Part shown: piece after piece, positions 1 to 64,000 of the stretch
Position numbering within the stretch: the stretch's first letter is position 1
Layout of the letters: every line of letters starts with the position of its first letter
Assembly (NCBI RefSeq): GCF_003119195.2
Contig: NZ_CP022254.1
Span: forward strand, 851,501 to 915,500
Direction of reading: 5' to 3'
From: Azospirillum baldaniorum
Lineage (GTDB): Bacteria; Pseudomonadota; Alphaproteobacteria; Azospirillales; Azospirillaceae
DNA: 64,000 bases
Made by a program: the position numbers and the translations under genes
The notes under the pieces: generated by a model
The model's input: the letters and a program-made list of their open reading frames with translations, nothing else
Database searches by the model: none
Told to the model about the DNA's origin: nothing

Positions 1-11
1 CATTCCGAAGA

Positions 12-37
12 GCGGCGTCACCGAGCTGTGACGCCGC
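12..37. terminator. Hairpin downstream of the CNNM/CorC gene
   Basis: A perfect 10-bp inverted repeat (GCGGCGTCAC / GTGACGCCGC) with a 6-nt loop lies just beyond the stop codon of the minus-strand CNNM gene. No clear U-tract follows on either strand, so it is a plausible but weak intrinsic terminator or mRNA-end hairpin. Confidence 0.4.
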
Positions 38-53
38 CCTTGAGAGCGCTTCC

Positions 54-1358
54 TCAGCCCTCCGAGACCTCGCCGTTCTCCTGGATCAGCACCTTGTCGA
101 TGCGGCGGCCGTCCATGTCGATGACCTCGAAGCGCAGGCCGTTCCAGTGGAAATGCTCCGCAGCGGTGGGCACATGGCCCAGCCGGTCCAGCATGAAGCC
201 GGCGATGGTGTGGTAATCGCCCTCGCCCTTCAGTCCCTTCACGCCGACCAGCGACTCCACCTCCTCCACCGGGGTCATGCCGTCGACCAGCCAGGAGCCG
301 TCCTCGCGCTGGACCGCGAAGCCGTCGCCCTCCTGCCCCTGTTCGGGCATTTCGCCGGCGATGGCCTCCATGATGTCGGTCACGGTGGCGATGCCCTCGA
401 CGCTGCCATACTCGTCCACCACCACGGCCATGTGGATGCTGGCCTGCTTGAACAGCTCCAGCAGCCGCAGGACGGGGGTGCCGTCATGGACGATCAGCGG
501 CTCCACCATGGCCTCGCGCAGGTCGAAGCTGCGGCCCTGGAGCGCCTGGTTGAGCAGCGCCTTGCTGGACACGATGCCCTGCACCTCGTCCACGTCGCCG
601 CGGCAGACCAGGAAGCGGGAATAGCCGCTGGCCTGGATCTCCTTGGCGATGGCATCGGGCGGATCGTCGAGGTCGATCCACACGAGGTCCGGGCGCGGCG
701 TCATGATCGACCGCGCGGTGCGGTCGGACAGGCGGAACACGCCCTCGATCATCTGCCGCTCGGCGGGTTCGAAGACGCCGGTCTGCGTGCCCTCCTTGAT
801 GAGGCTCTTGACCTCCTCCTCGGTGACGGTCTGCTCGCGCGCGGTGGGCAGGCGCAGCAGCTTCATCACGCCCTCGGTCGAGACGCCGAGCAGCCAGACC
901 AGCGGCATGGCGACCCGCGACAGGACGCTCATCGGGCCGGCCACGCTGGCGGCGATGCGCTCCGCGTTCACCAGGGCCATGCGCTTGGGCACCAACTCGC
1001 CGACGATCAGCGACAGGTAGGTGATCGCGGCGACCACCAGCGCGAAGCCGACCTGCTGCCCGTAGGGGGCGATCCAGGAAACGTTGGCGTCCAGGACCGT
1101 GCCCAGCCGGTCGGCCAGGGTCGCACCGCCGTAGGCGCCGGCGATGATGCCGATGAGCGTGATGCCGACCTGCACGGTGGAGAGGAAGTTGCCGGGGTCC
1201 TCCGACAGTTTCAGCGCGGCGCGGGCGCCCTTGCTGCGTGTCTCCTCGGCCATCTGCTGAAGCCGCGCGCGTCGCGACGACACCAGCGCCATTTCCGACA
1301 TCGCGAAAAAGGCGTTCAGCAGGATCAGCAAAATGATGACCAGTACTTCCCAAATCAT
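54..1358 (-). CDS. CNNM/CorC (HlyC/CorC family) transmembrane CBS-domain protein
   Basis: A 434-residue inner-membrane protein. It opens with a hydrophobic segment (residues 3-20) and has further membrane segments to about residue 150, the DUF21/CNNM module, including the typical stretch ITLIGIIAGAYGG. A tandem CBS pair follows (about 205-330: IMTPRPDLVWIDLDD, then VVVDEYGSVEGIATVTDIME), and then a CorC_HlyC domain (about 345-430). Family members are implicated in Mg2+/Co2+ efflux; the old name 'hemolysin' does not establish toxin activity. Length and domain order are complete for the family. It ends 27 bp from ExoD on the same strand and may be the last gene of that unit. The family call is secure. 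The ion specificity is not visible in the sequence. Confidence 0.9.
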   Translation of the reverse strand: MIWEVLVIILLILLNAFFAMSEMALVSSRRARLQQMAEETRSKGARAALKLSEDPGNFLSTVQVGITLIGIIAGAYGGATLADRLGTVLDANVSWIAPYGQQVGFALVVAAITYLSLIVGELVPKRMALVNAERIAASVAGPMSVLSRVAMPLVWLLGVSTEGVMKLLRLPTAREQTVTEEEVKSLIKEGTQTGVFEPAERQMIEGVFRLSDRTARSIMTPRPDLVWIDLDDPPDAIAKEIQASGYSRFLVCRGDVDEVQGIVSSKALLNQALQGRSFDLREAMVEPLIVHDGTPVLRLLELFKQASIHMAVVVDEYGSVEGIATVTDIMEAIAGEMPEQGQEGDGFAVQREDGSWLVDGMTPVEEVESLVGVKGLKGEGDYHTIAGFMLDRLGHVPTAAEHFHWNGLRFEVIDMDGRRIDKVLIQENGEVSEG

Positions 1359-1384
1359 GGCGTCGAGCCCGCGGGCGCTCCCTT

Positions 1385-2077
1385 TTATGAAAACAGTTTG
1401 TCGAAGATCAGCATGCCGGCCTGCCCGAAACCGAACAGGACGGCGGCGACGATGACGATGGCGATCAGCCCGGCCACGAGGCCGGCGATGACGAAGGCCC
1501 CATCCTTCTCGATCAGCCCCAGCGCGATCAGCGCAATGGCGAAGGCCGGCGGCTGGTTGCCGAAGACGATGGGGAGGGCCAGGATTCCGGCGAGGATCAT
1601 CACGGCCACGCCAAGCAGACGCTCCGCCGTCGGGGCGGTCATCGCCGGCAGACGCGGGCGCAGATGCCGCTCCAGCCGGTCGACATGCGGCTTCGCCTTC
1701 GCGATCACCCGCAAAAAAGCGTCCCGGTCGAGCGTAAGGGCGGCCAGCCGGCGCGGCAGCCAGGGGCGGTCACGCCCGGCGGCGATCTGGGCGCCGATCA
1801 GCAGCATCGGCAGGCCCGTCGCCGTGGACAGACCCGGCACCGGCAGGATGTTCGGAATGGACAGGATCAGCAGCAGGGCACCGAAAGCGCGGTCGCCCAG
1901 AATGCCCACGAGGTCGCCGAGCGCGATCCGCGCGCCGTGGTCGTGGTTCAGGAAATCGTCCAGCACCGCCGAAGCGGGGTTCACCGGCGGGAAACCGGTG
2001 GTCGCGGCATCGCCGCGGTCGACGCCCTCCGGAGCCTGAGGGTCCGGGGGCGTGTCGGGAGGTCGGCCGTCGCTCAC
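1385..2077 (-). CDS. ExoD family exopolysaccharide synthesis membrane protein
   Basis: The 230-residue product matches the ExoD family: a soluble N-terminal part containing GILGDRAFGALLLILSIPNILPVPG, then C-terminal hydrophobic helices (about residues 140-220). Rhizobial ExoD was linked to exopolysaccharide production and alkali tolerance; its biochemical role is unknown. I chose the GTG at 2077 because GGGGAG sits a few bases upstream. The open frame continues past 2211, but that extension would overlap the kinase gene and is rich in Arg/Ser like an out-of-frame translation. It lies downstream of the kinase on the same strand with a gap of about 130 bp, so it could be co-transcribed. Start confidence is moderate. 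Confidence 0.8.
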   Translation of the reverse strand: MSDGRPPDTPPDPQAPEGVDRGDAATTGFPPVNPASAVLDDFLNHDHGARIALGDLVGILGDRAFGALLLILSIPNILPVPGLSTATGLPMLLIGAQIAAGRDRPWLPRRLAALTLDRDAFLRVIAKAKPHVDRLERHLRPRLPAMTAPTAERLLGVAVMILAGILALPIVFGNQPPAFAIALIALGLIEKDGAFVIAGLVAGLIAIVIVAAVLFGFGQAGMLIFDKLFS

Positions 2078-2210
2078 GGCGCTCCCCACGGAGGCCGCCC
2101 GAAACGGCGGAAGGGTAAACCCATGGACCTTTCGCGTCGCAACATCGTACCGGCTCCTTTTACAGCATCGCCGGTCGGTGCGCCAGCCCATCTGTGGAAT
2201 GTGCCGTTTC

Positions 2211-3419
2211 TCAAGGGGATGATGCCACCAACGGCAGCTCGACGGTGAAGGTCGAGCCGCGTCCCGGCGCCGAATCGGCGGTGATGCGCCCGCAATGCCC
2301 CTCGACGATGGACCGGCAGATGTAGAGGCCGAGGCCGACCGTTCCCTCCCCCTCCGTGCCCAGCCGGCCGGTGCGGGCGAAGGGCTGGAAGAGCTGAGCC
2401 AGCTCCGCCGGCGGAATGCCGCGGCCGTCGTCGGACACACGCAGGCGCGCCCAGCCGCCACCTTTGCCCGGGCCCTCGCCCGGGGCCTCGCTCAGGGCGA
2501 CACGGACGCTCCCGCCGCGGTCGGAGTATTTGATGGCGTTCGACAGAAGGTTGTTGAGAAGCTGATCCAGCTTGGCCGGGTCGATGTCGGCCATGGGCAT
2601 GGGTGGTTCGGGCACGGACAGCTCGATGGTTATGGACTTGCCCTCGGCCAACACGCGGTTCATCGAGACGTTCCGCCGGACCAGCGTCATCAGATCGGAT
2701 GGCCGCCGTGCCAACCGCATCCGCCCCGCCTGGAGCGCCGCCAGGGACAGCGCGTCCTCCACCATGTGGCGCATGGACAGGCTGGATTCGCGGATGCGCT
2801 CCAGGCAGGCACGCTCCGCCGCCTCCAGGCGCCCGTCCAGCCTCTGCTCCAGCAGCTCCGCGAAGCCGACGACGACCTGGAGCGGCGTGCGCAGATCGTG
2901 GGCCAGCATGCCCATCAGCCGATTCTTCTGCTCGTTGCTGGCGGCCAGTTCGGCGTTGGCCTTGGCAAGCGCCCGCTGGGCGTTGGCCAACTCGTTGTTG
3001 AGAAGGGTCATTTCGCCGAACAGCGCGTCCAGGGTGGGAACCTCCGGCGCCGGCGCCGCCGTCCGAAGCGGAGCAAGCCGCTGGGCCAGCCGCGGATTCA
3101 GCGTCTCCAACCCCTCCAACACGGCGGGCAGCCCGCCGGGCGCCCGCGCCACGGCCAGCACCAACCCCTCCGCGTCGCTGAGCCCGCTGACATGGAATCC
3201 TCCCATGGGGTCGAGCCGGCTGGACAGGGGCTGGTCGACCACCCGGCCGGACTTCCGCAGGCCGCTGAACAGATCCAGCGCGCCGGCCACCGCGTCCGGG
3301 CCGAACAGAACCGGGAAAGGGGTGCCCGGCTTTCCGGCCAATCCCGGCAAACCGGCGCCCAGCCGGTGCAGGGCGCGCAGCCGCCCATCGTGGTCGCAGG
3401 TCAGGACCAGCCCGTCCAT
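2211..3419 (-). CDS. Soluble PAS-like sensor histidine kinase
   Basis: This 402-residue protein has no membrane segment, so it should sense a cytoplasmic cue. Residues 1-110 resemble a divergent PAS-like fold. Residues 135-165 form a coiled coil (NNELANAQRALAKANAELAA). The H-box is LAHDLRTPLQ with phospho-acceptor His174. The ATPase domain shows the N-box (NNLLSNAIKYSD, Asn290 and Asn294), the G1 box DDGRGIP (about 330) and the G2 box VGLGLYICRS (about 361-370). It lies 38 bp downstream of the B12-binding protein gene on the same strand, which is itself behind a single-domain response regulator. The most economical reading is one signalling unit in which the B12 protein modulates this kinase. 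That link is inference from gene order. Confidence 0.88.
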   Translation of the reverse strand: MDGLVLTCDHDGRLRALHRLGAGLPGLAGKPGTPFPVLFGPDAVAGALDLFSGLRKSGRVVDQPLSSRLDPMGGFHVSGLSDAEGLVLAVARAPGGLPAVLEGLETLNPRLAQRLAPLRTAAPAPEVPTLDALFGEMTLLNNELANAQRALAKANAELAASNEQKNRLMGMLAHDLRTPLQVVVGFAELLEQRLDGRLEAAERACLERIRESSLSMRHMVEDALSLAALQAGRMRLARRPSDLMTLVRRNVSMNRVLAEGKSITIELSVPEPPMPMADIDPAKLDQLLNNLLSNAIKYSDRGGSVRVALSEAPGEGPGKGGGWARLRVSDDGRGIPPAELAQLFQPFARTGRLGTEGEGTVGLGLYICRSIVEGHCGRITADSAPGRGSTFTVELPLVASSP

Positions 3420-3457
3420 GCCTCCTCCTTCAAGCCGTGTGGGTCACGGAACACGCC

Positions 3458-4567
3458 TCACGCCACACCGACGGCGCGGTCCCGAGCCGCCGGGCCGATC
3501 AGCCGCTCCGCGATGGCGACCGCCTCCTCCGCGCCGGGGGCGAAGGCGTCGGCGCCGACCGTCTTCCACAAGTCCGGAACGAGGTTGAAGGGGTAACCGC
3601 CGACCAGCACATGCGGCTGCTCTCCGGGTTCGGCGCGCACCGCGGCGATGAGGGCCGCAACCCGCCCGACATGGGCGGTGATGGTGGCCGACACCGCCAG
3701 GACGCGGGCGCCCCGCTCCCGCACCGACCGGACGACGCTGTCCGCGGGTGTGTTGGCGCCGAGATAATGGCTGTCCCACCCGGCCATCTCGAAGAAGTCG
3801 GCGACCATGCGGATGCCGATCTCGTGCTGCTCCCCGCCGACGCAGGTGGCGACCATGGACAGGCCGCGCCGCTCGGCGGCGAAGATTGCCGGATAGAGCT
3901 GGCCCATGATCGCCTGGGTGGCGGCGGTGGCGAAATGCTCGTGCGCCACGGTGATCGCACGCGTCTGCCACAGGCGTCCGATCTCGCGCAGGGCCGGCTG
4001 GAACACATGCAGATAAAGCTCGGGCACCGTCGCCCCGCCGGCCGCCGAGTCCGTCACCAGCTGCGCCGCCCGGCGCCGGTCACCGGACAACAGCGCATCC
4101 AGATAGGCGCGGGCGAGCGCGCCGAGCGGCGCGTCCGACCGCACGAAGGGCGGCACCTCCCGCGGCAGGGCGGGCAAAGCGGCCAGCCCCTCCCCCACGC
4201 AGGCCTGCACGCGCGTCGCCGTGGCGGGATCGATCCGGGCGGCCACCACGTCGCGGAGGATTTCCAGGCTTTCGCCCAGTTCCTCGTCGGGGATGCCGAT
4301 CCCGGCGAAGAGAACCTTGACCCAGGCCACATACTCGCGGAACAGCGCCGGGCTGTCGGCGGCCACGGCCTCCGCAAGATAAAGAAGATGAAAACCGACA
4401 TCCTCGACGCACCGCTCCCGCCCGGCCTCGCCGTAACGGGCGTAGAGCGCGGGCCAGCGCTCGAACTGGATCGCTACCACGGCGCGCGCCAATTCGGCGC
4501 GGCGGTCCGCAATGGGGTTGGAGGCGATCCGTATCGGGTCCTGAGAAGGCCGGGCGGTCTCCGGCAT
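3458..4567 (-). CDS. Cobalamin-binding sensor-type protein (W-x9-EH cap plus B12-binding domain)
   Basis: A 369-residue soluble protein. Residues 1-140 are an unassigned mainly helical region. Residues about 150-225 form a helical cap containing W200-x9-E210-H211, the motif that caps adenosylcobalamin in CarH-type photoreceptors. Residues 230-355 form the Rossmann B12-binding domain with E246-x-H248-x-x-G251 (the variant of D-x-H-x-x-G holding the lower ligand), SAT at 293-295 and GG at 323-324. No MerR-like DNA-binding domain is present, so output must pass through a partner. The kinase gene follows by 38 bp and a receiver gene lies upstream. The family also includes AerR/PpaA-like and corrinoid methyltransferase proteins. 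A light or B12 sensor is favoured by context, not shown. The ATG at 4567 was chosen because the frame upstream of it lacks coding character. Confidence 0.82.
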   Translation of the reverse strand: MPETARPSQDPIRIASNPIADRRAELARAVVAIQFERWPALYARYGEAGRERCVEDVGFHLLYLAEAVAADSPALFREYVAWVKVLFAGIGIPDEELGESLEILRDVVAARIDPATATRVQACVGEGLAALPALPREVPPFVRSDAPLGALARAYLDALLSGDRRRAAQLVTDSAAGGATVPELYLHVFQPALREIGRLWQTRAITVAHEHFATAATQAIMGQLYPAIFAAERRGLSMVATCVGGEQHEIGIRMVADFFEMAGWDSHYLGANTPADSVVRSVRERGARVLAVSATITAHVGRVAALIAAVRAEPGEQPHVLVGGYPFNLVPDLWKTVGADAFAPGAEEAVAIAERLIGPAARDRAVGVA

Positions 4568-4707
4568 GGCGCGGCGTCTCCGGTCGAGGGGGCGTTCGGA
4601 TGAAAGGTGCGCCCTCGCACCTGTTCCTGCAACGCCTGACTGCGCCGACCGGGTCAGATTTCGGCAACCACATCCTATGGTTGCCAATCCCCTGCTCAAC
4701 GGTTTTT

Positions 4708-5142
4708 CTAACGGCCTTTCTGAAGGACGAAGGTCAGCCGCTTCACGAGGTCGGCCTTCGACACCGGTTTCACCAGATAGCCGGAAATGCCGTAGGCGAT
4801 GGCCCGCTTGACCGTGTCGGCCTCGCGATGCGCCGTCAGCACGATCACCGGAAGGTCGGCGAGCGGGTTGCCCGTGGCGGTGCGCAGGGCGTGCAGCAGG
4901 TCCAGCCCGCTCATCCGCGGCATTTCCAGATCACAGATGGCGAGGTCCACCTCCTCCGCATGGTCGCGCAGAATGCCCAGCGCGGCCATGCCGTCCGACG
5001 CCTCCCACACATGGCGGACCTTCAGGTCCTGAAGCAGGCGGCTCATCAGCCGGCGGGTGAAGTCGTCGTCTTCGATCAGCAGGACGCGCAGGTCGTTGAT
5101 GCTGCGGCTCGGCAGCCCATCCTTCGCATTGTCAGTCAGCAT
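4708..5142 (-). CDS. Single-domain response regulator (receiver protein)
   Basis: The product of about 144 residues is a stand-alone receiver domain. It has the acidic pocket E24-D25-D26, phospho-acceptor D71 (CDLEMPRMSG), the switch Thr in VIVLTAHRE and the conserved Lys in LVKPVSKADL. There is no output domain, so it probably acts by protein-protein contact or phosphorelay. It is the first gene of a minus-strand group running into the B12-binding protein (140-bp gap) and the kinase. The start at 5142 gives the usual short N-terminal tail; an in-frame ATG at 5211 would add 23 residues. Its exact partner kinase is inferred from the neighbourhood only. Confidence 0.85.
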   Translation of the reverse strand: MLTDNAKDGLPSRSINDLRVLLIEDDDFTRRLMSRLLQDLKVRHVWEASDGMAALGILRDHAEEVDLAICDLEMPRMSGLDLLHALRTATGNPLADLPVIVLTAHREADTVKRAIAYGISGYLVKPVSKADLVKRLTFVLQKGR

Positions 5143-5421
5143 CGGCGCGGCCACCCATATCCGTGTCGTTGCATTGGGCAAATGCAGAAGCACGTTACAT
5201 CGTCGGGCCATGCCGGAAAAGCCGGTAAATGATGCTAATTCTGTAATTTATTCAACCGCAGGGACAGGAAGGCGACGCGTTGTTGCGGCCGATGGCGGCG
5301 ATGCGCCGGGGCCCGTTGTCCGCGGTGTCGGCCATCTGTTAAACCCAGACCGATTGGCGGTCGGGTCCGGCCCTTGAAAACGGCACCGCACCCGGCCCGC
5401 GGTTTGGAACAGCAGCGATCC

Positions 5422-6033
5422 ATGCAACTCGACCTTCTCAAGCGACCGGACGGGCGCACGGCCATCCTGATGCCGTCCGGCTTCGTTCTCGATCTGCTGA
5501 CGCCGGACGCCACGGGCATGCCGATCGAGGACATAGCCCAGTGCCTGTCGTCCCAGCCGCGCTGGGGCGGCGCGGCGCGGCCCTGGTATTCGGTCGCCGA
5601 ACATTCGGTGATGGTCTCGCGTCTGGTGCCGCCGCCCCTGGCCTACTCGGCCCTGATGCACGACTGCGAGGAATTCCTCGGCGACTGGCCATCGCCGGTG
5701 AAGGTCATGCTGGACCGCGACTACGTCAAACAGCGCCTTCACCCCGTCAAGGACGCGCTGCGCCGCTGGTTCGGCTTCGATGACGAGGCGCCGGCCATCA
5801 AGCAGGCCGACCTCGTCTGCATGGCGACGGAGCTGCGCGACCTCCTGCCCCCGGCTTGGCTGGATTGGGGGCATCTGCCGGCCGCCCACCCGGACAGGAT
5901 CGTTCCGGTCGGCCCCGACCAAGCTTATGCCCTCTTTCTGAGCCGGTACGAGGAGTTGAAGCACCTCGCCAAGCCCGTGAAGGCGAAACCTGCAAAAGCA
6001 ACGCGGAGCAGGCGCAAGCCGGAAGCGCGGTAA
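5422..6033 (+). CDS. HD-domain phosphohydrolase (YfbR-like)
   Basis: The 203-residue cytoplasmic protein carries a metal-dependent HD signature: YSVAEHSVMVS (His61), the HD pair at H80-D81 in ALMHDCEEFLGD, and a later Asp in KQADLVCMATE. This pattern matches YfbR-type 5'-deoxynucleotidases and related nucleotide phosphohydrolases. The substrate cannot be read from the sequence. The lysine-rich tail (KPVKAKPAKATRSRRK) is probably disordered. The ATG at 5422 was chosen over an in-frame TTG at 5374 because the latter adds a low-quality leader. It is transcribed away from the response regulator and ends 6 bp before the oppositely oriented dxs, so the two genes converge closely. Confidence 0.8.
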   Translation: MQLDLLKRPDGRTAILMPSGFVLDLLTPDATGMPIEDIAQCLSSQPRWGGAARPWYSVAEHSVMVSRLVPPPLAYSALMHDCEEFLGDWPSPVKVMLDRDYVKQRLHPVKDALRRWFGFDDEAPAIKQADLVCMATELRDLLPPAWLDWGHLPAAHPDRIVPVGPDQAYALFLSRYEELKHLAKPVKAKPAKATRSRRKPEAR

Positions 6034-6038
6034 GGCTC

Positions 6039-7970
6039 CTATCCCAGCGTCGCGATCCGCCCGCTGTGATTGCCCAGCGCCTGCAGCGCCGTGGCGACGA
6101 TGTGACGGGCGGCGAGACCGGCCTCCTCATACTGCCTGGCCGGGCTGTCATGGTCGAGGAAGCGGTCGGGCAGGACCATCGGGCGGATCTTCAGCCCGCC
6201 ATCCAGAAGGCCGGCCATCGCCAGATGCTGCAGCACGAAGCTGCCGAAGCCGCCGACCGAGCCCTCCTCGATGGTGATCAGCACCTCGTGCTCCAGCGCC
6301 AGACGGCGCACCAGATCCTCGTCCAGCGGCTTGGCGAAGCGCGCGTCGGCCACCGTCGTCGACAGCCCGCGCGCGCCCAGTTCCGCCGCCGCCTTGCGCG
6401 CCTCGGCCAGGCGCGTGCCGTAGCTGAGGATCGCCACCTTGGTGCCTTCCTGGAGGATGCGGCCCTTGCCGATGGGCAGCACCTCGCCGCGCTCCGGCAG
6501 TTCCAGCCCCACCCCCTCGCCGCGCGGGTAGCGCAGCGCCGAGACGCGGTCGTCGATGGCGGCGCTGGTCGCCACCATGTGCATCAGCTCCAGCTCGTCC
6601 GCCGCCGCCATCAGCACGATGTCGGGCAGGCAGCCCAGATAGGCCACGTCGAAGGCCCCGGCGTGGGTCGCCCCGTCCGCCCCGACCAGACCGGCGCGGT
6701 CGAGCGCGAAGCGCACCGGCAGGCGCTGCAGCACCACGTCGTGCACGACCTGGTCGTAGGCGCGCTGCAGGAAGGTCGAGTAGATCGCGCAGAAGGGCTT
6801 GAACCCCTCGGTCGCCAGCCCGGCGGCGAAGGTCACGGCGTGCTGCTCGGCGATGCCGACGTCGAAGCAGCGGTCGGGGAAGCGCTGGCCGAACAGGTCG
6901 AGCCCGGTGCCCGAGGGCATGGCCGCGGTGATGGCGAGGACCCCGGGGTCGCGCTCGGCCTCGGCGATCAGGGCGTTGGCGAAGACGCGGGTGTAGGTCG
7001 GGGCGTTGGACTTGGGCTTGGACTGGGCGCCGGTGACGACGTCGAACTTGGCGACCGCGTGCAGCTTGTCGGCTGAGGCCTCGGCGGGGCCGTAGCCCTT
7101 GCCCTTCTTGGTGACGACATGGATCAGGACCGGCTTGTCGTCGCCGGCATCGCGCACGTTCTGCAGGACGGGCAGCAGATGGTCCAGATTGTGCCCGTCG
7201 ATCGGGCCGATGTAGTAGAAGCCCATCTCCTCGAACAGCGTGCCGCCGGTGACCATGCCGCGGGCGTACTCCTCCGCCCGCCGCGCCGCCGTGCGCAGAG
7301 GACGCGGCATGTGGCCGGCCAGATCCTCCGCGAAGTGCCGCAGGGTGAGGAAGGGTTTGGAGGAGATCAGCCGCGAGAGATAGGCCGACAGGGCGCCGAC
7401 CGGCGGAGCGATCGACATGTTGTTGTCGTTCAACACAACGATCACCCGGCTGTCGCCGGAACCGATGTTGTTCATCGCCTCATAGGCCATGCCGGCGCTC
7501 ATGGCGCCGTCCCCGACCACGGCCACCACATGGTTGCGACGGCCCAGCCGGTCGCGTGCCACCGCCATGCCCAGCCCCGCCGACATGGCGGTGGAACTGT
7601 GCGCCGCTCCGAAGGGGTCGTACACGCTCTCCGTACGTCTCGTGAAGCCGCTCAATCCCCCACCGGTACGGAGCGTACGGATGCGGTCGCGGCGCCCGGT
7701 CAGGATCTTGTGGGGATAGCACTGGTGCCCGACGTCCCAGATCAGCCGGTCGGCTGGCGTGTCGAAGACATAGTGCAGCGCCACGGTCAGCTCGACCACC
7801 CCCAGCCCGGCGCCGAGATGACCACCGGTCACCGACACCGCGCTGATCGTCTCGGTTCGCAGTTCGTCGGCCAGTTGCCGCAGTTGGCGTGGTTTCAGGC
7901 GGCGCAGATCGACGGGGGTGCGCACCCGGTCGAGCAGAGGCGTCCTGCTGCTCGGGGTCTTGGACTTCAT
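6039..7970 (-). CDS. dxs: 1-deoxy-D-xylulose-5-phosphate synthase
   Basis: This thiamine-diphosphate enzyme condenses pyruvate and glyceraldehyde-3-phosphate to DXP, the first step of the MEP isoprenoid pathway. The 643 residues match the family length (E. coli 620). Visible marks are [18 protein letters not shown], the ThDP motif [19 protein letters not shown], the transketolase pyrimidine domain with [15 protein letters not shown], and the C-terminal domain ending near residue 640. The ATG at 7970 follows a strong GGGGGAGG site; an upstream in-frame ATG lies inside a 12-bp tandem duplication. It is divergent from hpnH, whose locus turns C30 isoprenoids into hopanoids, so precursor supply and consumption are neighbours. 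The gene may be one of several dxs copies; this cannot be seen here. Confidence 0.95.
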
Positions 7971-7982
7971 GGCCGGTGCCTC

Positions 7983-8006
7983 CCCCATTATGGGCCCCAT
8001 TATGGG
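7983..8006. repeat. 12-bp perfect tandem duplication upstream of dxs
   Basis: The unit CCCCATTATGGG occurs twice head to tail (7983-7994 and 7995-8006). Each unit is itself nearly palindromic. The pair ends 13 bp upstream of the dxs start and overlaps its ribosome-binding region, so copy number could affect the 5' leader. Confidence 0.8.
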
Positions 8007-8105
8007 CCGTCAACCAATGCAGCGGCCGGCGCGGTGGTCCCGCGCGCTGTGGTTTTGCGGCTTGCCAAGGATGAAAGGCGGAGCCGGACCGCACCAGAGT
8101 CCGGC

Positions 8106-8126
8106 AAGTATCATACAGTAATCTAC
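8106..8126 (+). promoter_or_regulatory. 21-bp element shared with the shc/hpnN divergent region
   Basis: The 21-bp stretch starting AAGTATCATAC matches the stretch at 12480-12500 at 15 of 21 positions with no gap. It lies in the dxs/hpnH divergent region and contains a TATCAT that could serve as a -10 box. A shared regulator or sigma-factor site is possible. The match may also be chance, since only two copies are visible. Confidence 0.35.
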
Positions 8127-8144
8127 CTGCCGCGCGTCCCGGGA

Positions 8145-8161
8145 CGCTCCAAACTGGAGCG
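8145..8161. promoter_or_regulatory. 7-bp inverted repeat in the dxs/hpnH intergenic region
   Basis: CGCTCCA and TGGAGCG are separated by AAC. The dyad lies 25 bp upstream of the small leader ORF and 18 bp downstream of the shared 21-bp element. It could be an operator or a short 5'-UTR hairpin. No family assignment is possible. Confidence 0.35.
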
Positions 8162-8185
8162 CGACGCAATTTCAGGGATAGGCGC

Positions 8186-8266
8186 ATGACGGCGAACCAC
8201 CAGACGGCGATCCACGATGGAAAGGGCAAGCAGACGGCGATCCACGATGGAAAGGGCAAGGCGTAA
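8186..8266 (+). CDS. Putative 26-residue leader peptide with a 10-residue tandem repeat
   Basis: An ATG-initiated 26-codon frame lies directly in front of hpnH. Its TAA ends two bases before the hpnH ATG, an arrangement typical of translational coupling. AGGGA is placed about 7 bases upstream of the ATG. The predicted peptide contains QTAIHDGKGK twice in a row, because a 30-bp (ten-codon) perfect duplication keeps the frame. It has no hydrophobic segment and resembles no family I know. It may be a leader that couples or attenuates hpnH translation, or a fortuitous frame left by the duplication. No homology supports it. Confidence 0.35.
   Translation: MTANHQTAIHDGKGKQTAIHDGKGKA
8201..8260. 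repeat. 30-bp perfect tandem duplication in the hpnH leader
   Basis: Two identical 30-bp units (8201-8230 and 8231-8260) begin CAGACGGCGATCC and end AAAGGGCAAG. The unit length is a multiple of three, so the small frame crossing it stays open. The last unit ends 8 bp before the hpnH ATG and supplies the AAAGGGCAAG sequence that must serve as its ribosome-binding region. Confidence 0.9.
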
Positions 8267-8268
8267 CC

Positions 8269-9396
<1,128 letters not shown>

Positions 9397-10047
9397 ATCC
9401 GCCGGAAGGGTTTGGGCGGCCCCGCGCAGTGCCGCGAGGGCGCGGCCCAGGTCCCAGGCCAGCCGGCCCAGCGCGACGAGTTCGCGGGGGTCGGCGGCCA
9501 GCCGCGCCAGCACGGCGCCGGGGGACATGCGCCCCGCCCCGTCCAGCCCGGCCAACGCCGCCGCGGGCAGTGCCCGCCACGCCGGGTCGGCGACCGCGCG
9601 CAGCACGGCGAAGGGCCTCCCCCATGCCTGGCAGGCCCGCGCGACGGCAAGGCTCTCCAGATCGACCGCCGCGGCGCCGGTCAGCGCCTTCAGCCTCGTC
9701 TTGTCACCGACCGTCGCCGCGGGCATGCGGGCGCCGGCCAGCAACGCGGAGTGTGCCTGCGGCAAGGCGTTGTGCAGGCGGTCCCGCCAGGGTTGCCAAG
9801 CCTCGTAGACGGGTCCGTCCTCATCGACGACAGCCGTCGCCACAACCAGCGAGCCGGGCCGCAGGTCGGGCGCCAAGCCGCCCGCGATGCCGAAGCTGAT
9901 GAGTCCGCAGGCTCCGCCTTCCAACAGCCGATGCGCGGCCACCGCGGCGGCGCCCCCCGTGGCGCAAACGACGGGCAGCCCGCTGCGCCGGGCGATACGG
10001 GCCTCCAACGCCATGCCGGTGAGGATCGCGGCGGCCATCACGCCTCC

Positions 10048-10443
10048 CTAAGGCGAAATCCAGTAACGCAGCGTCAACGCCGTTTCCACGCCATCCTCCC
10101 CCACCGTCACGGCGGCATCGCGGAAACTCGGCGCCGCCAGGAGCACGGGAGCATCGTTGCCGAAGCCGAAGCCTTCCCGTGGCACGCCGAGAAGGTTGCG
10201 GTCCAATTGACCGTTGCCGTTCTCGTCGTGATAGACGCGCAACGCGTAGATCCCCGGCGGCACGTCGGGCACGGCGACGCGCACCGAACCCTCCGCCGCC
10301 GGGGCGGTGACCCGGAAGGCGCAGCGCCCCGCCGGGTAGGCCGCCTCCTCGCAGACGGCGAGGACGATCTGCCCGTCGCCGTTGCGCACGCCCTGGACGG
10401 TCACGGTCAGCGCCGCGGCCAAGACCGCCGCCGTTCCTCTCAC
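10048..10443 (-). CDS. DUF2141 small exported protein in the hopanoid locus
   Basis: A 131-residue product with a short N-terminal hydrophobic stretch (residues 4-17), probably a signal peptide, and then a beta-rich domain matching DUF2141. Marks are GQIVLAVCEEAAYPAGRCAF, VPPGIYALRVYHDENGNGQLDRNLLGVPREGFGFGND. The family is thought to be periplasmic; its function is unknown. The Asp/Asn-rich loop DENGNGQLD looks like a calcium or carbohydrate-handling loop, but that is speculation. It starts at GTG (10443) inside a 14-bp tandem duplication 25 bp after the shc stop, and hpnG follows at once. Membership in this operon suggests a role linked to hopanoid-containing membranes. Confidence 0.75.
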   Translation of the reverse strand: MRGTAAVLAAALTVTVQGVRNGDGQIVLAVCEEAAYPAGRCAFRVTAPAAEGSVRVAVPDVPPGIYALRVYHDENGNGQLDRNLLGVPREGFGFGNDAPVLLAAPSFRDAAVTVGEDGVETALTLRYWISP

Positions 10444-10475
10444 ACCCGCCCCATCACACCCGCCCCATCACACCC
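10442..10475. repeat. 14-bp tandem duplication at the shc/DUF2141 junction
   Basis: The 14-bp unit ACACCCGCCCCATC is repeated at 10442-10455 and 10456-10469 with a 6-bp partial third copy. It spans the shc stop codon and the DUF2141 GTG. It creates two decoy ATG codons on the minus strand, each followed four codons later by TGA, so copy number sets the spacing between the two genes. Confidence 0.85.
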
Positions 10476-12399
10476 TCAGGGCCCGGTATCGGGCCAGCGC
10501 CCACAGCGGGAAGCTCGCCGCGTAGCCGTGGTACTTCAGGTAGAAGACGCGCGGGAAGCCCACGGCGGTGAAAGGTTCCTCGCTCCACAGCCCTTCGGCG
10601 TCGCGGGCGGACAGCAGATAGTCCACGCCGCGGTCGACCGCCGGGTGGTTGCCCTTGCCGGCGGCCATCAGCCCGAGCAGCGCCCAGGCGGTCTGCGAGG
10701 CGGTGGAGACCGCCCCCTCGCCGCGCGGGTTGCCGGCCCAGTAGCTGGCCCCGTCCTCCCCCCAGCCGCCGTCCGGGCGCTGGTGCGCCAGCAGCCACTG
10801 GGCGGCGCGCTGCACGGCCACCGCGGAGTGTGGCACCCCGGCTGCGTTCAGCGCCTCCAGCGCCGACCAGGTGCCGTAGACGTAGTTGGTGCCCCAGCGC
10901 CCGAACCAGGAGCCATCGCTCTCCTGCTCGCGCTCCAGGAAGGTCAGGCCGCGGCGGGTCGGCACGGTGTCGCGCCCCTCGCCCAGCCGGGCCAGCATCA
11001 TGACGCAGCGGGCCGTCACGTCGGAGGTCGGCGGGTCGAGCAAGGCGCCATGGTCGGCGAAGGGGATGTGGTTGAGAAAATCGTGCTGGTTCTCGGCGTC
11101 GAAGGCGCCCCAGCCGCCGTTGCGGCTCTGCATGCCGACGATCCAGTCCCGCGCGCGGCGGATCGGTTCGCCATAGCGCTCGGTGTCCAGCCGTTGCAGG
11201 GCCATCACCACCATGGCGGTGTCGTCGGTGTCCGGGTAATGGGCGTTGTTGTACTGGAAGGCCCAGCCGCCCGAGGCCAGCCCCGGCCGCTGCCACGCCC
11301 AGTCGCCCTCGACGTCCAGGATCTGCCGGTCGACCAGCCAGTCCGCCCCGCGCCGGGCCGCGGCGCGGGCCTGCGGGTTTCCGGTTTCCAACAAGGCGTT
11401 GCAGATGATCGCGGTGTCCCACACCGGCGACAGGCAGGGCTGGCAATAGACCCGCCCCGGCTGCCGCACCACCAACCCGCGCAGCGCGCGGCGCGCCGTC
11501 GCCGCGTCGGGATGGTCGGGCGGCATGCCCAGGCAATGGAACATCAGCACGGCGTTGACCATCGCCGGGAAGATGGCGCCCAGCCCGTCCTCCCCGTTCA
11601 GGCGCTCGGTCACGAAACGCACCGCGCGGTCGATGGCCGTCTGGCGTCCGTTGGCCGGGAGGCGCGGCTCCACCGCGTGCAGAGCGGCGTCGAGCGCGCG
11701 GAACAGCGTGGCCCAGCCGCCGCGGCTGTTGTTGCTGTGCCAATTGCGCACGCGTTCGGGCGGCTCGGTGAACAGCTCCGCGATGCCGATGCCGCGCGGG
11801 TTGCGGGCGCGCAGCCGGTGCGCCATGACGACCAGCAGCGGGACCACCACCGTCCGCGACCAGTAGGAGATGCGGGAGATGTGGAAGGGCGACCAGGGCG
11901 GCAGGTTCATCACCTCCACCGGCATCGCCGGCACCGCCCGCCAGGGAATCTGCCCGAACTGGGCCAGCAGGATGCGGGTGAAGACGTTGCAGCGCGCCGC
12001 GCCGCCGCGCGCCAGGATCGCCTCGCGGGCGCGGCGCATGTGCGGCGCGTCGGGGCTGTCCCCGGCGGCCTTCAGCGCGAAATAGGCCTTCACGCTGCAG
12101 CTGATGTCCATGGCGCCGCCGAAGAACAGCGGCCAGCCGCCGTCCTTGCCCTGCCGCCCGCGGATGAAGGCGGCCAGACCGGCTTCCAGCTCCGGATCGA
12201 TCTCGTCGAGGATGTGGTGCAGCAGCAGATATTCGGACGGGATGGTGGCGTCGGCCTCCAACTCGAACACCCAATGGCCGTCGGCCTGCTGGCGGCGGAT
12301 CAGGGCGTCCGTGGCCTCGGCCACGGCGTCGCTCACGGTCTTGGCCGACGGCTCGGCCCGTTGGACCCGCAAGGTTGTGCTTGCGTTGTGGTCTTGCAT
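10468..12399 (-). CDS. shc: Squalene-hopene cyclase
   Basis: This monotopic membrane enzyme cyclises squalene to hopene and hopanol. The 643 residues match the family. The catalytic DxDD motif is D390-T-D392-D393 (NNAHYPDTDDTAMVV). Several QW repeats are present (for example QESDGSWFGRWGTNYVYGT and QRPDGGWGEDGASYWAG). The first gene of a minus-strand unit, it is followed by DUF2141 and hpnG, and it is divergent from hpnN across a 160-bp region. GGGAGC lies upstream of the ATG at 12399. The squalene-forming genes hpnC, hpnD and hpnE are not in this window. Confidence 0.96.
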   Translation of the reverse strand: MQDHNASTTLRVQRAEPSAKTVSDAVAEATDALIRRQQADGHWVFELEADATIPSEYLLLHHILDEIDPELEAGLAAFIRGRQGKDGGWPLFFGGAMDISCSVKAYFALKAAGDSPDAPHMRRAREAILARGGAARCNVFTRILLAQFGQIPWRAVPAMPVEVMNLPPWSPFHISRISYWSRTVVVPLLVVMAHRLRARNPRGIGIAELFTEPPERVRNWHSNNSRGGWATLFRALDAALHAVEPRLPANGRQTAIDRAVRFVTERLNGEDGLGAIFPAMVNAVLMFHCLGMPPDHPDAATARRALRGLVVRQPGRVYCQPCLSPVWDTAIICNALLETGNPQARAAARRGADWLVDRQILDVEGDWAWQRPGLASGGWAFQYNNAHYPDTDDTAMVVMALQRLDTERYGEPIRRARDWIVGMQSRNGGWGAFDAENQHDFLNHIPFADHGALLDPPTSDVTARCVMMLARLGEGRDTVPTRRGLTFLEREQESDGSWFGRWGTNYVYGTWSALEALNAAGVPHSAVAVQRAAQWLLAHQRPDGGWGEDGASYWAGNPRGEGAVSTASQTAWALLGLMAAGKGNHPAVDRGVDYLLSARDAEGLWSEEPFTAVGFPRVFYLKYHGYAASFPLWALARYRALRV

Positions 12400-12477
12400 C
12401 GGCGCTCCCGCTTTGCCCCGGTGTTCCCCATGATGGAGGTATCAGGGTAACGAGGTGCCGCGCTTCGCCCATTGGTT

Positions 12478-12503
12478 GGAAGTAAGATACGGTAGCGTAC
12501 GTT
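12478..12503 (+). promoter_or_regulatory. Candidate EcfG-type general-stress promoter upstream of hpnN
   Basis: GGAAG (12478-12482), a 17-bp spacer and CGTT (12500-12503) resemble the alphaproteobacterial EcfG consensus GGAAC-N16/17-CGTT, with one mismatch. It is placed about 56 bp before the hpnN GTG. The 21-bp element shared with the dxs/hpnH region overlaps it. Stress-sigma control of hopanoid genes is known for hpnP in Rhodopseudomonas. Here it is only a motif match. Confidence 0.4.
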
Positions 12504-12558
12504 GGGTGCTGGAGGTTGTCCTGGCAGACTGCGTACGCTTCAAGGGGAGACGTACAGC

Positions 12559-15246
12559 GTGACAGAACGGCAAGGTGTCCTGGGCCGGATGGCGGACCTC
12601 GGCCGCAGCATGATCGGGGGCCTGGGCGCCCTGTCCTGCCGAAGGCCGCGGGTGACGCTGGCGGTCGGGGTCCTGTTGTCCGTCCTGGCCGGCTGGTATT
12701 CCGCCGACAATCTGACGATGAGCACCAGCACGGCGGATATGATCTCGCCGGACACAGCCTTCCGCCAGCACACGGAGGAATACCGTCAGGCCTTTCCCTT
12801 CGCCGACGATCAGATCGTCGTCGTGGTGGACAGCCCGTCCCCCGACCAGTCGGACGCCGCCGCCGTACGTCTGGCCGAGCGCATGTCGGCCCGCAGCGAC
12901 GTGCTGTCGGCGGTGGAGGTGCCGTCCGCCGATCCGTACTTCCGCCAGTACGGCCTGCTCTTTCTCGACACGGAAAAATTGCAGGATCTGGCCACCCGGC
13001 TGGCCGGAGCACAGGCGGCGCTGGGCGCGCTGAACGCCGCCCCCAACCTTCAGGGTCTGGCCGACCTGCTGGACCTGATCCTGACCCATACGGACGAAGG
13101 ATCGCCGGCCACCCCCGCCAATCTTCTCGACCGGCTGGCGGTCAGCACAGCGACGGTAGCGGACGGCCGCCCCGTGCCGCTGTCCTGGACCGGGCTGGTG
13201 CAGGCCGCGGAGGAGGAGGACCGGGCGGCCAACCGCCGTTTCGTCCTGGCCCGGCCCATTCTGGACAACAGCTCCTTCGGGCGCGGTCGCCCCGCGGTCA
13301 CCGCGGTGCACGAGGCCATCGGCGCGGTGATGGCGGAGCCGGTCGGGCAAGGGGTCGAGATGCGGGTCACCGGCGCCGTGCCGCTGCGCCAGACGGAGCT
13401 GGACACGGTGGCCAACAGCGCCGGTCTCGCCACCATCCTGTCCTTCATCCTGGTTTCGGCCGTGCTGATCGCCGGAATGCGGTCGGGGCGGCTGATCGCC
13501 TGCATCATGGTCGTCCTGCTGCTGGGCCTGACGCTGAGCGCCGGGGCGGCGGCGCTGACCGTGGGGCGGTTGAACCTGATCTCCGTCACCTGCGCGGTGA
13601 TGTTCTTCGGGCTGGGCGACGATTACGGCGGGCATCTCGGCCTGCGCTACCAGGAGGAGCTGCGCCGCGGTCTGCCGCCGCTGGCCGCCGCCATCGAAGC
13701 GGTGCGGGCGGTCGGGCCGGCGCTGGTCCTCAGCACCCTGTGCGCCATCATCGGCTTCCTGTCCTTCGTCCCGACCGCCTATCTGGGGCTGGCGGAATTC
13801 GGCATCATCTCCGCCGTCGGCATGGTGGTGGCCCTGCTCATCAGCCTGACCCTCCTGCCCGCGCTGATCGTCCTGCTGCGCCCCGGCCCCGGCGTCCCAG
13901 CGCCGGAGCGCGAGGACCGCGGCTTCGCCGGCTGGGTCACCCGCCACCACCGCGCCATCCTCGCCCTGGCCGGGGCCAGCGCCGTTTTGTCCATGGCGGC
14001 GCTGCCGCTGGTGCGGTTGGACGTCAACCCGCTGAACCTGCAGGACGAGCGGACGGAGGCCGTCGCCACCTACCGCGATCTCGCCACCACCCCGCGGACG
14101 TCCCCCTATTCCGTCAACGTCCTGACTCCGGATCTCGCGGCGGCGCAGGCGCTGGCCGACCGGCTGCGCCCCCTGCCGGAGTCGGGCGGCGTGCGCACCT
14201 TCGCCAGCTTCATCCCCAAGGACCAGGAGGCCAAGCTGCCCATCCTGGCGGACATGTCGCTGCTGCTCGGCCCCAGCCTCGCCGCACCCGCCACCTCGGC
14301 GGCGCTGGACCAGGGCGGGCTGGAGCGCGCCTTCGCCATGCTGAAGACGGTGCTGGGGGGCTATCGGACGGACAAGCGCGACGGACCGCCCGAGTTGCGC
14401 GCCGCCGTGCAGCGCTTCGACGGCGCGCTGGCCCGCATCCGGCCGGGGCAGCTCGCCACGCTCGACGCTGCGCTGACCGGGGGCGTGCCGCCGCTGCTCA
14501 ACCGGCTGCGCGAGGGCATGGCGGTGGAGCAGCCGGTGACGGCCGCCGACGTGCCGGACAGCCTGAGGGTGCGCTGGATCGCCGAGGACGGGCGCGCCCG
14601 CGTCGAGGTGCTGCCCACGCACGACATTTCCGACAGCCGCGAAATGGCGGATTTCGCCGACGCGGTGCTGGCCGTGGCGCCCAACGCCACCGGCGCCCCG
14701 GTCACGGTGACGGAGGCGGCCCGGGTCGTCGGCTCCGCCTTCCTGGAGGCGACGGCGCTGACGCTGGTGCTGATGGTCCTGCTGCTGGTCGCCGTTCAGC
14801 GCTCGGTGACCGGGATGGTGCTGATTCTGGCGCCGCTGGTCCTGGCCGCCCTGTGGACGATGGCAACCGCCGGGCTGCTGGACATCCCCTTCAACTTCGC
14901 CAACGTCATCGTCATCCCGCTGCTCTTCGCGCTCGGCGTGTCGAGCAGCATCCACATGGTCTCGCGCGGGCAGGATCTGGTGCGGGAAGGCGCGTCGGAC
15001 AGCGCCTTCGGCATCGAGCTTCTGGTGACCAGCACGCCGCGCGCCGTCCTGGTCAGCACACTGACCACCAGCACCGCCTTCGCCACGCTGGCGCTGTCCA
15101 ACCACCGCGGGCTGTCCAGCATGGGTGTGCTGCTGGCGGTGTCGATCACCTACACGGTCATCTCGTCGCTGGTGGTTCTGCCGGCGCTGATGATCCTGTG
15201 GCACCGCTGGCGGCTTCGTCGCAGACCAGCAGTCCCGGCGCGGTGA
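12559..15246 (+). CDS. hpnN: HpnN, RND-family hopanoid transporter
   Basis: HpnN moves hopanoids from the inner to the outer membrane in Rhodopseudomonas and relatives. This 895-residue protein has the RND/MMPL plan: TM1 near residues 30-45, a large periplasmic loop, a five-to-six-helix block (VANSAGLATILSFILVSAVLIAG onward) with LGDDYGGHLGLRYQEELRRG, a second large loop starting LVRLDVNPLNLQDERTEAV, and a C-terminal helix block (TALTLVLMVLLLVAVQ onward). Length fits HpnN. The GTG at 12559 follows AGGGGAG. It is divergent from shc. Its last 89 bp overlap the 3' end of the paraoxonase-like gene on the opposite strand. Confidence 0.93.
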   Translation: MTERQGVLGRMADLGRSMIGGLGALSCRRPRVTLAVGVLLSVLAGWYSADNLTMSTSTADMISPDTAFRQHTEEYRQAFPFADDQIVVVVDSPSPDQSDAAAVRLAERMSARSDVLSAVEVPSADPYFRQYGLLFLDTEKLQDLATRLAGAQAALGALNAAPNLQGLADLLDLILTHTDEGSPATPANLLDRLAVSTATVADGRPVPLSWTGLVQAAEEEDRAANRRFVLARPILDNSSFGRGRPAVTAVHEAIGAVMAEPVGQGVEMRVTGAVPLRQTELDTVANSAGLATILSFILVSAVLIAGMRSGRLIACIMVVLLLGLTLSAGAAALTVGRLNLISVTCAVMFFGLGDDYGGHLGLRYQEELRRGLPPLAAAIEAVRAVGPALVLSTLCAIIGFLSFVPTAYLGLAEFGIISAVGMVVALLISLTLLPALIVLLRPGPGVPAPEREDRGFAGWVTRHHRAILALAGASAVLSMAALPLVRLDVNPLNLQDERTEAVATYRDLATTPRTSPYSVNVLTPDLAAAQALADRLRPLPESGGVRTFASFIPKDQEAKLPILADMSLLLGPSLAAPATSAALDQGGLERAFAMLKTVLGGYRTDKRDGPPELRAAVQRFDGALARIRPGQLATLDAALTGGVPPLLNRLREGMAVEQPVTAADVPDSLRVRWIAEDGRARVEVLPTHDISDSREMADFADAVLAVAPNATGAPVTVTEAARVVGSAFLEATALTLVLMVLLLVAVQRSVTGMVLILAPLVLAALWTMATAGLLDIPFNFANVIVIPLLFALGVSSSIHMVSRGQDLVREGASDSAFGIELLVTSTPRAVLVSTLTTSTAFATLALSNHRGLSSMGVLLAVSITYTVISSLVVLPALMILWHRWRLRRRPAVPAR

Positions 15247-16174
15247 CCGAGCCGACGATCAGCCGCCCGTTCCAGGAGAGGGCGACCGTGGCGGCCGAAA
15301 AGCGCCGCCCGTCCTGGTCCAGCAGGATCTCCGTCCCGGCGGGGCTCAGCGCCGCGACGCGGGTCGGTGCCGCCGCTCCGCCCGGCCAGCCGTAGCGGTG
15401 CAGCGCCAACCGGAACGGCGACGGGTGCAGCGCCACCAGCAGGCGCCCGTCCGGACCCATCGTCAGATTGTCCGGTCCTCCGGGCACGGCGAGGCGTTGC
15501 GGTGGCGCCTGTGGGTCGGACAGGCGATAGACGAGCAGCGCGTCCTCCCGCGTGGCGGCGACTGTCAGCCGGTCCCTGGCTTCGTCGGGAAGCAGGCCGT
15601 TGGCGAAGCCGATCCCGCCGATCAGGACGCGGGCCGTTCCGTTGTCCACCACACCGACGAAACCATGACGCCCGCCGAGGACGTTGTCCTCGATCACGGC
15701 GCCCCAACCGCAGCCGCCGTGGCTACTGGTGAACAGGAAACGCTCCCCGTCGAGGAAGGCCACGTCGTTGGCCCGGCAGAGCAACGGACTGGTGATGGTG
15801 CCTTGGTGGGTCAGGGTGGCGCCGTCCAGGCGGTAACGCTCGACCGTCGCCGACCCGTCCTCGTGGCGGCTGATTGCGAGCAGGGAGCGCGCGCCGTCCG
15901 GTTCCGCGCGGAGGTCGATGCCCGCCGGGCGCAAGCCGGTGGCGAGGGGGACGGCGGCGACGGCCGGTGCGTCGAGGGATCGCAGGTTCAGCAGATAGAG
16001 CCCGCCCATGGTTCCGGCCCGGCGGTCGTAGGCGGACAGCACCGCCTGACCGCGCCCGGCGTCGAGCGCCATGTCCTCGATACCGATGACGGGAGTGCCG
16101 TTGGCGGTGACGGACACGGTGCGGCAGGCGGATTGGGCGGGGGGGGTGAGGAGAGTGAGGAGAAGCAAGGTCAT
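15158..16174 (-). CDS. Exported paraoxonase/SMP-30-like beta-propeller protein
   Basis: The product of about 339 residues has an N-terminal signal peptide (MTLLLLTLLTPPAQSA, then Cys) and a six-bladed propeller pattern of the paraoxonase/arylesterase or SMP-30 type. Marks are VIGIEDMALDAGRGQAVLSAYDRR, LCRANDVAFLDGERFLFTSSHGG and GFANGLLPDEARDRLTVAATRED, with acidic and Asn residues placed like the calcium site of these lactonases. Substrate is unknown. The ATG at 16174 follows a GGGAGGGTGGGGG stretch. It lies behind the sulfotransferase on the same strand (62-bp gap with a GC-rich palindromic element). It converges on hpnN, overlapping it by 89 bp. A link to hopanoid metabolism rests on location only. 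Confidence 0.75.
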   Translation of the reverse strand: MTLLLLTLLTPPAQSACRTVSVTANGTPVIGIEDMALDAGRGQAVLSAYDRRAGTMGGLYLLNLRSLDAPAVAAVPLATGLRPAGIDLRAEPDGARSLLAISRHEDGSATVERYRLDGATLTHQGTITSPLLCRANDVAFLDGERFLFTSSHGGCGWGAVIEDNVLGGRHGFVGVVDNGTARVLIGGIGFANGLLPDEARDRLTVAATREDALLVYRLSDPQAPPQRLAVPGGPDNLTMGPDGRLLVALHPSPFRLALHRYGWPGGAAAPTRVAALSPAGTEILLDQDGRRFSAATVALSWNGRLIVGSVTAPGLLVCDEAASGATGSSAPAEPPATR

Positions 16175-16236
16175 TGCCCCCACCCTCCCCGCTTCGCGGG
16201 TCCCCTCCCTCCCCCGCTTCGCAGGGGAGGTCCAAA
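16175..16236. repeat. GC-rich palindromic intergenic element
   Basis: The spacer between the sulfotransferase and the paraoxonase-like gene holds two related hairpins, GGGAGG..CGCGGG and CCTCCCCCGCTTCGCAGGGG AGG style. It resembles the elements at 20932-21000, 28712-28760 and 59902-60018. These are probably members of one dispersed family that often marks gene ends in this genome. Confidence 0.55.
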
Positions 16237-17364
16237 TCACGCCACACCGGCCCCCCAGCGCGCGACGAAGGGCGCCCATTCGCGGTCCACACGCTTCCGC
16301 CCCTCGTCGGACAGGCGGTGGCGGTTCTTCGCGTAATCGCTCACCGCCCCCAGATACACCGCGAAATTCGGCCGCGCCGCCGCGTAACCCGGCAACTCCA
16401 GCCTTTGGTACAGCCGCTCCACCTCCTCCAGCGGCGCGCGCTCAAAGCGTTCGAACGGCACCTCGGCGAAGCAGTTCGTCGGCAGGTCGGCCGTGTCGTC
16501 GATCAGCGCCTGCATGATGCGCGGGTAATGGTCCAGCACCACCCGTTCCACGTCGATGTGTTCATGCGGCTGGAGCGCCAGCCGCGCCAGCAGCGTCCGG
16601 TAGAAGCCCACCGTCGACACGAACACCGCCCGCGGGTCGCGGTGGATGTGGATGAAGCGCGCGTCGGGCCAGATCTCCCGCATCATGGCGACCCGCGCGC
16701 TGTAGACCGGGTTCTTCAGCAGGATGCAGCGCCCGCCCTGGGCGATCGACACCTTCTCCAGGAAATAGAGGAAGCGGCGCTTCCAGGCGTCCCGCTCCGC
16801 CGCCGTGCAGCCGTCGAAGTAGAGGCCGCGGCGCAGGTTCTCGTCGAACCGCTCCGGGAAATAGAGGCCATGGTAGAAGGAGATCGGCGACATGTTCGCC
16901 AGCGCGATCTCGTCCTCCTGCGGGCTGTCGGCCTTGACCGGCACGTTGTCGATGTAGCGCCGCTCCGGCAGGGCGCGGGCGAGCAGCGGCCGCAGGACCG
17001 AGCCCAGCCCCAGCATGTCCCAGGGCAGGCCGACCGCGAAGGGGTCGATGATGCCGAACTGCGGGTCGCGGCTCAGCACGTTGTAAAGATGCGTGGTGCC
17101 GCTGCGCCAATGGCCGAGGATGAAGACCGGCGGCGGCAAACCGGCTGACTTCCGGCGCCGCGCCGCCACCCACCCGGCCTCGGCCAGGGAGAAGGGCGCG
17201 CGCCCGAAGGCCGAGGCCAGCGCCGCCAGGGCCGTCGGCCAGCCATGCCCCCGCGGCCCGCCGTTGCGCGCCAGCACGGTCAGCAGGGTGACGGCGTCGC
17301 AGCCATACAGCGGATGGTCCGGGATCGGCATCCATCCGCTTTCCCTCTTCGCCGATCCACCCAT
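16237..17364 (-). CDS. Sulfotransferase family protein in the hopanoid locus
   Basis: This 375-residue cytoplasmic protein has the two PAPS-binding signatures of sulfotransferases: the 5'-phosphosulfate loop VFILGHWRSGTTHLYNVLSRD (about residues 82-102) and the 3'-phosphate motif ARFIHIHRDPRAVFVSTVGFYRTL (about 235-258). Family PF13469 acts on diverse sugars, lipids and small molecules; the acceptor cannot be predicted. The ATG at 17364 has AGGGAGG 7 bases upstream; a longer frame to 17535 has no such support and would overlap hpnM. It is divergent from hpnM (143 bp) and followed by the paraoxonase-like gene. Its place between hpnN and hpnM/hpnA raises the possibility of a sulfated hopanoid or related lipid, which is inference. 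Confidence 0.85.
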   Translation of the reverse strand: MGGSAKRESGWMPIPDHPLYGCDAVTLLTVLARNGGPRGHGWPTALAALASAFGRAPFSLAEAGWVAARRRKSAGLPPPVFILGHWRSGTTHLYNVLSRDPQFGIIDPFAVGLPWDMLGLGSVLRPLLARALPERRYIDNVPVKADSPQEDEIALANMSPISFYHGLYFPERFDENLRRGLYFDGCTAAERDAWKRRFLYFLEKVSIAQGGRCILLKNPVYSARVAMMREIWPDARFIHIHRDPRAVFVSTVGFYRTLLARLALQPHEHIDVERVVLDHYPRIMQALIDDTADLPTNCFAEVPFERFERAPLEEVERLYQRLELPGYAAARPNFAVYLGAVSDYAKNRHRLSDEGRKRVDREWAPFVARWGAGVA

Positions 17365-17507
17365 CCGGACACCTCCCTTCGACAGCGCCGCGCAGGAGGA
17401 TAGACCGGCCCGGACGCTGTTACATCCCATACGGACGGTTGAATCCATCTGCCCCGAACGGGCAGATTCCCATCGACTCTTGCCGGAACAGGACGGGGCG
17501 CACCGCG

Positions 17508-18158
17508 ATGACTGGGTCTTTCTCACGCCGAACATGGATGCGCGCCGCGCTCGCGCTGGCCGTTCTGGCGGCTGGCCTGCTGCCGGTCCCCGCCGTGGCT
17601 CAGCAAGCCGGCACCACGCCGGGCGCCCGCGCCACGGTGGCGCGGCTGAACGACGCCATCCTGTCCCTGATGCGGGAGGCCGCGGGACGGGAGCCGGCGC
17701 GGGTGCGGCTCCAGCGCTTCCTGCCGGTGATGCTCGACACCTTCGACCTGGAAGCGGCGCTCCGCGTCGCCGCCGCCCCCTATTTCGACCAGTCGGCGGA
17801 GCCGGAGAAGCGGCAGGCGCTGGACGCCTTCGCCCGGCGCAGCGCGGCGCAGTATGTCGACCGTTTCGACAGCTACGACGGCCAGCGGCTCGAGATCGTC
17901 GGCGAGCGGCCCGCCCCGCGCGGGATGCTGCTGGTCGACACCGATCTGGTGCGCGCGGGCAAGACGCCGGTGCGGCTGAGCTACCTGCTGCGTCCGGAGG
18001 GCGACCGCTGGCGCATCCTCGACGTGCTGGCGAAGGGCACGGTCAGCCAGCTCGCCACCCAGCGCTCGGAGTTCCAGAACACGCTGCGCGGCGGCGGGCT
18101 GGCCGCCCTGACCCGCGATCTCAACAGCAACGCCGACCGCATCCTCGGCGGGGCCTAG
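17508..18158 (+). CDS. hpnM: HpnM, periplasmic MlaC/Ttg2-like hopanoid-associated protein
   Basis: The 217-residue protein carries a signal peptide (RRTWMRAALALAVLAAGLLP, cleavage near VAQQA) and an MlaC/Ttg2D-like fold: ARVRLQRFLPVMLDTFDLEAALRVA, FARRSAAQYVDRFDSYDGQRLEI and DRWRILDVLAKGTVSQLATQRSEF. MlaC proteins carry lipids across the periplasm, and HpnM is the hopanoid-locus version, probably a partner of HpnN. The ATG at 17508 was preferred to an upstream TTG (17439) because it puts the hydrophobic core at the right distance from the N terminus. hpnA follows after 18 bp, so the two form an operon. Confidence 0.87.
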   Translation: MTGSFSRRTWMRAALALAVLAAGLLPVPAVAQQAGTTPGARATVARLNDAILSLMREAAGREPARVRLQRFLPVMLDTFDLEAALRVAAAPYFDQSAEPEKRQALDAFARRSAAQYVDRFDSYDGQRLEIVGERPAPRGMLLVDTDLVRAGKTPVRLSYLLRPEGDRWRILDVLAKGTVSQLATQRSEFQNTLRGGGLAALTRDLNSNADRILGGA

Positions 18159-18176
18159 AGGCGGAGGCGGAGGCGC

Positions 18177-19154
18177 ATGGGCATCACCCTCGTCACCGGG
18201 GGCAGCGGCTTCATCGGCGGGCATCTGGTGGCGGCGCTGGCGGCGCGGGGCGAGCGGGTGCGCATCCTCGACCGGCAGGAGCCGCCGCATGATCGGCCGA
18301 CCGGTGTGGAGTTTCACCGCGGCTCCATCCTCGATGCGGCGGCCGTCGCCCGCGCGCTGGAGGGGGTGGAGCGGGTTTATCACCTCGCCGCCGTGGCAAC
18401 CCTGTGGGACCGCGACCCGACCGTCTTCGACCGGGTGAACCGGCAAGGGACGAAGGCGGTTCTGAACGCGGCGGCGCGGACGCCGGGCTTGAGGCGCTTT
18501 CTCCATTGCTCGACGGAAGCCGTGATGATCGGCCACCCGCCGCCCCGCCGGTTGCCCCAACGGCTGGACGAGAGCGCCGATCCGGGGCCGGAGGCGCTGG
18601 CCGGTGCCTACTGCCGGTCCAAGTATCTCGCGGAAAAGGACGCGCTGGCCGCCGCGGCGCAGGGGTTGCCGGTGGTGGTGGTCAACCCCACGGCGCCCAT
18701 CGGCCCCGGCGACCGGCTGCCCACCCCGCCGAACGCCATGCTGCGCCTGTTCCGGCGCGGCGGGCCGCGGCTGATCCTCGATTGCGTGCTGAACCTCGTG
18801 GACGTGCGCGACGTGGCGCAGGGGATGATCCTGGCCGTGGAAGGAGGGCGGATCGGGGAGCGCTACATTCTGGGCGGCATGGACATCCGGCTGGGCGATC
18901 TGGTGCGGCGGATCGACCGGCTTTGCGGGCGCCCGCCGCTCCGTCGCTGTTCCGTGCCGCCCGCCCTGGCGCTGGGGGCCGCGCGGGTGGAGGAATGGCT
19001 GTCCGACCATGTGACCCGCCGCCCACCGACCGCGCCGGTCACCGGAGTCCGGCTGGCGCTGGGCGGTGGCGGGTTCGACAGCGGCAAGGCGATGCGGGAA
19101 CTGGGCTACACGGTCCGGCCGCTGGACGCGAGCCTGAGGGCGGCGTTGGCGTGA
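18177..19154 (+). CDS. hpnA: HpnA, NAD(P)-dependent epimerase/dehydratase-family hopanoid protein
   Basis: The 325-residue short-chain dehydrogenase-like protein begins with the Rossmann motif TLVTGGSGFIGGHLV. It has the catalytic pattern STEAVM..Y-CRSK (YCRSKYLAEKDAL) and VNPTAPIGPGDRLPTPP. HpnA is the family member found in hopanoid clusters, related to dihydroflavonol reductases and sugar epimerases. Its exact substrate in hopanoid tailoring is not settled. A purine-rich GCGGAGGCGGAGGCGC precedes the ATG. It is second in the hpnM-hpnA unit and ends 7 bp from the convergent cyclotransferase gene. Confidence 0.85.
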   Translation: MGITLVTGGSGFIGGHLVAALAARGERVRILDRQEPPHDRPTGVEFHRGSILDAAAVARALEGVERVYHLAAVATLWDRDPTVFDRVNRQGTKAVLNAAARTPGLRRFLHCSTEAVMIGHPPPRRLPQRLDESADPGPEALAGAYCRSKYLAEKDALAAAAQGLPVVVVNPTAPIGPGDRLPTPPNAMLRLFRRGGPRLILDCVLNLVDVRDVAQGMILAVEGGRIGERYILGGMDIRLGDLVRRIDRLCGRPPLRRCSVPPALALGAARVEEWLSDHVTRRPPTAPVTGVRLALGGGGFDSGKAMRELGYTVRPLDASLRAALA

Positions 19155-19161
19155 CTGTTCG

Positions 19162-19800
19162 TCAGCCGATCCGCGCGCGCACCGCGGTCAGCAGGCTGCA
19201 CAGCCCGCGGTCGTGGATGCCGATGGCCTCCAGATGGGCGACCGTGTTGGCGAGATAGTCCAGGTTCGGGCCGCGCTCGCCCCGGCAGCAGGCGATGCGC
19301 TCGGCCATCGCCATCTCGTCCATGCAGCCGCAATATTGCCGGTGACGGCGGTCCACGACGAAGGTGCAGGCGGTGACCGGCTCCCCGCCGTCGCGTGGGC
19401 GCACCGGCAGCAGCTTCGGCCGATAAACGCGGTTCAGCATCTCCCGGTCCCACAGACAGTCCAGCGTCTCCGGCACCCGCTCCGCCGCCACGCGGAAGAC
19501 GATGCCCCGGCAGGAGCCGCCGCGGTCCAGCCCGAGCACCAGACCGGGCCGCTCGGGCGTGCCGCGGTAGCGGTGGGAGGACACGCAGAAGCGGCGATGG
19601 TAGCCGCCCAGCACCGCCGGATGGCGCTCCAGAAAGGGGAACTCCGGGTTCCACATCAGCGAGCCGTAAGCGAAGACCCAGAGGTCGGCGCCGGGCGTCA
19701 CGACGATGTCGGCGGACCAGGAAGAGGCGGATGATGCCGTGCGCTGCGTCGGTTCGGTGACCGGAAGCTCGGCAACAGGCGATTGCGTATCGAGCAGCAT
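19162..19800 (-). CDS. ChaC-like glutathione-specific gamma-glutamylcyclotransferase
   Basis: The enzyme cleaves glutathione to 5-oxoproline and Cys-Gly. In the 212-residue product the substrate-loop motif WVFAYGSLMWNP lies at 41-52 and the probable catalytic Glu120 in CLWDREMLNRVY. Other marks are HRRFCVSSHRYRGTPERPGLVLGLD and CGCMDEMAMAERIACCRGERGPNLDYLANT. The first ~38 residues are a variable tail. It lies convergent to hpnA and divergent from the DUF2125 gene (99-bp spacer). No regulatory site is evident. Confidence 0.87.
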   Translation of the reverse strand: MLLDTQSPVAELPVTEPTQRTASSASSWSADIVVTPGADLWVFAYGSLMWNPEFPFLERHPAVLGGYHRRFCVSSHRYRGTPERPGLVLGLDRGGSCRGIVFRVAAERVPETLDCLWDREMLNRVYRPKLLPVRPRDGGEPVTACTFVVDRRHRQYCGCMDEMAMAERIACCRGERGPNLDYLANTVAHLEAIGIHDRGLCSLLTAVRARIG

Positions 19801-19899
19801 GACCCTTAAGTAATGCAGCGTGCGCCGACTGGTGGCGACACGGTGAATGCTAGCACGGCCCCTGGCCGCCCGCTATAAGGTGGGTGCCACAAAACGGAA

Positions 19900-20922
19900 A
19901 TGCCACAGATGCGCGTTCGGAAGATCCTGGGCTTCGCCGTTCTCGCCCTGGCCCTGCTGGCCGGCGCCTATTCGGTGTGGTGGTGGCAAGCCGCGGCGGC
20001 GGTGGAGCGCGGCGTGCTCGCCTGGATGGACGAGCAGCGGGCGGCGGGCGCCGTGGTGGCCCATGGCGGGCTGAGCGTCGGCGGCTATCCCTTCACCATC
20101 CGCGCCGCGCTGGAGGCGCCGCACCTCGCCACCCGCGACGTGGAATGGCGGGGCGCCCAGCTGGTGGCGGAGGCGCCACCGTGGAACCACACGCGCATCG
20201 CCCTGTCGCTGCCCGGCGAGCAGCGGGTGACGGTGGTGCAGCCCAGCCAGCCTCCCTTCACGCTGGTCGCCCGCGACGGCGGCCAGGGGCATGTCGGCCT
20301 CACCCTGACCGGCCAGCCGGTCGAGGCGCGGCTGGCCTTCACCAACCTCGTGGCGCAGCCCGACGCCCTGCCCGTCCCCATCGCTGCCCTGGACCTGACC
20401 GCCACCCAGCCCGCCGCGCCACCGGCCAGCCACAGCGACACCGGCCTGTCGGTCACGCTGGAGGCGCGCGGCGCCACCCTGCCCGACGGCGCACCGGACT
20501 CGCTGGGCCGCGAGGTGCAGCGGCTCCTGCTGACCGCGCGCATCCTCGGCCAGCCACCGAAGCCGGAGCCGGTCAGCCTGTCAGCCTGGAGCCGCGACGG
20601 CGGCACGCTCCAGATCGACGGGCTGAATGTGGATTGGGGACCGCTGAAGCTGGCGATGAACGGCACGCTGGCGCTGGATTCCGCCTTGCAGCCGCAGGCC
20701 GCGCTGACCGCGGAGGTGCGCGGGTATCAGGCGGTTCTGGACGCGCTCCAGGGGATGTTCCGGCCCAAGGAACTGGCGATGGCCCGCACGATGCTGGGCC
20801 TGCTGGCCCGCCCTACCGGTCCGAACGGCGAGCCGGTGCTGACCGCCCCGGTCACCGTGCAGAACCGCGGGCTGTTCCTGGGGCCGCTGAAGGTCGCGGC
20901 GCTGCCGGCGGTGGTCTGGTAG
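19900..20922 (+). CDS. DUF2125 envelope protein
   Basis: A 340-residue protein with one N-terminal membrane anchor or uncleaved signal (residues 8-28, ILGFAVLALALLAGAYSVWWW), followed by a long beta-rich periplasmic part. It matches DUF2125, found in alphaproteobacteria. Marks are GLSVGGYPFTIRAALEAP and SAWSRDGGTLQIDGLNVDWGPLKLAMNGTLALD. The repeated strand pattern recalls AsmA/Tam-like lipid-transport or envelope proteins, but no function is established. Two ATG codons (19900, 19909) are possible starts. It stands alone, converging on the M16 peptidase across a GC-rich palindromic element. Confidence 0.75.
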   Translation: MPQMRVRKILGFAVLALALLAGAYSVWWWQAAAAVERGVLAWMDEQRAAGAVVAHGGLSVGGYPFTIRAALEAPHLATRDVEWRGAQLVAEAPPWNHTRIALSLPGEQRVTVVQPSQPPFTLVARDGGQGHVGLTLTGQPVEARLAFTNLVAQPDALPVPIAALDLTATQPAAPPASHSDTGLSVTLEARGATLPDGAPDSLGREVQRLLLTARILGQPPKPEPVSLSAWSRDGGTLQIDGLNVDWGPLKLAMNGTLALDSALQPQAALTAEVRGYQAVLDALQGMFRPKELAMARTMLGLLARPTGPNGEPVLTAPVTVQNRGLFLGPLKVAALPAVVW

Positions 20923-20931
20923 GGCGACGCC

Positions 20932-21000
20932 CTGCCCCCACCCCGGCCCTCCCCCGCTTTCGCAGGAGAGGGTTAGGGAGGGGGCAAGACGTCGCGACGC
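20932..21000. repeat. GC-rich palindromic element between convergent genes
   Basis: CCCTCCCCCGCTTTCGCAGGAGAGGG-type sequence followed by TTAGGGAGGGGGC separates the 3' ends of the DUF2125 and M16 genes. It resembles the larger inverted repeat at 59902-60018. It probably acts as a bidirectional terminator-like hairpin. Confidence 0.5.
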
Positions 21001-21007
21001 AACACCC

Positions 21008-22267
21008 TCACGCCGCCTTCAGCATCCCCTGCATGTCCTCGTAGGACGGCAGATGGTCCAGCTTGCCGACCGCGGACACCGCCATCGGGCCGGCGAACAC
21101 ACGGTTGGCCGCCGCCGCCACATCCTCCGGCGTCACGGCGTCGATGCGCTCGAAGATCTGCTCGATGGTCCGCACCTCGCCGGTGCGCAGCAGCGTGCGG
21201 GCGAAGCGGTCGGCGCGGCGCATCGTCGATTCCAGCGACTTGCCGACCGAGAAGCGCATCTGCTCCTTCGACCGCTCCAGTTCCACCGCGGTCACGCCGT
21301 CGCGGGCCTTGCGCAGTTCCTCGAAGAAGACCGGCACCAGCTCCGCCACCTCCTCCGGCCCGGTGCCGGCGTAGAAGCTGAGGGCGCCGCCGTCCGAGTA
21401 TTGGATGGGTGCCGCGTAGACCGAATAGACCAGCCCGCGCTTCTCGCGGATCTCCTGGAACAGGCGCGAGGTCATGCCGCCGCCCAGGATGTTGGCGAGG
21501 TGGCGCAGGGCGTAGCTCGCCGAATCCTCGGTGCCGACGCCGGGGAAGGCCGCCATGAAATGCACCTGCTCGGCGTCGCGCTTCAGCAGCGCCGCCCCGC
21601 CCTTGTTGACGACCGTCTCCTGGAAGGGGTCATCCTTGGCGGTCAGATGGCCGAACAGCGCCTCCGCCCGGCGCACCACGGTGCCGTGATCGACGTTGCC
21701 GGACACCACATAGACCATGCGGCGCGGGTCGTAATGGGACACGTAATCGAACAGATGCTCCCGCCCGAAACCCGCGACGTTCTCCTTGGGGCCGAGGATC
21801 GGGCGGCCCAGCGCCTGCCCGTCGAAGGCGGTGCGGCGCAACGCCTCGTAGACCACGTCCTCCGGCTCGTCGGCGTAGCGGCCGATCTCCTGGATGACCA
21901 CGCCGCGCTCCTTCTCCACCTCCTCTTCCGGGAAGACGGAGTTGAGGACGATGTCGCCGATGATCTCGCAGGAGACGTCGACGTGCTTGGCCGCCATCTG
22001 CGTGTAATAGGCGGTGACGTCGTAGTCGGTGTAGGCGTTGAACTCGCCGCCGCGGTTCTCGATCTCCAGCGCGATGCCCAGCGCGTCGCGGCTTTCCGTT
22101 CCCTTGAAGATCATATGCTCCAGGAAATGGGCGATGCCGTTCACCGCCGGCCGTTCGTTGCGCGCCCCGACGCCGACCCAGACGCCGCTGGTCACCGTGC
22201 CGAGATGCGGCAGGTGGTCCGTCAGCACGCGAAATCCGTTGGCGAGGGTGGTCAGTTGGATCGTCAC
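21008..22267 (-). CDS. M16 family zinc metallopeptidase (processing-peptidase-like)
   Basis: A 419-residue protease of the pitrilysin/MPP type. It has the inverted zinc motif H47-x-x-E50-H51 (AHFLEHMIFKGT) with the distal ligand Glu127 in ERGVVIQEIGRY, and the second-domain marks LGGGMTSRLFQEIREKRGLVYSVYA. Because it keeps the active motif it is the catalytic (beta-MPP-like) member; no inactive partner gene is adjacent. The substrate is unknown. The GTG at 22267 has AGGAG about 8 bases upstream. An extended frame to 22306 has no such site. Confidence 0.92.
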   Translation of the reverse strand: MTIQLTTLANGFRVLTDHLPHLGTVTSGVWVGVGARNERPAVNGIAHFLEHMIFKGTESRDALGIALEIENRGGEFNAYTDYDVTAYYTQMAAKHVDVSCEIIGDIVLNSVFPEEEVEKERGVVIQEIGRYADEPEDVVYEALRRTAFDGQALGRPILGPKENVAGFGREHLFDYVSHYDPRRMVYVVSGNVDHGTVVRRAEALFGHLTAKDDPFQETVVNKGGAALLKRDAEQVHFMAAFPGVGTEDSASYALRHLANILGGGMTSRLFQEIREKRGLVYSVYAAPIQYSDGGALSFYAGTGPEEVAELVPVFFEELRKARDGVTAVELERSKEQMRFSVGKSLESTMRRADRFARTLLRTGEVRTIEQIFERIDAVTPEDVAAAANRVFAGPMAVSAVGKLDHLPSYEDMQGMLKAA

Positions 22268-22379
22268 ACAGGGTCTCCTGGTATGGCACGGGATCGCCCG
22301 GAACATCGGGGGCGTTGCATTGACGTGGGGCGCCGTCCGCGCAGGAACAACGCCCCGCGGTTTGGGGTCAAGTGCGTCG

Positions 22380-22547
22380 TCAACCGCGCGGCGGCGCCAA
22401 AGCGGCGCTGAGGGCGCGGCGGTTGCGGTGGGCGCGCATCAGCAGCGGTGCCGGAACGTCGCCCGGCACCAGCAGACGCCCGCCCGGCAGCAGCCGCACG
22501 CCGTGCCGTTCCAGTTCGTTCAACAGCTCCGCCATGGACCTGCGCAT
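22380..22547 (-). CDS. 55-residue TubC_N-like docking-domain microprotein
   Basis: A small gene with strong initiation signals: ATG at 22547 preceded by GGAGGA at 6 bases, with a perfect 7-bp hairpin just upstream of that site. The predicted protein runs MRRSMAELLNELERHGVRLL, then PGGRLLVPGDVPAPLLM, and ends ALAPPRG. The layout helix, GVRL, glycine turn, short strand, LxxxLxxxRxxL helix is what TubC N-terminal docking domains show, which join NRPS/PKS subunits. Free-standing relatives are common and of unknown role. No NRPS/PKS gene is here. It lies downstream of the pspA-like gene, separated by striking inverted repeats, so it may have its own promoter. High third-position GC supports coding. 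Confidence 0.6.
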   Translation of the reverse strand: MRRSMAELLNELERHGVRLLPGGRLLVPGDVPAPLLMRAHRNRRALSAALAPPRG

Positions 22548-22560
22548 GGTCGTCCTCCAC

Positions 22561-22581
22561 CGAGCAGACTTTCACTGCTCG
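22561..22581 (-). promoter_or_regulatory. Hairpin in the microprotein 5' leader
   Basis: CGAGCAG and CTGCTCG flank a 7-nt loop. On the minus strand the stem ends about 5 bases before the GGAGG ribosome-binding site of the microprotein gene. It could limit or gate translation, or be a protein operator. Confidence 0.4.
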
Positions 22582-22600
22582 CATCATGGCGGAGACGTTC

Positions 22601-22644
22601 GATAGGATCGATACGGATCATCCTATCTCACCGATAGGATGATC
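22601..22644. promoter_or_regulatory. Perfect 12-bp inverted repeat with a third GATAGGAT half-site
   Basis: GATCATCCTATC (22616-22627) and GATAGGATGATC (22633-22644) form a perfect 12-bp dyad with a 5-nt spacer. A third direct copy of GATAGGAT lies at 22601-22608. The stretch is AT-richer than its surroundings and sits between the pspA-like stop and the microprotein start. No U-tract follows on the minus strand, so an operator for the microprotein gene is at least as likely as a terminator. Confidence 0.55.
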
Positions 22645-22655
22645 CTATTCATTCC

Positions 22656-23426
22656 TCAATGCCGGCTTTTCAGGGAGGCCAGACGGTCGGACAGGCTGCT
22701 GGGCGCCGGCTTCGCTCCGGTGGCGGCATCGAGCGCCGCCTTGATGTTGGGATCGTCCTCTTCCGGCTTGGACGGCTTCAACAGGCGGGCCTTGGCGCTG
22801 GACGCCTCCGCCTGGGCAAGATCGCGGGCCGCCGCGTCCTGCATCGCCTTCAGCGCCGTGCCGAGGCTGGAGGTGGCGCCGCTCAGCCCCGCCGCCTGCC
22901 GGGCCGCCTCCGCCCGCTGCTCGGCCATGTCGCGCTGCTGGGCGGCGCGGCCCATGTCCCGTTCGGCCCGCTGCAACGCGCTGCGGGCGGCCTTCAGCTT
23001 GCCGCCAGCCTCGGCGTAGGTCGTCTCCAGCATGGTCAGGAACTCGCGCGCGTCCACGGCGTCCTGCTCTTCACGGTCGATGTCCGGAGCCATCTGTTCC
23101 AGCATCCCCACCAGCGTTTCCAGGCTCTTTTCGAGCTGGGCCTTGCGACCGGCGTCGGCTTCCGACTCCATCTGGCGCTGCAGATGCTCGGCGGCGGCCA
23201 TGCGCTGGCGCGACAGCTGGAGGATGGCGTCGGCCTCCTTCTGCTCCTTCTCATAGGCGGCGCGGGCCTGCGCGACCTGAAGGCCGAGGCTGTCCAGATG
23301 CTCTTCCATCGTGCGCAGTTCGGCCTCCGTCGCGGCCTTGGGGTCCCAGCGCACCAGGGCCTCCACCGCCGACTGGACGGCCTGATCGGTCTTCACCCCG
23401 ACGAGGTTGCGGATGAACGAGATCAT
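22656..23426 (-). CDS. PspA/IM30 family membrane-protection protein (YjfJ-like)
   Basis: The 256-residue protein is mostly one long coiled coil, as in PspA/IM30/Vipp1: an amphipathic start MISFIRNLVGVKTDQAVQSA, then continuous heptads from about 35 to 215 (for example AQARAAYEKEQKEADAILQL). The tail is variable (KPSKPEEDDPNIKAAL). These proteins polymerise on the inner membrane and repair or remodel it under stress. A GAGAGGAA site precedes the ATG. It is the last of three minus-strand genes with DUF2491 and DUF350 proteins, the same set of families as the E. coli yjfJ-yjfK-yjfL cluster, so YjfJ-like is the better label than classical PspA. Confidence 0.88.
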   Translation of the reverse strand: MISFIRNLVGVKTDQAVQSAVEALVRWDPKAATEAELRTMEEHLDSLGLQVAQARAAYEKEQKEADAILQLSRQRMAAAEHLQRQMESEADAGRKAQLEKSLETLVGMLEQMAPDIDREEQDAVDAREFLTMLETTYAEAGGKLKAARSALQRAERDMGRAAQQRDMAEQRAEAARQAAGLSGATSSLGTALKAMQDAAARDLAQAEASSAKARLLKPSKPEEDDPNIKAALDAATGAKPAPSSLSDRLASLKSRH

Positions 23427-23471
23427 GGTTGCGGTTCCTCTCTGTTTGGGCGGGCCTGTTTGAGCGGGTCT

Positions 23472-23897
23472 TCAGCCCGCCATGGCTCCGGCGTTCAGCA
23501 GCGCGACGGCGATCTGGAGTCCGGCCAGCGCCGTGCCCGCGGCGACATTGCCGGATTCGATCATCGTGCGCAGGTCGCGGAACAGCCAGATGGCGATCAG
23601 GAAGGTAATCAATTGCAGCACCAGCGCAACGGCTCCCCAGATCAGGATGTCCGCCAGGACGAGGCTGGTCGCCAGCGTTGCCGCCAGCGGGATCGCCAGC
23701 GCCACCATCGTGCCGCCCAGCACCACGCCGGCGGCCTGGTTGCCGCTGGCCAGCAGCTCGCGCTCGTGCAGCGGCGTGACCGCGACGTAGACGGCCACCC
23801 CGATCAGGAACAGGGCCAGGGTCGCTCCGAAATGCAGAAGCAGCAGCGGCAGGCCGGATTCAAGGCCCTGCAGGATTTGCGCGACGCTGGTGTCCAT
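23472..23897 (-). CDS. DUF350 integral membrane protein (YjfL-like)
   Basis: The 141-residue protein has four predicted membrane helices arranged as two similar pairs, typical of DUF350: LLLLHFGATLALFLIGVAVYVAVTP, AAGVVLGGTMVALAIPLAA, DILIWGAVALVLQLITFLIAIWLF and AAGTALAGLQIAVALLNAGA. The conserved Glu/Gly/Asn segment ERELLASGNQAAG links the halves. Function is unknown; the family is repeatedly found beside PspA homologues. An alternative ATG lies at 23909. It sits between the DUF2491 protein (39-bp gap) and the PspA-like gene (45-bp gap), a compact operon. Confidence 0.85.
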   Translation of the reverse strand: MDTSVAQILQGLESGLPLLLLHFGATLALFLIGVAVYVAVTPLHERELLASGNQAAGVVLGGTMVALAIPLAATLATSLVLADILIWGAVALVLQLITFLIAIWLFRDLRTMIESGNVAAGTALAGLQIAVALLNAGAMAG

Positions 23898-23936
23898 GGT
23901 GTCTTCCATACGGGCTGGCGGGATCGGGCGGGAAAA

Positions 23937-25694
23937 TCAGGCGAGAGAAAGGGAGGCGGGGTTGACGTCGATGCCGGCGCGGACCTCCACCCACGCCTCG
24001 CCGCCGTCCTCCACCGCCGTGACCAGCACATACTCGGTCCGCGGCGCCGGGTCCGCGGCGCCGGTGGGAGCCGCGTAGAGCATGGCGGTCAGGCGGCGGG
24101 TGCGGCTGCCGCGGTGGTCGGTCAGCGTCTCGTCGAAGGTGACGGGGGCGATGCGGGACGCGCCGGGCGACCACTGCCGCCCGTACAGCTTGCCGTCCTT
24201 GGTCTGGAACTGCGGATAGCCGATCATCCCGTCGCCGGGGTCCAGCCAAAAGCCCCATTCGTCGTTGTCGGTGGGGTGCACCTCGTCCAACACGGAAAAC
24301 CAGCGGCATTCGTCCGGCGCTCCGCCGGCTCCCAGATGAAGCTGGTAGAAGCCGCTCCCGCCCGGAAGATACAGCCGGTGCAGGGTCACGCCGCCGCCCG
24401 TCAGCGTGCCGACGGCCGCCACGCTGACCATCGAGCCGGCCCCCTCCGGCGCTGCGGCCTTGATCGCGCCGCCGCCCAGCAGGAAGGGCGTGGGATCGGG
24501 CGTCAGCGTCATGCCCACGCGGAACAGCGACGGTTCGTAGGACGCGCCGGTGGCCTTGGCCTTCACGATGCCGGCGGCGGTGCTGGCGGCGGTGCCCCAG
24601 GGCGAACGGGTCATGGCGGAACCTCCGGATCGGGAGCCCGACGAGCGGCGGCGCAGGATGGTCACCCCCGCCACCATCCCCCCGACGAGCACAATCAGAA
24701 GAAGCAGGGTGCCCAAACCACCCCCCGAGCCCTCGGTGGAACTCTCGGGAGCGGACGGCGTCTCCGGCGCGGCCTGCGCGACGTCGCGCGGGATGTCCGG
24801 CGGCAGATAGCCGGGATCACGCGGCCGGTCCTCCTGCGCGCGCAGGCGGGTGTCGAGATCGTCCAGGCGCTGGCGCAGGTCGGGGTCGCCCTGCGCGCGC
24901 CGCTCCGCCTCAGCGCGCCATTCCGCGTAGCCAGGGTCGCCCTGGTGGTTGTGGAACCAGTCGGCGTAGCCGGGGCGCGTCAGGTTGTCGAGCAGGAACC
25001 AAAGGAACAGCCCGTTCCACAGCCCGAAGCTGGGACGGCTGCCATAGGCCCAGCCCGGCGGACGCCAGCCGCCGTACCAGCCGCCCGGCCCATAGCCGCC
25101 GGTGCGCCGCTGCCCCCAGCCCGAGCCGGAACTCGACCCCCAGCCGCCGCCCTGCCATCCTCCTCCGCCCCAGCCGGACCCGGAAGCGGACCCTGACCCC
25201 GAACGGGGAGCCGGCGCGGCGACCGGCGGGGTGCGTTCCCGCTGTTGCTGTTGCTGTTGCTGCTGCGCCCGGTAGCGGTCCAACGCCTCTCCGCTCGACC
25301 GCCGCGACACGCCCAGATCGCCGCCGCCGGACGGCGACCCGCCGGGCAAGCCGTAGGACGGCCCGCTCTGGGGACGGCTGTAGCCGCCGCTGCCGGTGGA
25401 CGGCGTGCGCGAGGGGGCGGAGCGGGTGGAGAAGGACGGGGTGCGCACGGCCGGGCGGCTGTATCCCCCGCTGGAGCTTCGGCCCCCTCCGGCCCGCGCC
25501 TCCGCCTCCTGCGGCCAGAGCAGCGCGGCGGTGGCCGCTGCCATTCCGGCGGGCACCGCCGCGGGAGCGGCGGCGGGCAGCGGCTGGAGCGGCGCCAGCG
25601 CCAGAAGAACGCCCAGAAACCGGGCAGCGGCCCGGTTCCGAAGAGGCTTTGTGGCAGAGGGCTTGGGGCCAGGAGACATGGGGCCTGAGGGCAT
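23937..25694 (-). CDS. DUF2491 (YjfK-like) protein fused to a secreted-type low-complexity N-terminal half
   Basis: The 585-residue protein is bigger than ordinary DUF2491 proteins (about 210-220). Residues 15-45 look like a signal peptide (RFLGVLLALAPLQPLPAAAP). Residues 65-215 are Gly/Ser/Arg-rich with an eight-Gln tract and GSGWGGGGWQGGGWGSSSG. Residues 216-250 are aromatic and hydrophobic (FGLWNGLFLWFLLDN). Residues 250-300 are a charged helix (YAEWRAEAERRAQGD). A clear TM helix follows (GGGLGTLLLLIVLVGGMVAG), and then an Arg-rich stop-transfer and the DUF2491 domain (about 365-585, DNDEWGFWLDPGDGMIGYPQFQTKDGK). By the positive-inside rule the DUF2491 part is cytoplasmic, where a PspA-like partner would be. 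Two starts, 25694 and 25679, are possible. Confidence 0.8.
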   Translation of the reverse strand: MPSGPMSPGPKPSATKPLRNRAAARFLGVLLALAPLQPLPAAAPAAVPAGMAAATAALLWPQEAEARAGGGRSSSGGYSRPAVRTPSFSTRSAPSRTPSTGSGGYSRPQSGPSYGLPGGSPSGGGDLGVSRRSSGEALDRYRAQQQQQQQQRERTPPVAAPAPRSGSGSASGSGWGGGGWQGGGWGSSSGSGWGQRRTGGYGPGGWYGGWRPPGWAYGSRPSFGLWNGLFLWFLLDNLTRPGYADWFHNHQGDPGYAEWRAEAERRAQGDPDLRQRLDDLDTRLRAQEDRPRDPGYLPPDIPRDVAQAAPETPSAPESSTEGSGGGLGTLLLLIVLVGGMVAGVTILRRRSSGSRSGGSAMTRSPWGTAASTAAGIVKAKATGASYEPSLFRVGMTLTPDPTPFLLGGGAIKAAAPEGAGSMVSVAAVGTLTGGGVTLHRLYLPGGSGFYQLHLGAGGAPDECRWFSVLDEVHPTDNDEWGFWLDPGDGMIGYPQFQTKDGKLYGRQWSPGASRIAPVTFDETLTDHRGSRTRRLTAMLYAAPTGAADPAPRTEYVLVTAVEDGGEAWVEVRAGIDVNPASLSLA

Positions 25695-26120
25695 GGGGCC
25701 TGCACGGTGCCGTGGATGCCGGCCAGAACACCCTACATGCCCAATTGTTCACCATCAACCTCTTCTCCGGCGGTTTAGACATGGTGATGCGGCGGCCCGC
25801 GCAGAAACCCCGGCGGGGCGTTCATTGCAAAGACCATGAGAAATTCAGGAAATCGCCACCCCTCCACAGGCCCGGCGGGAGCAAGTTGTAATACCACTTC
25901 TATGGCCGGCACCTGAAAACGTGTCGCAGGCGGAGCGTTGACTTGACGACTCCCAAGGTGGCGACGTAAGACATCTCCGTTCCGCGGAAGTTCCTTCCGG
26001 AATGGTAGGACCAGCGGCGTGGCAAGACGCCGCAAGGGCAAAAAAGCCGGGTCCGCGAGCGCGCCCCCGGGTCGGGGAATCGGACGACTGTTGAGCAACC
26101 TTGGATGAGAGGACCGCACC
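25695..26120. other. 426-bp intergenic region upstream of acnB
   Basis: No convincing coding frame. It holds a candidate promoter (25938-25971), the small palindromes TTCCGCGGAA (25980-25989) and TTCCGGAA (25995-26002), and the acnB ribosome-binding site. It also serves as the upstream region of the divergent DUF2491 gene. Confidence 0.6.
25938..25971 (+). promoter_or_regulatory. Candidate acnB promoter
   Basis: Overlapping TTGACT and TTGACG hexamers (25938-25948) are followed after 17 bp by GTAAGA (25966-25971), an acceptable housekeeping -35/-10 pair. Palindromes TTCCGCGGAA and TTCCGGAA lie just downstream and could bind a regulator. Confidence 0.4.
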
Positions 26121-28706
26121 GTGCTTGAAGCTTACCGCCAGCATGTCGCTGAGCGTGCCGCGCTCGGAATTCCCGCCCTGCCGCTTTCGGCCAAGCAGAC
26201 CGAGGAGCTGGTCGACCTTCTCCTGAACCCGCCGCAGGGTGAGGAAGCCTTCCTGGTCGATCTCATCACGCACCGCGTCCCGGCGGGCGTCGACGACGCC
26301 GCCAAGGTCAAGGCCGCCTTCCTGGCCTCGCTCGCCAAGGGCAACGAGACCTCGCCGCTGATCTCCAAGGTCAAGGCGACGGAACTGCTGGGCACGATGC
26401 TCGGCGGCTTCAACATCAAGCCGCTGATCGACCTGCTGGGCGACGCCGAGTGCGGCGAGGCCGCCGCCGCCGGTCTGAAGACCACGCTGCTGATGTTCGA
26501 CTACTTCCACGACGTCAAGGAACTGGCCGACAAGGGCAACGCCAACGCCAAGGCGGTGATCCAGTCCTGGGCCGACGCCGAGTGGTTCACTTCGCGTCCC
26601 GAGGTTCCGGCCAGCCTGACGCTGACCATCTTCAAGGTGTCGGGCGAGACCAACACCGACGACCTGTCCCCGGCCCCGGACGCCTGGTCGCGCCCGGACA
26701 TCCCGCTGCACGCCCTGGCCATGCTGAAGAACCCGCGCCCCGGCATCGTGCCGGAGGACGCCGGCGTCCGCGGCCCGATCAAGCAGCTTGAGGATCTGAA
26801 GGCCAAGGGCAACCTCGTCGCCTATGTCGGCGACGTGGTCGGCACCGGCTCCTCGCGCAAGTCGGCCACCAACTCCGTGCTGTGGTGGACGGGCGAGGAC
26901 ATCCCCTACGTCCCGAACAAGCGCTTCGGCGGCGTCTGCCTGGGCTCCAAGATCGCCCCGATCTTCTACAACACGATGGAAGACGCCGGCGCCCTGCCGA
27001 TCGAACTCGACGTCTCGCAGATGGAGACGGGCGACACGGTCGAGCTGCGCCCCTACGAGGGCAAGGCGCTGAAGAACGGCGCGGTGATCGCCGAGTTCAC
27101 CGTCAAGTCCGACGTGATCTTCGACGAAGTGCGCGCCGGCGGCCGCATTCCGCTGATCATCGGCCGCGGCCTGACCGCCCGCGCCCGTGAGGCTCTGGGC
27201 CTCGCCCCGTCGACCCTGTTCCGCCTGCCGTCCTCCCCGGTCGACAGCGGCAAGGGCTTCACGCTCGCCCAGAAGATGGTCGGCCGCGCGGTCGGCCTGC
27301 CGGAAGGCCAGGGCGTGCGTCCGGGCACCTATTGCGAGCCGAAGATGACCACGGTCGGCTCGCAGGACACCACCGGCCCGATGACCCGCGACGAGTTGAA
27401 GGATCTGGCCTGCCTCGGTTTCTCCGCCGATCTGGTCATGCAGTCCTTCTGCCACACCGCGGCCTATCCGAAGCTGGTGGACGTCAAGACCCACCGCGAG
27501 CTGCCGACCTTCATCTCGACCCGCGGCGGCGTCGCGCTGCGTCCGGGCGACGGCGTGATCCACTCCTGGCTGAACCGCCTGCTGATGCCCGACACCGTCG
27601 GCACCGGCGGCGACAGCCACACCCGCTTCCCCATCGGCATCAGCTTCCCCGCCGGCTCGGGCCTCGTCGCCTTCGCCGCGGCCACCGGCGTCATGCCGCT
27701 GGACATGCCGGAATCGGTGCTGGTCCGCTTCAAGGGCGCGCTGCAGCCGGGCGTCACGCTGCGTGACCTCGTCAACGCGATCCCGCTCTACGCCATCCGC
27801 CAGGGCCTGCTGACGGTGGAGAAGAAGGGCAAGAAGAACATCTTCTCCGGCCGCATCCTGGAGATCGAGGGTCTGCCCGAGTTGAAGGTGGAGCAGGCGT
27901 TCGAACTGTCCGACGCCTCGGCCGAGCGTTCCGCCGCCGCCTGCACCGTCCGGCTCAACAAGGAGCCGATCATCGAGTACATGCGCTCCAACATCACCCT
28001 GATGAAGTGGATGATCGCCAACGGCTACGAGGACGCCCGGACGCTCGGCCGCCGCATCAAGGCGATGGAGGACTGGATCGCCAACCCGTCGCTGCTGGAG
28101 CCGGACGCCGACGCCGAGTACGCCGCGGTGATCGACATCGATCTGGCCGACATCAAGGAGCCGATCGTCGCCTGCCCGAACGACCCGGACGACGTGAAGC
28201 TGCTGTCGGAGGTTGCCGGCGACAAGATCGACGAGGTCTTCATCGGCTCCTGCATGACCAACATCGGCCACTTCCGTGCCGCCGGAAAGATCCTGGACGG
28301 GAAGACCGACATCCCGACCCGCCTGTGGATCGCCCCGCCGACCAAGATGGACGCCCAGATCCTGACCGAGGAAGGCTATTACGGCGTTCTCGGCAAGTCG
28401 GGCGCCCGCATGGAGATGCCCGGCTGTTCGCTGTGCATGGGCAACCAGGCGCAGATCCGCAAGGGCTCGACGGCCATCTCGACCTCGACCCGCAACTTCC
28501 CGAACCGCCTGGGCATCGACACCCGCGTCTATCTCGGCTCCGCCGAGCTGTCGGCCGTGGCCGCCCTGCTGGGCAAGCTGCCGACCCCGGCCGAGTATCT
28601 GGAGCAGGTGAGCGTCGTCAACCAGAAGGCCGGCGACATCTACCGCTACATGAACTTCGACCAGATCAAGGAGTTCCAGGACGTGGCCGACACGGTCGCC
28701 GCCTGA
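26121..28706 (+). CDS. acnB: Aconitate hydratase B
   Basis: AcnB interconverts citrate and isocitrate in the TCA cycle with a [4Fe-4S] cluster. The 861 residues match E. coli AcnB (865) throughout: an N-terminal HEAT-like domain ([20 protein letters not shown]), a swivel domain placed before the catalytic domains, and cluster cysteines in [17 protein letters not shown] and [17 protein letters not shown]. The start is GTG at 26121 with GAGAGGA 7 bases upstream. It is monocistronic, ending at a strong terminator at 28782. The architecture is AcnB, not the AcnA type that many alphaproteobacteria use. Confidence 0.97.
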
Positions 28707-28711
28707 TCCAC

Positions 28712-28760
28712 TCTTCCCCTCCCCCCGCCCAGCGGGGGGAGGCCGGGAGGGGGGCCAAGC
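28712..28760. repeat. GC-rich palindromic element after acnB
   Basis: CCTCCCCCCGC and GCGGGGGGAGG form a hairpin followed by CCGGGAGGGGGG, resembling the elements at 16175-16236, 20932-21000 and 59902-60018. It precedes the intrinsic terminator. Confidence 0.5.
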
Positions 28761-28781
28761 ACGAGGACTTCTGCGCTAATG

Positions 28782-28816
28782 AAAAGCCCCGCCGGGATCG
28801 CTCCGGCGGGGCTTTT
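28782..28816 (+). terminator. Intrinsic terminator of acnB
   Basis: A perfect 14-bp stem, AAAAGCCCCGCCGG and CCGGCGGGGCTTTT, with a 7-nt loop and a terminal T run. The A run at the other end makes it potentially bidirectional. Confidence 0.9.
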
Positions 28817-28838
28817 CTTCTTCATTGCCGTGGGTTAA

Positions 28839-28916
28839 CCACAGAGACGCTGAGACACAGAGGATTTGGAGGCGATGCGCCATCCATTGATTCTCTGTGT
28901 CTTTGCGCCTCTGTGG
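28839..28916. repeat. CACAGAG-type inverted-repeat element
   Basis: Arms of about 26 bp (28839-28864 and 28891-28916) are inverted copies matching at about 22 positions, around a 26-bp centre. Each arm begins CCACAGAG and contains AGACACAGAG. Similar CACAGAG-rich palindromes are scattered through many bacterial genomes as short non-coding elements. No transposase is present here. Confidence 0.6.
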
Positions 28917-29001
28917 CTGATCTTCCTTGCGATGCCACTTCTCGCAACTGACCAGCCGATGAGCCGGCCCCTTCACCGATGTCGGGCTGGCAGGATTCTA
29001 T

Positions 29002-29325
29002 TCAACTTTCACGCAACACCTGATGCTCGACCATGGCTCGAATGAGCTTGAGCGCCAATGTTCGCCCATCCGCATCAAGTGCAGCAAAAGCAGCCAGCAC
29101 TTCATCCTGTTCCGTTTTCAGCGGTTCTTCCACGCCCAGAATCGCATTCGGCGTGGTCAGAAGCACCCGACAAATCCGCAAGAACGTCTGGAAATCGGGC
29201 TCGCGCGCTCCACGCACGTAGTTGCCGTAGCGGCCCACATCCAGCCCGGAACGCCGGGCGACTTCCGTGTCCGAAAGCCCGAGTTCTTCGGCGCGTGCCC
29301 GCAATGCTCGTCCAACCTCAATCAT
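29002..29325 (-). CDS. XRE-family HTH transcriptional regulator
   Basis: The 107-residue protein has a Cro/cI-type helix-turn-helix (GLSDTEVARRSGLDVGRYGNYVRGAREPDFQTFLRICRVL, about residues 18-57) and a C-terminal helical segment (EQDEVLAAFAALDADGRTLALKLIRAM). The ATG at 29325 was chosen because the longer frame would run into the divergent gene. It is divergent from a small exported protein, and between the two starts lies a perfect palindrome, TTTAAACG-TAC-CGTTTAAA, the natural operator candidate. Base composition around this pair is lower in GC than the flanks, which may indicate a different origin. Confidence 0.8.
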   Translation of the reverse strand: MIEVGRALRARAEELGLSDTEVARRSGLDVGRYGNYVRGAREPDFQTFLRICRVLLTTPNAILGVEEPLKTEQDEVLAAFAALDADGRTLALKLIRAMVEHQVLRES

Positions 29326-29382
29326 CGCTGCCAATTTGTTCTGGACGAAAGGGCTTGGGCGACTTACGTTTGGACGAAAATT

Positions 29383-29401
29383 TTTAAACGTACCGTTTAA
29401 A
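29383..29401. promoter_or_regulatory. Palindromic operator candidate for the XRE regulator
   Basis: TTTAAACG (29383-29390), spacer TAC, CGTTTAAA (29394-29401): a perfect 8-3-8 dyad between two divergent starts. TGGACGAAA also occurs twice in direct orientation 29 bp apart (29342 and 29371). The dyad is what an XRE dimer would bind. The link is positional. Confidence 0.6.
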
Positions 29402-29431
29402 CGATTTCTGACGATCCGTTGGGAGGTCGCT

Positions 29432-29851
29432 ATGAGCGTGTCCCGATCAGCCCTGCTCGCACCGTTCCTCATCGCGCAGTTCGCAACCATCTCCACCTAC
29501 GCCAGCGACCATATATCCGGATATGTCGCCCATCAGCGCTGGCTGCAAGCCGCCGATGTGGCCGCCAACGAGCAGGTTACCCACGAAATCTGTGGTTGGG
29601 GCTTCATCGATCTGCGCACACCGTTCCTACAATCCGCGGTCCGCCAAGGTATCGATGCGCTTCTATGGGACGAGTTGGCCCAGCGATTCGACGGCGCCAT
29701 TCACGAGCGGCGGCAGACTGAGGCTGTCCTGACCGCTCATGGGGCAAACGCGCCAGTTCAGCGCATCACCGGCCTGCATGCCACCGGCGGATGCTCCGAG
29801 GCGGTGCGGAAGCGCATCCAGCGCTTGGCCTCGGCTCCGTCACCCGGCTGA
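29432..29851 (+). CDS. Small exported protein of unknown function
   Basis: A 139-residue protein starting at ATG 29432 after a strong GGGAGG site. The N terminus (SALLAPFLIAQFATISTYAS) resembles a signal peptide. The mature part is mixed alpha/beta with two cysteines (Cys in HEICGWGFIDLRTPF and TGGCSEAVRKR), which could form a periplasmic disulfide. I recognise no family. It is divergent from the XRE regulator across the palindrome at 29383-29401. Its last 12 bp overlap the 3' end of the AraC regulator gene on the other strand. Confidence 0.6.
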   Translation: MSVSRSALLAPFLIAQFATISTYASDHISGYVAHQRWLQAADVAANEQVTHEICGWGFIDLRTPFLQSAVRQGIDALLWDELAQRFDGAIHERRQTEAVLTAHGANAPVQRITGLHATGGCSEAVRKRIQRLASAPSPG

Positions 29852-30625
29852 CGCCGTCCGGGCGAGATACATGCGCGGCGACGCCCCCAGCGTCCGCTTG
29901 AACATCGTCGTGAAGGCCGCCGGGTTGTCATAGCCGAGATCCAGCGCGACCGTCGTCACCGGAACCCCGGCGACCAGCCGCGGCAGGGCGGACACCAAGC
30001 ACGCCTGCTGGCGCCATTCCACAAAGCTCAGCCCCGTCTCGCGCCGGAACAGCCGCGTGAAGTTGCGGCGGCTCATGCCCAGACCGTCGCTCCACGCCTC
30101 GATCGTCGCCTGGATCGTCGGCTCCTGGAGGAACCGCCGGCAGCGCTCCGCCAGGGCGGCGTGGGCGGGAAAGGGCAGCGACAGCGGCTCCACCGGAAGC
30201 CGCCGCATCTCGTGCAGAAGCAACGCCATCACCGCGCCGTCGTGGCTGTCCGGGTCGTAGTCCACCGGCACGTCGATCGCCCGCCCGATCAGACTGCGGA
30301 AGAAGGGCGACAGCGCCACCACCTCGCAGCGGCCCGGCATGGTGTCGGCCAGCGCTGGGGCCAGATAGAGGCTCTGCGTCATCACCATCCCGATCATCCG
30401 GACCTCGTGCGGGACACCCGGCGGAATCCACAACCCGCAATGGGGCGGCATCACCCAGCGTCCCTGGGCGGTGGACAGCAGCAGCGTCCCCGTCGCCCCG
30501 GACAGCAGCTGGCCGCGCCGGTGCGTGTGGGCGGCCAGCACGGTGCCGTCCGCGTGATCCTGTCCCAGGGTGATCAGCGGGCGGGGCGACTCCTCGACCG
30601 TCTCAATGCGCAGGTTCCGGACCAT
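29840..30625 (-). CDS. AraC-family transcriptional regulator
   Basis: The 261-residue protein has an N-terminal cupin-like sensor (about 15-110: HTHRRGQLLSGATGTLLLS, MPPHCGLWIPPGVPHEVRM) and a C-terminal double HTH (about 165-258: ATIEAWSDGLGMSRRNFTRLF, ALDLGYDNPAAFTTMFKRTLGASPRMYL). It matches regulators of drug and small-molecule exporters. The ATG at 30625 was chosen over 30673. It is divergent from the Fsr-like MFS gene (140 bp between starts) and most likely controls it. The intergenic region carries a 17-bp tandem duplication near the MFS start. Confidence 0.88.
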   Translation of the reverse strand: MVRNLRIETVEESPRPLITLGQDHADGTVLAAHTHRRGQLLSGATGTLLLSTAQGRWVMPPHCGLWIPPGVPHEVRMIGMVMTQSLYLAPALADTMPGRCEVVALSPFFRSLIGRAIDVPVDYDPDSHDGAVMALLLHEMRRLPVEPLSLPFPAHAALAERCRRFLQEPTIQATIEAWSDGLGMSRRNFTRLFRRETGLSFVEWRQQACLVSALPRLVAGVPVTTVALDLGYDNPAAFTTMFKRTLGASPRMYLARTASAG

Positions 30626-30718
30626 GGCCCAGTCTCGTAAGAAATCGGCCTGCCCGCGGTGGCAGGCCGTCACGGCTCACCATAAGCTGCTGCTCCACAC
30701 CAAGCAACGCGCCGCCCG

Positions 30719-30752
30719 CCGGCCAAGCGCCAAACCCGGCCAAGCGCCAAAA
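30719..30752. repeat. 17-bp tandem duplication upstream of the MFS gene
   Basis: CCGGCCAAGCGCCAAAC (30719-30735) is followed by a copy with one change (30736-30752). It ends 13 bp before the GTG of the MFS gene and so sits at its translation start region. Confidence 0.8.
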
Positions 30753-30765
30753 AAGGCTTCCTTCC

Positions 30766-31971
30766 GTGACCGACACCACCCTGTCCCGGCCCAAGGCCGG
30801 GGGGACGGCCCTGCCCGTCCTGGGGACGATCAGCGTCTGCCATCTGCTGAACGACCTGATCCAGTCCCTGCTGCCCGCGATCTACCCGATCCTGAAGGGC
30901 GGATTCGACCTCAGCTTCGCGCAGATCGGCCTGCTCACCCTGACCTACCAGATCACCGCCTCGCTGCTTCAGCCGATCATCGGGCTCGCCACCGACCGGC
31001 GGCCGGCGCCCTATTCCCTGACCATCGGCATGGGGGCGTCGCTGGTCGGGTTGGTCACGTTGGCCTTCGCGCCGAACTACGCGGCGCTGCTGATCGGGGC
31101 GACCCTGCTGGGCTTCGGCTCCTCGGTCTTCCACCCCGAGGCGTCGCGGATCGCCCGTCTGGCCTCCGGCGGTGCGCATGGGCTGGCGCAGTCGCTGTTC
31201 CAGGTGGGCGGCAACGCCGGCTCGGCGCTGGGGCCGCTGCTGGCCGCCTACATCATCCTGCCGCGCGGGCAGGAGAGCCTGTCCTGGTTCGCGCTCGCCG
31301 CCCTGGGCGGTATGGCGCTGCTGACCGGCATCGGACGCTGGTACGCGCGCAGCGACCACGCCCGCCCGGTCCGCCGCGGCGCCGGGGTCCGTCACCCCGG
31401 CCTGACCCGCGGGCAGGTGAACCGGGCGCTGGCCGTGCTGATGGTGCTGATCCTGTCCAAATACGTCTATCTGGCCTGCCTCACCAGCTACTACACCTTC
31501 TTCCTGATGGAGCGGTTCGCCATGGCGCCGGACTCCGCGCAGCTCTGCCTGTTCGTCTTCCTGGCGGCGGTGGCGGCAGGGACGATCATCGGCGGGCCGG
31601 TCGGCGACCGGATCGGGCGCAAGACGGTCATCTGGATCTCGATCCTCGGCATCCTGCCCTTCACGCTGCTGCTGCCCCATGTCGGGCTGACGGCGACGGT
31701 CGCGCTCAGCGCGGTGATCGGGCTGGCCCTGGCCTCGGCCTTCCCCGCCATCATCGTCTACGCGCAGGAACTGATGCCCGGCCGCGTCGGCATGGTCTCC
31801 GGGCTGTTCTTCGGTCTGGCCTTCGGCATCGGGGGCATGGCCGCCGCCGGGCTCGGCGTCCTGGCCGACTGGAAGGGCATCAGCTTCGTCTTCCAGGCCT
31901 GCTCGGCCGTTCCCCTGCTCGGCCTGTTCGCCGCGCTGTTGCCCAACGTTTCCCCGCACAAGGACTCCTGA
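30766..31971 (+). CDS. Fsr-like MFS exporter (fosmidomycin resistance family)
   Basis: A 401-residue, 12-helix major facilitator. The N-terminal pattern ISVCHLLNDLIQSLLPAIYPILK and the segment GFGSSVFHPEASRIA with GLAQSLFQVGGNAGSALGPLL are characteristic of the Fsr family. E. coli Fsr exports fosmidomycin, an inhibitor of the MEP pathway enzyme after Dxs. The natural substrate in environmental bacteria is unknown. The A-like motif GDRIGRKTVIW follows at mid-protein. It starts at GTG 30766 and is divergent from an AraC regulator, the usual set-up for inducible efflux. Confidence 0.88.
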   Translation: MTDTTLSRPKAGGTALPVLGTISVCHLLNDLIQSLLPAIYPILKGGFDLSFAQIGLLTLTYQITASLLQPIIGLATDRRPAPYSLTIGMGASLVGLVTLAFAPNYAALLIGATLLGFGSSVFHPEASRIARLASGGAHGLAQSLFQVGGNAGSALGPLLAAYIILPRGQESLSWFALAALGGMALLTGIGRWYARSDHARPVRRGAGVRHPGLTRGQVNRALAVLMVLILSKYVYLACLTSYYTFFLMERFAMAPDSAQLCLFVFLAAVAAGTIIGGPVGDRIGRKTVIWISILGILPFTLLLPHVGLTATVALSAVIGLALASAFPAIIVYAQELMPGRVGMVSGLFFGLAFGIGGMAAAGLGVLADWKGISFVFQACSAVPLLGLFAALLPNVSPHKDS

Positions 31972-32046
31972 AGCGCCCGAGAGCCGCGCCGCCCCCACGG
32001 CGCGGCCTCCCCTTCGCGGAATTCCCACAAATCCGTCATGGTCATA

Positions 32047-32083
32047 TTGCAAATGCGACTCATTCTTATTATCATTCGATGCA
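32047..32083 (+). promoter_or_regulatory. Fur-box-like site upstream of flavodoxin
   Basis: TTGCAAATGCGACTCATTC and the adjoining TTATTATCATTCGATGCA form an AT-rich imperfect dyad of the Fur-box kind (TGCAAATG..CATT..ATCATT). It is placed about 75 bp before the flavodoxin ATG in an otherwise GC-rich setting. Iron-starvation induction of flavodoxin by Fur is well known. A Fur-family gene is present in this window at 53666-54115. Confidence 0.6.
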
Positions 32084-32153
32084 GGCCGGACGTTCTCGCC
32101 TTTGCTTGCCGGCCCTGATCCGATTGGCCCACAGGATTGCCCAGAGAGAGACC

Positions 32154-32636
32154 ATGAACGTCACGATCATCTATGGCTCCGACGGCGGCGCGACCAAGTC
32201 GGTCGCCTCGCGCATCGCGAAGAAGATTCAGGGAAAGACCGTCGACATCGCCCGCGCCTCCGCTGCGGATTTCGAGGATTGCGACCTGCTGATCCTCGGC
32301 GCGCCGACCTATGGCGTGGGCGACCTGCAATGCGACTGGGAGGCCAATTTCGGCACGCTGACGGCGGCCAACCTGAACGGCAAGAAGGTCGCCCTGTTCG
32401 GCACCGGCGATCAGGTGACCTACCCGGAGTCCTTCGTGGACGCCATGGGCACGCTCTACGATCAGGTGGTGGCGCAGGGCGGGGTCGTCGTCGGCTTCAC
32501 CGACACCACCGGCTACGAGCATTCGGGCTCCACCGCCGAGCGCGACGGGCGGTTCGTCGGGCTGGCGCTCGACCAGGACAACCAGTCCTCCCAAACCGAC
32601 AAACGGATCACCGCATGGATCAGCCAGCTGGCGTGA
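32154..32636 (+). CDS. Long-chain flavodoxin
   Basis: This FMN electron carrier replaces ferredoxin when iron is short, and can feed nitrogenase or biosynthetic reductases. The 160-residue product has the phosphate loop YGSDGGATKSVASRIA (residues 7-22), the first flavin loop APTYGVGDLQCDW, the second loop GTGDQVTYPESFVDAMGTLYD, and the extra loop of long-chain flavodoxins, TTGYEHSGSTAERDGRFVGLALDQDN. The phosphate loop has Gly where many members have Thr. The ATG at 32154 follows AGAGAGA. It lies behind a Fur-box-like site and in front of a DUF2023 gene that starts within 21 bp of its stop. Confidence 0.92.
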   Translation: MNVTIIYGSDGGATKSVASRIAKKIQGKTVDIARASAADFEDCDLLILGAPTYGVGDLQCDWEANFGTLTAANLNGKKVALFGTGDQVTYPESFVDAMGTLYDQVVAQGGVVVGFTDTTGYEHSGSTAERDGRFVGLALDQDNQSSQTDKRITAWISQLA

Positions 32637-32656
32637 CGCCTCATGACGGGTTGTCC

Positions 32657-33091
32657 ATGCCCGTCCACCTGCTCGGACACCATCTTTACGAGTACAGCAA
32701 GGGCGTCCGGCCCATGGTCATGATGACGCTCAGCACGCGCGACGCCGACACGGTGACCCGCAAGCTGGCGGAGCGGTTCGTCGACTACCACGTCCAGACG
32801 GTGACCGAGGCCAAGGTCAACGTCTTCTTCGGCAACCCGGCCTGCGTCGCGATGGTGCGCAGCGTGGTGCGCAAGCCTTTGAACCAATTGACCCCGGAGG
32901 AGGATTTCATCCTCGGCACGCTGCTCGGCTACGACCGCGAGCAGCAGTGCCGGCGCTTCCTGGCCATGGCCCATGCCGGAAGGGAGGGGGCCGGAAGGGA
33001 GGGGGCCGGAAGGGAGGGGGCCGGAAGGGACGGGGCCGGAAGGGACGGGGCCGGGCGGGACGGGGCCGGGCGGGACGGGGCGGTGTCCTGA
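32657..33091 (+). CDS. DUF2023-like protein with a C-terminal GR(E/D)GA minisatellite tail
   Basis: The first ~105 residues (HLLGHHLYEYSKGVRPMVMMTL, then NVFFGNPACVAMVRSVV and EEDFILGTLLGYDREQQCRRFL) match DUF2023, a small family I associate with flavodoxin neighbours. The tail is seven consecutive pentapeptides GREGA/GRDGA encoded by a 15-bp tandem repeat. The tail carries balanced Arg and Asp/Glu charge, is surely disordered, and is not a family feature. A GTG at 32633 overlapping the flavodoxin stop (GTGA) is an alternative start implying translational coupling. Function is unknown; a role with flavodoxin is inferred from the pairing. Confidence 0.65.
   Translation: MPVHLLGHHLYEYSKGVRPMVMMTLSTRDADTVTRKLAERFVDYHVQTVTEAKVNVFFGNPACVAMVRSVVRKPLNQLTPEEDFILGTLLGYDREQQCRRFLAMAHAGREGAGREGAGREGAGRDGAGRDGAGRDGAGRDGAVS
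32978..33082. repeat. 15-bp minisatellite, seven units, in frame
   Basis: Seven 15-bp units run without gaps. The first three are identical (GGAAGGGAGGGGGCC), the next two change GAG to GAC, and the last two change GGAAGG to GGGCGG. The gradient suggests stepwise expansion. The array codes G-R-E/D-G-A and ends three codons before the DUF2023 stop. Confidence 0.95.
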
Positions 33092-33212
33092 CCCATCCGT
33101 CGGAACACCGTCTCCACCATCCGGAAAAAGGCCGTTTCGGCCTCGACAGGCCGGGCCGCCGTCGTCCAGACTGCCTCCCCAAATAGAACTAAACAACCAA
33201 AGGGAGGCAGGG

Positions 33213-33503
33213 ATGGCGGCGGCTCCGTCCGGGATGATGTTCGAGAATCCGGAGAACGGCCAGCGGGAGGCGGTGACCAACCGCGAGATCCTCTGGGCTT
33301 TCCTGCTCGGCCCGGTCTACTTCGCGAAAAAGGCCGAGTGGCTGCACGCCGCGATCCACGCGGCGCTCATCCTCATCTCCATCCCGCTGTGGCCGGTCGG
33401 TGCCCTGATGACGCTGGGCGTCTGGGTCGGCTACGCCTGCGCGGCGCCGACGATCCTGGAATACCGGTACCAGAAGATGGGCTGGGAGAAGGTCGCGGGC
33501 TGA
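33213..33503 (+). CDS. Small two-helix membrane protein (DUF2628-like)
   Basis: A 96-residue protein starting at ATG 33213 after AAAGGGAGG. Two hydrophobic segments (WLHAAIHAALILISIPLWPVG and LMTLGVWVGYACAAPTI) follow the conserved-looking NREILWAFLLGPVYFAKKAEW. This resembles DUF2628-type small membrane proteins, but the assignment is tentative. The C terminus (EYRYQKMGWEKVAG) is cytoplasmic by charge. It ends 7 bp before the convergent kinase gene. Confidence 0.6.
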   Translation: MAAAPSGMMFENPENGQREAVTNREILWAFLLGPVYFAKKAEWLHAAIHAALILISIPLWPVGALMTLGVWVGYACAAPTILEYRYQKMGWEKVAG

Positions 33504-33510
33504 TCCCGCC

Positions 33511-34044
33511 TCATCGATGGCGCCCGGTGCCGTCGGGCGAGCGGATCGGCAGAGCTGCCAGAATCGCCGCGACGCAGGCGTCGACCGCGCGGCCCGCCGT
33601 GTCGACGACGACGGCCGGCCCGTCCCACGGCTCGTAGTCGCGCTCCATCACCGCCGCCCAGGAGGGCGGATGGTGCCCGGCGATGTCGCCGTGGCGGGTT
33701 TCCACCCGATGCCGGTGCTCCACCGGGTCCGAGCACACGACCTCCACCTCGACCAGCGGCACCCCGGCGTGAAGCGCCGTGGCGCGCCACGCCTCGCGCG
33801 TGATCCGGACAGGGTTGACGCAATCCGCGATCACGGTGGCACCCAGCCGTAGATTATCGCCGGCCAGGGCGTAGGCGACCACATAGCCTTGCGGACCGAC
33901 AGCCTCACCGTCGGCGCCGCCGGCCATGCGAATCGCCTGCTCGATCGTATCGATCCGCAGATGAAACGCGCCGAGCCGGCGCGCCAACACACGGGCGATG
34001 GTCGTTTTGCCGGCTCCAGGCAGCCCGCCGAGGACGATCAACAT
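33511..34044 (-). CDS. AAA/P-loop small-molecule kinase
   Basis: A 177-residue protein with a Walker A loop near the N terminus (GGLPGAGKTTIARVLA, residues 6-21), a substrate-binding Asp (HLRIDTIEQAIR), a Walker B-like strand (ATVIADCVNPVRI) and a lid region rich in His/Arg (SDPVEHRHRVETRHGD). This is the shape of adenylylsulfate-, shikimate- or gluconate-type kinases and their many uncharacterised relatives (COG0645-like). Substrate unknown. It is transcribed toward the small membrane protein and follows rraA on the same strand with a 44-bp gap. Confidence 0.78.
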   Translation of the reverse strand: MLIVLGGLPGAGKTTIARVLARRLGAFHLRIDTIEQAIRMAGGADGEAVGPQGYVVAYALAGDNLRLGATVIADCVNPVRITREAWRATALHAGVPLVEVEVVCSDPVEHRHRVETRHGDIAGHHPPSWAAVMERDYEPWDGPAVVVDTAGRAVDACVAAILAALPIRSPDGTGRHR

Positions 34045-34088
34045 GCGCCACTCATTTCAGGGCCGGAGCCTGCCTCGTTCCACACCCG

Positions 34089-34586
34089 TCACGCGGCCGC
34101 CCCGAACTCCTCCGGAGTCAGAACCAGCACGCCGTCCTCGTCGGCGAAGACGAGATCGCCGGGATTGATGCGGATGCCGGCCAGCGTCACCGGCAGATCC
34201 TTCTGCCCCTCGCCGTTGCGGACGGTCTTGCGCGGGATCGCCGCCAGCGCCTTGATGCCCAGGTCCAGCGTGGCGAGCACCGCGGCGTCGCGGACGCAGC
34301 CGTGGATGACCACGCCCTCCCAGCCGTTCTTCACCGCGTCCTTGGCGATCAGGTCGCCCATCAGGGCGGCGCGCAGGCCGCCGCCGCCGTCCACCACCAG
34401 CACTTTGCCCCGCCCCGGCGTGCCCAGCAGCTCCTTGACGCGGGAATTGTCCTCGAAGCACTTCACGGTCACCGCGGCGCCGCTGAATTTGCAACGCCGG
34501 CCGAAATCGCGGAAGACGGGGTCGGCGACGCGGGCGGTCTTCTCGAACCGGTCGTAGAGGTCGCAGGTGCTGTCGAAGTCGGTCAT
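34089..34586 (-). CDS. rraA: RraA family protein (RNase E regulator / HMG aldolase fold)
   Basis: The 166-residue protein matches RraA in full: TCDLYDRFEKTARVADPVFRDFG, VKCFEDNSRVKELL, and the core VVDGGGGLRAALMGDLIAKDAVKNGWEGVVIHGCVRDAAVLA. In E. coli RraA binds and inhibits RNase E. Relatives with the same fold are 4-hydroxy-4-methyl-2-oxoglutarate/oxaloacetate aldolases, and the Arg-Asp pair in GCVRDA is shared by the aldolases. Both roles remain possible. The ATG at 34586 has GGGGAG upstream, and the frame beyond it has no coding look. It is followed by the kinase gene. Confidence 0.88.
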   Translation of the reverse strand: MTDFDSTCDLYDRFEKTARVADPVFRDFGRRCKFSGAAVTVKCFEDNSRVKELLGTPGRGKVLVVDGGGGLRAALMGDLIAKDAVKNGWEGVVIHGCVRDAAVLATLDLGIKALAAIPRKTVRNGEGQKDLPVTLAGIRINPGDLVFADEDGVLVLTPEEFGAAA

Positions 34587-34644
34587 GCGCTTTCGCTCCC
34601 CTTCTTTAGGCATTGGCGGGAGAATACCCCCAGATCGGCGATGG

Positions 34645-35709
34645 TCAATCCTCCGGGGCGGCGATAGCCCCCGTGCTGGTGCGCTCCAGGATGGCGCTTC
34701 GGCGGAAGCGGTAGAGTTCGGCGGGGCGCCCGCCGGTCTGGCTCTCATACTGGCCGGTCGGCTCCACCAGCCCGCCGGAGATCATCAGGCGGCGGAAATT
34801 CTGCTTGTGCAGCCGCTCGCCGGACAGCGCCTCGACCACCTGCTGAAGCCGGTGCAGGGTGAAGGTCGGGGGCAGCAGCTCGAACACGATGGGGCGGTAT
34901 TTCAGCTTGCCGCGCAGCCGCTCCAGCGCCGTCGCCAGGACGCGGCGGCCGTCGCGGGCCATCGGGCGGCCCAACGCGCGGGGCATCTCCAGCCGCACCG
35001 TCCGTTCCTCCACCCCCGCCCGGCGGGCCAGGTCGTGGTCGCGGAACGCCTCCACCACCAGCCCGGCCTCGTAGAGAAGTTCGTAGCGTTCCAGCACCCG
35101 TTCGGAATCCCATTCCCCGCCGTCCAGGGCGAAGGCCATGCGGGCGCGCTCGCCGCGGCGGGCGCGGGCGGGCTCGTCCGGCGCCGCGGCGACCCAACGG
35201 GCCAGCGCCGGGCGGATCACCGAATCGAGCAGCGCAGGCGGCGAATCGCGCCAGTCCTCCCAGGGGAAGAACTCGTACAGGCCGCGCCATTCCGCGCCGT
35301 CGATGCGCAGCGGCGCCTCGCGCAGCAAGGCCAGATAGCCGACCACCAGCGAGCGCGGGCCGCCGAACAGCTCGTGCGGGTCGCGGTAGCGGTCGCCGAA
35401 GCTGTAAAGCTGCTCGACATAGCGCAGGGTCAGCCCGGCCGCGTCCTCCGCCACCGCGCGCAGGCCGTCCTGAAGCGTGCGGAAGCGCTCGGGATCGAAG
35501 GGGGCGCCCGGCAGGGCGTCGCGGTGGGGCGGCGGCTCGTCGCCGCGGCGGTGCGATTCGGGGATCTCGAAGCCGCTGCGCACGGTCACCACACGCGGCT
35601 CGGCGCCGTTCGCCGGGGACACGCCCACCGAAACGATGGCCGCCGTCAGGCCGATTTGTGTTTCCGAGCCGTTCCGTGTTTCCAAGCCGTTCCGTGTTTC
35701 CCCTGCCAC
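34645..35709 (-). CDS. Nudix-like winged-helix transcriptional regulator (NrtR-like)
   Basis: Residues about 15-230 form a divergent Nudix-like domain (GLTAAIVSVGVSPANGAEPR, then GLRAVAEDAAGLTLRYVEQLYSFGDR) with a degraded Nudix box, suggesting ligand sensing in place of hydrolysis. The C-terminal ~80 residues are a winged helix (FELLPPTFTLHRLQQVVEALSG, LHKQNFRRLMISGGLVEPTGQYESQTGGRPAELYRF), the arrangement of NrtR-type NAD regulators. No NAD biosynthesis gene is adjacent. The start is uncertain: GTG 35709 lies inside an 18-bp repeat that codes the N-terminal six-residue units ETRNGL/ETRNGS. The protein is about 354 residues. Confidence 0.72.
   Translation of the reverse strand: MAGETRNGLETRNGSETQIGLTAAIVSVGVSPANGAEPRVVTVRSGFEIPESHRRGDEPPPHRDALPGAPFDPERFRTLQDGLRAVAEDAAGLTLRYVEQLYSFGDRYRDPHELFGGPRSLVVGYLALLREAPLRIDGAEWRGLYEFFPWEDWRDSPPALLDSVIRPALARWVAAAPDEPARARRGERARMAFALDGGEWDSERVLERYELLYEAGLVVEAFRDHDLARRAGVEERTVRLEMPRALGRPMARDGRRVLATALERLRGKLKYRPIVFELLPPTFTLHRLQQVVEALSGERLHKQNFRRLMISGGLVEPTGQYESQTGGRPAELYRFRRSAILERTSTGAIAAPED
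35659..35702. repeat. 18-bp tandem repeat at the 5' end of the Nudix-wHTH gene
   Basis: Units at 35659-35676 and 35677-35694 (GTGTTTCCRAGCCGTTCC) differ at one base, with 8 bp of a third. On the minus strand they encode six-residue repeats near the predicted N terminus, so copy number changes protein length but not frame. Confidence 0.85.
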
Positions 35710-35939
35710 GCGCCACCCCGTTGCCGATCCGTCGGCGGCAGGATAAGCGGCCCGCCGCGGCAAATCACCGGTCTTTCCGCCGGGTACCCCCGTGAAATCT
35801 CGCCGCAAGCCGGCCCGGCATGACACTTTTGTGACTCCCCACGGGCGCCGGGGATGTTACACCAGCCGCGACGCTGAGGCTCGCACGCGTCCGTGCGGGT
35901 TCCCAGCCCTGCAGGCCGGCGTAAGTTGGAGAACCACGC

Positions 35940-36593
35940 ATGCTGAATTTGTTCCGGGCCCTGATGCCGCGCGAAGAACGGTTTTTCGACCTGTTCGCCG
36001 AGCATGCCCGGACCGTCGCCACGGGCGCCGAGGCGCTGCGGGCGATGATGGCCAGCGGCCAGGACCTGGAGGAGCGGTTCCAGACCATCCGCCGGGTCGA
36101 GAGCGAGGCCGACGCCATCGAGAAGGAGATCCAGCTCGCCGTCCACCGCACCTTCATCGTGCCCTTCGACCGTTCGGACATCCAGGAACTCGGCAAGCGG
36201 ATGGACGACGTGCTCAACCTCATCGAGGAGACCGCGCGTCACCTCGTGGAGGCGGGCTTCACCGACTACACACCGGAAATGCACGCCCAGGCCGATGCCA
36301 TCGTGCGCTGCACCGCCCGGCTGAGCGCGGGCATCCCCCTGCTCCGCGACATCCCCAAACACGTCGAGCAACTCCACGCGATGACCGCCGAGGTCTCGCG
36401 GATCGAGAGCGAAGGCGACCGGCTCCTGCGCGAGGCCAATCACCGGCTGCGCGACGAGAGCGGCGGGCTCGACTCCCCCATCACCCACCGACACGCCCTT
36501 CAACGCGAGATCATCGAGCTGCTGGAACGCGTGCTCGATGCGTGCGAGGACGTGGCCGACACCATCGACGGCATCATCGTCGAACAGGTCTGA
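35940..36593 (+). CDS. DUF47 (PhoU-like) partner of the phosphate transporter
   Basis: A 217-residue all-helical protein of the DUF47/TIGR00153 family. Marks are MLNLFRALMPREERFFDLFAEHA at the N terminus and acidic metal-site stretches (RVESEADAIEKEI, SRIESEGDRLLREAN) as in PhoU. It ends 4 bp before pit, the standard DUF47-Pit pair, and probably gates or regulates Pit from the cytoplasmic face. No clear Pho box was seen in the ~110 bp upstream. Confidence 0.9.
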   Translation: MLNLFRALMPREERFFDLFAEHARTVATGAEALRAMMASGQDLEERFQTIRRVESEADAIEKEIQLAVHRTFIVPFDRSDIQELGKRMDDVLNLIEETARHLVEAGFTDYTPEMHAQADAIVRCTARLSAGIPLLRDIPKHVEQLHAMTAEVSRIESEGDRLLREANHRLRDESGGLDSPITHRHALQREIIELLERVLDACEDVADTIDGIIVEQV

Positions 36594-36597
36594 TCCC

Positions 36598-37605
36598 ATG
36601 GAAGCCGCTACCCTCGCCCTGCCCATCCTCATCGGGCTGATCGGCGTCGCCCTCCTCTTCGATTTCCTCAACGGGCTGCACGACGCGGCCAACTCCATCG
36701 CGACGGTCGTCTCCACCCGCGTGCTGTCGCCGCGGACCGCCGTCGCGATGGCCGCCTTCTTCAATTTCATCGCCTTCCTGTTCTTCGGGCTGCATGTGGC
36801 GACCACCATCGGCACCGGCATCGTCGGGGCGGGGGTGGTTGACCCGCACGTCATTTTCGGCGCGCTGATGGGCGCCATCGTCTGGAACGTCTTCACCTGG
36901 TGGCTGGGCATCCCGTCCAGCTCCTCCCACGCGCTGATCGGCGGCCTCGTCGGGGCCGGCGTGGCGAAGGCCGGGCTGGACGCCGTGGTGGTGTCCGGTC
37001 TGGCGAAGACCGCCGCGGCCATCGTCGTCTCGCCGGTGGTCGGCTTCCTGCTGGCCAGCGTGATGATCGTGGCGGTGTCCTGGATCTTCCGGCGCAGCAC
37101 GCCCTTCGCGGTCGACCGGCTGTTCCGCCACATCCAGATCGGCTCCGCCGCGCTCTACAGCCTGGGACACGGCGGCAACGACGCCCAGAAGACCATGGGC
37201 ATCATCGCCGTCCTGCTCTATTCCCAGGGCCTGTTGGGGGAAACCTTCCACGTGCCCTTCTGGGTGGTCATCACCTGTCAGGCCGCGATGGGGCTGGGCA
37301 CGCTGTTCGGCGGCTGGCGCATCGTCAAGACCATGGGGTCCAAGCTGACCGACCTGAAGCCGGTCCAGGGCTCCTGCGCGGAGACCGGCGGGGCCATCAC
37401 CCTGTTCGTCGCGACGTGGCTCGGCGTGCCGGTCAGCACGACCCACACCATCACCGGGGCCATCATCGGCGTCGGCGCCGCCCGCCGCACCAGCGCGGTG
37501 CGCTGGGGGCTGGCGCAGGGCATCGTCATGGCCTGGGTCATCACTCTGCCGGCGACCGCCGTCGTCGGCGCGCTCTTCTACGAGCTGTCGCTGGCGCTGT
37601 GGTGA
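36598..37605 (+). CDS. Low-affinity inorganic phosphate transporter (Pit family)
   Basis: A 335-residue, roughly ten-helix protein of the PiT family, which moves metal-phosphate complexes. Both duplicated signature sequences are intact: FDFLNGLHDAANSIATVVSTRVLSP near residue 20 and YSLGHGGNDAQKTMGIIAVLL near residue 185. A late repeat reads GVPVSTTHTITGAIIGVGAARR. It starts 4 bp after the DUF47 gene, so translation is probably coupled. Two palindromes and a bidirectional terminator lie downstream, before the tRNA-Gly gene. Confidence 0.92.
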   Translation: MEAATLALPILIGLIGVALLFDFLNGLHDAANSIATVVSTRVLSPRTAVAMAAFFNFIAFLFFGLHVATTIGTGIVGAGVVDPHVIFGALMGAIVWNVFTWWLGIPSSSSHALIGGLVGAGVAKAGLDAVVVSGLAKTAAAIVVSPVVGFLLASVMIVAVSWIFRRSTPFAVDRLFRHIQIGSAALYSLGHGGNDAQKTMGIIAVLLYSQGLLGETFHVPFWVVITCQAAMGLGTLFGGWRIVKTMGSKLTDLKPVQGSCAETGGAITLFVATWLGVPVSTTHTITGAIIGVGAARRTSAVRWGLAQGIVMAWVITLPATAVVGALFYELSLALW

Positions 37606-37610
37606 CAGAC

Positions 37611-37636
37611 CTAAAGCGAACTTCCGTTCGCTTTAG
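37611..37636 (+). terminator. Hairpin after pit
   Basis: CTAAAGCGAAC and GTTCGCTTTAG, a perfect 11-bp stem with loop TTCC, begins 6 bp after the pit stop. It lacks a long U-tract and may stabilise the mRNA end. Confidence 0.5.
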
Positions 37637-37702
37637 ACACATATCGCCTCATTCGCCGGCGGGCTCCGGTCGCATGTGCGACCGGGACCGCCGTCGCGGT
37701 CC

Positions 37703-37724
37703 AAAGCGGATTGCAATCCGCTTT
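37703..37724. repeat. 22-bp perfect palindrome
   Basis: AAAGCGGATTG followed directly by CAATCCGCTTT. It resembles the hairpin at 37611-37636 in its AAAGCG/CGCTTT ends, suggesting a family of AAAGCG palindromes in this genome. Confidence 0.6.
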
Positions 37725-37802
37725 AGCGGGGCCGGCGGGCCGAAAGGCCCGCCACCGGCTTCCACCCCGGCGACCCAGCGCAGCGACACGGCGCAGAACG
37801 CG

Positions 37803-37830
37803 AAAAGGGCGGCCCGAGGCCGCCCTTTTT
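37803..37830. terminator. Bidirectional intrinsic terminator between pit and tRNA-Gly
   Basis: AAAAGGGCGGCC, loop CGA, GGCCGCCCTTTT plus one further T. The A and T runs on opposite flanks make it usable from both sides, ending the minus-strand tRNA transcript and any plus-strand readthrough from pit. Confidence 0.85.
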
Positions 37831-37850
37831 CGTACCATCCGCGCTGAAAA

Positions 37851-37925
37851 TGGAGCGGGCGAAGGGATTCGAACCCTCGACCCCAACCTTGGCAAGGTTG
37901 TGCTCTACCCCTGAGCTACGCCCGC
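37851..37925 (-). tRNA. tRNA-Gly(GCC)
   Basis: The minus strand folds as a complete tRNA: acceptor GCGGGCG pairing with CGCCCGC, D-arm AGCTCAGGGGTAGAGC, anticodon loop TTGCCAA (anticodon GCC), T-arm with GGTTCGAATCC, discriminator T and an encoded CCA (37851-37853). Length 75 nt. It is followed on its strand by the terminator at 37803-37830. No integrase or duplicated 3' end is seen beside it. Confidence 0.97.
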
Positions 37926-38083
37926 GCCGCTCCAGCGGAGGAGCGCCCGTATACGCCCCGGCGGCGGCCAAGGCAAGCCTATTTTTTCACGCGACACCAA
38001 TCCGTGCGTCGAAGGAGCCGCGGCACGGCAGGAATGCAGGCGGGCGGGGCCCGCCGCTTGCGGATTGCGCGATAAAACATACC

Positions 38084-38093
38084 AACATATGTT
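38084..38093. promoter_or_regulatory. AACATATGTT palindrome upstream of the cyclase gene
   Basis: A 10-bp perfect palindrome in an AT-rich patch (ATAAAACATACCAACATATG) about 105 bp before the cyclase ATG. Possible operator or promoter element. No regulator is assigned. Confidence 0.3.
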
Positions 38094-38198
38094 ACGCTGC
38101 CTCGTTCACAACGGAATTACCCAACCGTTGTTTTGAATGTCTGCGCATTCGGGTTTGTTTCCTCTAACATGCCGATGACGCTCCGCAGGGGGGCTTCG

Positions 38199-41022
38199 AT
38201 GGCCGGAACGGATATGGATCTGGGCGAATCGCAACCGATGCCCACGGCGGCGCCTCGGAAGGCGTCCTGCCGGCCCATGCCCGCACCCGACGCCACGCGC
38301 GCCCCGGAATTGGCGGATAGCGGGGCGACCCGGCGCAACAGCGCGGAACGCAAGGTCGTCACCGTCCTGTTCGCCGACATCGTCGAATCCTCCAGCATGG
38401 TGTCGGGCCGCGACCCGGAGGAGGCCGACCAGACCCTTCTCACCATTCTGCAAGTCCTCACCGACTCGGTAGAGCGCTACGGCGGCACGGTGGCCCAGGT
38501 GCTGGGCGACGGCATCATGGCGGTGTTCGGCGCGCCCTCCGCGCAGGAGGACCACGCGTTGCGCGCCTGCCTCGCCGCGCAGGACATCGCCCGCTCGGCC
38601 ATCGATTCGGACGAGTTCAAGATGCGGGTCGGCATCAGCTCCGGCGAGGTGGTGGCCCAGATCATCGAGACGGGCGTCTGGACCGATTACCGCACGGTGG
38701 GCGAGACGGTGCATGTCGCCGCCAAGCTGCAGCAGCGGGCGCACCCCAACAGCGTGCTGCTGAGCCGCGAGACGCTGGACCTCGTGCCCAAGGGCCTGAG
38801 CGTCCGTCCGGCGGGGACGCTGCGCCTGTCCGCCACGGCGGAGCCGGTGACCGCCTTCGCCCTGGAAGCGGCGCGGGCGATGCGGCGCACGGCGATGGAC
38901 CTGCTGTCCGCCGAAGGCACCCTGTTCGTGGGGCGCCAACCGGAACTGGCCATGCTGACCGGCGCGCTGCGGCGGGCCGAGCGGGGCCACGGCGCCTGCG
39001 CCATCCTGATCGGAGAGGCCGGCATCGGCAAGTCCCGGCTGACCGGCGAGCTGATGCGCAGCCCGGAGGCCGCGGCCTTCACCATCGCCATCTGGCCGCA
39101 ATTCCCGATCCGCCGCCTGGGCGACCCCGACGACCTGGAGGCGGCGGCCCGCTGCCTCGCCCTGGCGGTCTGCGGAGCGGCGGACGGCCCTGCGATGGAT
39201 GGCCCCACACCGGATGGCCGCACACGGGATGACCCGACACTGAATGGTCCGGCGGTGGCCCGCCTGACCGCCGCCGCGGCGCGCAACGGCGGCGAACTGG
39301 CCGGCGAAGCGATGCGGGAACTGCTCGGCCAGCCCTCCGTCCATCCGCTGTGGCAGGGGCTCGACCCGGCCCAGAAGGCCGATTTCAGCATCGAAGGGCT
39401 GGTCGCGGCGATCCGCGAGCTGTCGGTGGAGCGCCCGCTGCTGATCCTCGTCGAGGACGCGCACTGGACGCGCGGGCTGACCAACCGCCTGCTGGACGCC
39501 CTTGCCGAAGGGGTGGAGGACGCCCGCGTCTTCGTCCTGGCCACCTCGCGCCCGGATTCGCCGGGCGGCTGGACTGCGCCGGACTCCGTCCATGCCCTCG
39601 CGCTCGAACCGCTGGAGCCCTTGCAGGCCGACGAGTTCCTCGACCACTGGCTGGGCCACAGCCCCTCGCTGGCCGACCTGAAGGCGCGCGTCGCGGCGCA
39701 AAGCCAGGGCGTGCCGCTCTATCTGGAGGAGTCGCTGCGCACGTTGGAGACGACCGGGGCCATCGTCGGCAGTCCGGGCCGCTACAGCCTGGGCAAGGCC
39801 GACGCCCGGATGTCTCTGCCGGCCACGGTGCACGGCCTGCTCGCTTCGCGGATCGACGCGCTGGAGCCCGGACCGCGGCGGGTGCTGATGCATGCGGCGG
39901 TGATCGGCACGTCGGTCGATCTGGGCCTGCTGCGCGCGGTGTCTCCGATCCCCGCCACCGAACTGCCGTCGGCTCTGGCCCGGCTGGAGCAGAGTGGTTT
40001 CTTCGCACGCTCCCGCCTGCTGCCCAACCTGGAACTGACCTTCCGCCACGCGCTGGTCCAGGAGGTCGCCTACGCCACCCTGACCAAGCGGGAGCGCCAA
40101 CCGCTGCACGGGCGCGTTCTGCACGCCCTGCGGCGGCGGTCCGACCGCAACCTGCCGAACCGGGCGGAGCTGATCGCCCATCACGCCTTCTACGCCGAGG
40201 ATTGGCCACTCGCCTGCGCCTACGGCCGCCGGGCCGGCCGCCGGGCGGAGATGCGCTGCAAGCATTTCGACGCCGGACGCTTCTACGAGCAGGCTCTGAA
40301 GGCCCTGGACCATCTGCCGGACACCCGCCGCAACACCCAGCGGCGGATCGACCTGTGGATCGGCATTCCCCTCGTCCTGCTGCCCCAGGGGCGCCAGTTG
40401 GCCGGCGACCCTCTGGAGGAGGCACGGGACATGGCGCTGGGCATCGGCGACCGCATCCGCTACGCCCGCGCGACGTCGCTCAAGGCGTCCTTCCAGTGGG
40501 TCTACGGCGTGCTGGACGGAGCCATCGCGCTCAGCCGCAGCGCCCTCGACCATCTGGGCAACCAGGGGACGATGGAGCTGCGCATCCAGGGGCTGATGCG
40601 GCTGGGCGGCATGCTGGTGGACAAGGGGCATTTTCCGGAAGCGCAGGAGAAGCTGGAGCAGGCGCGCAGCCTGGCGCTGGCCAATGCCCCGCGAGGGCGT
40701 CGTCCCCGCGGCCACGGCACGGCGGCTGGAGGCCATCGCCAAGGCCCTGCCCTATCGCGAGCGCGGCTTTGGCCGGGTGTTCCGCCTCGCCGCCGCCGAG
40801 GGGCTGCCGGAGGAGGAACTCGCCGATCTCCGCAACTGGCTGCCCACCGGACGGTGCGACCAGAAGCGGGAGGATGCGCTGGACCTTCTCCAGACCATGC
40901 GCCGCTGGGCCGCGGGCGGCGGGCGTGCGCCGGAGGCGCGTTTCCATTTCGAGCACACCGCCCTGTGGGACCGCGCCCTGCGGGACGGCGGGCGGTGCCA
41001 GACGGGGAATCCGCTGGACTGA
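38199..41022 (+). CDS. Class III adenylate/guanylate cyclase with AAA and TPR regions, apparently frameshifted near 40,686
   Basis: The start at ATG 38199 has AGGGGGG 7 bases upstream. Residues 50-220 are the cyclase domain, with metal-binding D60 (VTVLFADIVESS) and D104 (GDGIMAVFGAPSAQEDHA). An ATPase domain follows (ILIGEAGIGKSRLTGEL; Walker B LLILVEDAHW), then TPR-like helices. An unusual Asp/Gly/Pro-rich insert (about residue 330) has degenerate repeats. Coding character then jumps by one base at the CCCC run 40686-40689: the plus-one frame continues with good codon use (REGVVPAATARRLEAIAKAL) and stops at 41020-41022. The original frame stays open by chance into the Crp gene. Possible causes are a real indel, phase variation, or a sequencing error. 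Confidence 0.7.
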
Positions 41023-41078
41023 TCGCCCGCCGGGTGCCATCAACGGTTCGACGGCACTCAACCGGGACCGCGAACGCC

Positions 41079-41789
41079 ATGGCCTTACTGAAGGACGTCG
41101 CCGGCATCCTGAGGCGCAACCGAATGTTGGGCGTTCTCGACGACGCCCGGATGCAGGAGCTGGTCGCGCTGGGCCGGGTGTCGCGGTTCAGCGAAAACCA
41201 GACCGTGTTCAGCAAGGGCGATCCCGGGGATTGCCTGTACGCCATCATGAAGGGGCAGATCGCCGTCTCGACCTCATCCGAGGACGGCAAGACGATGCTG
41301 CTCAACATCCTGAACCCCGGTGACGTGCTGGGGGAAATCGCGTTGATCGACGGCAAGGACCGCACCGCCGGGGCCACCGCGCTCCGCCCGGCGGAACTGT
41401 TCCGCATCGACCGCCCTGAATTCATCTCCTTCCTGGAACGGCATCCTTCCTTGTGCATCCGGATGATGGGCGTGCTGTGCGAACGGCTGCGCTGGGTATC
41501 GGAGAACATCGAGGATGCGGTTTTTCACGACGTGCCGCGCCGGCTGGCCCGACGTATCCTGTTGCTCGGCGACACCTATGGGCAGAAGACCCCTGCGGGC
41601 TTGCGGATCAACCAACCCGTGTCACAAGAAGCCCTGGCGGCAATGTTGGGTGTTACCCGCGAGATGGTGAACAAAAGCCTGCGTGCACTGCGCAACTCAG
41701 GCGCTATTACCTATAACAAAGGTTTTATCGTCGTCACCAATCTGTACATGCTGAAGGATATGGCGGGAGAGTCGGGTGACGTGCCGTAA
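41079..41789 (+). CDS. Crp/Fnr-family transcriptional regulator
   Basis: A 236-residue regulator with an N-terminal cyclic-nucleotide-binding domain (SENQTVFSKGDPGDCLYAIMKGQIAV, NPGDVLGEIALIDGKDRTAGATAL, where GEIALIDGKDRTA matches the phosphate-binding cassette of cAMP receptors) and a C-terminal HTH (VSQEALAAMLGVTREMVNKSLRAL). There is no Fnr-type N-terminal Cys cluster. It lies 57 bp downstream of the cyclase gene, so it may read the cyclase product. In the present sequence its frame is continuous with the cyclase frame through a non-coding-like stretch, but ATG 41079 marks where coding quality resumes. Confidence 0.88.
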   Translation: MALLKDVAGILRRNRMLGVLDDARMQELVALGRVSRFSENQTVFSKGDPGDCLYAIMKGQIAVSTSSEDGKTMLLNILNPGDVLGEIALIDGKDRTAGATALRPAELFRIDRPEFISFLERHPSLCIRMMGVLCERLRWVSENIEDAVFHDVPRRLARRILLLGDTYGQKTPAGLRINQPVSQEALAAMLGVTREMVNKSLRALRNSGAITYNKGFIVVTNLYMLKDMAGESGDVP

Positions 41790-41894
41790 GGCCACTCTGC
41801 ACGTCTGGGGAGTTTTATCGTCGCAAATTTTTTCAATCGCGCTATATTGGCTGCGTGACTTAAAACACGGCTGACATTCAAGGAATACAGGGCT

Positions 41895-42281
41895 ATGTCG
41901 GGTCAGGATTCACGGGCGTCCAACGCACCATCGCCGCTGAGCGCCATCCCGCTGGTGGCGCGCACCGTCAAGCTGTTCGGACATCCGACGCAGCTTCGCC
42001 TGGAGCCCTCCTACTGGGAAGCGTTGGACGACATCTGCCACCGGGAAGACCTGACCGTGGATGAGTTGTGCAGCGATCTCAAGGACCGCCTTGATTCTCA
42101 GTCCCGACGGTCGCGCGGGGTTGCCGTGTCGCTGGCCAACGCGGTCCGTGTGTTCATCGTCGGCTACTACCGCAAGGCGGCGACCGAGAAAGGTCACGAC
42201 CGCGCCGGCCATGGCCGCGGCGACCCCTTTGTCAGCACCCCCTTCGACCTGCCTCCCGCCCAGCCGGCCAAGGAAGGCTGA
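41895..42281 (+). CDS. Ribbon-helix-helix domain protein
   Basis: A 128-residue protein with an RHH_4-type domain at about 22-95: VARTVKLFGHPTQLRLEPSYWEALDDICHREDLTVDELCSDLKDRL. The family is common in alphaproteobacteria and probably binds DNA as a dimer, though targets are unknown. The tail is basic then Pro/Ala-rich. A promoter-like AT-rich region with CTATATTGG lies within 60 bp upstream. It stands alone between crp and the MASE3 kinase. Confidence 0.8.
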   Translation: MSGQDSRASNAPSPLSAIPLVARTVKLFGHPTQLRLEPSYWEALDDICHREDLTVDELCSDLKDRLDSQSRRSRGVAVSLANAVRVFIVGYYRKAATEKGHDRAGHGRGDPFVSTPFDLPPAQPAKEG

Positions 42282-42498
42282 TTTCCTGGCGGCATCCCAC
42301 CGAACCGCGCGTGTGCCGACAACGGGACGGTTTCAACCACTCGCCTGTGAGGAATCGCCGCGTCGGATTGAACGACGCAACGTCCGGCTTGCACCGCGAC
42401 GGGATTTGGTGTGTTGATCGGTCCAGCGGCATAGCCATGGTCGGCTGACCGGGCCATCCGTGGGCCGCCCCTCCCGTCCACCGCGGAGCCGACCGTTC

Positions 42499-44541
42499 AT
42501 GAGCGGGACCCAGCCGTCCGCCATCAGATCGACGTTCACCCGCTGGCTCCGGGACCGTTCCTTCCTGTCCGGCCTGACCGCCCTGCTGATCCTGATGGCG
42601 GTTCTGGGCACGGTGATGCGCCACAACTACCTGCTGTTCCATCTCTGCGCAGAGTTGTTCGCCGTCGCCGTCGCCATGACGATCTTCACGATCGCCTGGA
42701 ACACGCGGGACACGAACCAATCGCCCTTCCTCGCCTTCGTCGGCCTGTCCATGCCGGGCATCGCGCTGCTGGACCTGCTGCACGCCATCGCCTTTCCCGG
42801 TATGAACGTCATCGGCGAGGCCGGCGCCAACCAATCCACCCAGCTCTGGATCGCCGCCCGCGGCCTTCAGGCCGCGGTCTTCCTGGCTGCGCCGCTGCTG
42901 ACCGAGAAGCGGCTGCGCACGGGCGACGTGCTGCTGATCCAGGCCGCGGTCGTGGCCTGCACCCTGCTGTCGATCTTCACCTTCGACATCATGCCGGACA
43001 GCTTCGTTCCGGACGTCGGGTTGACCCCCTTCAAGGTGGGCGCCGAATACGCGTTCAGCGCCGCGGCGGTCGTCGCCTGCCTGCTGCTGTGCCGCAAGCG
43101 TCGGCAGTTCGAGCCCAGGGTGTTCGGCCTGACCTTCGCCGGCATCGCCCTGCTGGCCCCGCAGGAGCTGATCTTCACGCTCTACACCGATCCCCACGGG
43201 GCGATGAACGCGCTGGGGCATTTCATCAAGATCCTGTCCTTCTACCTGCTGTACCGGGCGATCATCGTCACCGCCCTGCAGAATCCCTACGATCTCGCCT
43301 TCTACCGGATGCGCCGCAGCGAGGAGGCCCTGCGCGATCATCTGAGCGGGCTCGAATCGCTGATCGCCACCCGCACCGCCGAGCTGCGCGAGAGCGAGGC
43401 GCGCTGGCGGGCGCTTCTGGAATGCTCCAACGACTGGTTCTGGGAGACCGACGAGCGCGGGCGCTTCACCGCCCTGTCGCCGCGCGCCCAGGAATCCACC
43501 GGGCGCGGCGGGGCAGAGCTTCTGGGCTTCACCCACGCCGACCTTCTGGACCGCAACCGTCCCGAGGAGGATTTCCCCGCCCTGACGGAAGCCCTGCACC
43601 GGCGGGAACCCTTCCGCCGCCTGTCCTTCCCGCTGGCCTCGCCGGGGGGGAGCGCGCGCTGGGTGATGGTCAGCGGCACGCCGCGCTATGACGGCAACGG
43701 CGCCTTCCTCGGCTACCGCGGCACCACCAGCGACATCAGCGCGCGGCGCCAGTCGGCGGAAGCGGCGCGGCAGAAGCAGACCATGGCGGCGCTCGGCAGC
43801 CTCGTCGGCGGCCTCGCCCACGAGATCAACAACCTGCTGCAACCGGTCATCAGCCTGTCCGATCTGGCGCGCGGCCGCGCCGGAGAGGATCGCAAGCTCC
43901 ACACCTATCTGAACGCCATCCACGACAGCGGGGTGAAAGCCCGCACGATCATGCGCGACGTCCTTCAGTTCGCCCGTGTCGAGGTGGCCGAGTCGCCGCC
44001 GGGCAACCTGGAGGAGGCCGTGCATTCCGCCCTGGAACTCGCCGCCCCCTCGATGCCGGCGTCCATCGAGACGCGCGCGCGGCTGGAGCCCGGCCTGAAC
44101 GCGGTGACCATCACCGCGACCGAACTGACCCAGGTCCTTCTCAACCTGATCCAGAACGCCCGCGATGCCATGCCGCAGGGCGGCACCCTGACCATCGGCG
44201 CCCGTTCCCTGAGCCTGAGGGAACGGGACGCATCCCGCCGCCAGCTCGGCGAGGGCGACTATGTGCGGCTGACCGTCGCCGACACCGGCACGGGTATGGA
44301 CGAGGCGACGCGCCAGCGCGTGTTCGACCCCTTCTTCACCACCAAGCCGGTCGGCACCGGGACTGGGCTTGGGCTTTCGGTGGTATATGGTATCGTACGG
44401 AACGGGGGAGGCGACATCCTGGTGGAGAGCGCCCCCGGACGCGGAACGTCCTTCATCATCGACCTGCCCACCGCCCCGACCGGTGGACCGGGCCAAACGA
44501 CACATGGGATGCTGGTTCATGGCGAAGGTGCTGGTCGTTGA
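42499..44541 (+). CDS. MASE3-type membrane PAS sensor histidine kinase
   Basis: The 680-residue kinase starts with about seven membrane helices (residues 20-260; SFLSGLTALLILMAVLGTVMRHNYLLFHLCAELFAVAVAMTIF fits the MASE3 sensor module). A short coiled coil (EEALRDHLSGLESLIATRTAEL), a PAS/PAC domain (about 305-420) and the kinase core follow. The H-box is GGLAHEINNLLQPVISLSDL with His441. N-box LNLIQNARDAMPQGG, G1 DTGTGMD, F-box FDPFFTTKPVGTGTGLGLSVVYG. The form of the H- and N-boxes is of the NtrB/HPK4 type. It overlaps the following receiver gene by 23 bp, which marks that protein as its partner. Start ATG 42499. Confidence 0.9.
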   Translation: MSGTQPSAIRSTFTRWLRDRSFLSGLTALLILMAVLGTVMRHNYLLFHLCAELFAVAVAMTIFTIAWNTRDTNQSPFLAFVGLSMPGIALLDLLHAIAFPGMNVIGEAGANQSTQLWIAARGLQAAVFLAAPLLTEKRLRTGDVLLIQAAVVACTLLSIFTFDIMPDSFVPDVGLTPFKVGAEYAFSAAAVVACLLLCRKRRQFEPRVFGLTFAGIALLAPQELIFTLYTDPHGAMNALGHFIKILSFYLLYRAIIVTALQNPYDLAFYRMRRSEEALRDHLSGLESLIATRTAELRESEARWRALLECSNDWFWETDERGRFTALSPRAQESTGRGGAELLGFTHADLLDRNRPEEDFPALTEALHRREPFRRLSFPLASPGGSARWVMVSGTPRYDGNGAFLGYRGTTSDISARRQSAEAARQKQTMAALGSLVGGLAHEINNLLQPVISLSDLARGRAGEDRKLHTYLNAIHDSGVKARTIMRDVLQFARVEVAESPPGNLEEAVHSALELAAPSMPASIETRARLEPGLNAVTITATELTQVLLNLIQNARDAMPQGGTLTIGARSLSLRERDASRRQLGEGDYVRLTVADTGTGMDEATRQRVFDPFFTTKPVGTGTGLGLSVVYGIVRNGGGDILVESAPGRGTSFIIDLPTAPTGGPGQTTHGMLVHGEGAGR

Positions 44542-44914
44542 GGATTCGGCCGCCGTGCGGCTGGCGGTCACCGAAGTGATCGAACAGGCCGGCCACGAGG
44601 TCGTCGAGGCGGAAAACGGACGCGTCGCCATCGGCCTGCTGGACGGCGGCGCGGTCTTCGACCTGATCGTCACCGATGTCTTGATGCCCGAGGCCGACGG
44701 GGTGGAGGTCATCAAGGCCGCGCGCACCCGCAACCCCGGCGGCAAGGTGCTCGCCATGTCCGGAGGGGCGCCGAACCTGCCCGCCGGTTACGCCCTGAAG
44801 ATGGCCGAGATGTTCGCGGCGGACGCCGTGCTCTACAAGCCCTTCCTGAACGAAGAGCTGCGCAAGGCCGTGGCCCGCCTGCTGTCCATGGCGGGCGAGT
44901 CGGAAACCGGCTGA
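44519..44914 (+). CDS. Single-domain response regulator paired with the MASE3 kinase
   Basis: A 131-residue receiver domain with acidic pocket E8-D9, phospho-acceptor D53 (IVTDVLMPEADGVEV), Ser/Thr switch in LAMSGGAPN and conserved K107 (VLYKPFLNEEL). No output domain. Its ATG lies inside the last codons of the kinase gene, so translation is coupled. The insert after LAMSGG (PNLPAGYALKMAEMFAADA) is a feature of receiver proteins that go with soluble-output relays. Target unknown. Confidence 0.9.
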   Translation: MAKVLVVEDSAAVRLAVTEVIEQAGHEVVEAENGRVAIGLLDGGAVFDLIVTDVLMPEADGVEVIKAARTRNPGGKVLAMSGGAPNLPAGYALKMAEMFAADAVLYKPFLNEELRKAVARLLSMAGESETG

Positions 44915-44939
44915 AAGGGAGCCGACTGAAAGGGAGCCG
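44910..44939. repeat. 15-bp perfect tandem duplication at the receiver gene end
   Basis: CTGAAAGGGAGCCGA occurs twice (44910-44924, 44925-44939), beginning at the receiver stop codon TGA (44912-44914). Confidence 0.85.
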
Positions 44940-45268
44940 ACGGACAGCCGGGCCGTGCCTCCGCTGTTGCTCCGGACACACGGCGGCATCCCTTCCGCTT
45001 CCCGGCAGCCATCGGTCCCCTTGACCGAAGTTATCCACAAAAAAGTGCATAAGATGGTGGATAAGGCTGTTGAACCTTCGGTTCCGCCTGCCCGCCGCGG
45101 GGGTGGCGGAAAAGGCCTCTGAAACGGCGCCGATTCGGGATGTGCCACCCCGAACGGCCAGGAACGGCGCACCCCTTGCGCCCTTCGCTACCCCTAAGAT
45201 GGGCTGGTCCACCCCGCCCCGCCTCGCCACTATGACACCATGCATTGCGAAGGTGGAAAGGACGGCGC
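44915..45268. other. 354-bp intergenic region with DnaA boxes
   Basis: No credible gene is seen. It contains most of the 15-bp duplication, an AT-rich island at 45029-45070 carrying two inverted DnaA boxes, and the epimerase upstream region with GGAAAGGA before its ATG. Confidence 0.6.
45031..45064. promoter_or_regulatory. Pair of inverted DnaA boxes in an AT-rich island
   Basis: TTATCCACA (45031-45039) is a perfect DnaA box. GTGGATAA (45057-45064) is the opposite-strand copy matching 8 of 9 bases (TTATCCACC). The centre reads AAAAAAGTGCATAAGATG. It may bind DnaA as a regulatory or titration site. The number of boxes is too small to call an origin. Confidence 0.5.
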
Positions 45269-46201
45269 ATGGCCCATTTTCTCGTGACCGGCGGCTGCGG
45301 ATTCATCGGATCGCATCTGGCCGACCGGCTGATCGGCGACGGGCACCGGGTCACCATCCTGGACGACATGAGCACCGGCCGGCTGGAGAACAAACCGCTT
45401 CTGGCGAAGCTGGTGGTCGGCGACGTCGCCGACCCCGACGCGGTCCATCAGGCGATGCAGGGGGTGGACGGCGTGTTCCATCTGGCCGCGGTCGCCTCCG
45501 TTCAGCGCTCACGAGAGTTGTGGGCGGAAACCCACCGCACCAACCTGTCGGGCACCGTCACCGTCTTCGAGGCGGCGCGCAGCGCCCGCAACGGCAACCC
45601 GGTGCCGGTGGTCTACGCCTCCTCCGCCGCGGTCTATGGCGACAACACGGCCACCCCGCTGCGCGAGGACGCCGCGACGCGCCCGCTGTCCGCCTACGGC
45701 GTGGACAAGCTGGGCTGCGAGCTGCACGCCAACGTCGCCTGGGCCATCCATGGGGTGCCGACGACGGGCTTCCGCTTTTTCAACGTCTACGGGCCGCGGC
45801 AGGACCCGTCCTCCCCCTATTCCGGGGTGATCTCGATCTTCGCCCGCCGGGTGGCGCAGGGCGAGGACGTGACGATCTTCGGCGACGGCGAGCAGGTCCG
45901 CGACTTCGTGTTCGTCGGCGACGTCGTGCGCTTCCTCGTCAAGGCGATGGAGCGCCAGTCCCAGGGGGCGGAGGTCTTCAACCTGTGCACCGGCCGCCCG
46001 ACCTCGCTGCTGATGCTGCTTGAGGTGTTGCAGGAGCTGTGCGCCAGCCGGGTGCGCCGTCTTCACCAGCCGGCGCGGGCGGGCGACATCCGCGTGTCCA
46101 TCGGCGACCCGGCCCGGCTGCGCGCCACCTTCGGCGAAGGCTGCCGGTTCGGCCTGCTGCAGGGGCTGAGCGCGACCCTGACCGGGGAAATGCCGCGGTA
46201 A
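45269..46201 (+). CDS. NAD-dependent nucleotide-sugar epimerase (UDP-glucose 4-epimerase-like)
   Basis: A 310-residue extended SDR enzyme. Rossmann motif FLVTGGCGFIGSHLADRL (residues 4-21), catalytic Ser in VVYASSAAVYGDN, the YxxxK pair in SAYGVDKLGCEL, then NVYGPRQDPSSPYSGVISIFARR and FGDGEQVRDFVFVGDVV typical of sugar-nucleotide epimerases. It likely supplies a sugar for surface polysaccharide; the exact sugar is not readable. ATG 45269 follows GGAAAGGA. No glycosyltransferase adjoins it. It converges on the Na/Pi cotransporter gene (19-bp gap). Confidence 0.88.
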   Translation: MAHFLVTGGCGFIGSHLADRLIGDGHRVTILDDMSTGRLENKPLLAKLVVGDVADPDAVHQAMQGVDGVFHLAAVASVQRSRELWAETHRTNLSGTVTVFEAARSARNGNPVPVVYASSAAVYGDNTATPLREDAATRPLSAYGVDKLGCELHANVAWAIHGVPTTGFRFFNVYGPRQDPSSPYSGVISIFARRVAQGEDVTIFGDGEQVRDFVFVGDVVRFLVKAMERQSQGAEVFNLCTGRPTSLLMLLEVLQELCASRVRRLHQPARAGDIRVSIGDPARLRATFGEGCRFGLLQGLSATLTGEMPR

Positions 46202-46220
46202 ACCCGCGGGCGTCCCTCCC

Positions 46221-47915
46221 CTACACGTCGCGGCTTTCCAGCCTGGGCAGCCCGACGACCTTCAGGCGGCTTTCGCTGAGTTCCCCCACCTGATCGAGGA
46301 TCGGCAGGGCGACCGCGGCGACATGGGCGTTGATCCGCTTCAGGTCGCGCAGGATGTCGAGCACCAGGGCGCTGGTCTCGATGCTGGCGGCGTCACCGCG
46401 GCGCACGCGGTCGAGGTGGCGGGCGGTGGCGGTGCGCTCCAGCGCCCGCACCGCGTCCTTGCCGGCAATGAGCTGCCGGGCCAGCCGCCGGTCCTCGCCG
46501 ATCAGGATGCCGAGCGCCGTGCGCAGGTTCTCCACCGTGCGGCGGTGCAGCTCCTCGACCTCCCGGAAATCCTCCGGCGCGAAATGCAGATGGTGGCGGA
46601 TGCGCTTGGCGGCGAGTTCCATCAGGCTCTTGTCGATGATGTCGCCGATGTGCTCCAGGTTGATGGCGAAGGCCATCAGGTCGTCGACGCGCCGTGTCTC
46701 CTCGGCATCGAGATGATGGCGGCCGAGCTTGGCGAGGTAGAGCTTGAGGGCGGTGTGCAGCCGGTCCACCCGGTCGTCGGCGCGGCTGACCTCGGCGATC
46801 GGGCGCTCGTCGTTCTGGCGCAGGGCGGTCAGGCTGCGGCACAGCATGTCCTCCACCAGATCGCCCAGCCGCAGGGTCTCGCGCACCGCACCCGCGATGG
46901 CGACGGATGGTGTCTCCAGCGCCGACTCGTCGAGATGCCGGGGCGTCGCCGCGTCCTCGCCCGCGTCCTCCGGTTGGGGCAGTAGCCCTTCGGTCAGCCG
47001 GGCGAGCGGCGTCACCAGAGGCAGAAAGAGCAACGCCAGCGCCACGTTGAAGGCGACGTGCGCGCTGACCACCGCCGTCAGCGGGGCCATGCCGGCCAGG
47101 AACGAGGCGGCCATCGGCACCAGCGGCAGGGCCAGCAGCGACCCGGTCACCCGGACCAGCAGATTGCCCAGCGGCACCCGCCGCGCCATCGCTCCGTCCG
47201 CCGACGTCGCCAACACCGCCGGCACCGCACCGCCCAGATTGGCGCCCAGGACCAGCGCCACCGCCGTCTCGGTCCCGATCACCCCCGCCCCGGCCAGCGA
47301 CCCCGCCAGCATCACCGTGGCGAGGCTGGAATGCACCGCCGCGGTCAGGGCCGCCGCGACGATCAGGGCGAACAGCGGCTCGCCGCCCAGCGCCTCCAGC
47401 ATCGCCTGGACCAGCGCCGACTCCCGGACCGGCAGGGTGGCCGCACCCAGCAGCTTCAGGGCGAGCAGCATCAGCCCGATGCCGACCAGGATGCGGGCCA
47501 GCGCCCGCCGGCCGCGATGCTCGCCGCCCAGCGCGTGCAGCGCCCCGCCGAGCAGCAGCAGGCTGGGCGACAGCCAGTGCAGGTCGACGGCGAGCAGCCG
47601 GGCGACGAGGCTGGTCCCGACGTCGGCGCCCAGCATCACCGCCAGCGCCATGGGGGTGGTCATGAAGCCCTGCCCGGCCATCGAGGCGGTCATCAGGGCG
47701 GTGGCCGTGCTGCTCTGCACCGCGATGGTGGCGGCGACGCCGGCCAGGAAGGCGGCCAGCCGGTTGCGCGTGCCGTAGCCGACCCAGCGGCGGACCGCCG
47801 CCCCGCCCCACCGGAAGACACCCGTCCGCACCAGCCGCAGCGCCCACAGCAGCAGCGCCACGGCGCCGAGGATGTCGATCAGGACCAGGGTGGGCGAGAT
47901 GGCGGCGGTCGTGAT
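46221..47915 (-). CDS. Na+/Pi cotransporter family protein with PhoU-like tail, probable ATC start
   Basis: The membrane part (about residues 10-320) carries the duplicated QSST-type signature of NptA/YjbB proteins: IAVQSSTATALMTASMAGQGF and TAAVHSSLATVMLAGSLAGAG. The cytoplasmic part from about 360 is helical and PhoU-like (EVSRADDRVDRLHTALKLYLAKL). The nearest standard start, GTG 47861, falls in the first membrane helix and would remove the conserved TLVLIDILGAVALLLWALRL beginning. No ATG, GTG or TTG lies between that GTG and the upstream in-frame TGA. The ATC at 47915 has GGGAGG exactly six bases upstream and restores the N terminus, so I use it. Product about 564 residues. Confidence 0.8.
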   Translation of the reverse strand: MTTAAISPTLVLIDILGAVALLLWALRLVRTGVFRWGGAAVRRWVGYGTRNRLAAFLAGVAATIAVQSSTATALMTASMAGQGFMTTPMALAVMLGADVGTSLVARLLAVDLHWLSPSLLLLGGALHALGGEHRGRRALARILVGIGLMLLALKLLGAATLPVRESALVQAMLEALGGEPLFALIVAAALTAAVHSSLATVMLAGSLAGAGVIGTETAVALVLGANLGGAVPAVLATSADGAMARRVPLGNLLVRVTGSLLALPLVPMAASFLAGMAPLTAVVSAHVAFNVALALLFLPLVTPLARLTEGLLPQPEDAGEDAATPRHLDESALETPSVAIAGAVRETLRLGDLVEDMLCRSLTALRQNDERPIAEVSRADDRVDRLHTALKLYLAKLGRHHLDAEETRRVDDLMAFAINLEHIGDIIDKSLMELAAKRIRHHLHFAPEDFREVEELHRRTVENLRTALGILIGEDRRLARQLIAGKDAVRALERTATARHLDRVRRGDAASIETSALVLDILRDLKRINAHVAAVALPILDQVGELSESRLKVVGLPRLESRDV

Positions 47916-48045
47916 GGCGGGCCTCCCGGCGTGTGGGCCTCAACAGCAGGACGATGGAGCGGGACGAGTCATGAAAACGTAACAATCGTAGGGCGCAACC
48001 TGATCCCCCGCGAAAGGCGTATCCCTTTTTGCCAGGACGCGGCCC

Positions 48046-48945
48046 TTACCCCCGCGTCACCAACCGGATGCCCAAGGCCACCGGCAGGATGCCGAGCAGG
48101 TCCCAGGGCTGCACCGTCTCGCCCAGCAGCGCCCAGCCGAACAGCATGCCCAGAGGCGGCATCAGGAAGTGATAGGCGCTGGCCTCCGTGGCGCTCGTCC
48201 GCTGCAGCAGGCGGAACCACAGCAGGTAACCGCCGATCGACACCACCAGCGCCTGATAGACCAGCGACCCGGCGAAACCGGCGGTCAGCCGGATCGACCC
48301 GGCGTCCTCCAGCAGCAACCCAAGGGGCAGCAGCGCCAGCCCCGCCGCCAGCACCTGCACCCCGGTGCCGGCGAGCAGCCCCGCCCGCGGCGCCAGCCGT
48401 TTGAACAGCAACGTCCCCACCGACAGCGCCACCAGCGCGCCGATCGCCAGGACGATGCCCAGCGGCGCGTCCGTCCCGCTGCCCAGCCGCCCGCGGACCA
48501 CCAGCGCCACCCCGGCCACCCCCAGCGCCAGCCCCACCGCCTTGCGCCGGTTCATCGCCTCGCCCAGCAGCAGGGCGGCCAGCGCCGCGGTCAGCACCGG
48601 GTTGGCGCTGACGATCAGCGCCGTCAGGCCGGAGGACACGTAGGTCATGCCGCTGTAGCTCAGCCCCAGATAGAGCGCGTGGTTGAGCAAACCGAGCAGC
48701 GCCAGCAGGGCGAGGGTCCGCCCGGCCATCCCCCGATACTCGCCACGCCACGCCGCGACGGCGGCGAGCAGCGCCCCGGCCATCAGAAAGCGGAAGGCCA
48801 GCAGCAGCAGCGGCGGGCAGTCGGCCAAGCCGATCTTCCCCGCGGCGAAGGCCGAACTCCAGGCGAGGCAGAAGGGCACGACCAGGGCGAGCGGCGCCGC
48901 CCGGGGGTCGGTCAGGGGTAAGGAATGTGTGGCGGCGTGCGTCAT
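48046..48945 (-). CDS. EamA/DMT-family metabolite exporter
   Basis: The 299-residue protein has ten membrane helices in two EamA repeats (LALVVPFCLAWSSAFAAGKIG, then GIVLAIGALVALSVGTLLFKRLAPR). Such proteins export amino acids or other small metabolites; substrate unknown. ATG 48945 with GAGAGGA 6 bases upstream was preferred over ATG 49038, which lies within the palindromic intergenic region. It is divergent from a LysR regulator across two dyads, the usual layout for substrate-induced export. Confidence 0.88.
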   Translation of the reverse strand: MTHAATHSLPLTDPRAAPLALVVPFCLAWSSAFAAGKIGLADCPPLLLLAFRFLMAGALLAAVAAWRGEYRGMAGRTLALLALLGLLNHALYLGLSYSGMTYVSSGLTALIVSANPVLTAALAALLLGEAMNRRKAVGLALGVAGVALVVRGRLGSGTDAPLGIVLAIGALVALSVGTLLFKRLAPRAGLLAGTGVQVLAAGLALLPLGLLLEDAGSIRLTAGFAGSLVYQALVVSIGGYLLWFRLLQRTSATEASAYHFLMPPLGMLFGWALLGETVQPWDLLGILPVALGIRLVTRG

Positions 48946-49016
48946 GGCCGGTCCTCTCCCATGCGGAAGGCTGTGCGTTGGAGAGAGGATGGCGCGGGAC
49001 CTTTCCATTTGGAAAT

Positions 49017-49052
49017 TGGATGGTATCATCCATTGCATTCGAAATTTGAATG
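49017..49052. promoter_or_regulatory. Double dyad between the exporter and its LysR regulator
   Basis: TGGATG-GTAT-CATCCA (49017-49032) and CATTC-GAAATTT-GAATG (49036-49052) lie side by side in an AT-rich stretch. The second has a LysR-type T-N11-A layout. They fit the recognition and activation sites of a LysR regulator acting on a divergent promoter. Confidence 0.55.
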
Positions 49053-49061
49053 GTCGGTCCG

Positions 49062-49925
49062 ATGCGCGAGATGGATCTGGGACTGCTGCGCACCTTCGTC
49101 TCGGTGGTGGATGCCGGCGGCTTCACGCGGGCCGGGGAGCGGGTTCACAAAACGCAATCGACGGTCAGCCAACAGATCCGCCGGCTGGAGGAGCAGGTCG
49201 GCCTGCCTCTTCTCGACCGCAACAGCCGCACCGTCGCGCTGACCGACGACGGCGAGCGGCTGCTCGGCTACGCCCGCCGGCTGCTGGCTCTGAACGACGA
49301 GGCGAACGCCGTGCTGTCCGGGCGCCCGGCGGCGGAGGTGGTGCGGCTCGGCGTGCCGGAGGATTACGCGGTGGAGCGGCTGCCCCGCCTGCTCGCCGAC
49401 TTCGCGCGGGCGAACCGGCGGCTGCGGCTGGACGTCCGCTGCGACCTGTCGGTGCGGCTGCGCGCCGATGTGGAGTGCGGGGACCTCGACATCGTCCTGG
49501 TCAAGCAGGAACCCAGCCGCCCCGGCGCGCTGCGCGCGTGGCGGGAGCCGCTCTGCTGGGTCGGCCCGGCGGCGGAGGACCTGCACCGCGAGGACCCGCT
49601 GCCGCTGGTGCTCTTCCCGCAGGGCTGCGTCTACCGCAACCGCGCGGTGCATGAGCTGGAGCGCGCCGGGCGGCGCTGGCGGGTCGCCTATTCCAGCCCC
49701 AACCACGCCGGGGTGCGCGCCGCGGTGTCCGGCGGACTGGGCGTCAGCGTGCTTCCCCACAGCGCCCTGCCGCCCGGCGGCCGCTTCCTCGGCGTGGCGG
49801 ACGGTCTGCCGGCCCTGCCGGAGACGGAACTGGCGCTGCTGACCGGAAGCACGGCGCGGGGTGCCGGGGTGGAAATGGTCACCGGCCTGCTGATGGAGAG
49901 CCTTCCGGAGCCGGTGTGGGCGTGA
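49062..49925 (+). CDS. LysR-family transcriptional regulator
   Basis: The 287-residue protein has the N-terminal winged HTH (LGLLRTFVSVVDAGGFTRAGERVHKTQSTVSQQIRRLEEQVG, residues 6-47) and the co-inducer domain (about 90-285; VRLGVPEDYAVERLPRLLADFARANRRLRLDV). Alternative ATGs at 49050 and 49071 exist. It is divergent from the EamA exporter and probably its activator through the dyads at 49017-49052. The inducer is likely the exported compound, by analogy with ArgP-like pairs. Confidence 0.9.
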   Translation: MREMDLGLLRTFVSVVDAGGFTRAGERVHKTQSTVSQQIRRLEEQVGLPLLDRNSRTVALTDDGERLLGYARRLLALNDEANAVLSGRPAAEVVRLGVPEDYAVERLPRLLADFARANRRLRLDVRCDLSVRLRADVECGDLDIVLVKQEPSRPGALRAWREPLCWVGPAAEDLHREDPLPLVLFPQGCVYRNRAVHELERAGRRWRVAYSSPNHAGVRAAVSGGLGVSVLPHSALPPGGRFLGVADGLPALPETELALLTGSTARGAGVEMVTGLLMESLPEPVWA

Positions 49926-50044
49926 CGGGGCTGCCCGGCCCGACCACTCCTCTCGCACCGTTGCGCCACATCCCCAAAGCGCCATAGAACAGCCCAGGAA
50001 CCATATCCAGGTATGGCGAAGAACAGGGTTGAGGGACCAGGGGC

Positions 50045-50830
50045 ATGGCGCGACGGAGGAGCGGAGCACCGCGGGGCGGCCGGAGAGGCCGTCCGCTGAC
50101 GCTGGGCGGGCTGGTCGCCGTTCTGCTGGTGCTGGCCGCGGTCTATGCGACGGAGCGGTTCCACCTCGTCCCGCCCGGCACCTTGGATTCCATCCTGGGG
50201 GAGGAGAAGACCCAGCGCCAACGGCCCATCCCCCGCCCCGTCCCCGACGCCAGCATCGACTACGCCGCGGTCGCCGCCCAGCTCGACCGCATCCGGGTGG
50301 AGGAGGAGCGCCGCCGCGGCTATGTGCGGGATGAGTGGCCGCACTGGCTGACCATCGACTCCAAATGCCTGAACACGCGGGAGCAGGTGCTGATCCGCGA
50401 TTCCGCGAAGCCGGCCAAGCTGTCGGCCAACGGTTGTTCGGTGCTGTCCGGCGTGTGGAACGACCCCTACACCGGCGAAACCTTCACCGAGCCGAAGCAG
50501 GTCGACATCGACCACCGCGTGCCGCTGGAGGAGACCTACGCCAGCGGTGGCTACGACTGGCCGCGGGAGAAGCGCGCGGCCTACGCCAACGACCTGAGCG
50601 ACCCGCTGACCCTCGTCACCGTCTCGGCGGCGGCCAACCGCGCCAAGGGCTCGAAGGGACCGGAGGACTGGCTGCCGCCGCGCGAGGAGTACATCTGCGC
50701 CTATGTGGCGGGCTGGATCGCCGTGAAGGCGCGCTGGGAGCTGACCATGGACGAGCGGGAGCGCGTCACCGTCGGCAACATCCTGTCCGACTGCCGACGC
50801 ACCGCCGTGGGGAACCGGCCGGCCCGCTGA
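50045..50830 (+). CDS. Anchored/exported HNH-type nuclease (DUF1524-like)
   Basis: A 261-residue protein with a very basic N terminus (MARRRSGAPRGGRRGRP), one membrane helix (residues 18-36, LTLGGLVAVLLVLAAVYAT) and an extracytoplasmic domain from about 85. The core WNDPYTGETFTEPKQVDIDHRVPLEETYASGGYDW with later ANDLSDPLTLVTVSAAANRAKGSKGPEDWLP is the signature of DUF1524/HNH-fold nucleases such as streptomycete secreted nucleases; the DH pair and the Asn of ANRAKG would be catalytic. Cysteines (SKCLNTR, NGCSVL, YICAY, SDCRR) can form disulfides. Probable role is extracellular or periplasmic nucleic-acid degradation. Confidence 0.78.
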   Translation: MARRRSGAPRGGRRGRPLTLGGLVAVLLVLAAVYATERFHLVPPGTLDSILGEEKTQRQRPIPRPVPDASIDYAAVAAQLDRIRVEEERRRGYVRDEWPHWLTIDSKCLNTREQVLIRDSAKPAKLSANGCSVLSGVWNDPYTGETFTEPKQVDIDHRVPLEETYASGGYDWPREKRAAYANDLSDPLTLVTVSAAANRAKGSKGPEDWLPPREEYICAYVAGWIAVKARWELTMDERERVTVGNILSDCRRTAVGNRPAR

Positions 50831-50974
50831 CCGGCCTTTCCAACAATTCCATGCGCCGGTATGCGCGGCGTCCCCTGATGTCGCTTTTGAAACCTAGCCA
50901 AAGTTGATAGAACATTCGTAAGCGGTCTTCCTGACGGAACGGCGGCGGGGTGTTGAAGGGAGCGGCCGGGCGTC

Positions 50975-52660
50975 ATGGCGAGGGAACGCGGTCTGCGGAC
51001 GACGGTGGCTCTGACCGGTGCCGTTCTGGTCCTTGGCGTCTCCGTCGTGCTGGCGGCACTGACCGGCCTGCGCTCCCGCGAGCGGATCGAGAGCGAGATC
51101 GGGCACTCGCTCGCGGAGGCCGCCCACAACATGGCCGACCGGCTGGACCGCTCCATGTGGTCGCGCGCCAGCGAGATCGGCATGCTGGCCAAGCTCGGCA
51201 TCACCCCCGCCATCGACGATCCGGTCCGGCTGCGCTGGCTGCTGGAGCAGTTCCAGGAGTTCTTCCCGACCGTCTCCTGGATGGGCGTGACCGACACCAA
51301 GGGCAAGGTACTCGCCGCCACCGGCGGCCTGCTGGACGGCGTGGACATTTCCAAGCGCCCGGTCTTCCAGAACGGACAGAAATCGCAGTTCGTCGGCGAC
51401 GTGCACGACGCGGTGATGCTGGCCTTCCTGCTGCCGAACCCGACCGGCGAGGCCATGAAGTTCGTGGACATCTCCACCCCCGTGCACAACGAGCGGGGCG
51501 AGGTCGTCGGCGTGCTGGCCACGCATCTGAGCTGGGAATGGACGCGCGAGATCCGCCGTTCCCTGATGGACACCATGCGGGGCCGTGCGGAGCTGGAGCT
51601 GATCGTGGTCGCGGCCGACCGCACGGTGCTGCTCGGCCCCCGCGAGCTGCTCGGCACTCCCCTCGACATCGAGGCGGTGCGCAGCGCGCAGAAGAACGAG
51701 AGCGGCTGGATCGTCGAACGCTGGCCGGACGGGGAGCGCTACCTGACCGGCTACGCCTACGGCAACGGCTATCTGAGCTATCCGGGTCTGGGCTGGAGCG
51801 TGGTGGCCCGCCAGCCTCTGGCCGTCGCCTACGCCCCGGCCACCGCCCAGATGGTCGAGACGGTGCTGGCCGGCGGCGCCATGGTGCTGCTGTTCAGCGT
51901 GCTCGGCTGGATGGCCGCCGGGCGGGTCACCCGGCCGCTGCGCCGCATCGCCCAGGCGGCGGAGCGTATCCGCAGCGGCGAACGCGGGGCGGAAATGCCG
52001 GTGCTGGCCGGCAGCGCCGAGATCACCTCGCTGTCGGCGACTCTGCGCGATCTGGTGGACGGGCTGACCCACCGCGACGCCGCCCTGGTCCGGCTGGAGG
52101 ACATCGCCTATCAGGACCGGCTCACCGGCCTGCCGAACCGCCGCTATTTCGAGCAGTATGTGGAGGCCACGACCGCCGGCAACGGCTCCGCCGCCTTCCT
52201 CTACATCGATCTGGACGGCTTCAAGCCGGTGAACGACCGGCTGGGCCACGATGCGGGCGACCTCGTGCTGCGTCAGGTGGGGGAGCGGCTGGCCGCATGC
52301 TTCCGCGGCGACGACGTGGTGGCCCGGTTGGGCGGCGACGAGTTCGCCGCCGTGCTGCCGCAGCGCGCCGGCGCCGAACCGCCGGACCTCGACGGGCTGG
52401 CCCGCCGCATCATCGACGCGGTGAACGAACCCGTCAGCATCCAGGGCGAAGCGGTACGGGTCGGCTGCTCCCTGGGCATCGCGCTGTGGCCCGAGGATTC
52501 GCCCGACGTGGCGCAAGCCCTGCGCCGCGCCGATCAGGCGCTCTATCAGGCCAAGCGCGCAGGCCGCAACCGCGGCGTCCGCTGGTCGGCCGACCTGCCG
52601 CCCGCCCCCGCCGAGAGCCAGGGCATAGCCGGCGAGGCGGCGAAGAACCCGGCGTCCTAG
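50975..52660 (+). CDS. Membrane sensor diguanylate cyclase (dCache-HAMP-GGDEF)
   Basis: A 561-residue protein making c-di-GMP. TM1 at about 10-32, a periplasmic Cache-like sensor (40-285), TM2 at about 293-313, HAMP, and a C-terminal GGDEF domain (about 375-540; YQDRLTGLPNRRYFEQYVE). The active site is intact, ARLGGDEFAAVL. The inhibitory I-site RxxD is present five residues upstream (RGDD), so product feedback is expected. No EAL domain. It stands alone. A weak promoter-like region (AACATTCGTAAG) lies about 65 bp upstream of the start. Confidence 0.92.
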   Translation: MARERGLRTTVALTGAVLVLGVSVVLAALTGLRSRERIESEIGHSLAEAAHNMADRLDRSMWSRASEIGMLAKLGITPAIDDPVRLRWLLEQFQEFFPTVSWMGVTDTKGKVLAATGGLLDGVDISKRPVFQNGQKSQFVGDVHDAVMLAFLLPNPTGEAMKFVDISTPVHNERGEVVGVLATHLSWEWTREIRRSLMDTMRGRAELELIVVAADRTVLLGPRELLGTPLDIEAVRSAQKNESGWIVERWPDGERYLTGYAYGNGYLSYPGLGWSVVARQPLAVAYAPATAQMVETVLAGGAMVLLFSVLGWMAAGRVTRPLRRIAQAAERIRSGERGAEMPVLAGSAEITSLSATLRDLVDGLTHRDAALVRLEDIAYQDRLTGLPNRRYFEQYVEATTAGNGSAAFLYIDLDGFKPVNDRLGHDAGDLVLRQVGERLAACFRGDDVVARLGGDEFAAVLPQRAGAEPPDLDGLARRIIDAVNEPVSIQGEAVRVGCSLGIALWPEDSPDVAQALRRADQALYQAKRAGRNRGVRWSADLPPAPAESQGIAGEAAKNPAS

Positions 52661-52815
52661 GCCCCGCGGCCAAGCCTCCGCCAAGCGGGGAACCGCGTCC
52701 GGCGGGCATCCGGCCAGCGGTGGGTAAGGCCGTTGCACGCTGGAGCCTTGGCCCTTTTCTGCCGTTTCATGTCCATCGGAGCACGACTCGGACGGCCATG
52801 GCGGGAGATTGGAAG

Positions 52816-53076
52816 ATGAGCCTCGACACCAAGGGACAGCGGGCCCGCATGCTGCGTCTGCTCGCCGTCGTCGAGCATTACGAGCGCAACAGCGCGGCCG
52901 GCGCGCAGCTGATGCGGGGCACGCGCTACGAACTGGCCGTGCAGGCCACCGACGTGAACGGCGACCGCTGCCTGTTTCCCGCCTGCAACTGCGCCCAGGC
53001 CGACTGCTCGCGCCAGCCGCCCGCCGGCCCGCAGCTCAGCTGGTGCGGCCCCCGCGGCGGCTGGAAAATGCGGTAA
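52816..53076 (+). CDS. Small Cys-rich protein of unknown function
   Basis: An 86-residue protein; ATG 52816 has GGGAG nine bases upstream (an in-frame ATG at 52798 is the alternative). The first part is helical (RARMLRLLAVVEHYERNSAAG). The second holds a cysteine cluster, CLFPACNCAQADC, plus a late Cys in LSWCGPRGG, which could bind zinc or a metal cluster. I do not recognise the family. Codon use fits its neighbours. It converges on slyX with a 17-bp gap. Confidence 0.6.
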   Translation: MSLDTKGQRARMLRLLAVVEHYERNSAAGAQLMRGTRYELAVQATDVNGDRCLFPACNCAQADCSRQPPAGPQLSWCGPRGGWKMR

Positions 53077-53093
53077 CCATCCGCAAGCGATGA

Positions 53094-53309
53094 TCAGTAG
53101 TGGGGCGGGGGCGGCTCGTCCTGCGGCGCGCGGGGCACGCCGGACTCAAGCTCCGCGATCCGGTCGCGCAGGCGGCGCATCTGCGCCGTCATGAGATCAA
53201 TGGTCCGCCCCTGCTCGAACAGGACAGCGGACATCTCCTCGGCCATGCGCTCGTGATGGGCAAGGCGGGATTCCAGCTCGGTCAGGCGGCGTTCGGCGTT
53301 GGCGTCCAT
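53094..53309 (-). CDS. slyX: SlyX-family coiled-coil protein
   Basis: A 71-residue protein (E. coli SlyX is 72) with the family pattern: a heptad coiled coil (AERRLTELESRLAHHERMAEEMSAVLFEQGRTIDLMTAQMRRL) and a proline-rich tail ending PPPPHY. Function is unknown. ATG 53309 was preferred to an upstream in-frame start because it gives the family length. Confidence 0.88.
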   Translation of the reverse strand: MDANAERRLTELESRLAHHERMAEEMSAVLFEQGRTIDLMTAQMRRLRDRIAELESGVPRAPQDEPPPPHY

Positions 53310-53414
53310 GGATGGCCCTGCGGTGTCGCGGAAGGGACAGAGCTTTAGAACCGCTCCGCCGGGCAAGGCAAGATCAATGAGCCGTCGATGCGGCCGGTAT
53401 CGATGCAGCCGCCA

Positions 53415-53666
53415 TCAATGCAGCCGGCCTTGGGCGATCACCCAGCGCTCGACGATCTGAAGCGCCTGCGGCACGTCCAGTTCCGGATGATGCCAGCGCA
53501 GAACCACCGTTGCCGCCTCCAGCGCATGGCGGTCGGGGCGCCCGCAATCGACCAGTTCGCGGTAGGCGCGCTCCACCACCGGGCGGCAGCCGCACACCGC
53601 CGCCTCGCAGGCGGCGAATCGCTCCGCCGGATCGTGCTCCGGCCCGCTTCTCCGCTCCGCCGCCAT
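53415..53666 (-). CDS. Small protein translationally coupled to Fur
   Basis: An 83-residue protein whose ATG overlaps the fur stop by one base (TGATG), so the two are co-translated. It has three closely spaced cysteines (FAACEAAVCGCRPVVERAY), one more in LVDCGRPDRH, and a helical C terminus (ALEAATVVLRWHHPELDVPQALQIVERWV). It may bind metal, which would suit a Fur operon. I recognise no named family. Confidence 0.65.
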   Translation of the reverse strand: MAAERRSGPEHDPAERFAACEAAVCGCRPVVERAYRELVDCGRPDRHALEAATVVLRWHHPELDVPQALQIVERWVIAQGRLH

Positions 53667-54115
53667 CAGGCCGTCTCCGGGCCTTTGCGCTGGATGCGGC
53701 GCCCGAAGATCTCCAACCGCTGCCCGATCATGTCGAAGCCGAGATGCCGGGCGATGCGGGTGACGGCGGCCTCCAGCTCGGGATCCTGGAACTCCACCAC
53801 CTCGCCGGTCTCGATGTCGATCAGGTGGTGGTGGTGGTCGCCGCGCGCCTCCTCGTAGCGGGCCCGCCCGTCGCCGAAATCGTGGCGCTGGATGATCCCG
53901 ATCTCCTCGAACAGCCGCATGGACCGGTAGACGGTCGCAAGGCTGATCCCGGCGTCGATCGCCGCCGCGCGGCGGTAGACCTCCTCCACATCGGGATGAT
54001 CGGCGGCTTCCGACAGGACGCGGGCGATGATCCGGCGCTGGCCGGTCATCTTCAACCCCCGCTCGGCGCAGGCGCGTTCCAGCCGCGACGGCAGGGCTTC
54101 TTCGGGCGTGGTCAC
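53666..54115 (-). CDS. fur: Fur-family ferric uptake regulator
   Basis: A 149-residue metal-dependent repressor. The winged helix spans about 10-85 (RGLKMTGQRRIIARVLSEAADHPDVEEVYRRAAAIDAGISLATVYRSMRLFEEIGII) and the metal/dimer domain starts at the classic HHHH in ARGDHHHHLIDIETGEVVEF. The C-terminal zinc CxxC pairs of E. coli Fur are absent, as in many alphaproteobacterial Fur/Mur proteins, so iron or manganese could be the cofactor. The start is GTG 54115 with AGGA 8 bases upstream. It is a likely regulator of the flavodoxin at 32154. Confidence 0.88.
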   Translation of the reverse strand: MTTPEEALPSRLERACAERGLKMTGQRRIIARVLSEAADHPDVEEVYRRAAAIDAGISLATVYRSMRLFEEIGIIQRHDFGDGRARYEEARGDHHHHLIDIETGEVVEFQDPELEAAVTRIARHLGFDMIGQRLEIFGRRIQRKGPETA

Positions 54116-54538
54116 GGGGCCGGTCCTTTCCGATGCCTAACCCATGGACTCCAAGAGATGGAGAGGAAAGTCCGCAAGGACAACGGTCTTCGGCAAGAGC
54201 GGCCGTAAGACCTGTCTTTAGACCTGGACCAATGGCCAGCACCCTGGCCCATGGCATCGGGCGGAAAGTCATCCGGGGGCAGACGGACACATCCATTGCG
54301 CCGCCGCATCACCGCCCGATACCCCGGATGACCCGGACGGGTTCCCCCACCGGGACGCCGCAACCCACCTTCCGCCACCGCGTTTTTTGTCACAGTCGTC
54401 CGTACATGATGCAGATGCGGAAGCACAGGATAGATCGGATGAGATCAAAGTTTTCGAGACGTCGATCCAATCCCATCTTTTTTACGTAGACATTCGAAGC
54501 CGGCCCTTCATCAACATCCCCCAGGGAAGACCGAGCCC
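54116..54538. other. 423-bp intergenic region upstream of fur and the acyltransferase
   Basis: Divergent upstream region of fur and the FemAB-like gene. No convincing coding frame. The middle is GC-rich without strong dyads. The right end (54430-54490) is AT-rich (GATCAAAGTTTTCGAGACG, CTTTTTTACG) and probably holds the promoter of the three-gene cassette. Confidence 0.5.
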
Positions 54539-55726
54539 ATGGACATGAGGACTCTTGTTGAGGACGACGGCGACACCATCGACATCACGTTGCAGCCTGT
54601 AGAAAATCCCAGCAAACTTGAAGAGCTTTGGACCGATCTGGAGCGGCGCGCCGACGGGTCCTTCTTCCTCGGCTGGCAGTGGATCGGCAACTGGCTGGCC
54701 TCCCTGCCCAGCGGCACACGCCCCCATGCCCTGGTGGCGCGGCGCGGCGGACAGGTCGTCGGGCTGGCGCTCCTCTGCCCGCGCACACAGTGGCGCTTCG
54801 GTCTGCTGCGCACGCGCTGCTGGCTGCTGCACGAGACGGGGGAGCGGACCTTCGACCGGCTGTTCGTGGAGTACAACGGCATCCTTGCGGACCGGAACTG
54901 CGCGGACGCGGTGCTGGCCGCCTGCTTCGACTGGCTGGGGCAGCGCCTGACCAATTGGGACGAGCTGGTGCTGGGTGGGCTGGAGCCCGAGGCGGAAGCG
55001 GCGGTGCGGCTCGCCGCGGCGCGGCAGGGCCACGCGCTGCAGGTCCGGGTGGCCGACAGCTGCCAGTGGGTCGATCTGGAGGGCGTGCGCCGGCAGGGTA
55101 CCGGCTATCTCGCCAGCCTTGGCAAGAACACCCGCGCCGCGGTGCGCCGGGCCATGCGGCTCTACACGGAGCGCGGCCCGCTGACCTACCGCGTCGCCGC
55201 GACGGCGGCGGAGGCGCTGGAGGATTTCCACGCCATGGAGATTCTGCATCAGGCGAGCTGGAACGCCCGCGGCCAGTCCGGCGCCTTCTCCAACCCGGCC
55301 TTCCGCCCCTTCCACGAGCGGCTGATCGCCGACGGCGTGCCAGCGGGGACGGTGCGGCTGTGCCGGGTCAGCGCCGGCGACACGGTCATCGGCTATCTCT
55401 ACAACTTCGTCCATCGCGGGCGGGTGATGAACTACCAGGGCGGCTTCGCCTACGAGGCCGACAACCGGCTGAAGCCCGGTCTGGTCGCCCATGTCCTGGC
55501 CATTGAGGACACGCTGGCCCGCGGCGAGGACTGCTACGACTTCATGTCCACCCCGGCGGGGCACAAGCCGCTGCTCTCCAACACCGAACAGCCGATGAAC
55601 TGGATCGCGCTCGGCCCCGACCGGCTGAGCCGCCAGATTGACACCCGCCTGCGCCGCGTCAAGGCTGGGCTGACCGACCGGATGAGACGGCTGATCCGCA
55701 GCCCGCTTCCCCTGATGAACCGCTGA
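54539..55726 (+). CDS. FemAB/BioF2-like GNAT acyltransferase
   Basis: A 395-residue cytoplasmic protein with a GNAT fold of the Acetyltransf_6 (BioF2-like/FemAB) type. Marks are WTDLERRADGSFFLGWQWIGNWL near the N terminus, YLASLGKNTRAAVRRAMRLY at mid-protein and the C-terminal GNAT core (GDTVIGYLYNFVHRGRVMNYQGGFAYEADNRLKPGLVAHVLAIEDTLARGEDCYDFMSTPAGHKP). Such proteins transfer acyl or aminoacyl groups in envelope or exopolysaccharide pathways. It begins a three-gene unit with an ATP-grasp ligase (53-bp gap) and a metallophosphatase. AGGGAAG precedes ATG 54539. Confidence 0.85.
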   Translation: MDMRTLVEDDGDTIDITLQPVENPSKLEELWTDLERRADGSFFLGWQWIGNWLASLPSGTRPHALVARRGGQVVGLALLCPRTQWRFGLLRTRCWLLHETGERTFDRLFVEYNGILADRNCADAVLAACFDWLGQRLTNWDELVLGGLEPEAEAAVRLAAARQGHALQVRVADSCQWVDLEGVRRQGTGYLASLGKNTRAAVRRAMRLYTERGPLTYRVAATAAEALEDFHAMEILHQASWNARGQSGAFSNPAFRPFHERLIADGVPAGTVRLCRVSAGDTVIGYLYNFVHRGRVMNYQGGFAYEADNRLKPGLVAHVLAIEDTLARGEDCYDFMSTPAGHKPLLSNTEQPMNWIALGPDRLSRQIDTRLRRVKAGLTDRMRRLIRSPLPLMNR

Positions 55727-55779
55727 CGCCGCCGGAACCGAAGCCGCAACTGCAGGGCCGCCGACCGGGCGGTTGGAGG

Positions 55780-56997
55780 ATGCCGAGAATGAAGAACACC
55801 CCCGCCGCCGCTGAAACCGCCGCCGCCAACGCCGCCTTGGCCTGCGTGATGGGCGACATGGACATGGTGCGCCCGCTGGGGCTGGCCGGGCTGCGCTGCG
55901 CCGTGGTCACCCATCCCGGCGCCCCCGCCCTGCATTCCCGCTTCACCAGGGACGCCATCCTGTGGGACGACCCGGCGCGCAACCCGGACGGGCTGGTCGA
56001 GGTGATGATGGCCTTCGCCAAGGGCCAGCCGGAAAAGCCGATCCTCTATTATCAGGACGACACCCAGCTCCTGCTCGTCTCGCGCAACCGCGACCGGTTG
56101 GCCGAGGGGTTCCGCTTCGCCATCGCCGACGCCGAGCTGGTCGAGGATCTGGTGGACAAGGGCCGCTTCCAGGCGCTGGCCGAGCGGCTGAACCTGCCCG
56201 TCCCGGCGACCCGCCGCCTTTATCCGACCCGCGAGGCCGCCCCCGACGTGGTGGACCTGCGCTTTCCCCTGATCGTCAAGCCGCTGACCCGCCGCCGGGT
56301 GTGGGACGAGGCGGACGGCTTCGCCAAGGCCATCCAGGTCGATTCCGCCGAGGAGCTGCGCGCCGTGTGGCCGCGGCTGGCGGCGGTCGGGCTGGACCTG
56401 CTGGTCCAGGAGATGATCCCCGGCCCGGAGACCCGGATCGAGAGCTACCACGTCTATGTCGACGAGCGCGGCGGCGTGGCCGGCGAGTTCACGGGGGCCA
56501 AGATCCGCACCTACCCGCTCGCCTACGGGCACAGCACGGCCCTGACCATCACCGACGCGCCGGACGTGGCGGCGCTCGGCCGCTCGCTGACCGAACGGCT
56601 GAGCCTGCGCGGGGTCGCCAAGTTCGACTTCAAGCGCGCCCCCGACGGCGCGCTGCACCTGCTGGAGGTCAACCCGCGCTTCAACCTGTGGCACCATCTG
56701 GGGGCGGTGGCCGGGGTCAACCTGCCGGCGCTGGTCCACGCCGACCGGCTCGGCCTGCCGCGCCCGGCGGTCGGCAAGGCGCGGGCCGGGGCGCGCTGGT
56801 GCCACATCACCAAGGACCGGCTGGCCGCCAAGGACAGCGGCCTGTCGATGGCGGCTTGGCTGCCTTGGGTGCTGGGCTGCGAGGCCAAGGCCATCGCGCT
56901 CGACGACCCGATGCCCTTCCTGCACAACCAGCTCGCCCGTTTCCTGCCGTCGCGCGCGCACCACGACGCGCCCGGCGGCGCGATGAAGGCGCAGTGA
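55780..56997 (+). CDS. ATP-grasp carboxylate-amine ligase-like protein
   Basis: A 405-residue enzyme of the ATP-grasp superfamily (COG3919-like). K167 in FPLIVKPL and E211 in LLVQEMIPGPE bind ATP. D283 (AKFDFKRAPDG), E296 and N298 (LLEVNPRFNLWHHLG) are the Mg2+ ligands, so it looks active. These enzymes join a carboxylate to an amine or thiol through an acyl-phosphate. Substrates are unknown. GGTTGGAGG lies directly before ATG 55780; ATG 55789 is an alternative. It sits between the acyltransferase and the phosphatase gene (13-bp gap). Confidence 0.85.
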   Translation: MPRMKNTPAAAETAAANAALACVMGDMDMVRPLGLAGLRCAVVTHPGAPALHSRFTRDAILWDDPARNPDGLVEVMMAFAKGQPEKPILYYQDDTQLLLVSRNRDRLAEGFRFAIADAELVEDLVDKGRFQALAERLNLPVPATRRLYPTREAAPDVVDLRFPLIVKPLTRRRVWDEADGFAKAIQVDSAEELRAVWPRLAAVGLDLLVQEMIPGPETRIESYHVYVDERGGVAGEFTGAKIRTYPLAYGHSTALTITDAPDVAALGRSLTERLSLRGVAKFDFKRAPDGALHLLEVNPRFNLWHHLGAVAGVNLPALVHADRLGLPRPAVGKARAGARWCHITKDRLAAKDSGLSMAAWLPWVLGCEAKAIALDDPMPFLHNQLARFLPSRAHHDAPGGAMKAQ

Positions 56998-57010
56998 GGA
57001 TGCCGCGGCG

Positions 57011-57832
57011 ATGAGGATCGGCATCCTGTCGGACATCCACGCCAACCGTGAGGCGCTGGAGGCCACGCTGGCCGACATGAGCGGCGCCGGGGTGGAGCGC
57101 GTCGTCTGCCTGGGCGACGTGGTGGGCTACAACACCGACCCGTCGCCCTGCATCAGGCTGCTGCGCGAAGCCGGGGCGGTCTGCGTCGCCGGCAACCACG
57201 ACCGCGCGGTGACCCGCCAGATCCCCACCGACGGCTTCAGCGTCCGCGCCATCCGGGCCATCGCCTGGACGCGCAAGCGCCTGCCACCGGAGGACGTCGC
57301 GTGGCTGTCCGCCCTGCCGCTGAAGACCAATGTCGGAGAGCATCTCGTCGCCGTCCATGGAGCGCTTCATGTGGACCGGGGCTGCGAGCTGGTCCGGCTG
57401 AACAGCGAGGACCGGATGCGGCGCACGGCGCAGGCCCTGCTCGCCCACCCCTCCGGCGCCCGCGTTTGCGCCTATGGGCACACGCACCGGCTCGGCATCC
57501 ACGAATACCGCAACGGGGAGCTGTGGGAGCACGATCCCGGTAGCGAGCTCGCCCTGCGCGGCGGTTCCTGCTACCTGCTCAACCCCGGCACGGTGGGGGA
57601 ACCGCGGACGGAGGAGCGGCGGGCAACCTGGATGCTGTTCGACACCGGCCGACGGACGGTGAGCGTGCGGCGTGTCGCCTACGACGACCGCGCGGCTTTC
57701 GAGAAGACGCGCCGGGCGGGGATCGAGCCGCGGCGCCTGCTGTCCATTCCGGCGCCGCTGCGCGCCGCCCTTCAGGGTGGGCTGCGGCGGATGGGGATTT
57801 ACGAGATGGTGCGGCGGGTCATCAACTCGTGA
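57011..57832 (+). CDS. Calcineurin-like metallophosphoesterase
   Basis: A 273-residue phosphatase/phosphodiesterase of the YfcE/MJ0936-like kind. Complete dimetal site: D8-x-H10 (ILSDIHANREAL), D36 (CLGDVVGYN), N62-H63 (AGNHD), the His in VAVHGALH and the GHTHR motif. The Tyr-Asn after GDVVG is common in relatives. The substrate could be a phosphorylated intermediate of the two upstream enzymes. It starts 13 bp after the ATP-grasp gene, so the three are one operon. Confidence 0.88.
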   Translation: MRIGILSDIHANREALEATLADMSGAGVERVVCLGDVVGYNTDPSPCIRLLREAGAVCVAGNHDRAVTRQIPTDGFSVRAIRAIAWTRKRLPPEDVAWLSALPLKTNVGEHLVAVHGALHVDRGCELVRLNSEDRMRRTAQALLAHPSGARVCAYGHTHRLGIHEYRNGELWEHDPGSELALRGGSCYLLNPGTVGEPRTEERRATWMLFDTGRRTVSVRRVAYDDRAAFEKTRRAGIEPRRLLSIPAPLRAALQGGLRRMGIYEMVRRVINS

Positions 57833-57841
57833 TCCGCGCCT

Positions 57842-57922
57842 TTACTGAACCGTTGCCAACATCAGCAGCGACGCGCCGAGCGGCAACAGGGCGAGCAACA
57901 GCTTGAGCATGGGTCCGGCCAT
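57842..57922 (-). CDS. Possible 26-residue hydrophobic peptide
   Basis: A short frame encoding MAGPMLKLLLALLPLGAS and then LLMLATVQ, a single membrane-spanning helix. It ends 9 bp past the convergent metallophosphatase stop. The ribosome-binding site is weak (CGAGA). Small membrane peptides of this size exist, but chance is a real alternative. Confidence 0.25.
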   Translation of the reverse strand: MAGPMLKLLLALLPLGASLLMLATVQ

Positions 57923-58184
57923 CGGGGTCTCGTAAGAGGGGGCTTCCAACGCGCGCGACTGTAGCCGGACGGGCGGCGATTTTCTGTGACAAATCCCACA
58001 ACCCAGCCATCCCTTCCCGCCTCCTGAAAAATTTTCCTTTTGATCCAAACTCTCGGAAAATCCGTATCAACTCTTTGGTGCTATCGTCGGTTCCGCCGCA
58101 GGATGGGTCACCCCAAAGGGGGCCATTGGCGACCGGCGGCATCCAACGAGTCTTCGACGACACGGACCGGCGGGAGTGTGGACA
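57923..58184. other. Intergenic region upstream of the chemoreceptor
   Basis: No gene seen. An AT-richer part at 58024-58080 (TGAAAAATTTTCC, a near-palindrome, and CAACTCTTTGG) may hold the chemoreceptor promoter. GGGAG lies before the ATG at 58185. Confidence 0.4.
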
Positions 58185-59888
58185 ATGAATTGGTTCCGAA
58201 ACGCCAAGGTCGGCCTTCGGCTGATGCTGAGCTTTTCCAGCATCCTGGTGCTGATGGTCGCCCTGGCGGCCATCGCCATCTACAAGGTCAACAGCATCAA
58301 CGACAGCCTTTCGACCATCAACGACGTCAACAACGTCAAGCAGCGCTACGCCATCAACTTCCGCGGCAGCGTGCATGACCGGGCGATCAGCCTGCGCGAC
58401 GTCACGCTCCTGTCCGACGCCGCGGCGCTGAAGGCCGAACTCGCCACCATCGACCGGCTGGCCGCCGACTACGCGCGCTCGGCCGAGCAGATGGACCGCA
58501 TGTTCGCCGTCGGCACCCACATCACCCCCAGGGAACGGGACATCCTCGCCTCCATCAAGGAAACGGAAGCCAAGACCCTGCCGCTGGCCCGCGGCGTCAT
58601 CGAGGCGCGCCAGGCCGGCGACGCCGACCGCGCCGTCAAGATCCTGGTCGAGCAGGCCCGCCCCGGCTTCACCGAGTGGCTGGCCCGCATCAACGCCTTC
58701 ATCGACCTCCAGGAGGCCGAGAGCCAGGCGGTGGCCAAGCACGCCCGGACGGTGTCCGAGAGCTTCCAGGTGCTGATGATCTCGCTGTGCGCGGTGACCG
58801 TCCTGCTCGGCGCCGGGCTCGCCTGGTGGTCGATCCTGACGGTGCGGCCGCTGCGCCGCCTGACCGACACCACGCTGAAGCTGGCCGAGGGCGACCTGAC
58901 CATCGCGGTTCCGCAGGCGACCAGCCGCGACGAGGTCGGCGAGATCATCCGCGCCGTGCAGGTCTTCAAGGACAACATGGTCCGCGCCCGCCGCATGGAG
59001 TCGGAAAAGGAGGAGACGGAACGCCGCGCCGAGGCCGAGAAGCGCGAGGCGATGAACGGGCTGGCCGACCAGTTCGAGCGCAGCGTCGGCTCCATCGTCG
59101 AGCTGGTGTCCCACGCCGCCGCCGAGCTGGAGGGCGCCGCCCAGACGCTGAACGCCACCATGGAACGCGCCAACGATCAGGCCGGCACCGTCGCCACCGC
59201 TGCGACCCAGGCGACGGCCAACGTGGAATCGGTGGCCACCGCCTGCGGGGAACTCGCCGGGTCGGTCAGCAGCATCGGCCAGCAGGTCCGCCAGTCCGCC
59301 GACATCGCCAACCGCGCCGTCCGCAACGCCGAGGACACCCAGGCGACCGCGGAAGGTCTGGTCAGCACGTCGCAGAAGATCGGCGAGGTGGTGCAGCTCA
59401 TCAACTCGATCGCCCAGCAGACCAACCTGCTGGCGCTAAACGCGACCATCGAGGCCGCCCGCGCCGGTGAGGCCGGCAAGGGCTTCGCGGTGGTGGCAAG
59501 CGAGGTGAAGAATCTCGCCAACCAGACCGCCAAGGCGACGGAGGACATCACCGCCCAGATCGCCGGGGTCCAGGACGTGACCCTGCGCACCGTGCAGTCG
59601 ATCCGGGAGATCGCCCAGGTCATCGGAGAGAGCAGCCGGATCGCCGACGACATCGCCCAGGCTGTGGAACAGCAGGGCATCGCCACCCAGGAGATCGCCC
59701 GCAACGTCCAGCAGGCCTCGGCGGGCACCGCGGAGGTGTCGGGCGCCATTGTGCAGGTCAGCGGCGCCGCCTCGCAGGGCGGGACCGCGGCGGGCCGCGT
59801 GCTGGGCAGCGCGCAGGAGTTGAGCCGTTCCGCCGCGCGTCTGCGGACGGAGGTCAGCGGCTTCCTGGCGAAGGTCCGCGCGGCGTAA
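58185..59888 (+). CDS. Methyl-accepting chemotaxis protein (4HB-MCP type)
   Basis: A 567-residue chemoreceptor. TM1 at about 10-32 ([25 protein letters not shown]), a periplasmic four-helix-bundle sensor (35-185, [21 protein letters not shown]), TM2 at about 190-212 ([20 protein letters not shown]), HAMP (213-265), and a signalling domain with the hairpin tip [37 protein letters not shown]. No C-terminal CheR-binding pentapeptide is evident (ends FLAKVRAA). No che genes adjoin. The ligand is unknown; 4HB receptors often sense carboxylates or amino acids. Confidence 0.93.
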
Positions 59889-59901
59889 TGAGGCGAATAT
59901 T

Positions 59902-60018
59902 CCCTCTCCCCTCCGGGGAGAGGGTTAGGGTGAGGGGGTTGCGCGTGGCGCCACGTCCGGCACAAGCGCAACCCCCTCACCGGCCCTTCGGGCCACCCTC
60001 TCCCCGGAGGGGAGAGGG
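59902..60018. repeat. Large inverted repeat between convergent genes
   Basis: Left arm 59902-59943 (CCCTCTCCCCTCCGGGGAGA..GAGGGGGTTGCG) and right arm 59966-60018 are inverted copies; the right arm carries an extra CGGCCCTTCGGGCC hairpin. This is the fullest copy of the GC-rich element family seen at gene ends in this window. It separates the chemoreceptor and Pmp3 genes and probably ends both transcripts. Confidence 0.8.
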
Positions 60019-60052
60019 CTAAAACGGGCCCAAGACAGGAAGCACCCCGGCC

Positions 60053-60229
60053 TCACGCCGGATAACGGTCCTTGTACTTCACGATGACGTACAGCGCGTG
60101 GATCATACCCGGAATGTAGCCGAGCAGGGTCAGCAGCACGTTGATCCAGAACTGGGCGCCAAACCCCACCTGGAGGAAGACGCCGACGGGCGGCAGCAGA
60201 AGCGCCAGGATGATGCGTATGATGTCCAT
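60053..60229 (-). CDS. YqaE/Pmp3-family membrane peptide
   Basis: A 58-residue protein with two membrane helices (DIIRIILALLLPPVGVFLQV and FWINVLLTLLGYIPGMIHAL) and the tail YVIVKYKDRYPA, matching the Pmp3/YqaE family (UPF0057) throughout. Such proteolipids are induced by salt or cold and affect membrane potential in yeast and plants; the bacterial role is unclear. ATG 60229 has GGGAGCG upstream. Convergent to the chemoreceptor across the inverted repeat. Confidence 0.9.
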   Translation of the reverse strand: MDIIRIILALLLPPVGVFLQVGFGAQFWINVLLTLLGYIPGMIHALYVIVKYKDRYPA

Positions 60230-60281
60230 GCCGCGATAACGCTCCCGCCCCGCCCCAGGTTCCCTTTGCTCGTCGCGATCC

Positions 60282-63074
60282 TCAGCCCAGCAGGCCGATC
60301 TGGTCGAAGGGCAGAGGATCGAACCCGTGCTGGTACACCGCGGAGCCGGCGGCCGGCGCGAAGTTGTCGTGCGCGGCGTCGGTGAACTGCGGGTCGAAGG
60401 TGAAGGACCCCTTGTCGTAGCCGGCGGCCTGCCACTGCGCCAGCGTGCCCGTGGCGCCGTTCGCCATCACCTGCGGCCAAGCCTGGAACAGCGCCTCGTT
60501 CGGGTCGAGGTCGGCGTAGAAGTTGCCGGTGAAGGTCCCCGCCGTCTTCGGCCCGTCAAGGGCCACCGCCCGCCCATCGCCGGCGTCCACGATGTTCTGG
60601 GTGATGGTGTTGTTCGCCATCGGCGTGCCCTTCCAGCCGCCCCAGCCGACGCTCTGCTGCAGGCCGATCTGGGTTCCCAGATTGTCGGCCAGGATGTTGT
60701 CGGTGACCGTGTTGTTCCAGCCGCCGTGCAGGAAGATGCCGCCGACGTTGTCGTGGACGACGTTGCCCTTCACCGTGGTGCCGCTGGTCCAGTCGTCCAG
60801 ATAGATGCCCCAGCTCACCAGCTTCGTCGGGTCGAGGAAGGTGGGGGAGACCTTGCCGTCCCAGGTCACGTTGCCGAAGGCGGTGGTGCCCGACACCTCG
60901 TTGTAGGCCACGGTGTGCCCGGCCAGATCCTGCTGGCGGTTGATCAGGTAGATGCCGCCGCCGTCGCTGGTCTCCTGGTTGGCGCCGACGATCTTGTTGT
61001 GGGTGATCGTCGCCCGGTAGGTGGCGTCGCCCGAGGCCTGGACGGAGCCGACCGCGATGGCCTTGCCCGGCGTGTCCTCGATCTGGTTGTGGGTGATGGA
61101 GACGTCGTTGCTGCCGTTCACCCACAGCGCGTCGCCGCCGTGGTCGACGGCGCTGGCGTGCTGGATCAGGTTGTCCGACACCTTGGTGAAGTTGGACCCC
61201 GCCTTGACGTAGACGGCCTCGCGCCCGGTCTCGGCGAAGTGGTTGCCGGTGACGGTGCTGTTGGCGCTGCCCTCCACCGTGATGCCGTAGCCGGTGTTGG
61301 TGACGGTGTTGTTCTTGAAGGTCAGGCCGGCGGCGTTGTTGGCATAGACCGCGTGGCCGTCCGGCGCGCCGTCGGTCAGGGTCAGCCCCTCGATCGTCAC
61401 GTTCTTGGCACCGCCCAGCCCGACCAGCACGGGAAGCTGCGCCGCGACCACCTTATGCCCGGCGACCGCCCCGCCTTCCGGCCTGAACAGCACCTGGTTG
61501 GACGCCTTGTCGAAGAACCACTCCCGTGCGGTGTCGAGCTGGTCCTTGCCGTTGAACAGGTAGAAGCGGCTGCCGGCGCCGAGCGCGTCGTAGGTGCTCT
61601 GGGCCAGCGTGATGGTGTTGCTGCCGTAGTCGATGCTCTTCACCGGCACGGTCATGTTGTCGTAGCCGTGCTGGCTGAAGACGCTGACCATCAGCCCGTC
61701 CGTGCTCGAATAGGTCGGGATCGCCCCCGCCTTGAAGCCGAACTGGGTGTAGGCGTTGGCCCCGGCCTTGGTGGCGATCAGCCAGCCGCCGTCGATGGGG
61801 TGGCTGGGGTCGGCGTTGGGCGTGCGGGCCACCGTCTGCCGGTCACCGTCCATCGACAGGTCGAGCACCGCCTTGGACCCGCCGGGAAGCTGCGCGCTGT
61901 AGAGGCCGTTGCCGCGCGACACCCAGTTCTCCACCAGCGAACCGCCGTGGAAGACCGGCTTCTCGCTGCCGTAGGCGGCGAAGCGGACCCCGCTGTCCTG
62001 GCCGTCCAGCCAGAGCATGTCCTTCATGTAGTAGTCGCCGCCACGGACATAGGTCACGTCGATGTTCGGGTCGGCGCGCATGGCGTCGCGGGCGGCGGTC
62101 AGCGTCGCCTTCGGCCCGTCGGTGCCGTTGGCGTTGGGAGCGGCCAGCTTGCCCGACCAGCTGTCCTTGCCGTTGGTCGCCACGAAGATCGCCGGCCCGG
62201 TCGGGGCGGGGGACGGCGTGGGAGTCGGGGTGGGCGTGGGGGACGGCGTGGACCCGCCGGTCGCGAAGAAGCTCTTGTCGGCGTCCACCACCAGCGTGCC
62301 GTTCCACCACATCCCGGACTGGCCCTTGACCACGTCCCTCCCGTCGAGCGCGCCCTTGTCGTAGGTGACGATGCTGTCGGTGGCGGAGACGGACTTGCCG
62401 TTGATGGTGACCTTGTTGACGATCAGCGAGCGGTCCTGGCCATTCACCACGGCGTCGTTGTCGTACTGGATCTGCACCTTGTGCGCCTGATCCGGCGCCA
62501 CGTTGGCGGTGAAGCTGTAGTCCTTGGCCGCGGTGCCGACCGTGCCCTCCCCCACCTTCTTGCCGTCGACCATCAGATTGAAATGCGCGTTGGTGCCGCC
62601 CGCCGCGATACCCTGCGCGTTCACCACGAAGGTCGAGGTTCCGGCGACCGGCGCCGCCGGGGCGGCGGGGAAGTCGGAGGCCGGGGTGTCCACCACCAGC
62701 GTGCCGTTCCACCACATGCCGGACTGACCCTTCACCACGTCCTTGCCGTCGAGCGCGCCCTTGTCGTAGGTGACGTTGGCGTCGGTCGGCTTGTGGGTCT
62801 TGCCGTTGATGGAGATCCCGCTGACGATCAGCGAGCGGTCCTGGCCGTTCACAAGGGCGTCGTTGTCGTATTGGATCTGCACCTTGTGCGCCTGCGCCGC
62901 GGTGACCGGCACCGTGAAGCTGTAGGCGGTCGGGCTGGTGGCGTTGACGGTTGCCTGGCCCACCTCGACGCCGTCGATCAACAGGCGGAAATGCGGCCAG
63001 ATGCCTCCGGCGGACTGCCCATAGGCACTCACGACAATCTTGGCGTCGGTCTTGCCCGTGGTGGTCGAAGCCAT
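60282..63074 (-). CDS. Secreted-type right-handed beta-helix protein with two CBM60-like domains
   Basis: A 930-residue protein. Two related N-terminal domains (about 10-125 and 145-260) share AHKVQIQYDNDA and VNGQDRSLIV, the Asp-rich calcium pattern of xylan-binding CBM60. A Pro/Thr linker (GGSTPSPTPTPTPTPSPAP) leads to a parallel beta-helix (about 295-900) with repeated NNTVTNTGYGITVEGSANST-type rungs, as in pectate lyases and alginate epimerases. No signal peptide or membrane helix exists, so type I or another signal-less secretion is expected. RTX nonapeptides are absent. Probable role is binding and cleaving or epimerising plant or self polysaccharide. The gene stands alone. Confidence 0.85.
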   Translation of the reverse strand: MASTTTGKTDAKIVVSAYGQSAGGIWPHFRLLIDGVEVGQATVNATSPTAYSFTVPVTAAQAHKVQIQYDNDALVNGQDRSLIVSGISINGKTHKPTDANVTYDKGALDGKDVVKGQSGMWWNGTLVVDTPASDFPAAPAAPVAGTSTFVVNAQGIAAGGTNAHFNLMVDGKKVGEGTVGTAAKDYSFTANVAPDQAHKVQIQYDNDAVVNGQDRSLIVNKVTINGKSVSATDSIVTYDKGALDGRDVVKGQSGMWWNGTLVVDADKSFFATGGSTPSPTPTPTPTPSPAPTGPAIFVATNGKDSWSGKLAAPNANGTDGPKATLTAARDAMRADPNIDVTYVRGGDYYMKDMLWLDGQDSGVRFAAYGSEKPVFHGGSLVENWVSRGNGLYSAQLPGGSKAVLDLSMDGDRQTVARTPNADPSHPIDGGWLIATKAGANAYTQFGFKAGAIPTYSSTDGLMVSVFSQHGYDNMTVPVKSIDYGSNTITLAQSTYDALGAGSRFYLFNGKDQLDTAREWFFDKASNQVLFRPEGGAVAGHKVVAAQLPVLVGLGGAKNVTIEGLTLTDGAPDGHAVYANNAAGLTFKNNTVTNTGYGITVEGSANSTVTGNHFAETGREAVYVKAGSNFTKVSDNLIQHASAVDHGGDALWVNGSNDVSITHNQIEDTPGKAIAVGSVQASGDATYRATITHNKIVGANQETSDGGGIYLINRQQDLAGHTVAYNEVSGTTAFGNVTWDGKVSPTFLDPTKLVSWGIYLDDWTSGTTVKGNVVHDNVGGIFLHGGWNNTVTDNILADNLGTQIGLQQSVGWGGWKGTPMANNTITQNIVDAGDGRAVALDGPKTAGTFTGNFYADLDPNEALFQAWPQVMANGATGTLAQWQAAGYDKGSFTFDPQFTDAAHDNFAPAAGSAVYQHGFDPLPFDQIGLLG

Positions 63075-63310
63075 TGGATGGTTCCCTCGCTCTTATGCTC
63101 AACGGCCGCGAGCATGGCGGGGCCGGCCGGACATTTGTGCGCCATTTTGATAACAGGCGAGGGCCGCCGGGTCCGTGCTTGTATCCGCCACCGCCTATCA
63201 CGGGAGAGGCGGTTGAACGGGAGTCATACGCACCAAAGCGCAGGCTCCCCCGGATTAAAGCGAAGCCTTACGTGTTGATGGCTTATACGGAACCAAGAGG
63301 CAGAGACCCC

Positions 63311-63784
63311 ATGAAGAAGATCGCTGTAACCGCCTTTGTCGCCCTGTCGCTCGCCGCCTGCCAGAGCGGCGGCAGCGGCATCGGGACCAAGCAGACGGTC
63401 GGCGCGCTCGGCGGCGCGGCGGCCGGCGGCGTGATCGGCTCGCAGTTCGGCGGCGGCACCGGCAAGCTGATCACCACCGGTGTGGGCACGCTGCTCGGCG
63501 CCTATCTCGGCAGCGAGCTTGGCCAGTCGCTCGACCGCGCGGACGAGGGCTACGCCCAGCGCGCCGCCACCCAGGCCTATGCGGCGCCGATGGGCTCGAC
63601 CATCCAGTGGAACAACCCGGAATCGGGCAACCGCGGCACCATCACCCCGATCCGCGACGGCCGCGACAATTCCGGCAACTACTGCCGCGAGTACCAGCAG
63701 ACCGTCTATGTCGGCGGCAAGGCCGAGCGGGCCAACGGCACCGCCTGCCAGCAGCCGGACGGCAGCTGGCGCATCGTGTCCTAA
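63311..63784 (+). CDS. Glycine-zipper outer-membrane lipoprotein (17-kDa antigen-like)
   Basis: A 157-residue lipoprotein: signal peptide MKKIAVTAFVALSLAAC with lipobox LAAC, then a glycine-zipper 2TM segment (QTVGALGGAAAGGVIGSQFGGGTGKLITTGVGTLLGAYLGSELG, about 30-73), and a C-terminal domain with NYCREYQQTVYVGGKAERANGTACQQPDGSWRIVS as in rickettsial 17-kDa antigen and RT0821/Lpp0805 proteins. Likely an envelope-stabilising outer-membrane protein. ATG 63311 gives the correct signal peptide; the frame further upstream is not coding. Confidence 0.9.
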   Translation: MKKIAVTAFVALSLAACQSGGSGIGTKQTVGALGGAAAGGVIGSQFGGGTGKLITTGVGTLLGAYLGSELGQSLDRADEGYAQRAATQAYAAPMGSTIQWNNPESGNRGTITPIRDGRDNSGNYCREYQQTVYVGGKAERANGTACQQPDGSWRIVS

Positions 63785-63872
63785 CACCCGGCATGCCCCC
63801 TGCTCCGGCCGCCGTTCCCGCTCTCGCGCGGAAACGGCGGCCGGGGCGGGAGCCCACGTCATGACGCCGGAA

Positions 63873-64000
63873 TCATGACACCGGAAGCGCGGTCAGCCGG
63901 ATCGCCACCTGCTTGGTGTGCGGGCTGACGGCGATGATCTCCCAGGCCGCGCCGGACTCGGCGGCGTATTCCATGAAGGCGCGGTACTCGTCCTCGCGCC
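63873..64000 (-). CDS. 3' end of an unidentified gene (partial)
   Basis: The last 41 codons of a minus-strand gene that continues beyond the window edge. The visible tail reads REDEYRAFMEYAAESGAAWE, then IIAVSPHTKQVAIRLTALPVS, with strong third-position GC bias. I do not recognise the family from this fragment. It converges on the lipoprotein gene. Confidence 0.55.
   Translation of the reverse strand, partial: REDEYRAFMEYAAESGAAWEIIAVSPHTKQVAIRLTALPVS

Follow-up and report, generated by a model that had tools for sequence, protein, structure and literature searches.

A photocobilin-type globin-B12 gene and its neighbouring histidine kinase gene form a conserved pair, a probable two-component light sensor

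How could a cobalamin-binding module of the CarH type pass on a signal when it has no DNA-binding domain of its own? The question is raised by a locus in the window analysed here, a stretch of 64,000 nucleotides of Azospirillum baldaniorum, which lies on contig 2 of a genome of 7.68 Mb in seven contigs whose nearest relatives are Azospirillum. A sequence-only reading of the window had proposed that a stand-alone receiver, a B12 protein and a soluble kinase form one candidate unit for light or B12 signalling. Gene calls and Pfam searches found these three genes at the places given there, all on the minus strand: the stand-alone receiver at 4708-5142 (144 amino acids from the ATG at 5142; PF00072, 2.5e-27), the gene for the B12 protein, which we call globin-B12, at 3458-4567 (369 amino acids with an ATG start; B12-binding PF02310, 2.6e-22, and B12-binding_2 PF02607, 4e-16) and the soluble histidine kinase at 2211-3419 (402 amino acids; HisKA, 6.2e-14, and HATPase_c, 9.8e-30). 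They are read in this order and are followed by the genes for ExoD and a CNNM/CBS protein. The receiver and the globin-B12 gene are 140 bp apart, and 38 bp separate the globin-B12 stop from the kinase start. A search for promoters and terminators gave nothing above chance.

The B12 module of the central protein is real, but it does not stand alone, as an N-terminal globin detected with Pfam, phmmer and AlphaFold2 had been overlooked. Residues 18-133 (4169-4516, minus strand), which carry C53, D56 and W82, form a phycobiliprotein-like globin (photoglobin) according to phmmer against the PDB and AlphaFold2. When residues 1-149 were searched by themselves with phmmer against the PDB, they matched allophycocyanin beta-18 (9e-6) and, in the photocobilin 8J2X, its globin part (2.3e-5). 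The Pfam Phycobilisome match of the window globin (7e-4) is below the gathering score, and PF00502 was found at E<=0.01 in 45 of 67 globin-B12 relatives, with a best value of 2.5e-9. Further along the same strand come a CarH-type four-helix cap (residues 149-228, 3884-4123; PF02607) with W200-x9-E210-H211 at 3970-3935, and a B12-binding Rossmann domain (residues 236-365, 3473-3862; PF02310) with E246-x-H248-x-x-G251 at 3832-3815, in which H248 is the lower ligand; both motifs are present exactly as read earlier. The earlier statement that a DNA-binding domain is absent also agrees with our data, as Pfam gave no MerR match and the N-terminus is occupied by the globin.

The AlphaFold2 model of this protein has a mean pLDDT of 92.8 and places the four-helix cap and the Rossmann domain after the globin, whose residues 18-133 are all-helical with pLDDT mostly above 90. 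Photocobilins (8j2w and 8j2x) are its top sequence matches in the PDB, and they are also the top structural match of the B12 half (Z 25.6, rmsd 1.9 A over 208 amino acids), CarH coming next with Z about 20. In the structural search of the whole model the match list was filled by the B12 half, and the globin assignment therefore rests on sequence. The protein thus has the photocobilin architecture with the globin at its N-terminus, an order already among the groups listed by the photocobilin authors (PMC10979010).

The residues expected around both cofactors are strongly conserved. Among 104 full-length relatives, a set that includes near-duplicate Azospirillum sequences, W200, E210, H211 and G251 are invariant and H248 is found in 102. 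D56 is kept in 103 of the 104 and W82 in all of them, although globin conservation is somewhat favoured by selection because two of the six search patterns for relatives lie in the globin, whereas the capping motif is not among the patterns. Hand mapping on the phmmer alignment makes D56 and W82 the equivalents of SasPcob Asp270 and Trp296, which contact biliverdin (PMC10979010). A CXQD motif has already been reported in photoglobins (PMC10151467); covalent attachment of a bilin through Cys53, in a phycobiliprotein-like CxxD, was considered as a general requirement and rejected, the position being Cys in 54, Ser in 41 and Thr in 6 of the 104 proteins. Position 201, directly after the capping Trp, is Gln in 88 relatives and in the window protein, and His in 7. 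As controls we took five further B12 proteins from the same bacterial family, which are taken to be AerR-like; none of the five has the W-x9-EH motif, and the EH position is VT in all of them.

Genes relevant to both cofactors are present in the genome, which encodes a cobalamin adenosyltransferase, a heme oxygenase (31.9 bits, above the Pfam cut-off, as a partial match) and two phytochromes; phytochromes likewise use biliverdin. The heme oxygenase gene, and the conservation of D56 and W82 as strongly as the B12 motif, would suit a regulator in which the globin is the true light sensor and B12 is structural. We consider such a regulator very unlikely, since the AdoCbl capping residues are invariant throughout the 104 relatives and the bilin-only form of SasPcob does not respond to light (PMC10979010).

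The kinase is typical in its catalytic part. Its phospho-acceptor H174 and the residues N290, N294 and G362-L365 (G-boxes) are invariant in 46 kinases, and its model fold matches HK853 and the LOV-kinases. The earlier description of a membrane-free kinase with a PAS-like N-terminus stands in its first half, as no membrane segment is apparent in the open reading frame, and stands in part for its second: in the AlphaFold2 model the order of strands and helices at the N-terminus is compatible with PAS, but no Pfam model, PAS included, matched this domain in a family scan of 50 kinases. The N-terminal domain (residues 1-125, 3045-3419, minus strand), here called the partner domain, is the element conserved beside globin-B12 genes. 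Within it, C8 of the kinase (window 3396-3398), in the context L-x-C-D-x-x-G, is kept in at least 90% of partner domains.

Gene order across genomes shows that the conserved unit is the pair of globin-B12 protein and histidine kinase. The kinase gene directly follows the globin-B12 gene in nearly all relative loci. Outside Azospirillum, the partner domain lies beside the globin-B12 gene in 59 of 65 loci, mostly 6-60 bp past the B12 stop, as judged with a profile built from the same loci, so that the independent tests are the genome-wide scans given below; a looser cut raises the count to 62 of 65, one of which (L081) is merely a coiled-coil match. By their record titles, the taxa with the pair span roughly a dozen phyla, including Pseudomonadota, Chloroflexota, Desulfobacterota, Acidobacteriota, Planctomycetota, Gemmatimonadota, Verrucomicrobiota, Bacteroidota and Bacillota, together with methanogenic archaea and a Lokiarchaeote. 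Lack of conserved linkage, which had been named as the outcome that would count against the proposal, is thus decisively refuted for these two genes, and the idea that a CarH-type B12 module feeds a two-component kinase is supported in the form of a conserved gene pair.

The same neighbourhoods bear on another explanation, also raised in the sequence-only reading, by which the protein would be a corrinoid methyl carrier working with a methyltransferase. Matches to MtgC- and MtbC-type models do occur over the B12 half, but they are weak and score far under the curated cut-offs. Moreover, the protein has an additional globin domain, and among the neighbouring genes examined it is a kinase-type protein that recurs and no methyltransferase does, all of which makes a methyl carrier highly improbable.

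Genome-wide, the partner domain is found almost only beside globin-B12 genes. It is present in 22 of 82 genomes of the host's own family, each time with a globin-B12 gene adjoining the match, and in none of the other 60. Among 26 genomes from other lineages, 25 carry it, 23 of these in a single copy; among 398 Pseudomonadota genomes drawn evenly, it occurs in three, one being the window genome, each time beside a globin-B12 gene. The converse is weaker. Among four full-length globin-B12 genes in the 398 Pseudomonadota genomes, the one in G121 is without the partner domain. The domain is likewise lacking in three own-family genomes of another genus that have a globin-B12 gene, and the globin-B12 genes without it include those of G077, G078 and G080. 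Separately, two genomes (G010 and G028) hold second, diverged globin-B12 paralogues of 35% identity (L134 and L135), which are without the partner domain; a weak receiver-like gene lies downstream of the one at L134.

Several loci show that what stays constant beside globin-B12 is the partner domain and not the kinase. At L078 (6938-11176) it forms the head of a GGDEF protein that has six PAS domains, adjoining the globin-B12 gene, and in Adhaeribacter (L068:7036-7548, L072:7037-7564 and L084:7017-7517) it occurs nearly alone, as a protein of about 170 amino acids without a kinase directly after the globin-B12 gene. Divergence of the globin-B12 protein was also followed more closely by the N-terminal domain than by the catalytic part (Mantel r 0.82 and 0.59, n=33, neither value reached in 2000 permutations); both values are inflated by shared ancestry, and the informative part is their difference.

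The third gene of the proposed unit behaves differently. In each of the 14 Azospirillum contigs examined the receiver adjoins the pair, yet an orthologue with 66-100% identity is present in 45 of 45 Azospirillum genomes, about half of which are without the pair. We therefore rejected an obligate unit of all three genes: of the unit proposed earlier the pair holds, whereas the receiver, a core Azospirillum gene, is only a probable member. Receiver, ExoD and CNNM are contiguous in five of six pair-less Azospirillum genomes, and in pair-bearing ones the receiver is separated from ExoD by the globin-B12 and kinase genes, a cassette that is either present or absent. The suggested link to exopolysaccharide through ExoD was dropped, as genomes lacking the pair also have ExoD and CNNM after the receiver; neither was found in three contigs that keep the pair.

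In four of the six genomes lacking the pair, a divergent gene, on the opposite strand and upstream of the receiver, encodes a kinase; the window (4708-6033) has no such gene. By eye, the one at L137, among the pair-less Azospirillum loci L136-L142, is a PAS-HisKA-HATPase-REC hybrid. With such a kinase upstream of it in pair-less genomes, the receiver may have another or older kinase, and a kinase swap for one receiver is possible in Azospirillum. Being general across the genus also makes the receiver a weaker candidate for a specific target. We regard it as the probable, non-exclusive phospho-acceptor of the B12-linked kinase. For 22 of the 54 loci from other phyla that had sufficient sequence, the partner gene has a receiver gene as its neighbour or a receiver fused within it.

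Taken as a whole, the pair is likely to be a photocobilin two-component system. Light sensing and the binding of AdoCbl and of a bilin are putative functions assigned by homology, and we infer cofactor binding, photochemistry, physical contact, phosphotransfer and the direction of the response. AdoCbl would sit in the CarH-type pocket, with W200 and E210/H211 around the adenosyl group and H248 as the lower ligand, and biliverdin would probably be held in the N-terminal globin. By homology to SasPcob and AbDPcob (PMC10979010), the dark state would be an AdoCbl-bound dimer. Light would break the Co-C bond, green light directly and red light through the bilin if one is bound, after which the cap helix with E210/H211 would move and the cap would be rearranged. 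Because no His follows W200 (Gln201), a water-ligated cobalt as in SasPcob would be expected in the light, in contrast to the bis-His state of CarH. The changed surface may then act on the N-terminal domain of the kinase and shift its balance of kinase and phosphatase activity, the phosphate probably passing to the adjacent receiver in Azospirillum and elsewhere often to a receiver protein whose gene lies directly downstream. Action in trans on a separate enzyme domain, via protein contacts, has been demonstrated for photocobilins (PMC10979010). Bilin binding by AbDPcob is weak (PMC10979010), so that biliverdin binding is plausible here but not assured, and the globin may lack a bilin in some members.

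Habitat counts against a light-sensing role, as globin-B12 genes also occur in sediment and sludge MAGs and in anaerobes, settings in which light may be scarce. Such members, methanogens among them, would be accommodated by a sensor of cobalamin or redox state that informs the kinase about AdoCbl level, oxygen or the redox state of cobalt, its photolability being incidental. Adenosyl occupancy could vary without light if AdoCbl were scarce, and HbpS of the HbpS-SenS-SenR system offers a precedent as a cobalamin-binding accessory protein that tunes a sensor kinase in redox stress (PMC4991794). On the other hand, the adenosyl-capping W-x9-EH is invariant and marks light-responsive B12 modules in characterised proteins (PMC10979010, PMC11796333), and the bilin-pocket residues, needless for a pure B12-level sensor, are conserved as well. 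We therefore judge a state sensor unlikely. As an observation apart, globin-B12 genes with neighbouring kinase-type genes at L081, L085, L090, L094 and L100 belong to methanogenic archaea and a Lokiarchaeote, which is unexpected for a light sensor.

Beyond this locus, we put forward tentatively, as a proposal that may well not hold in full, that the PAS-like domain, which has had no name so far, serves stand-alone photocobilins as their dedicated receptor, through which two pigments, for green and red light, would signal in trans to kinases and occasionally cyclases across about a dozen phyla, with archaea and non-phototrophs among them. What stand-alone photocobilins do is less clear than what the enzyme fusions do (PMC10979010). 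The sensor type is already known; what the paired kinase offers is a testable answer to how stand-alone sensors relay their signal: the gene pair points to one particular protein, and one domain in it, as the conserved partner, so that in-trans signalling becomes testable with two purified proteins. If such signalling holds, plant-associated Azospirillum, whose nitrogen fixation and auxin production are reported to be affected by light (PMC10383956), would have a soluble two-colour kinase under B12 and bilin control, a possible optogenetic part.

Compared with known systems, the protein shares with CarH/LitR the adenosyl-capping four-helix bundle and the Rossmann B12 domain (Z about 20), but it has no MerR-type DNA-binding domain, carries an extra globin and has a kinase as output; CarH moreover has a His after the capping Trp (TtCarH His132, of the bis-His light state) where the window protein has Gln201. 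The SCHIC proteins AerR, PpaA and AppA have a cap without EH and an antirepressor-type B12 or heme domain, whereas EH is invariant in globin-B12 proteins. HbpS-SenS-SenR of Streptomyces (PMC4991794) is alike in that a cobalamin-binding accessory protein modulates a sensor kinase, but HbpS is secreted, has a GAF-like fold, binds aquo-cobalamin and heme, and signals redox. The photoglobin family (Schneider et al. 2022) shares the globin-B12 fusion, and its association with signal-transduction domains has been proposed; according to citing papers, signalling contexts are reported there. No histidine kinase partner is described in two photocobilin papers and a bilin-globin paper, a statement that does not extend to Schneider et al. 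2022, which may already list the globin-B12/kinase neighbourhood. Closest of all are the photocobilins SasPcob and AbDPcob (PDB 8J2W, 8J2X and 8J2Y; PMC10979010), which share the CarH-type B12 module with a phycobiliprotein-like globin, W-x9-EH, E/DxH and the biliverdin-contacting Asp and Trp, SasPcob also having Gln and not His after the Trp. Unlike these proteins with their fused diguanylate cyclase, the window protein carries no fused output, and has instead an N-terminal globin and a separate kinase as its partner.
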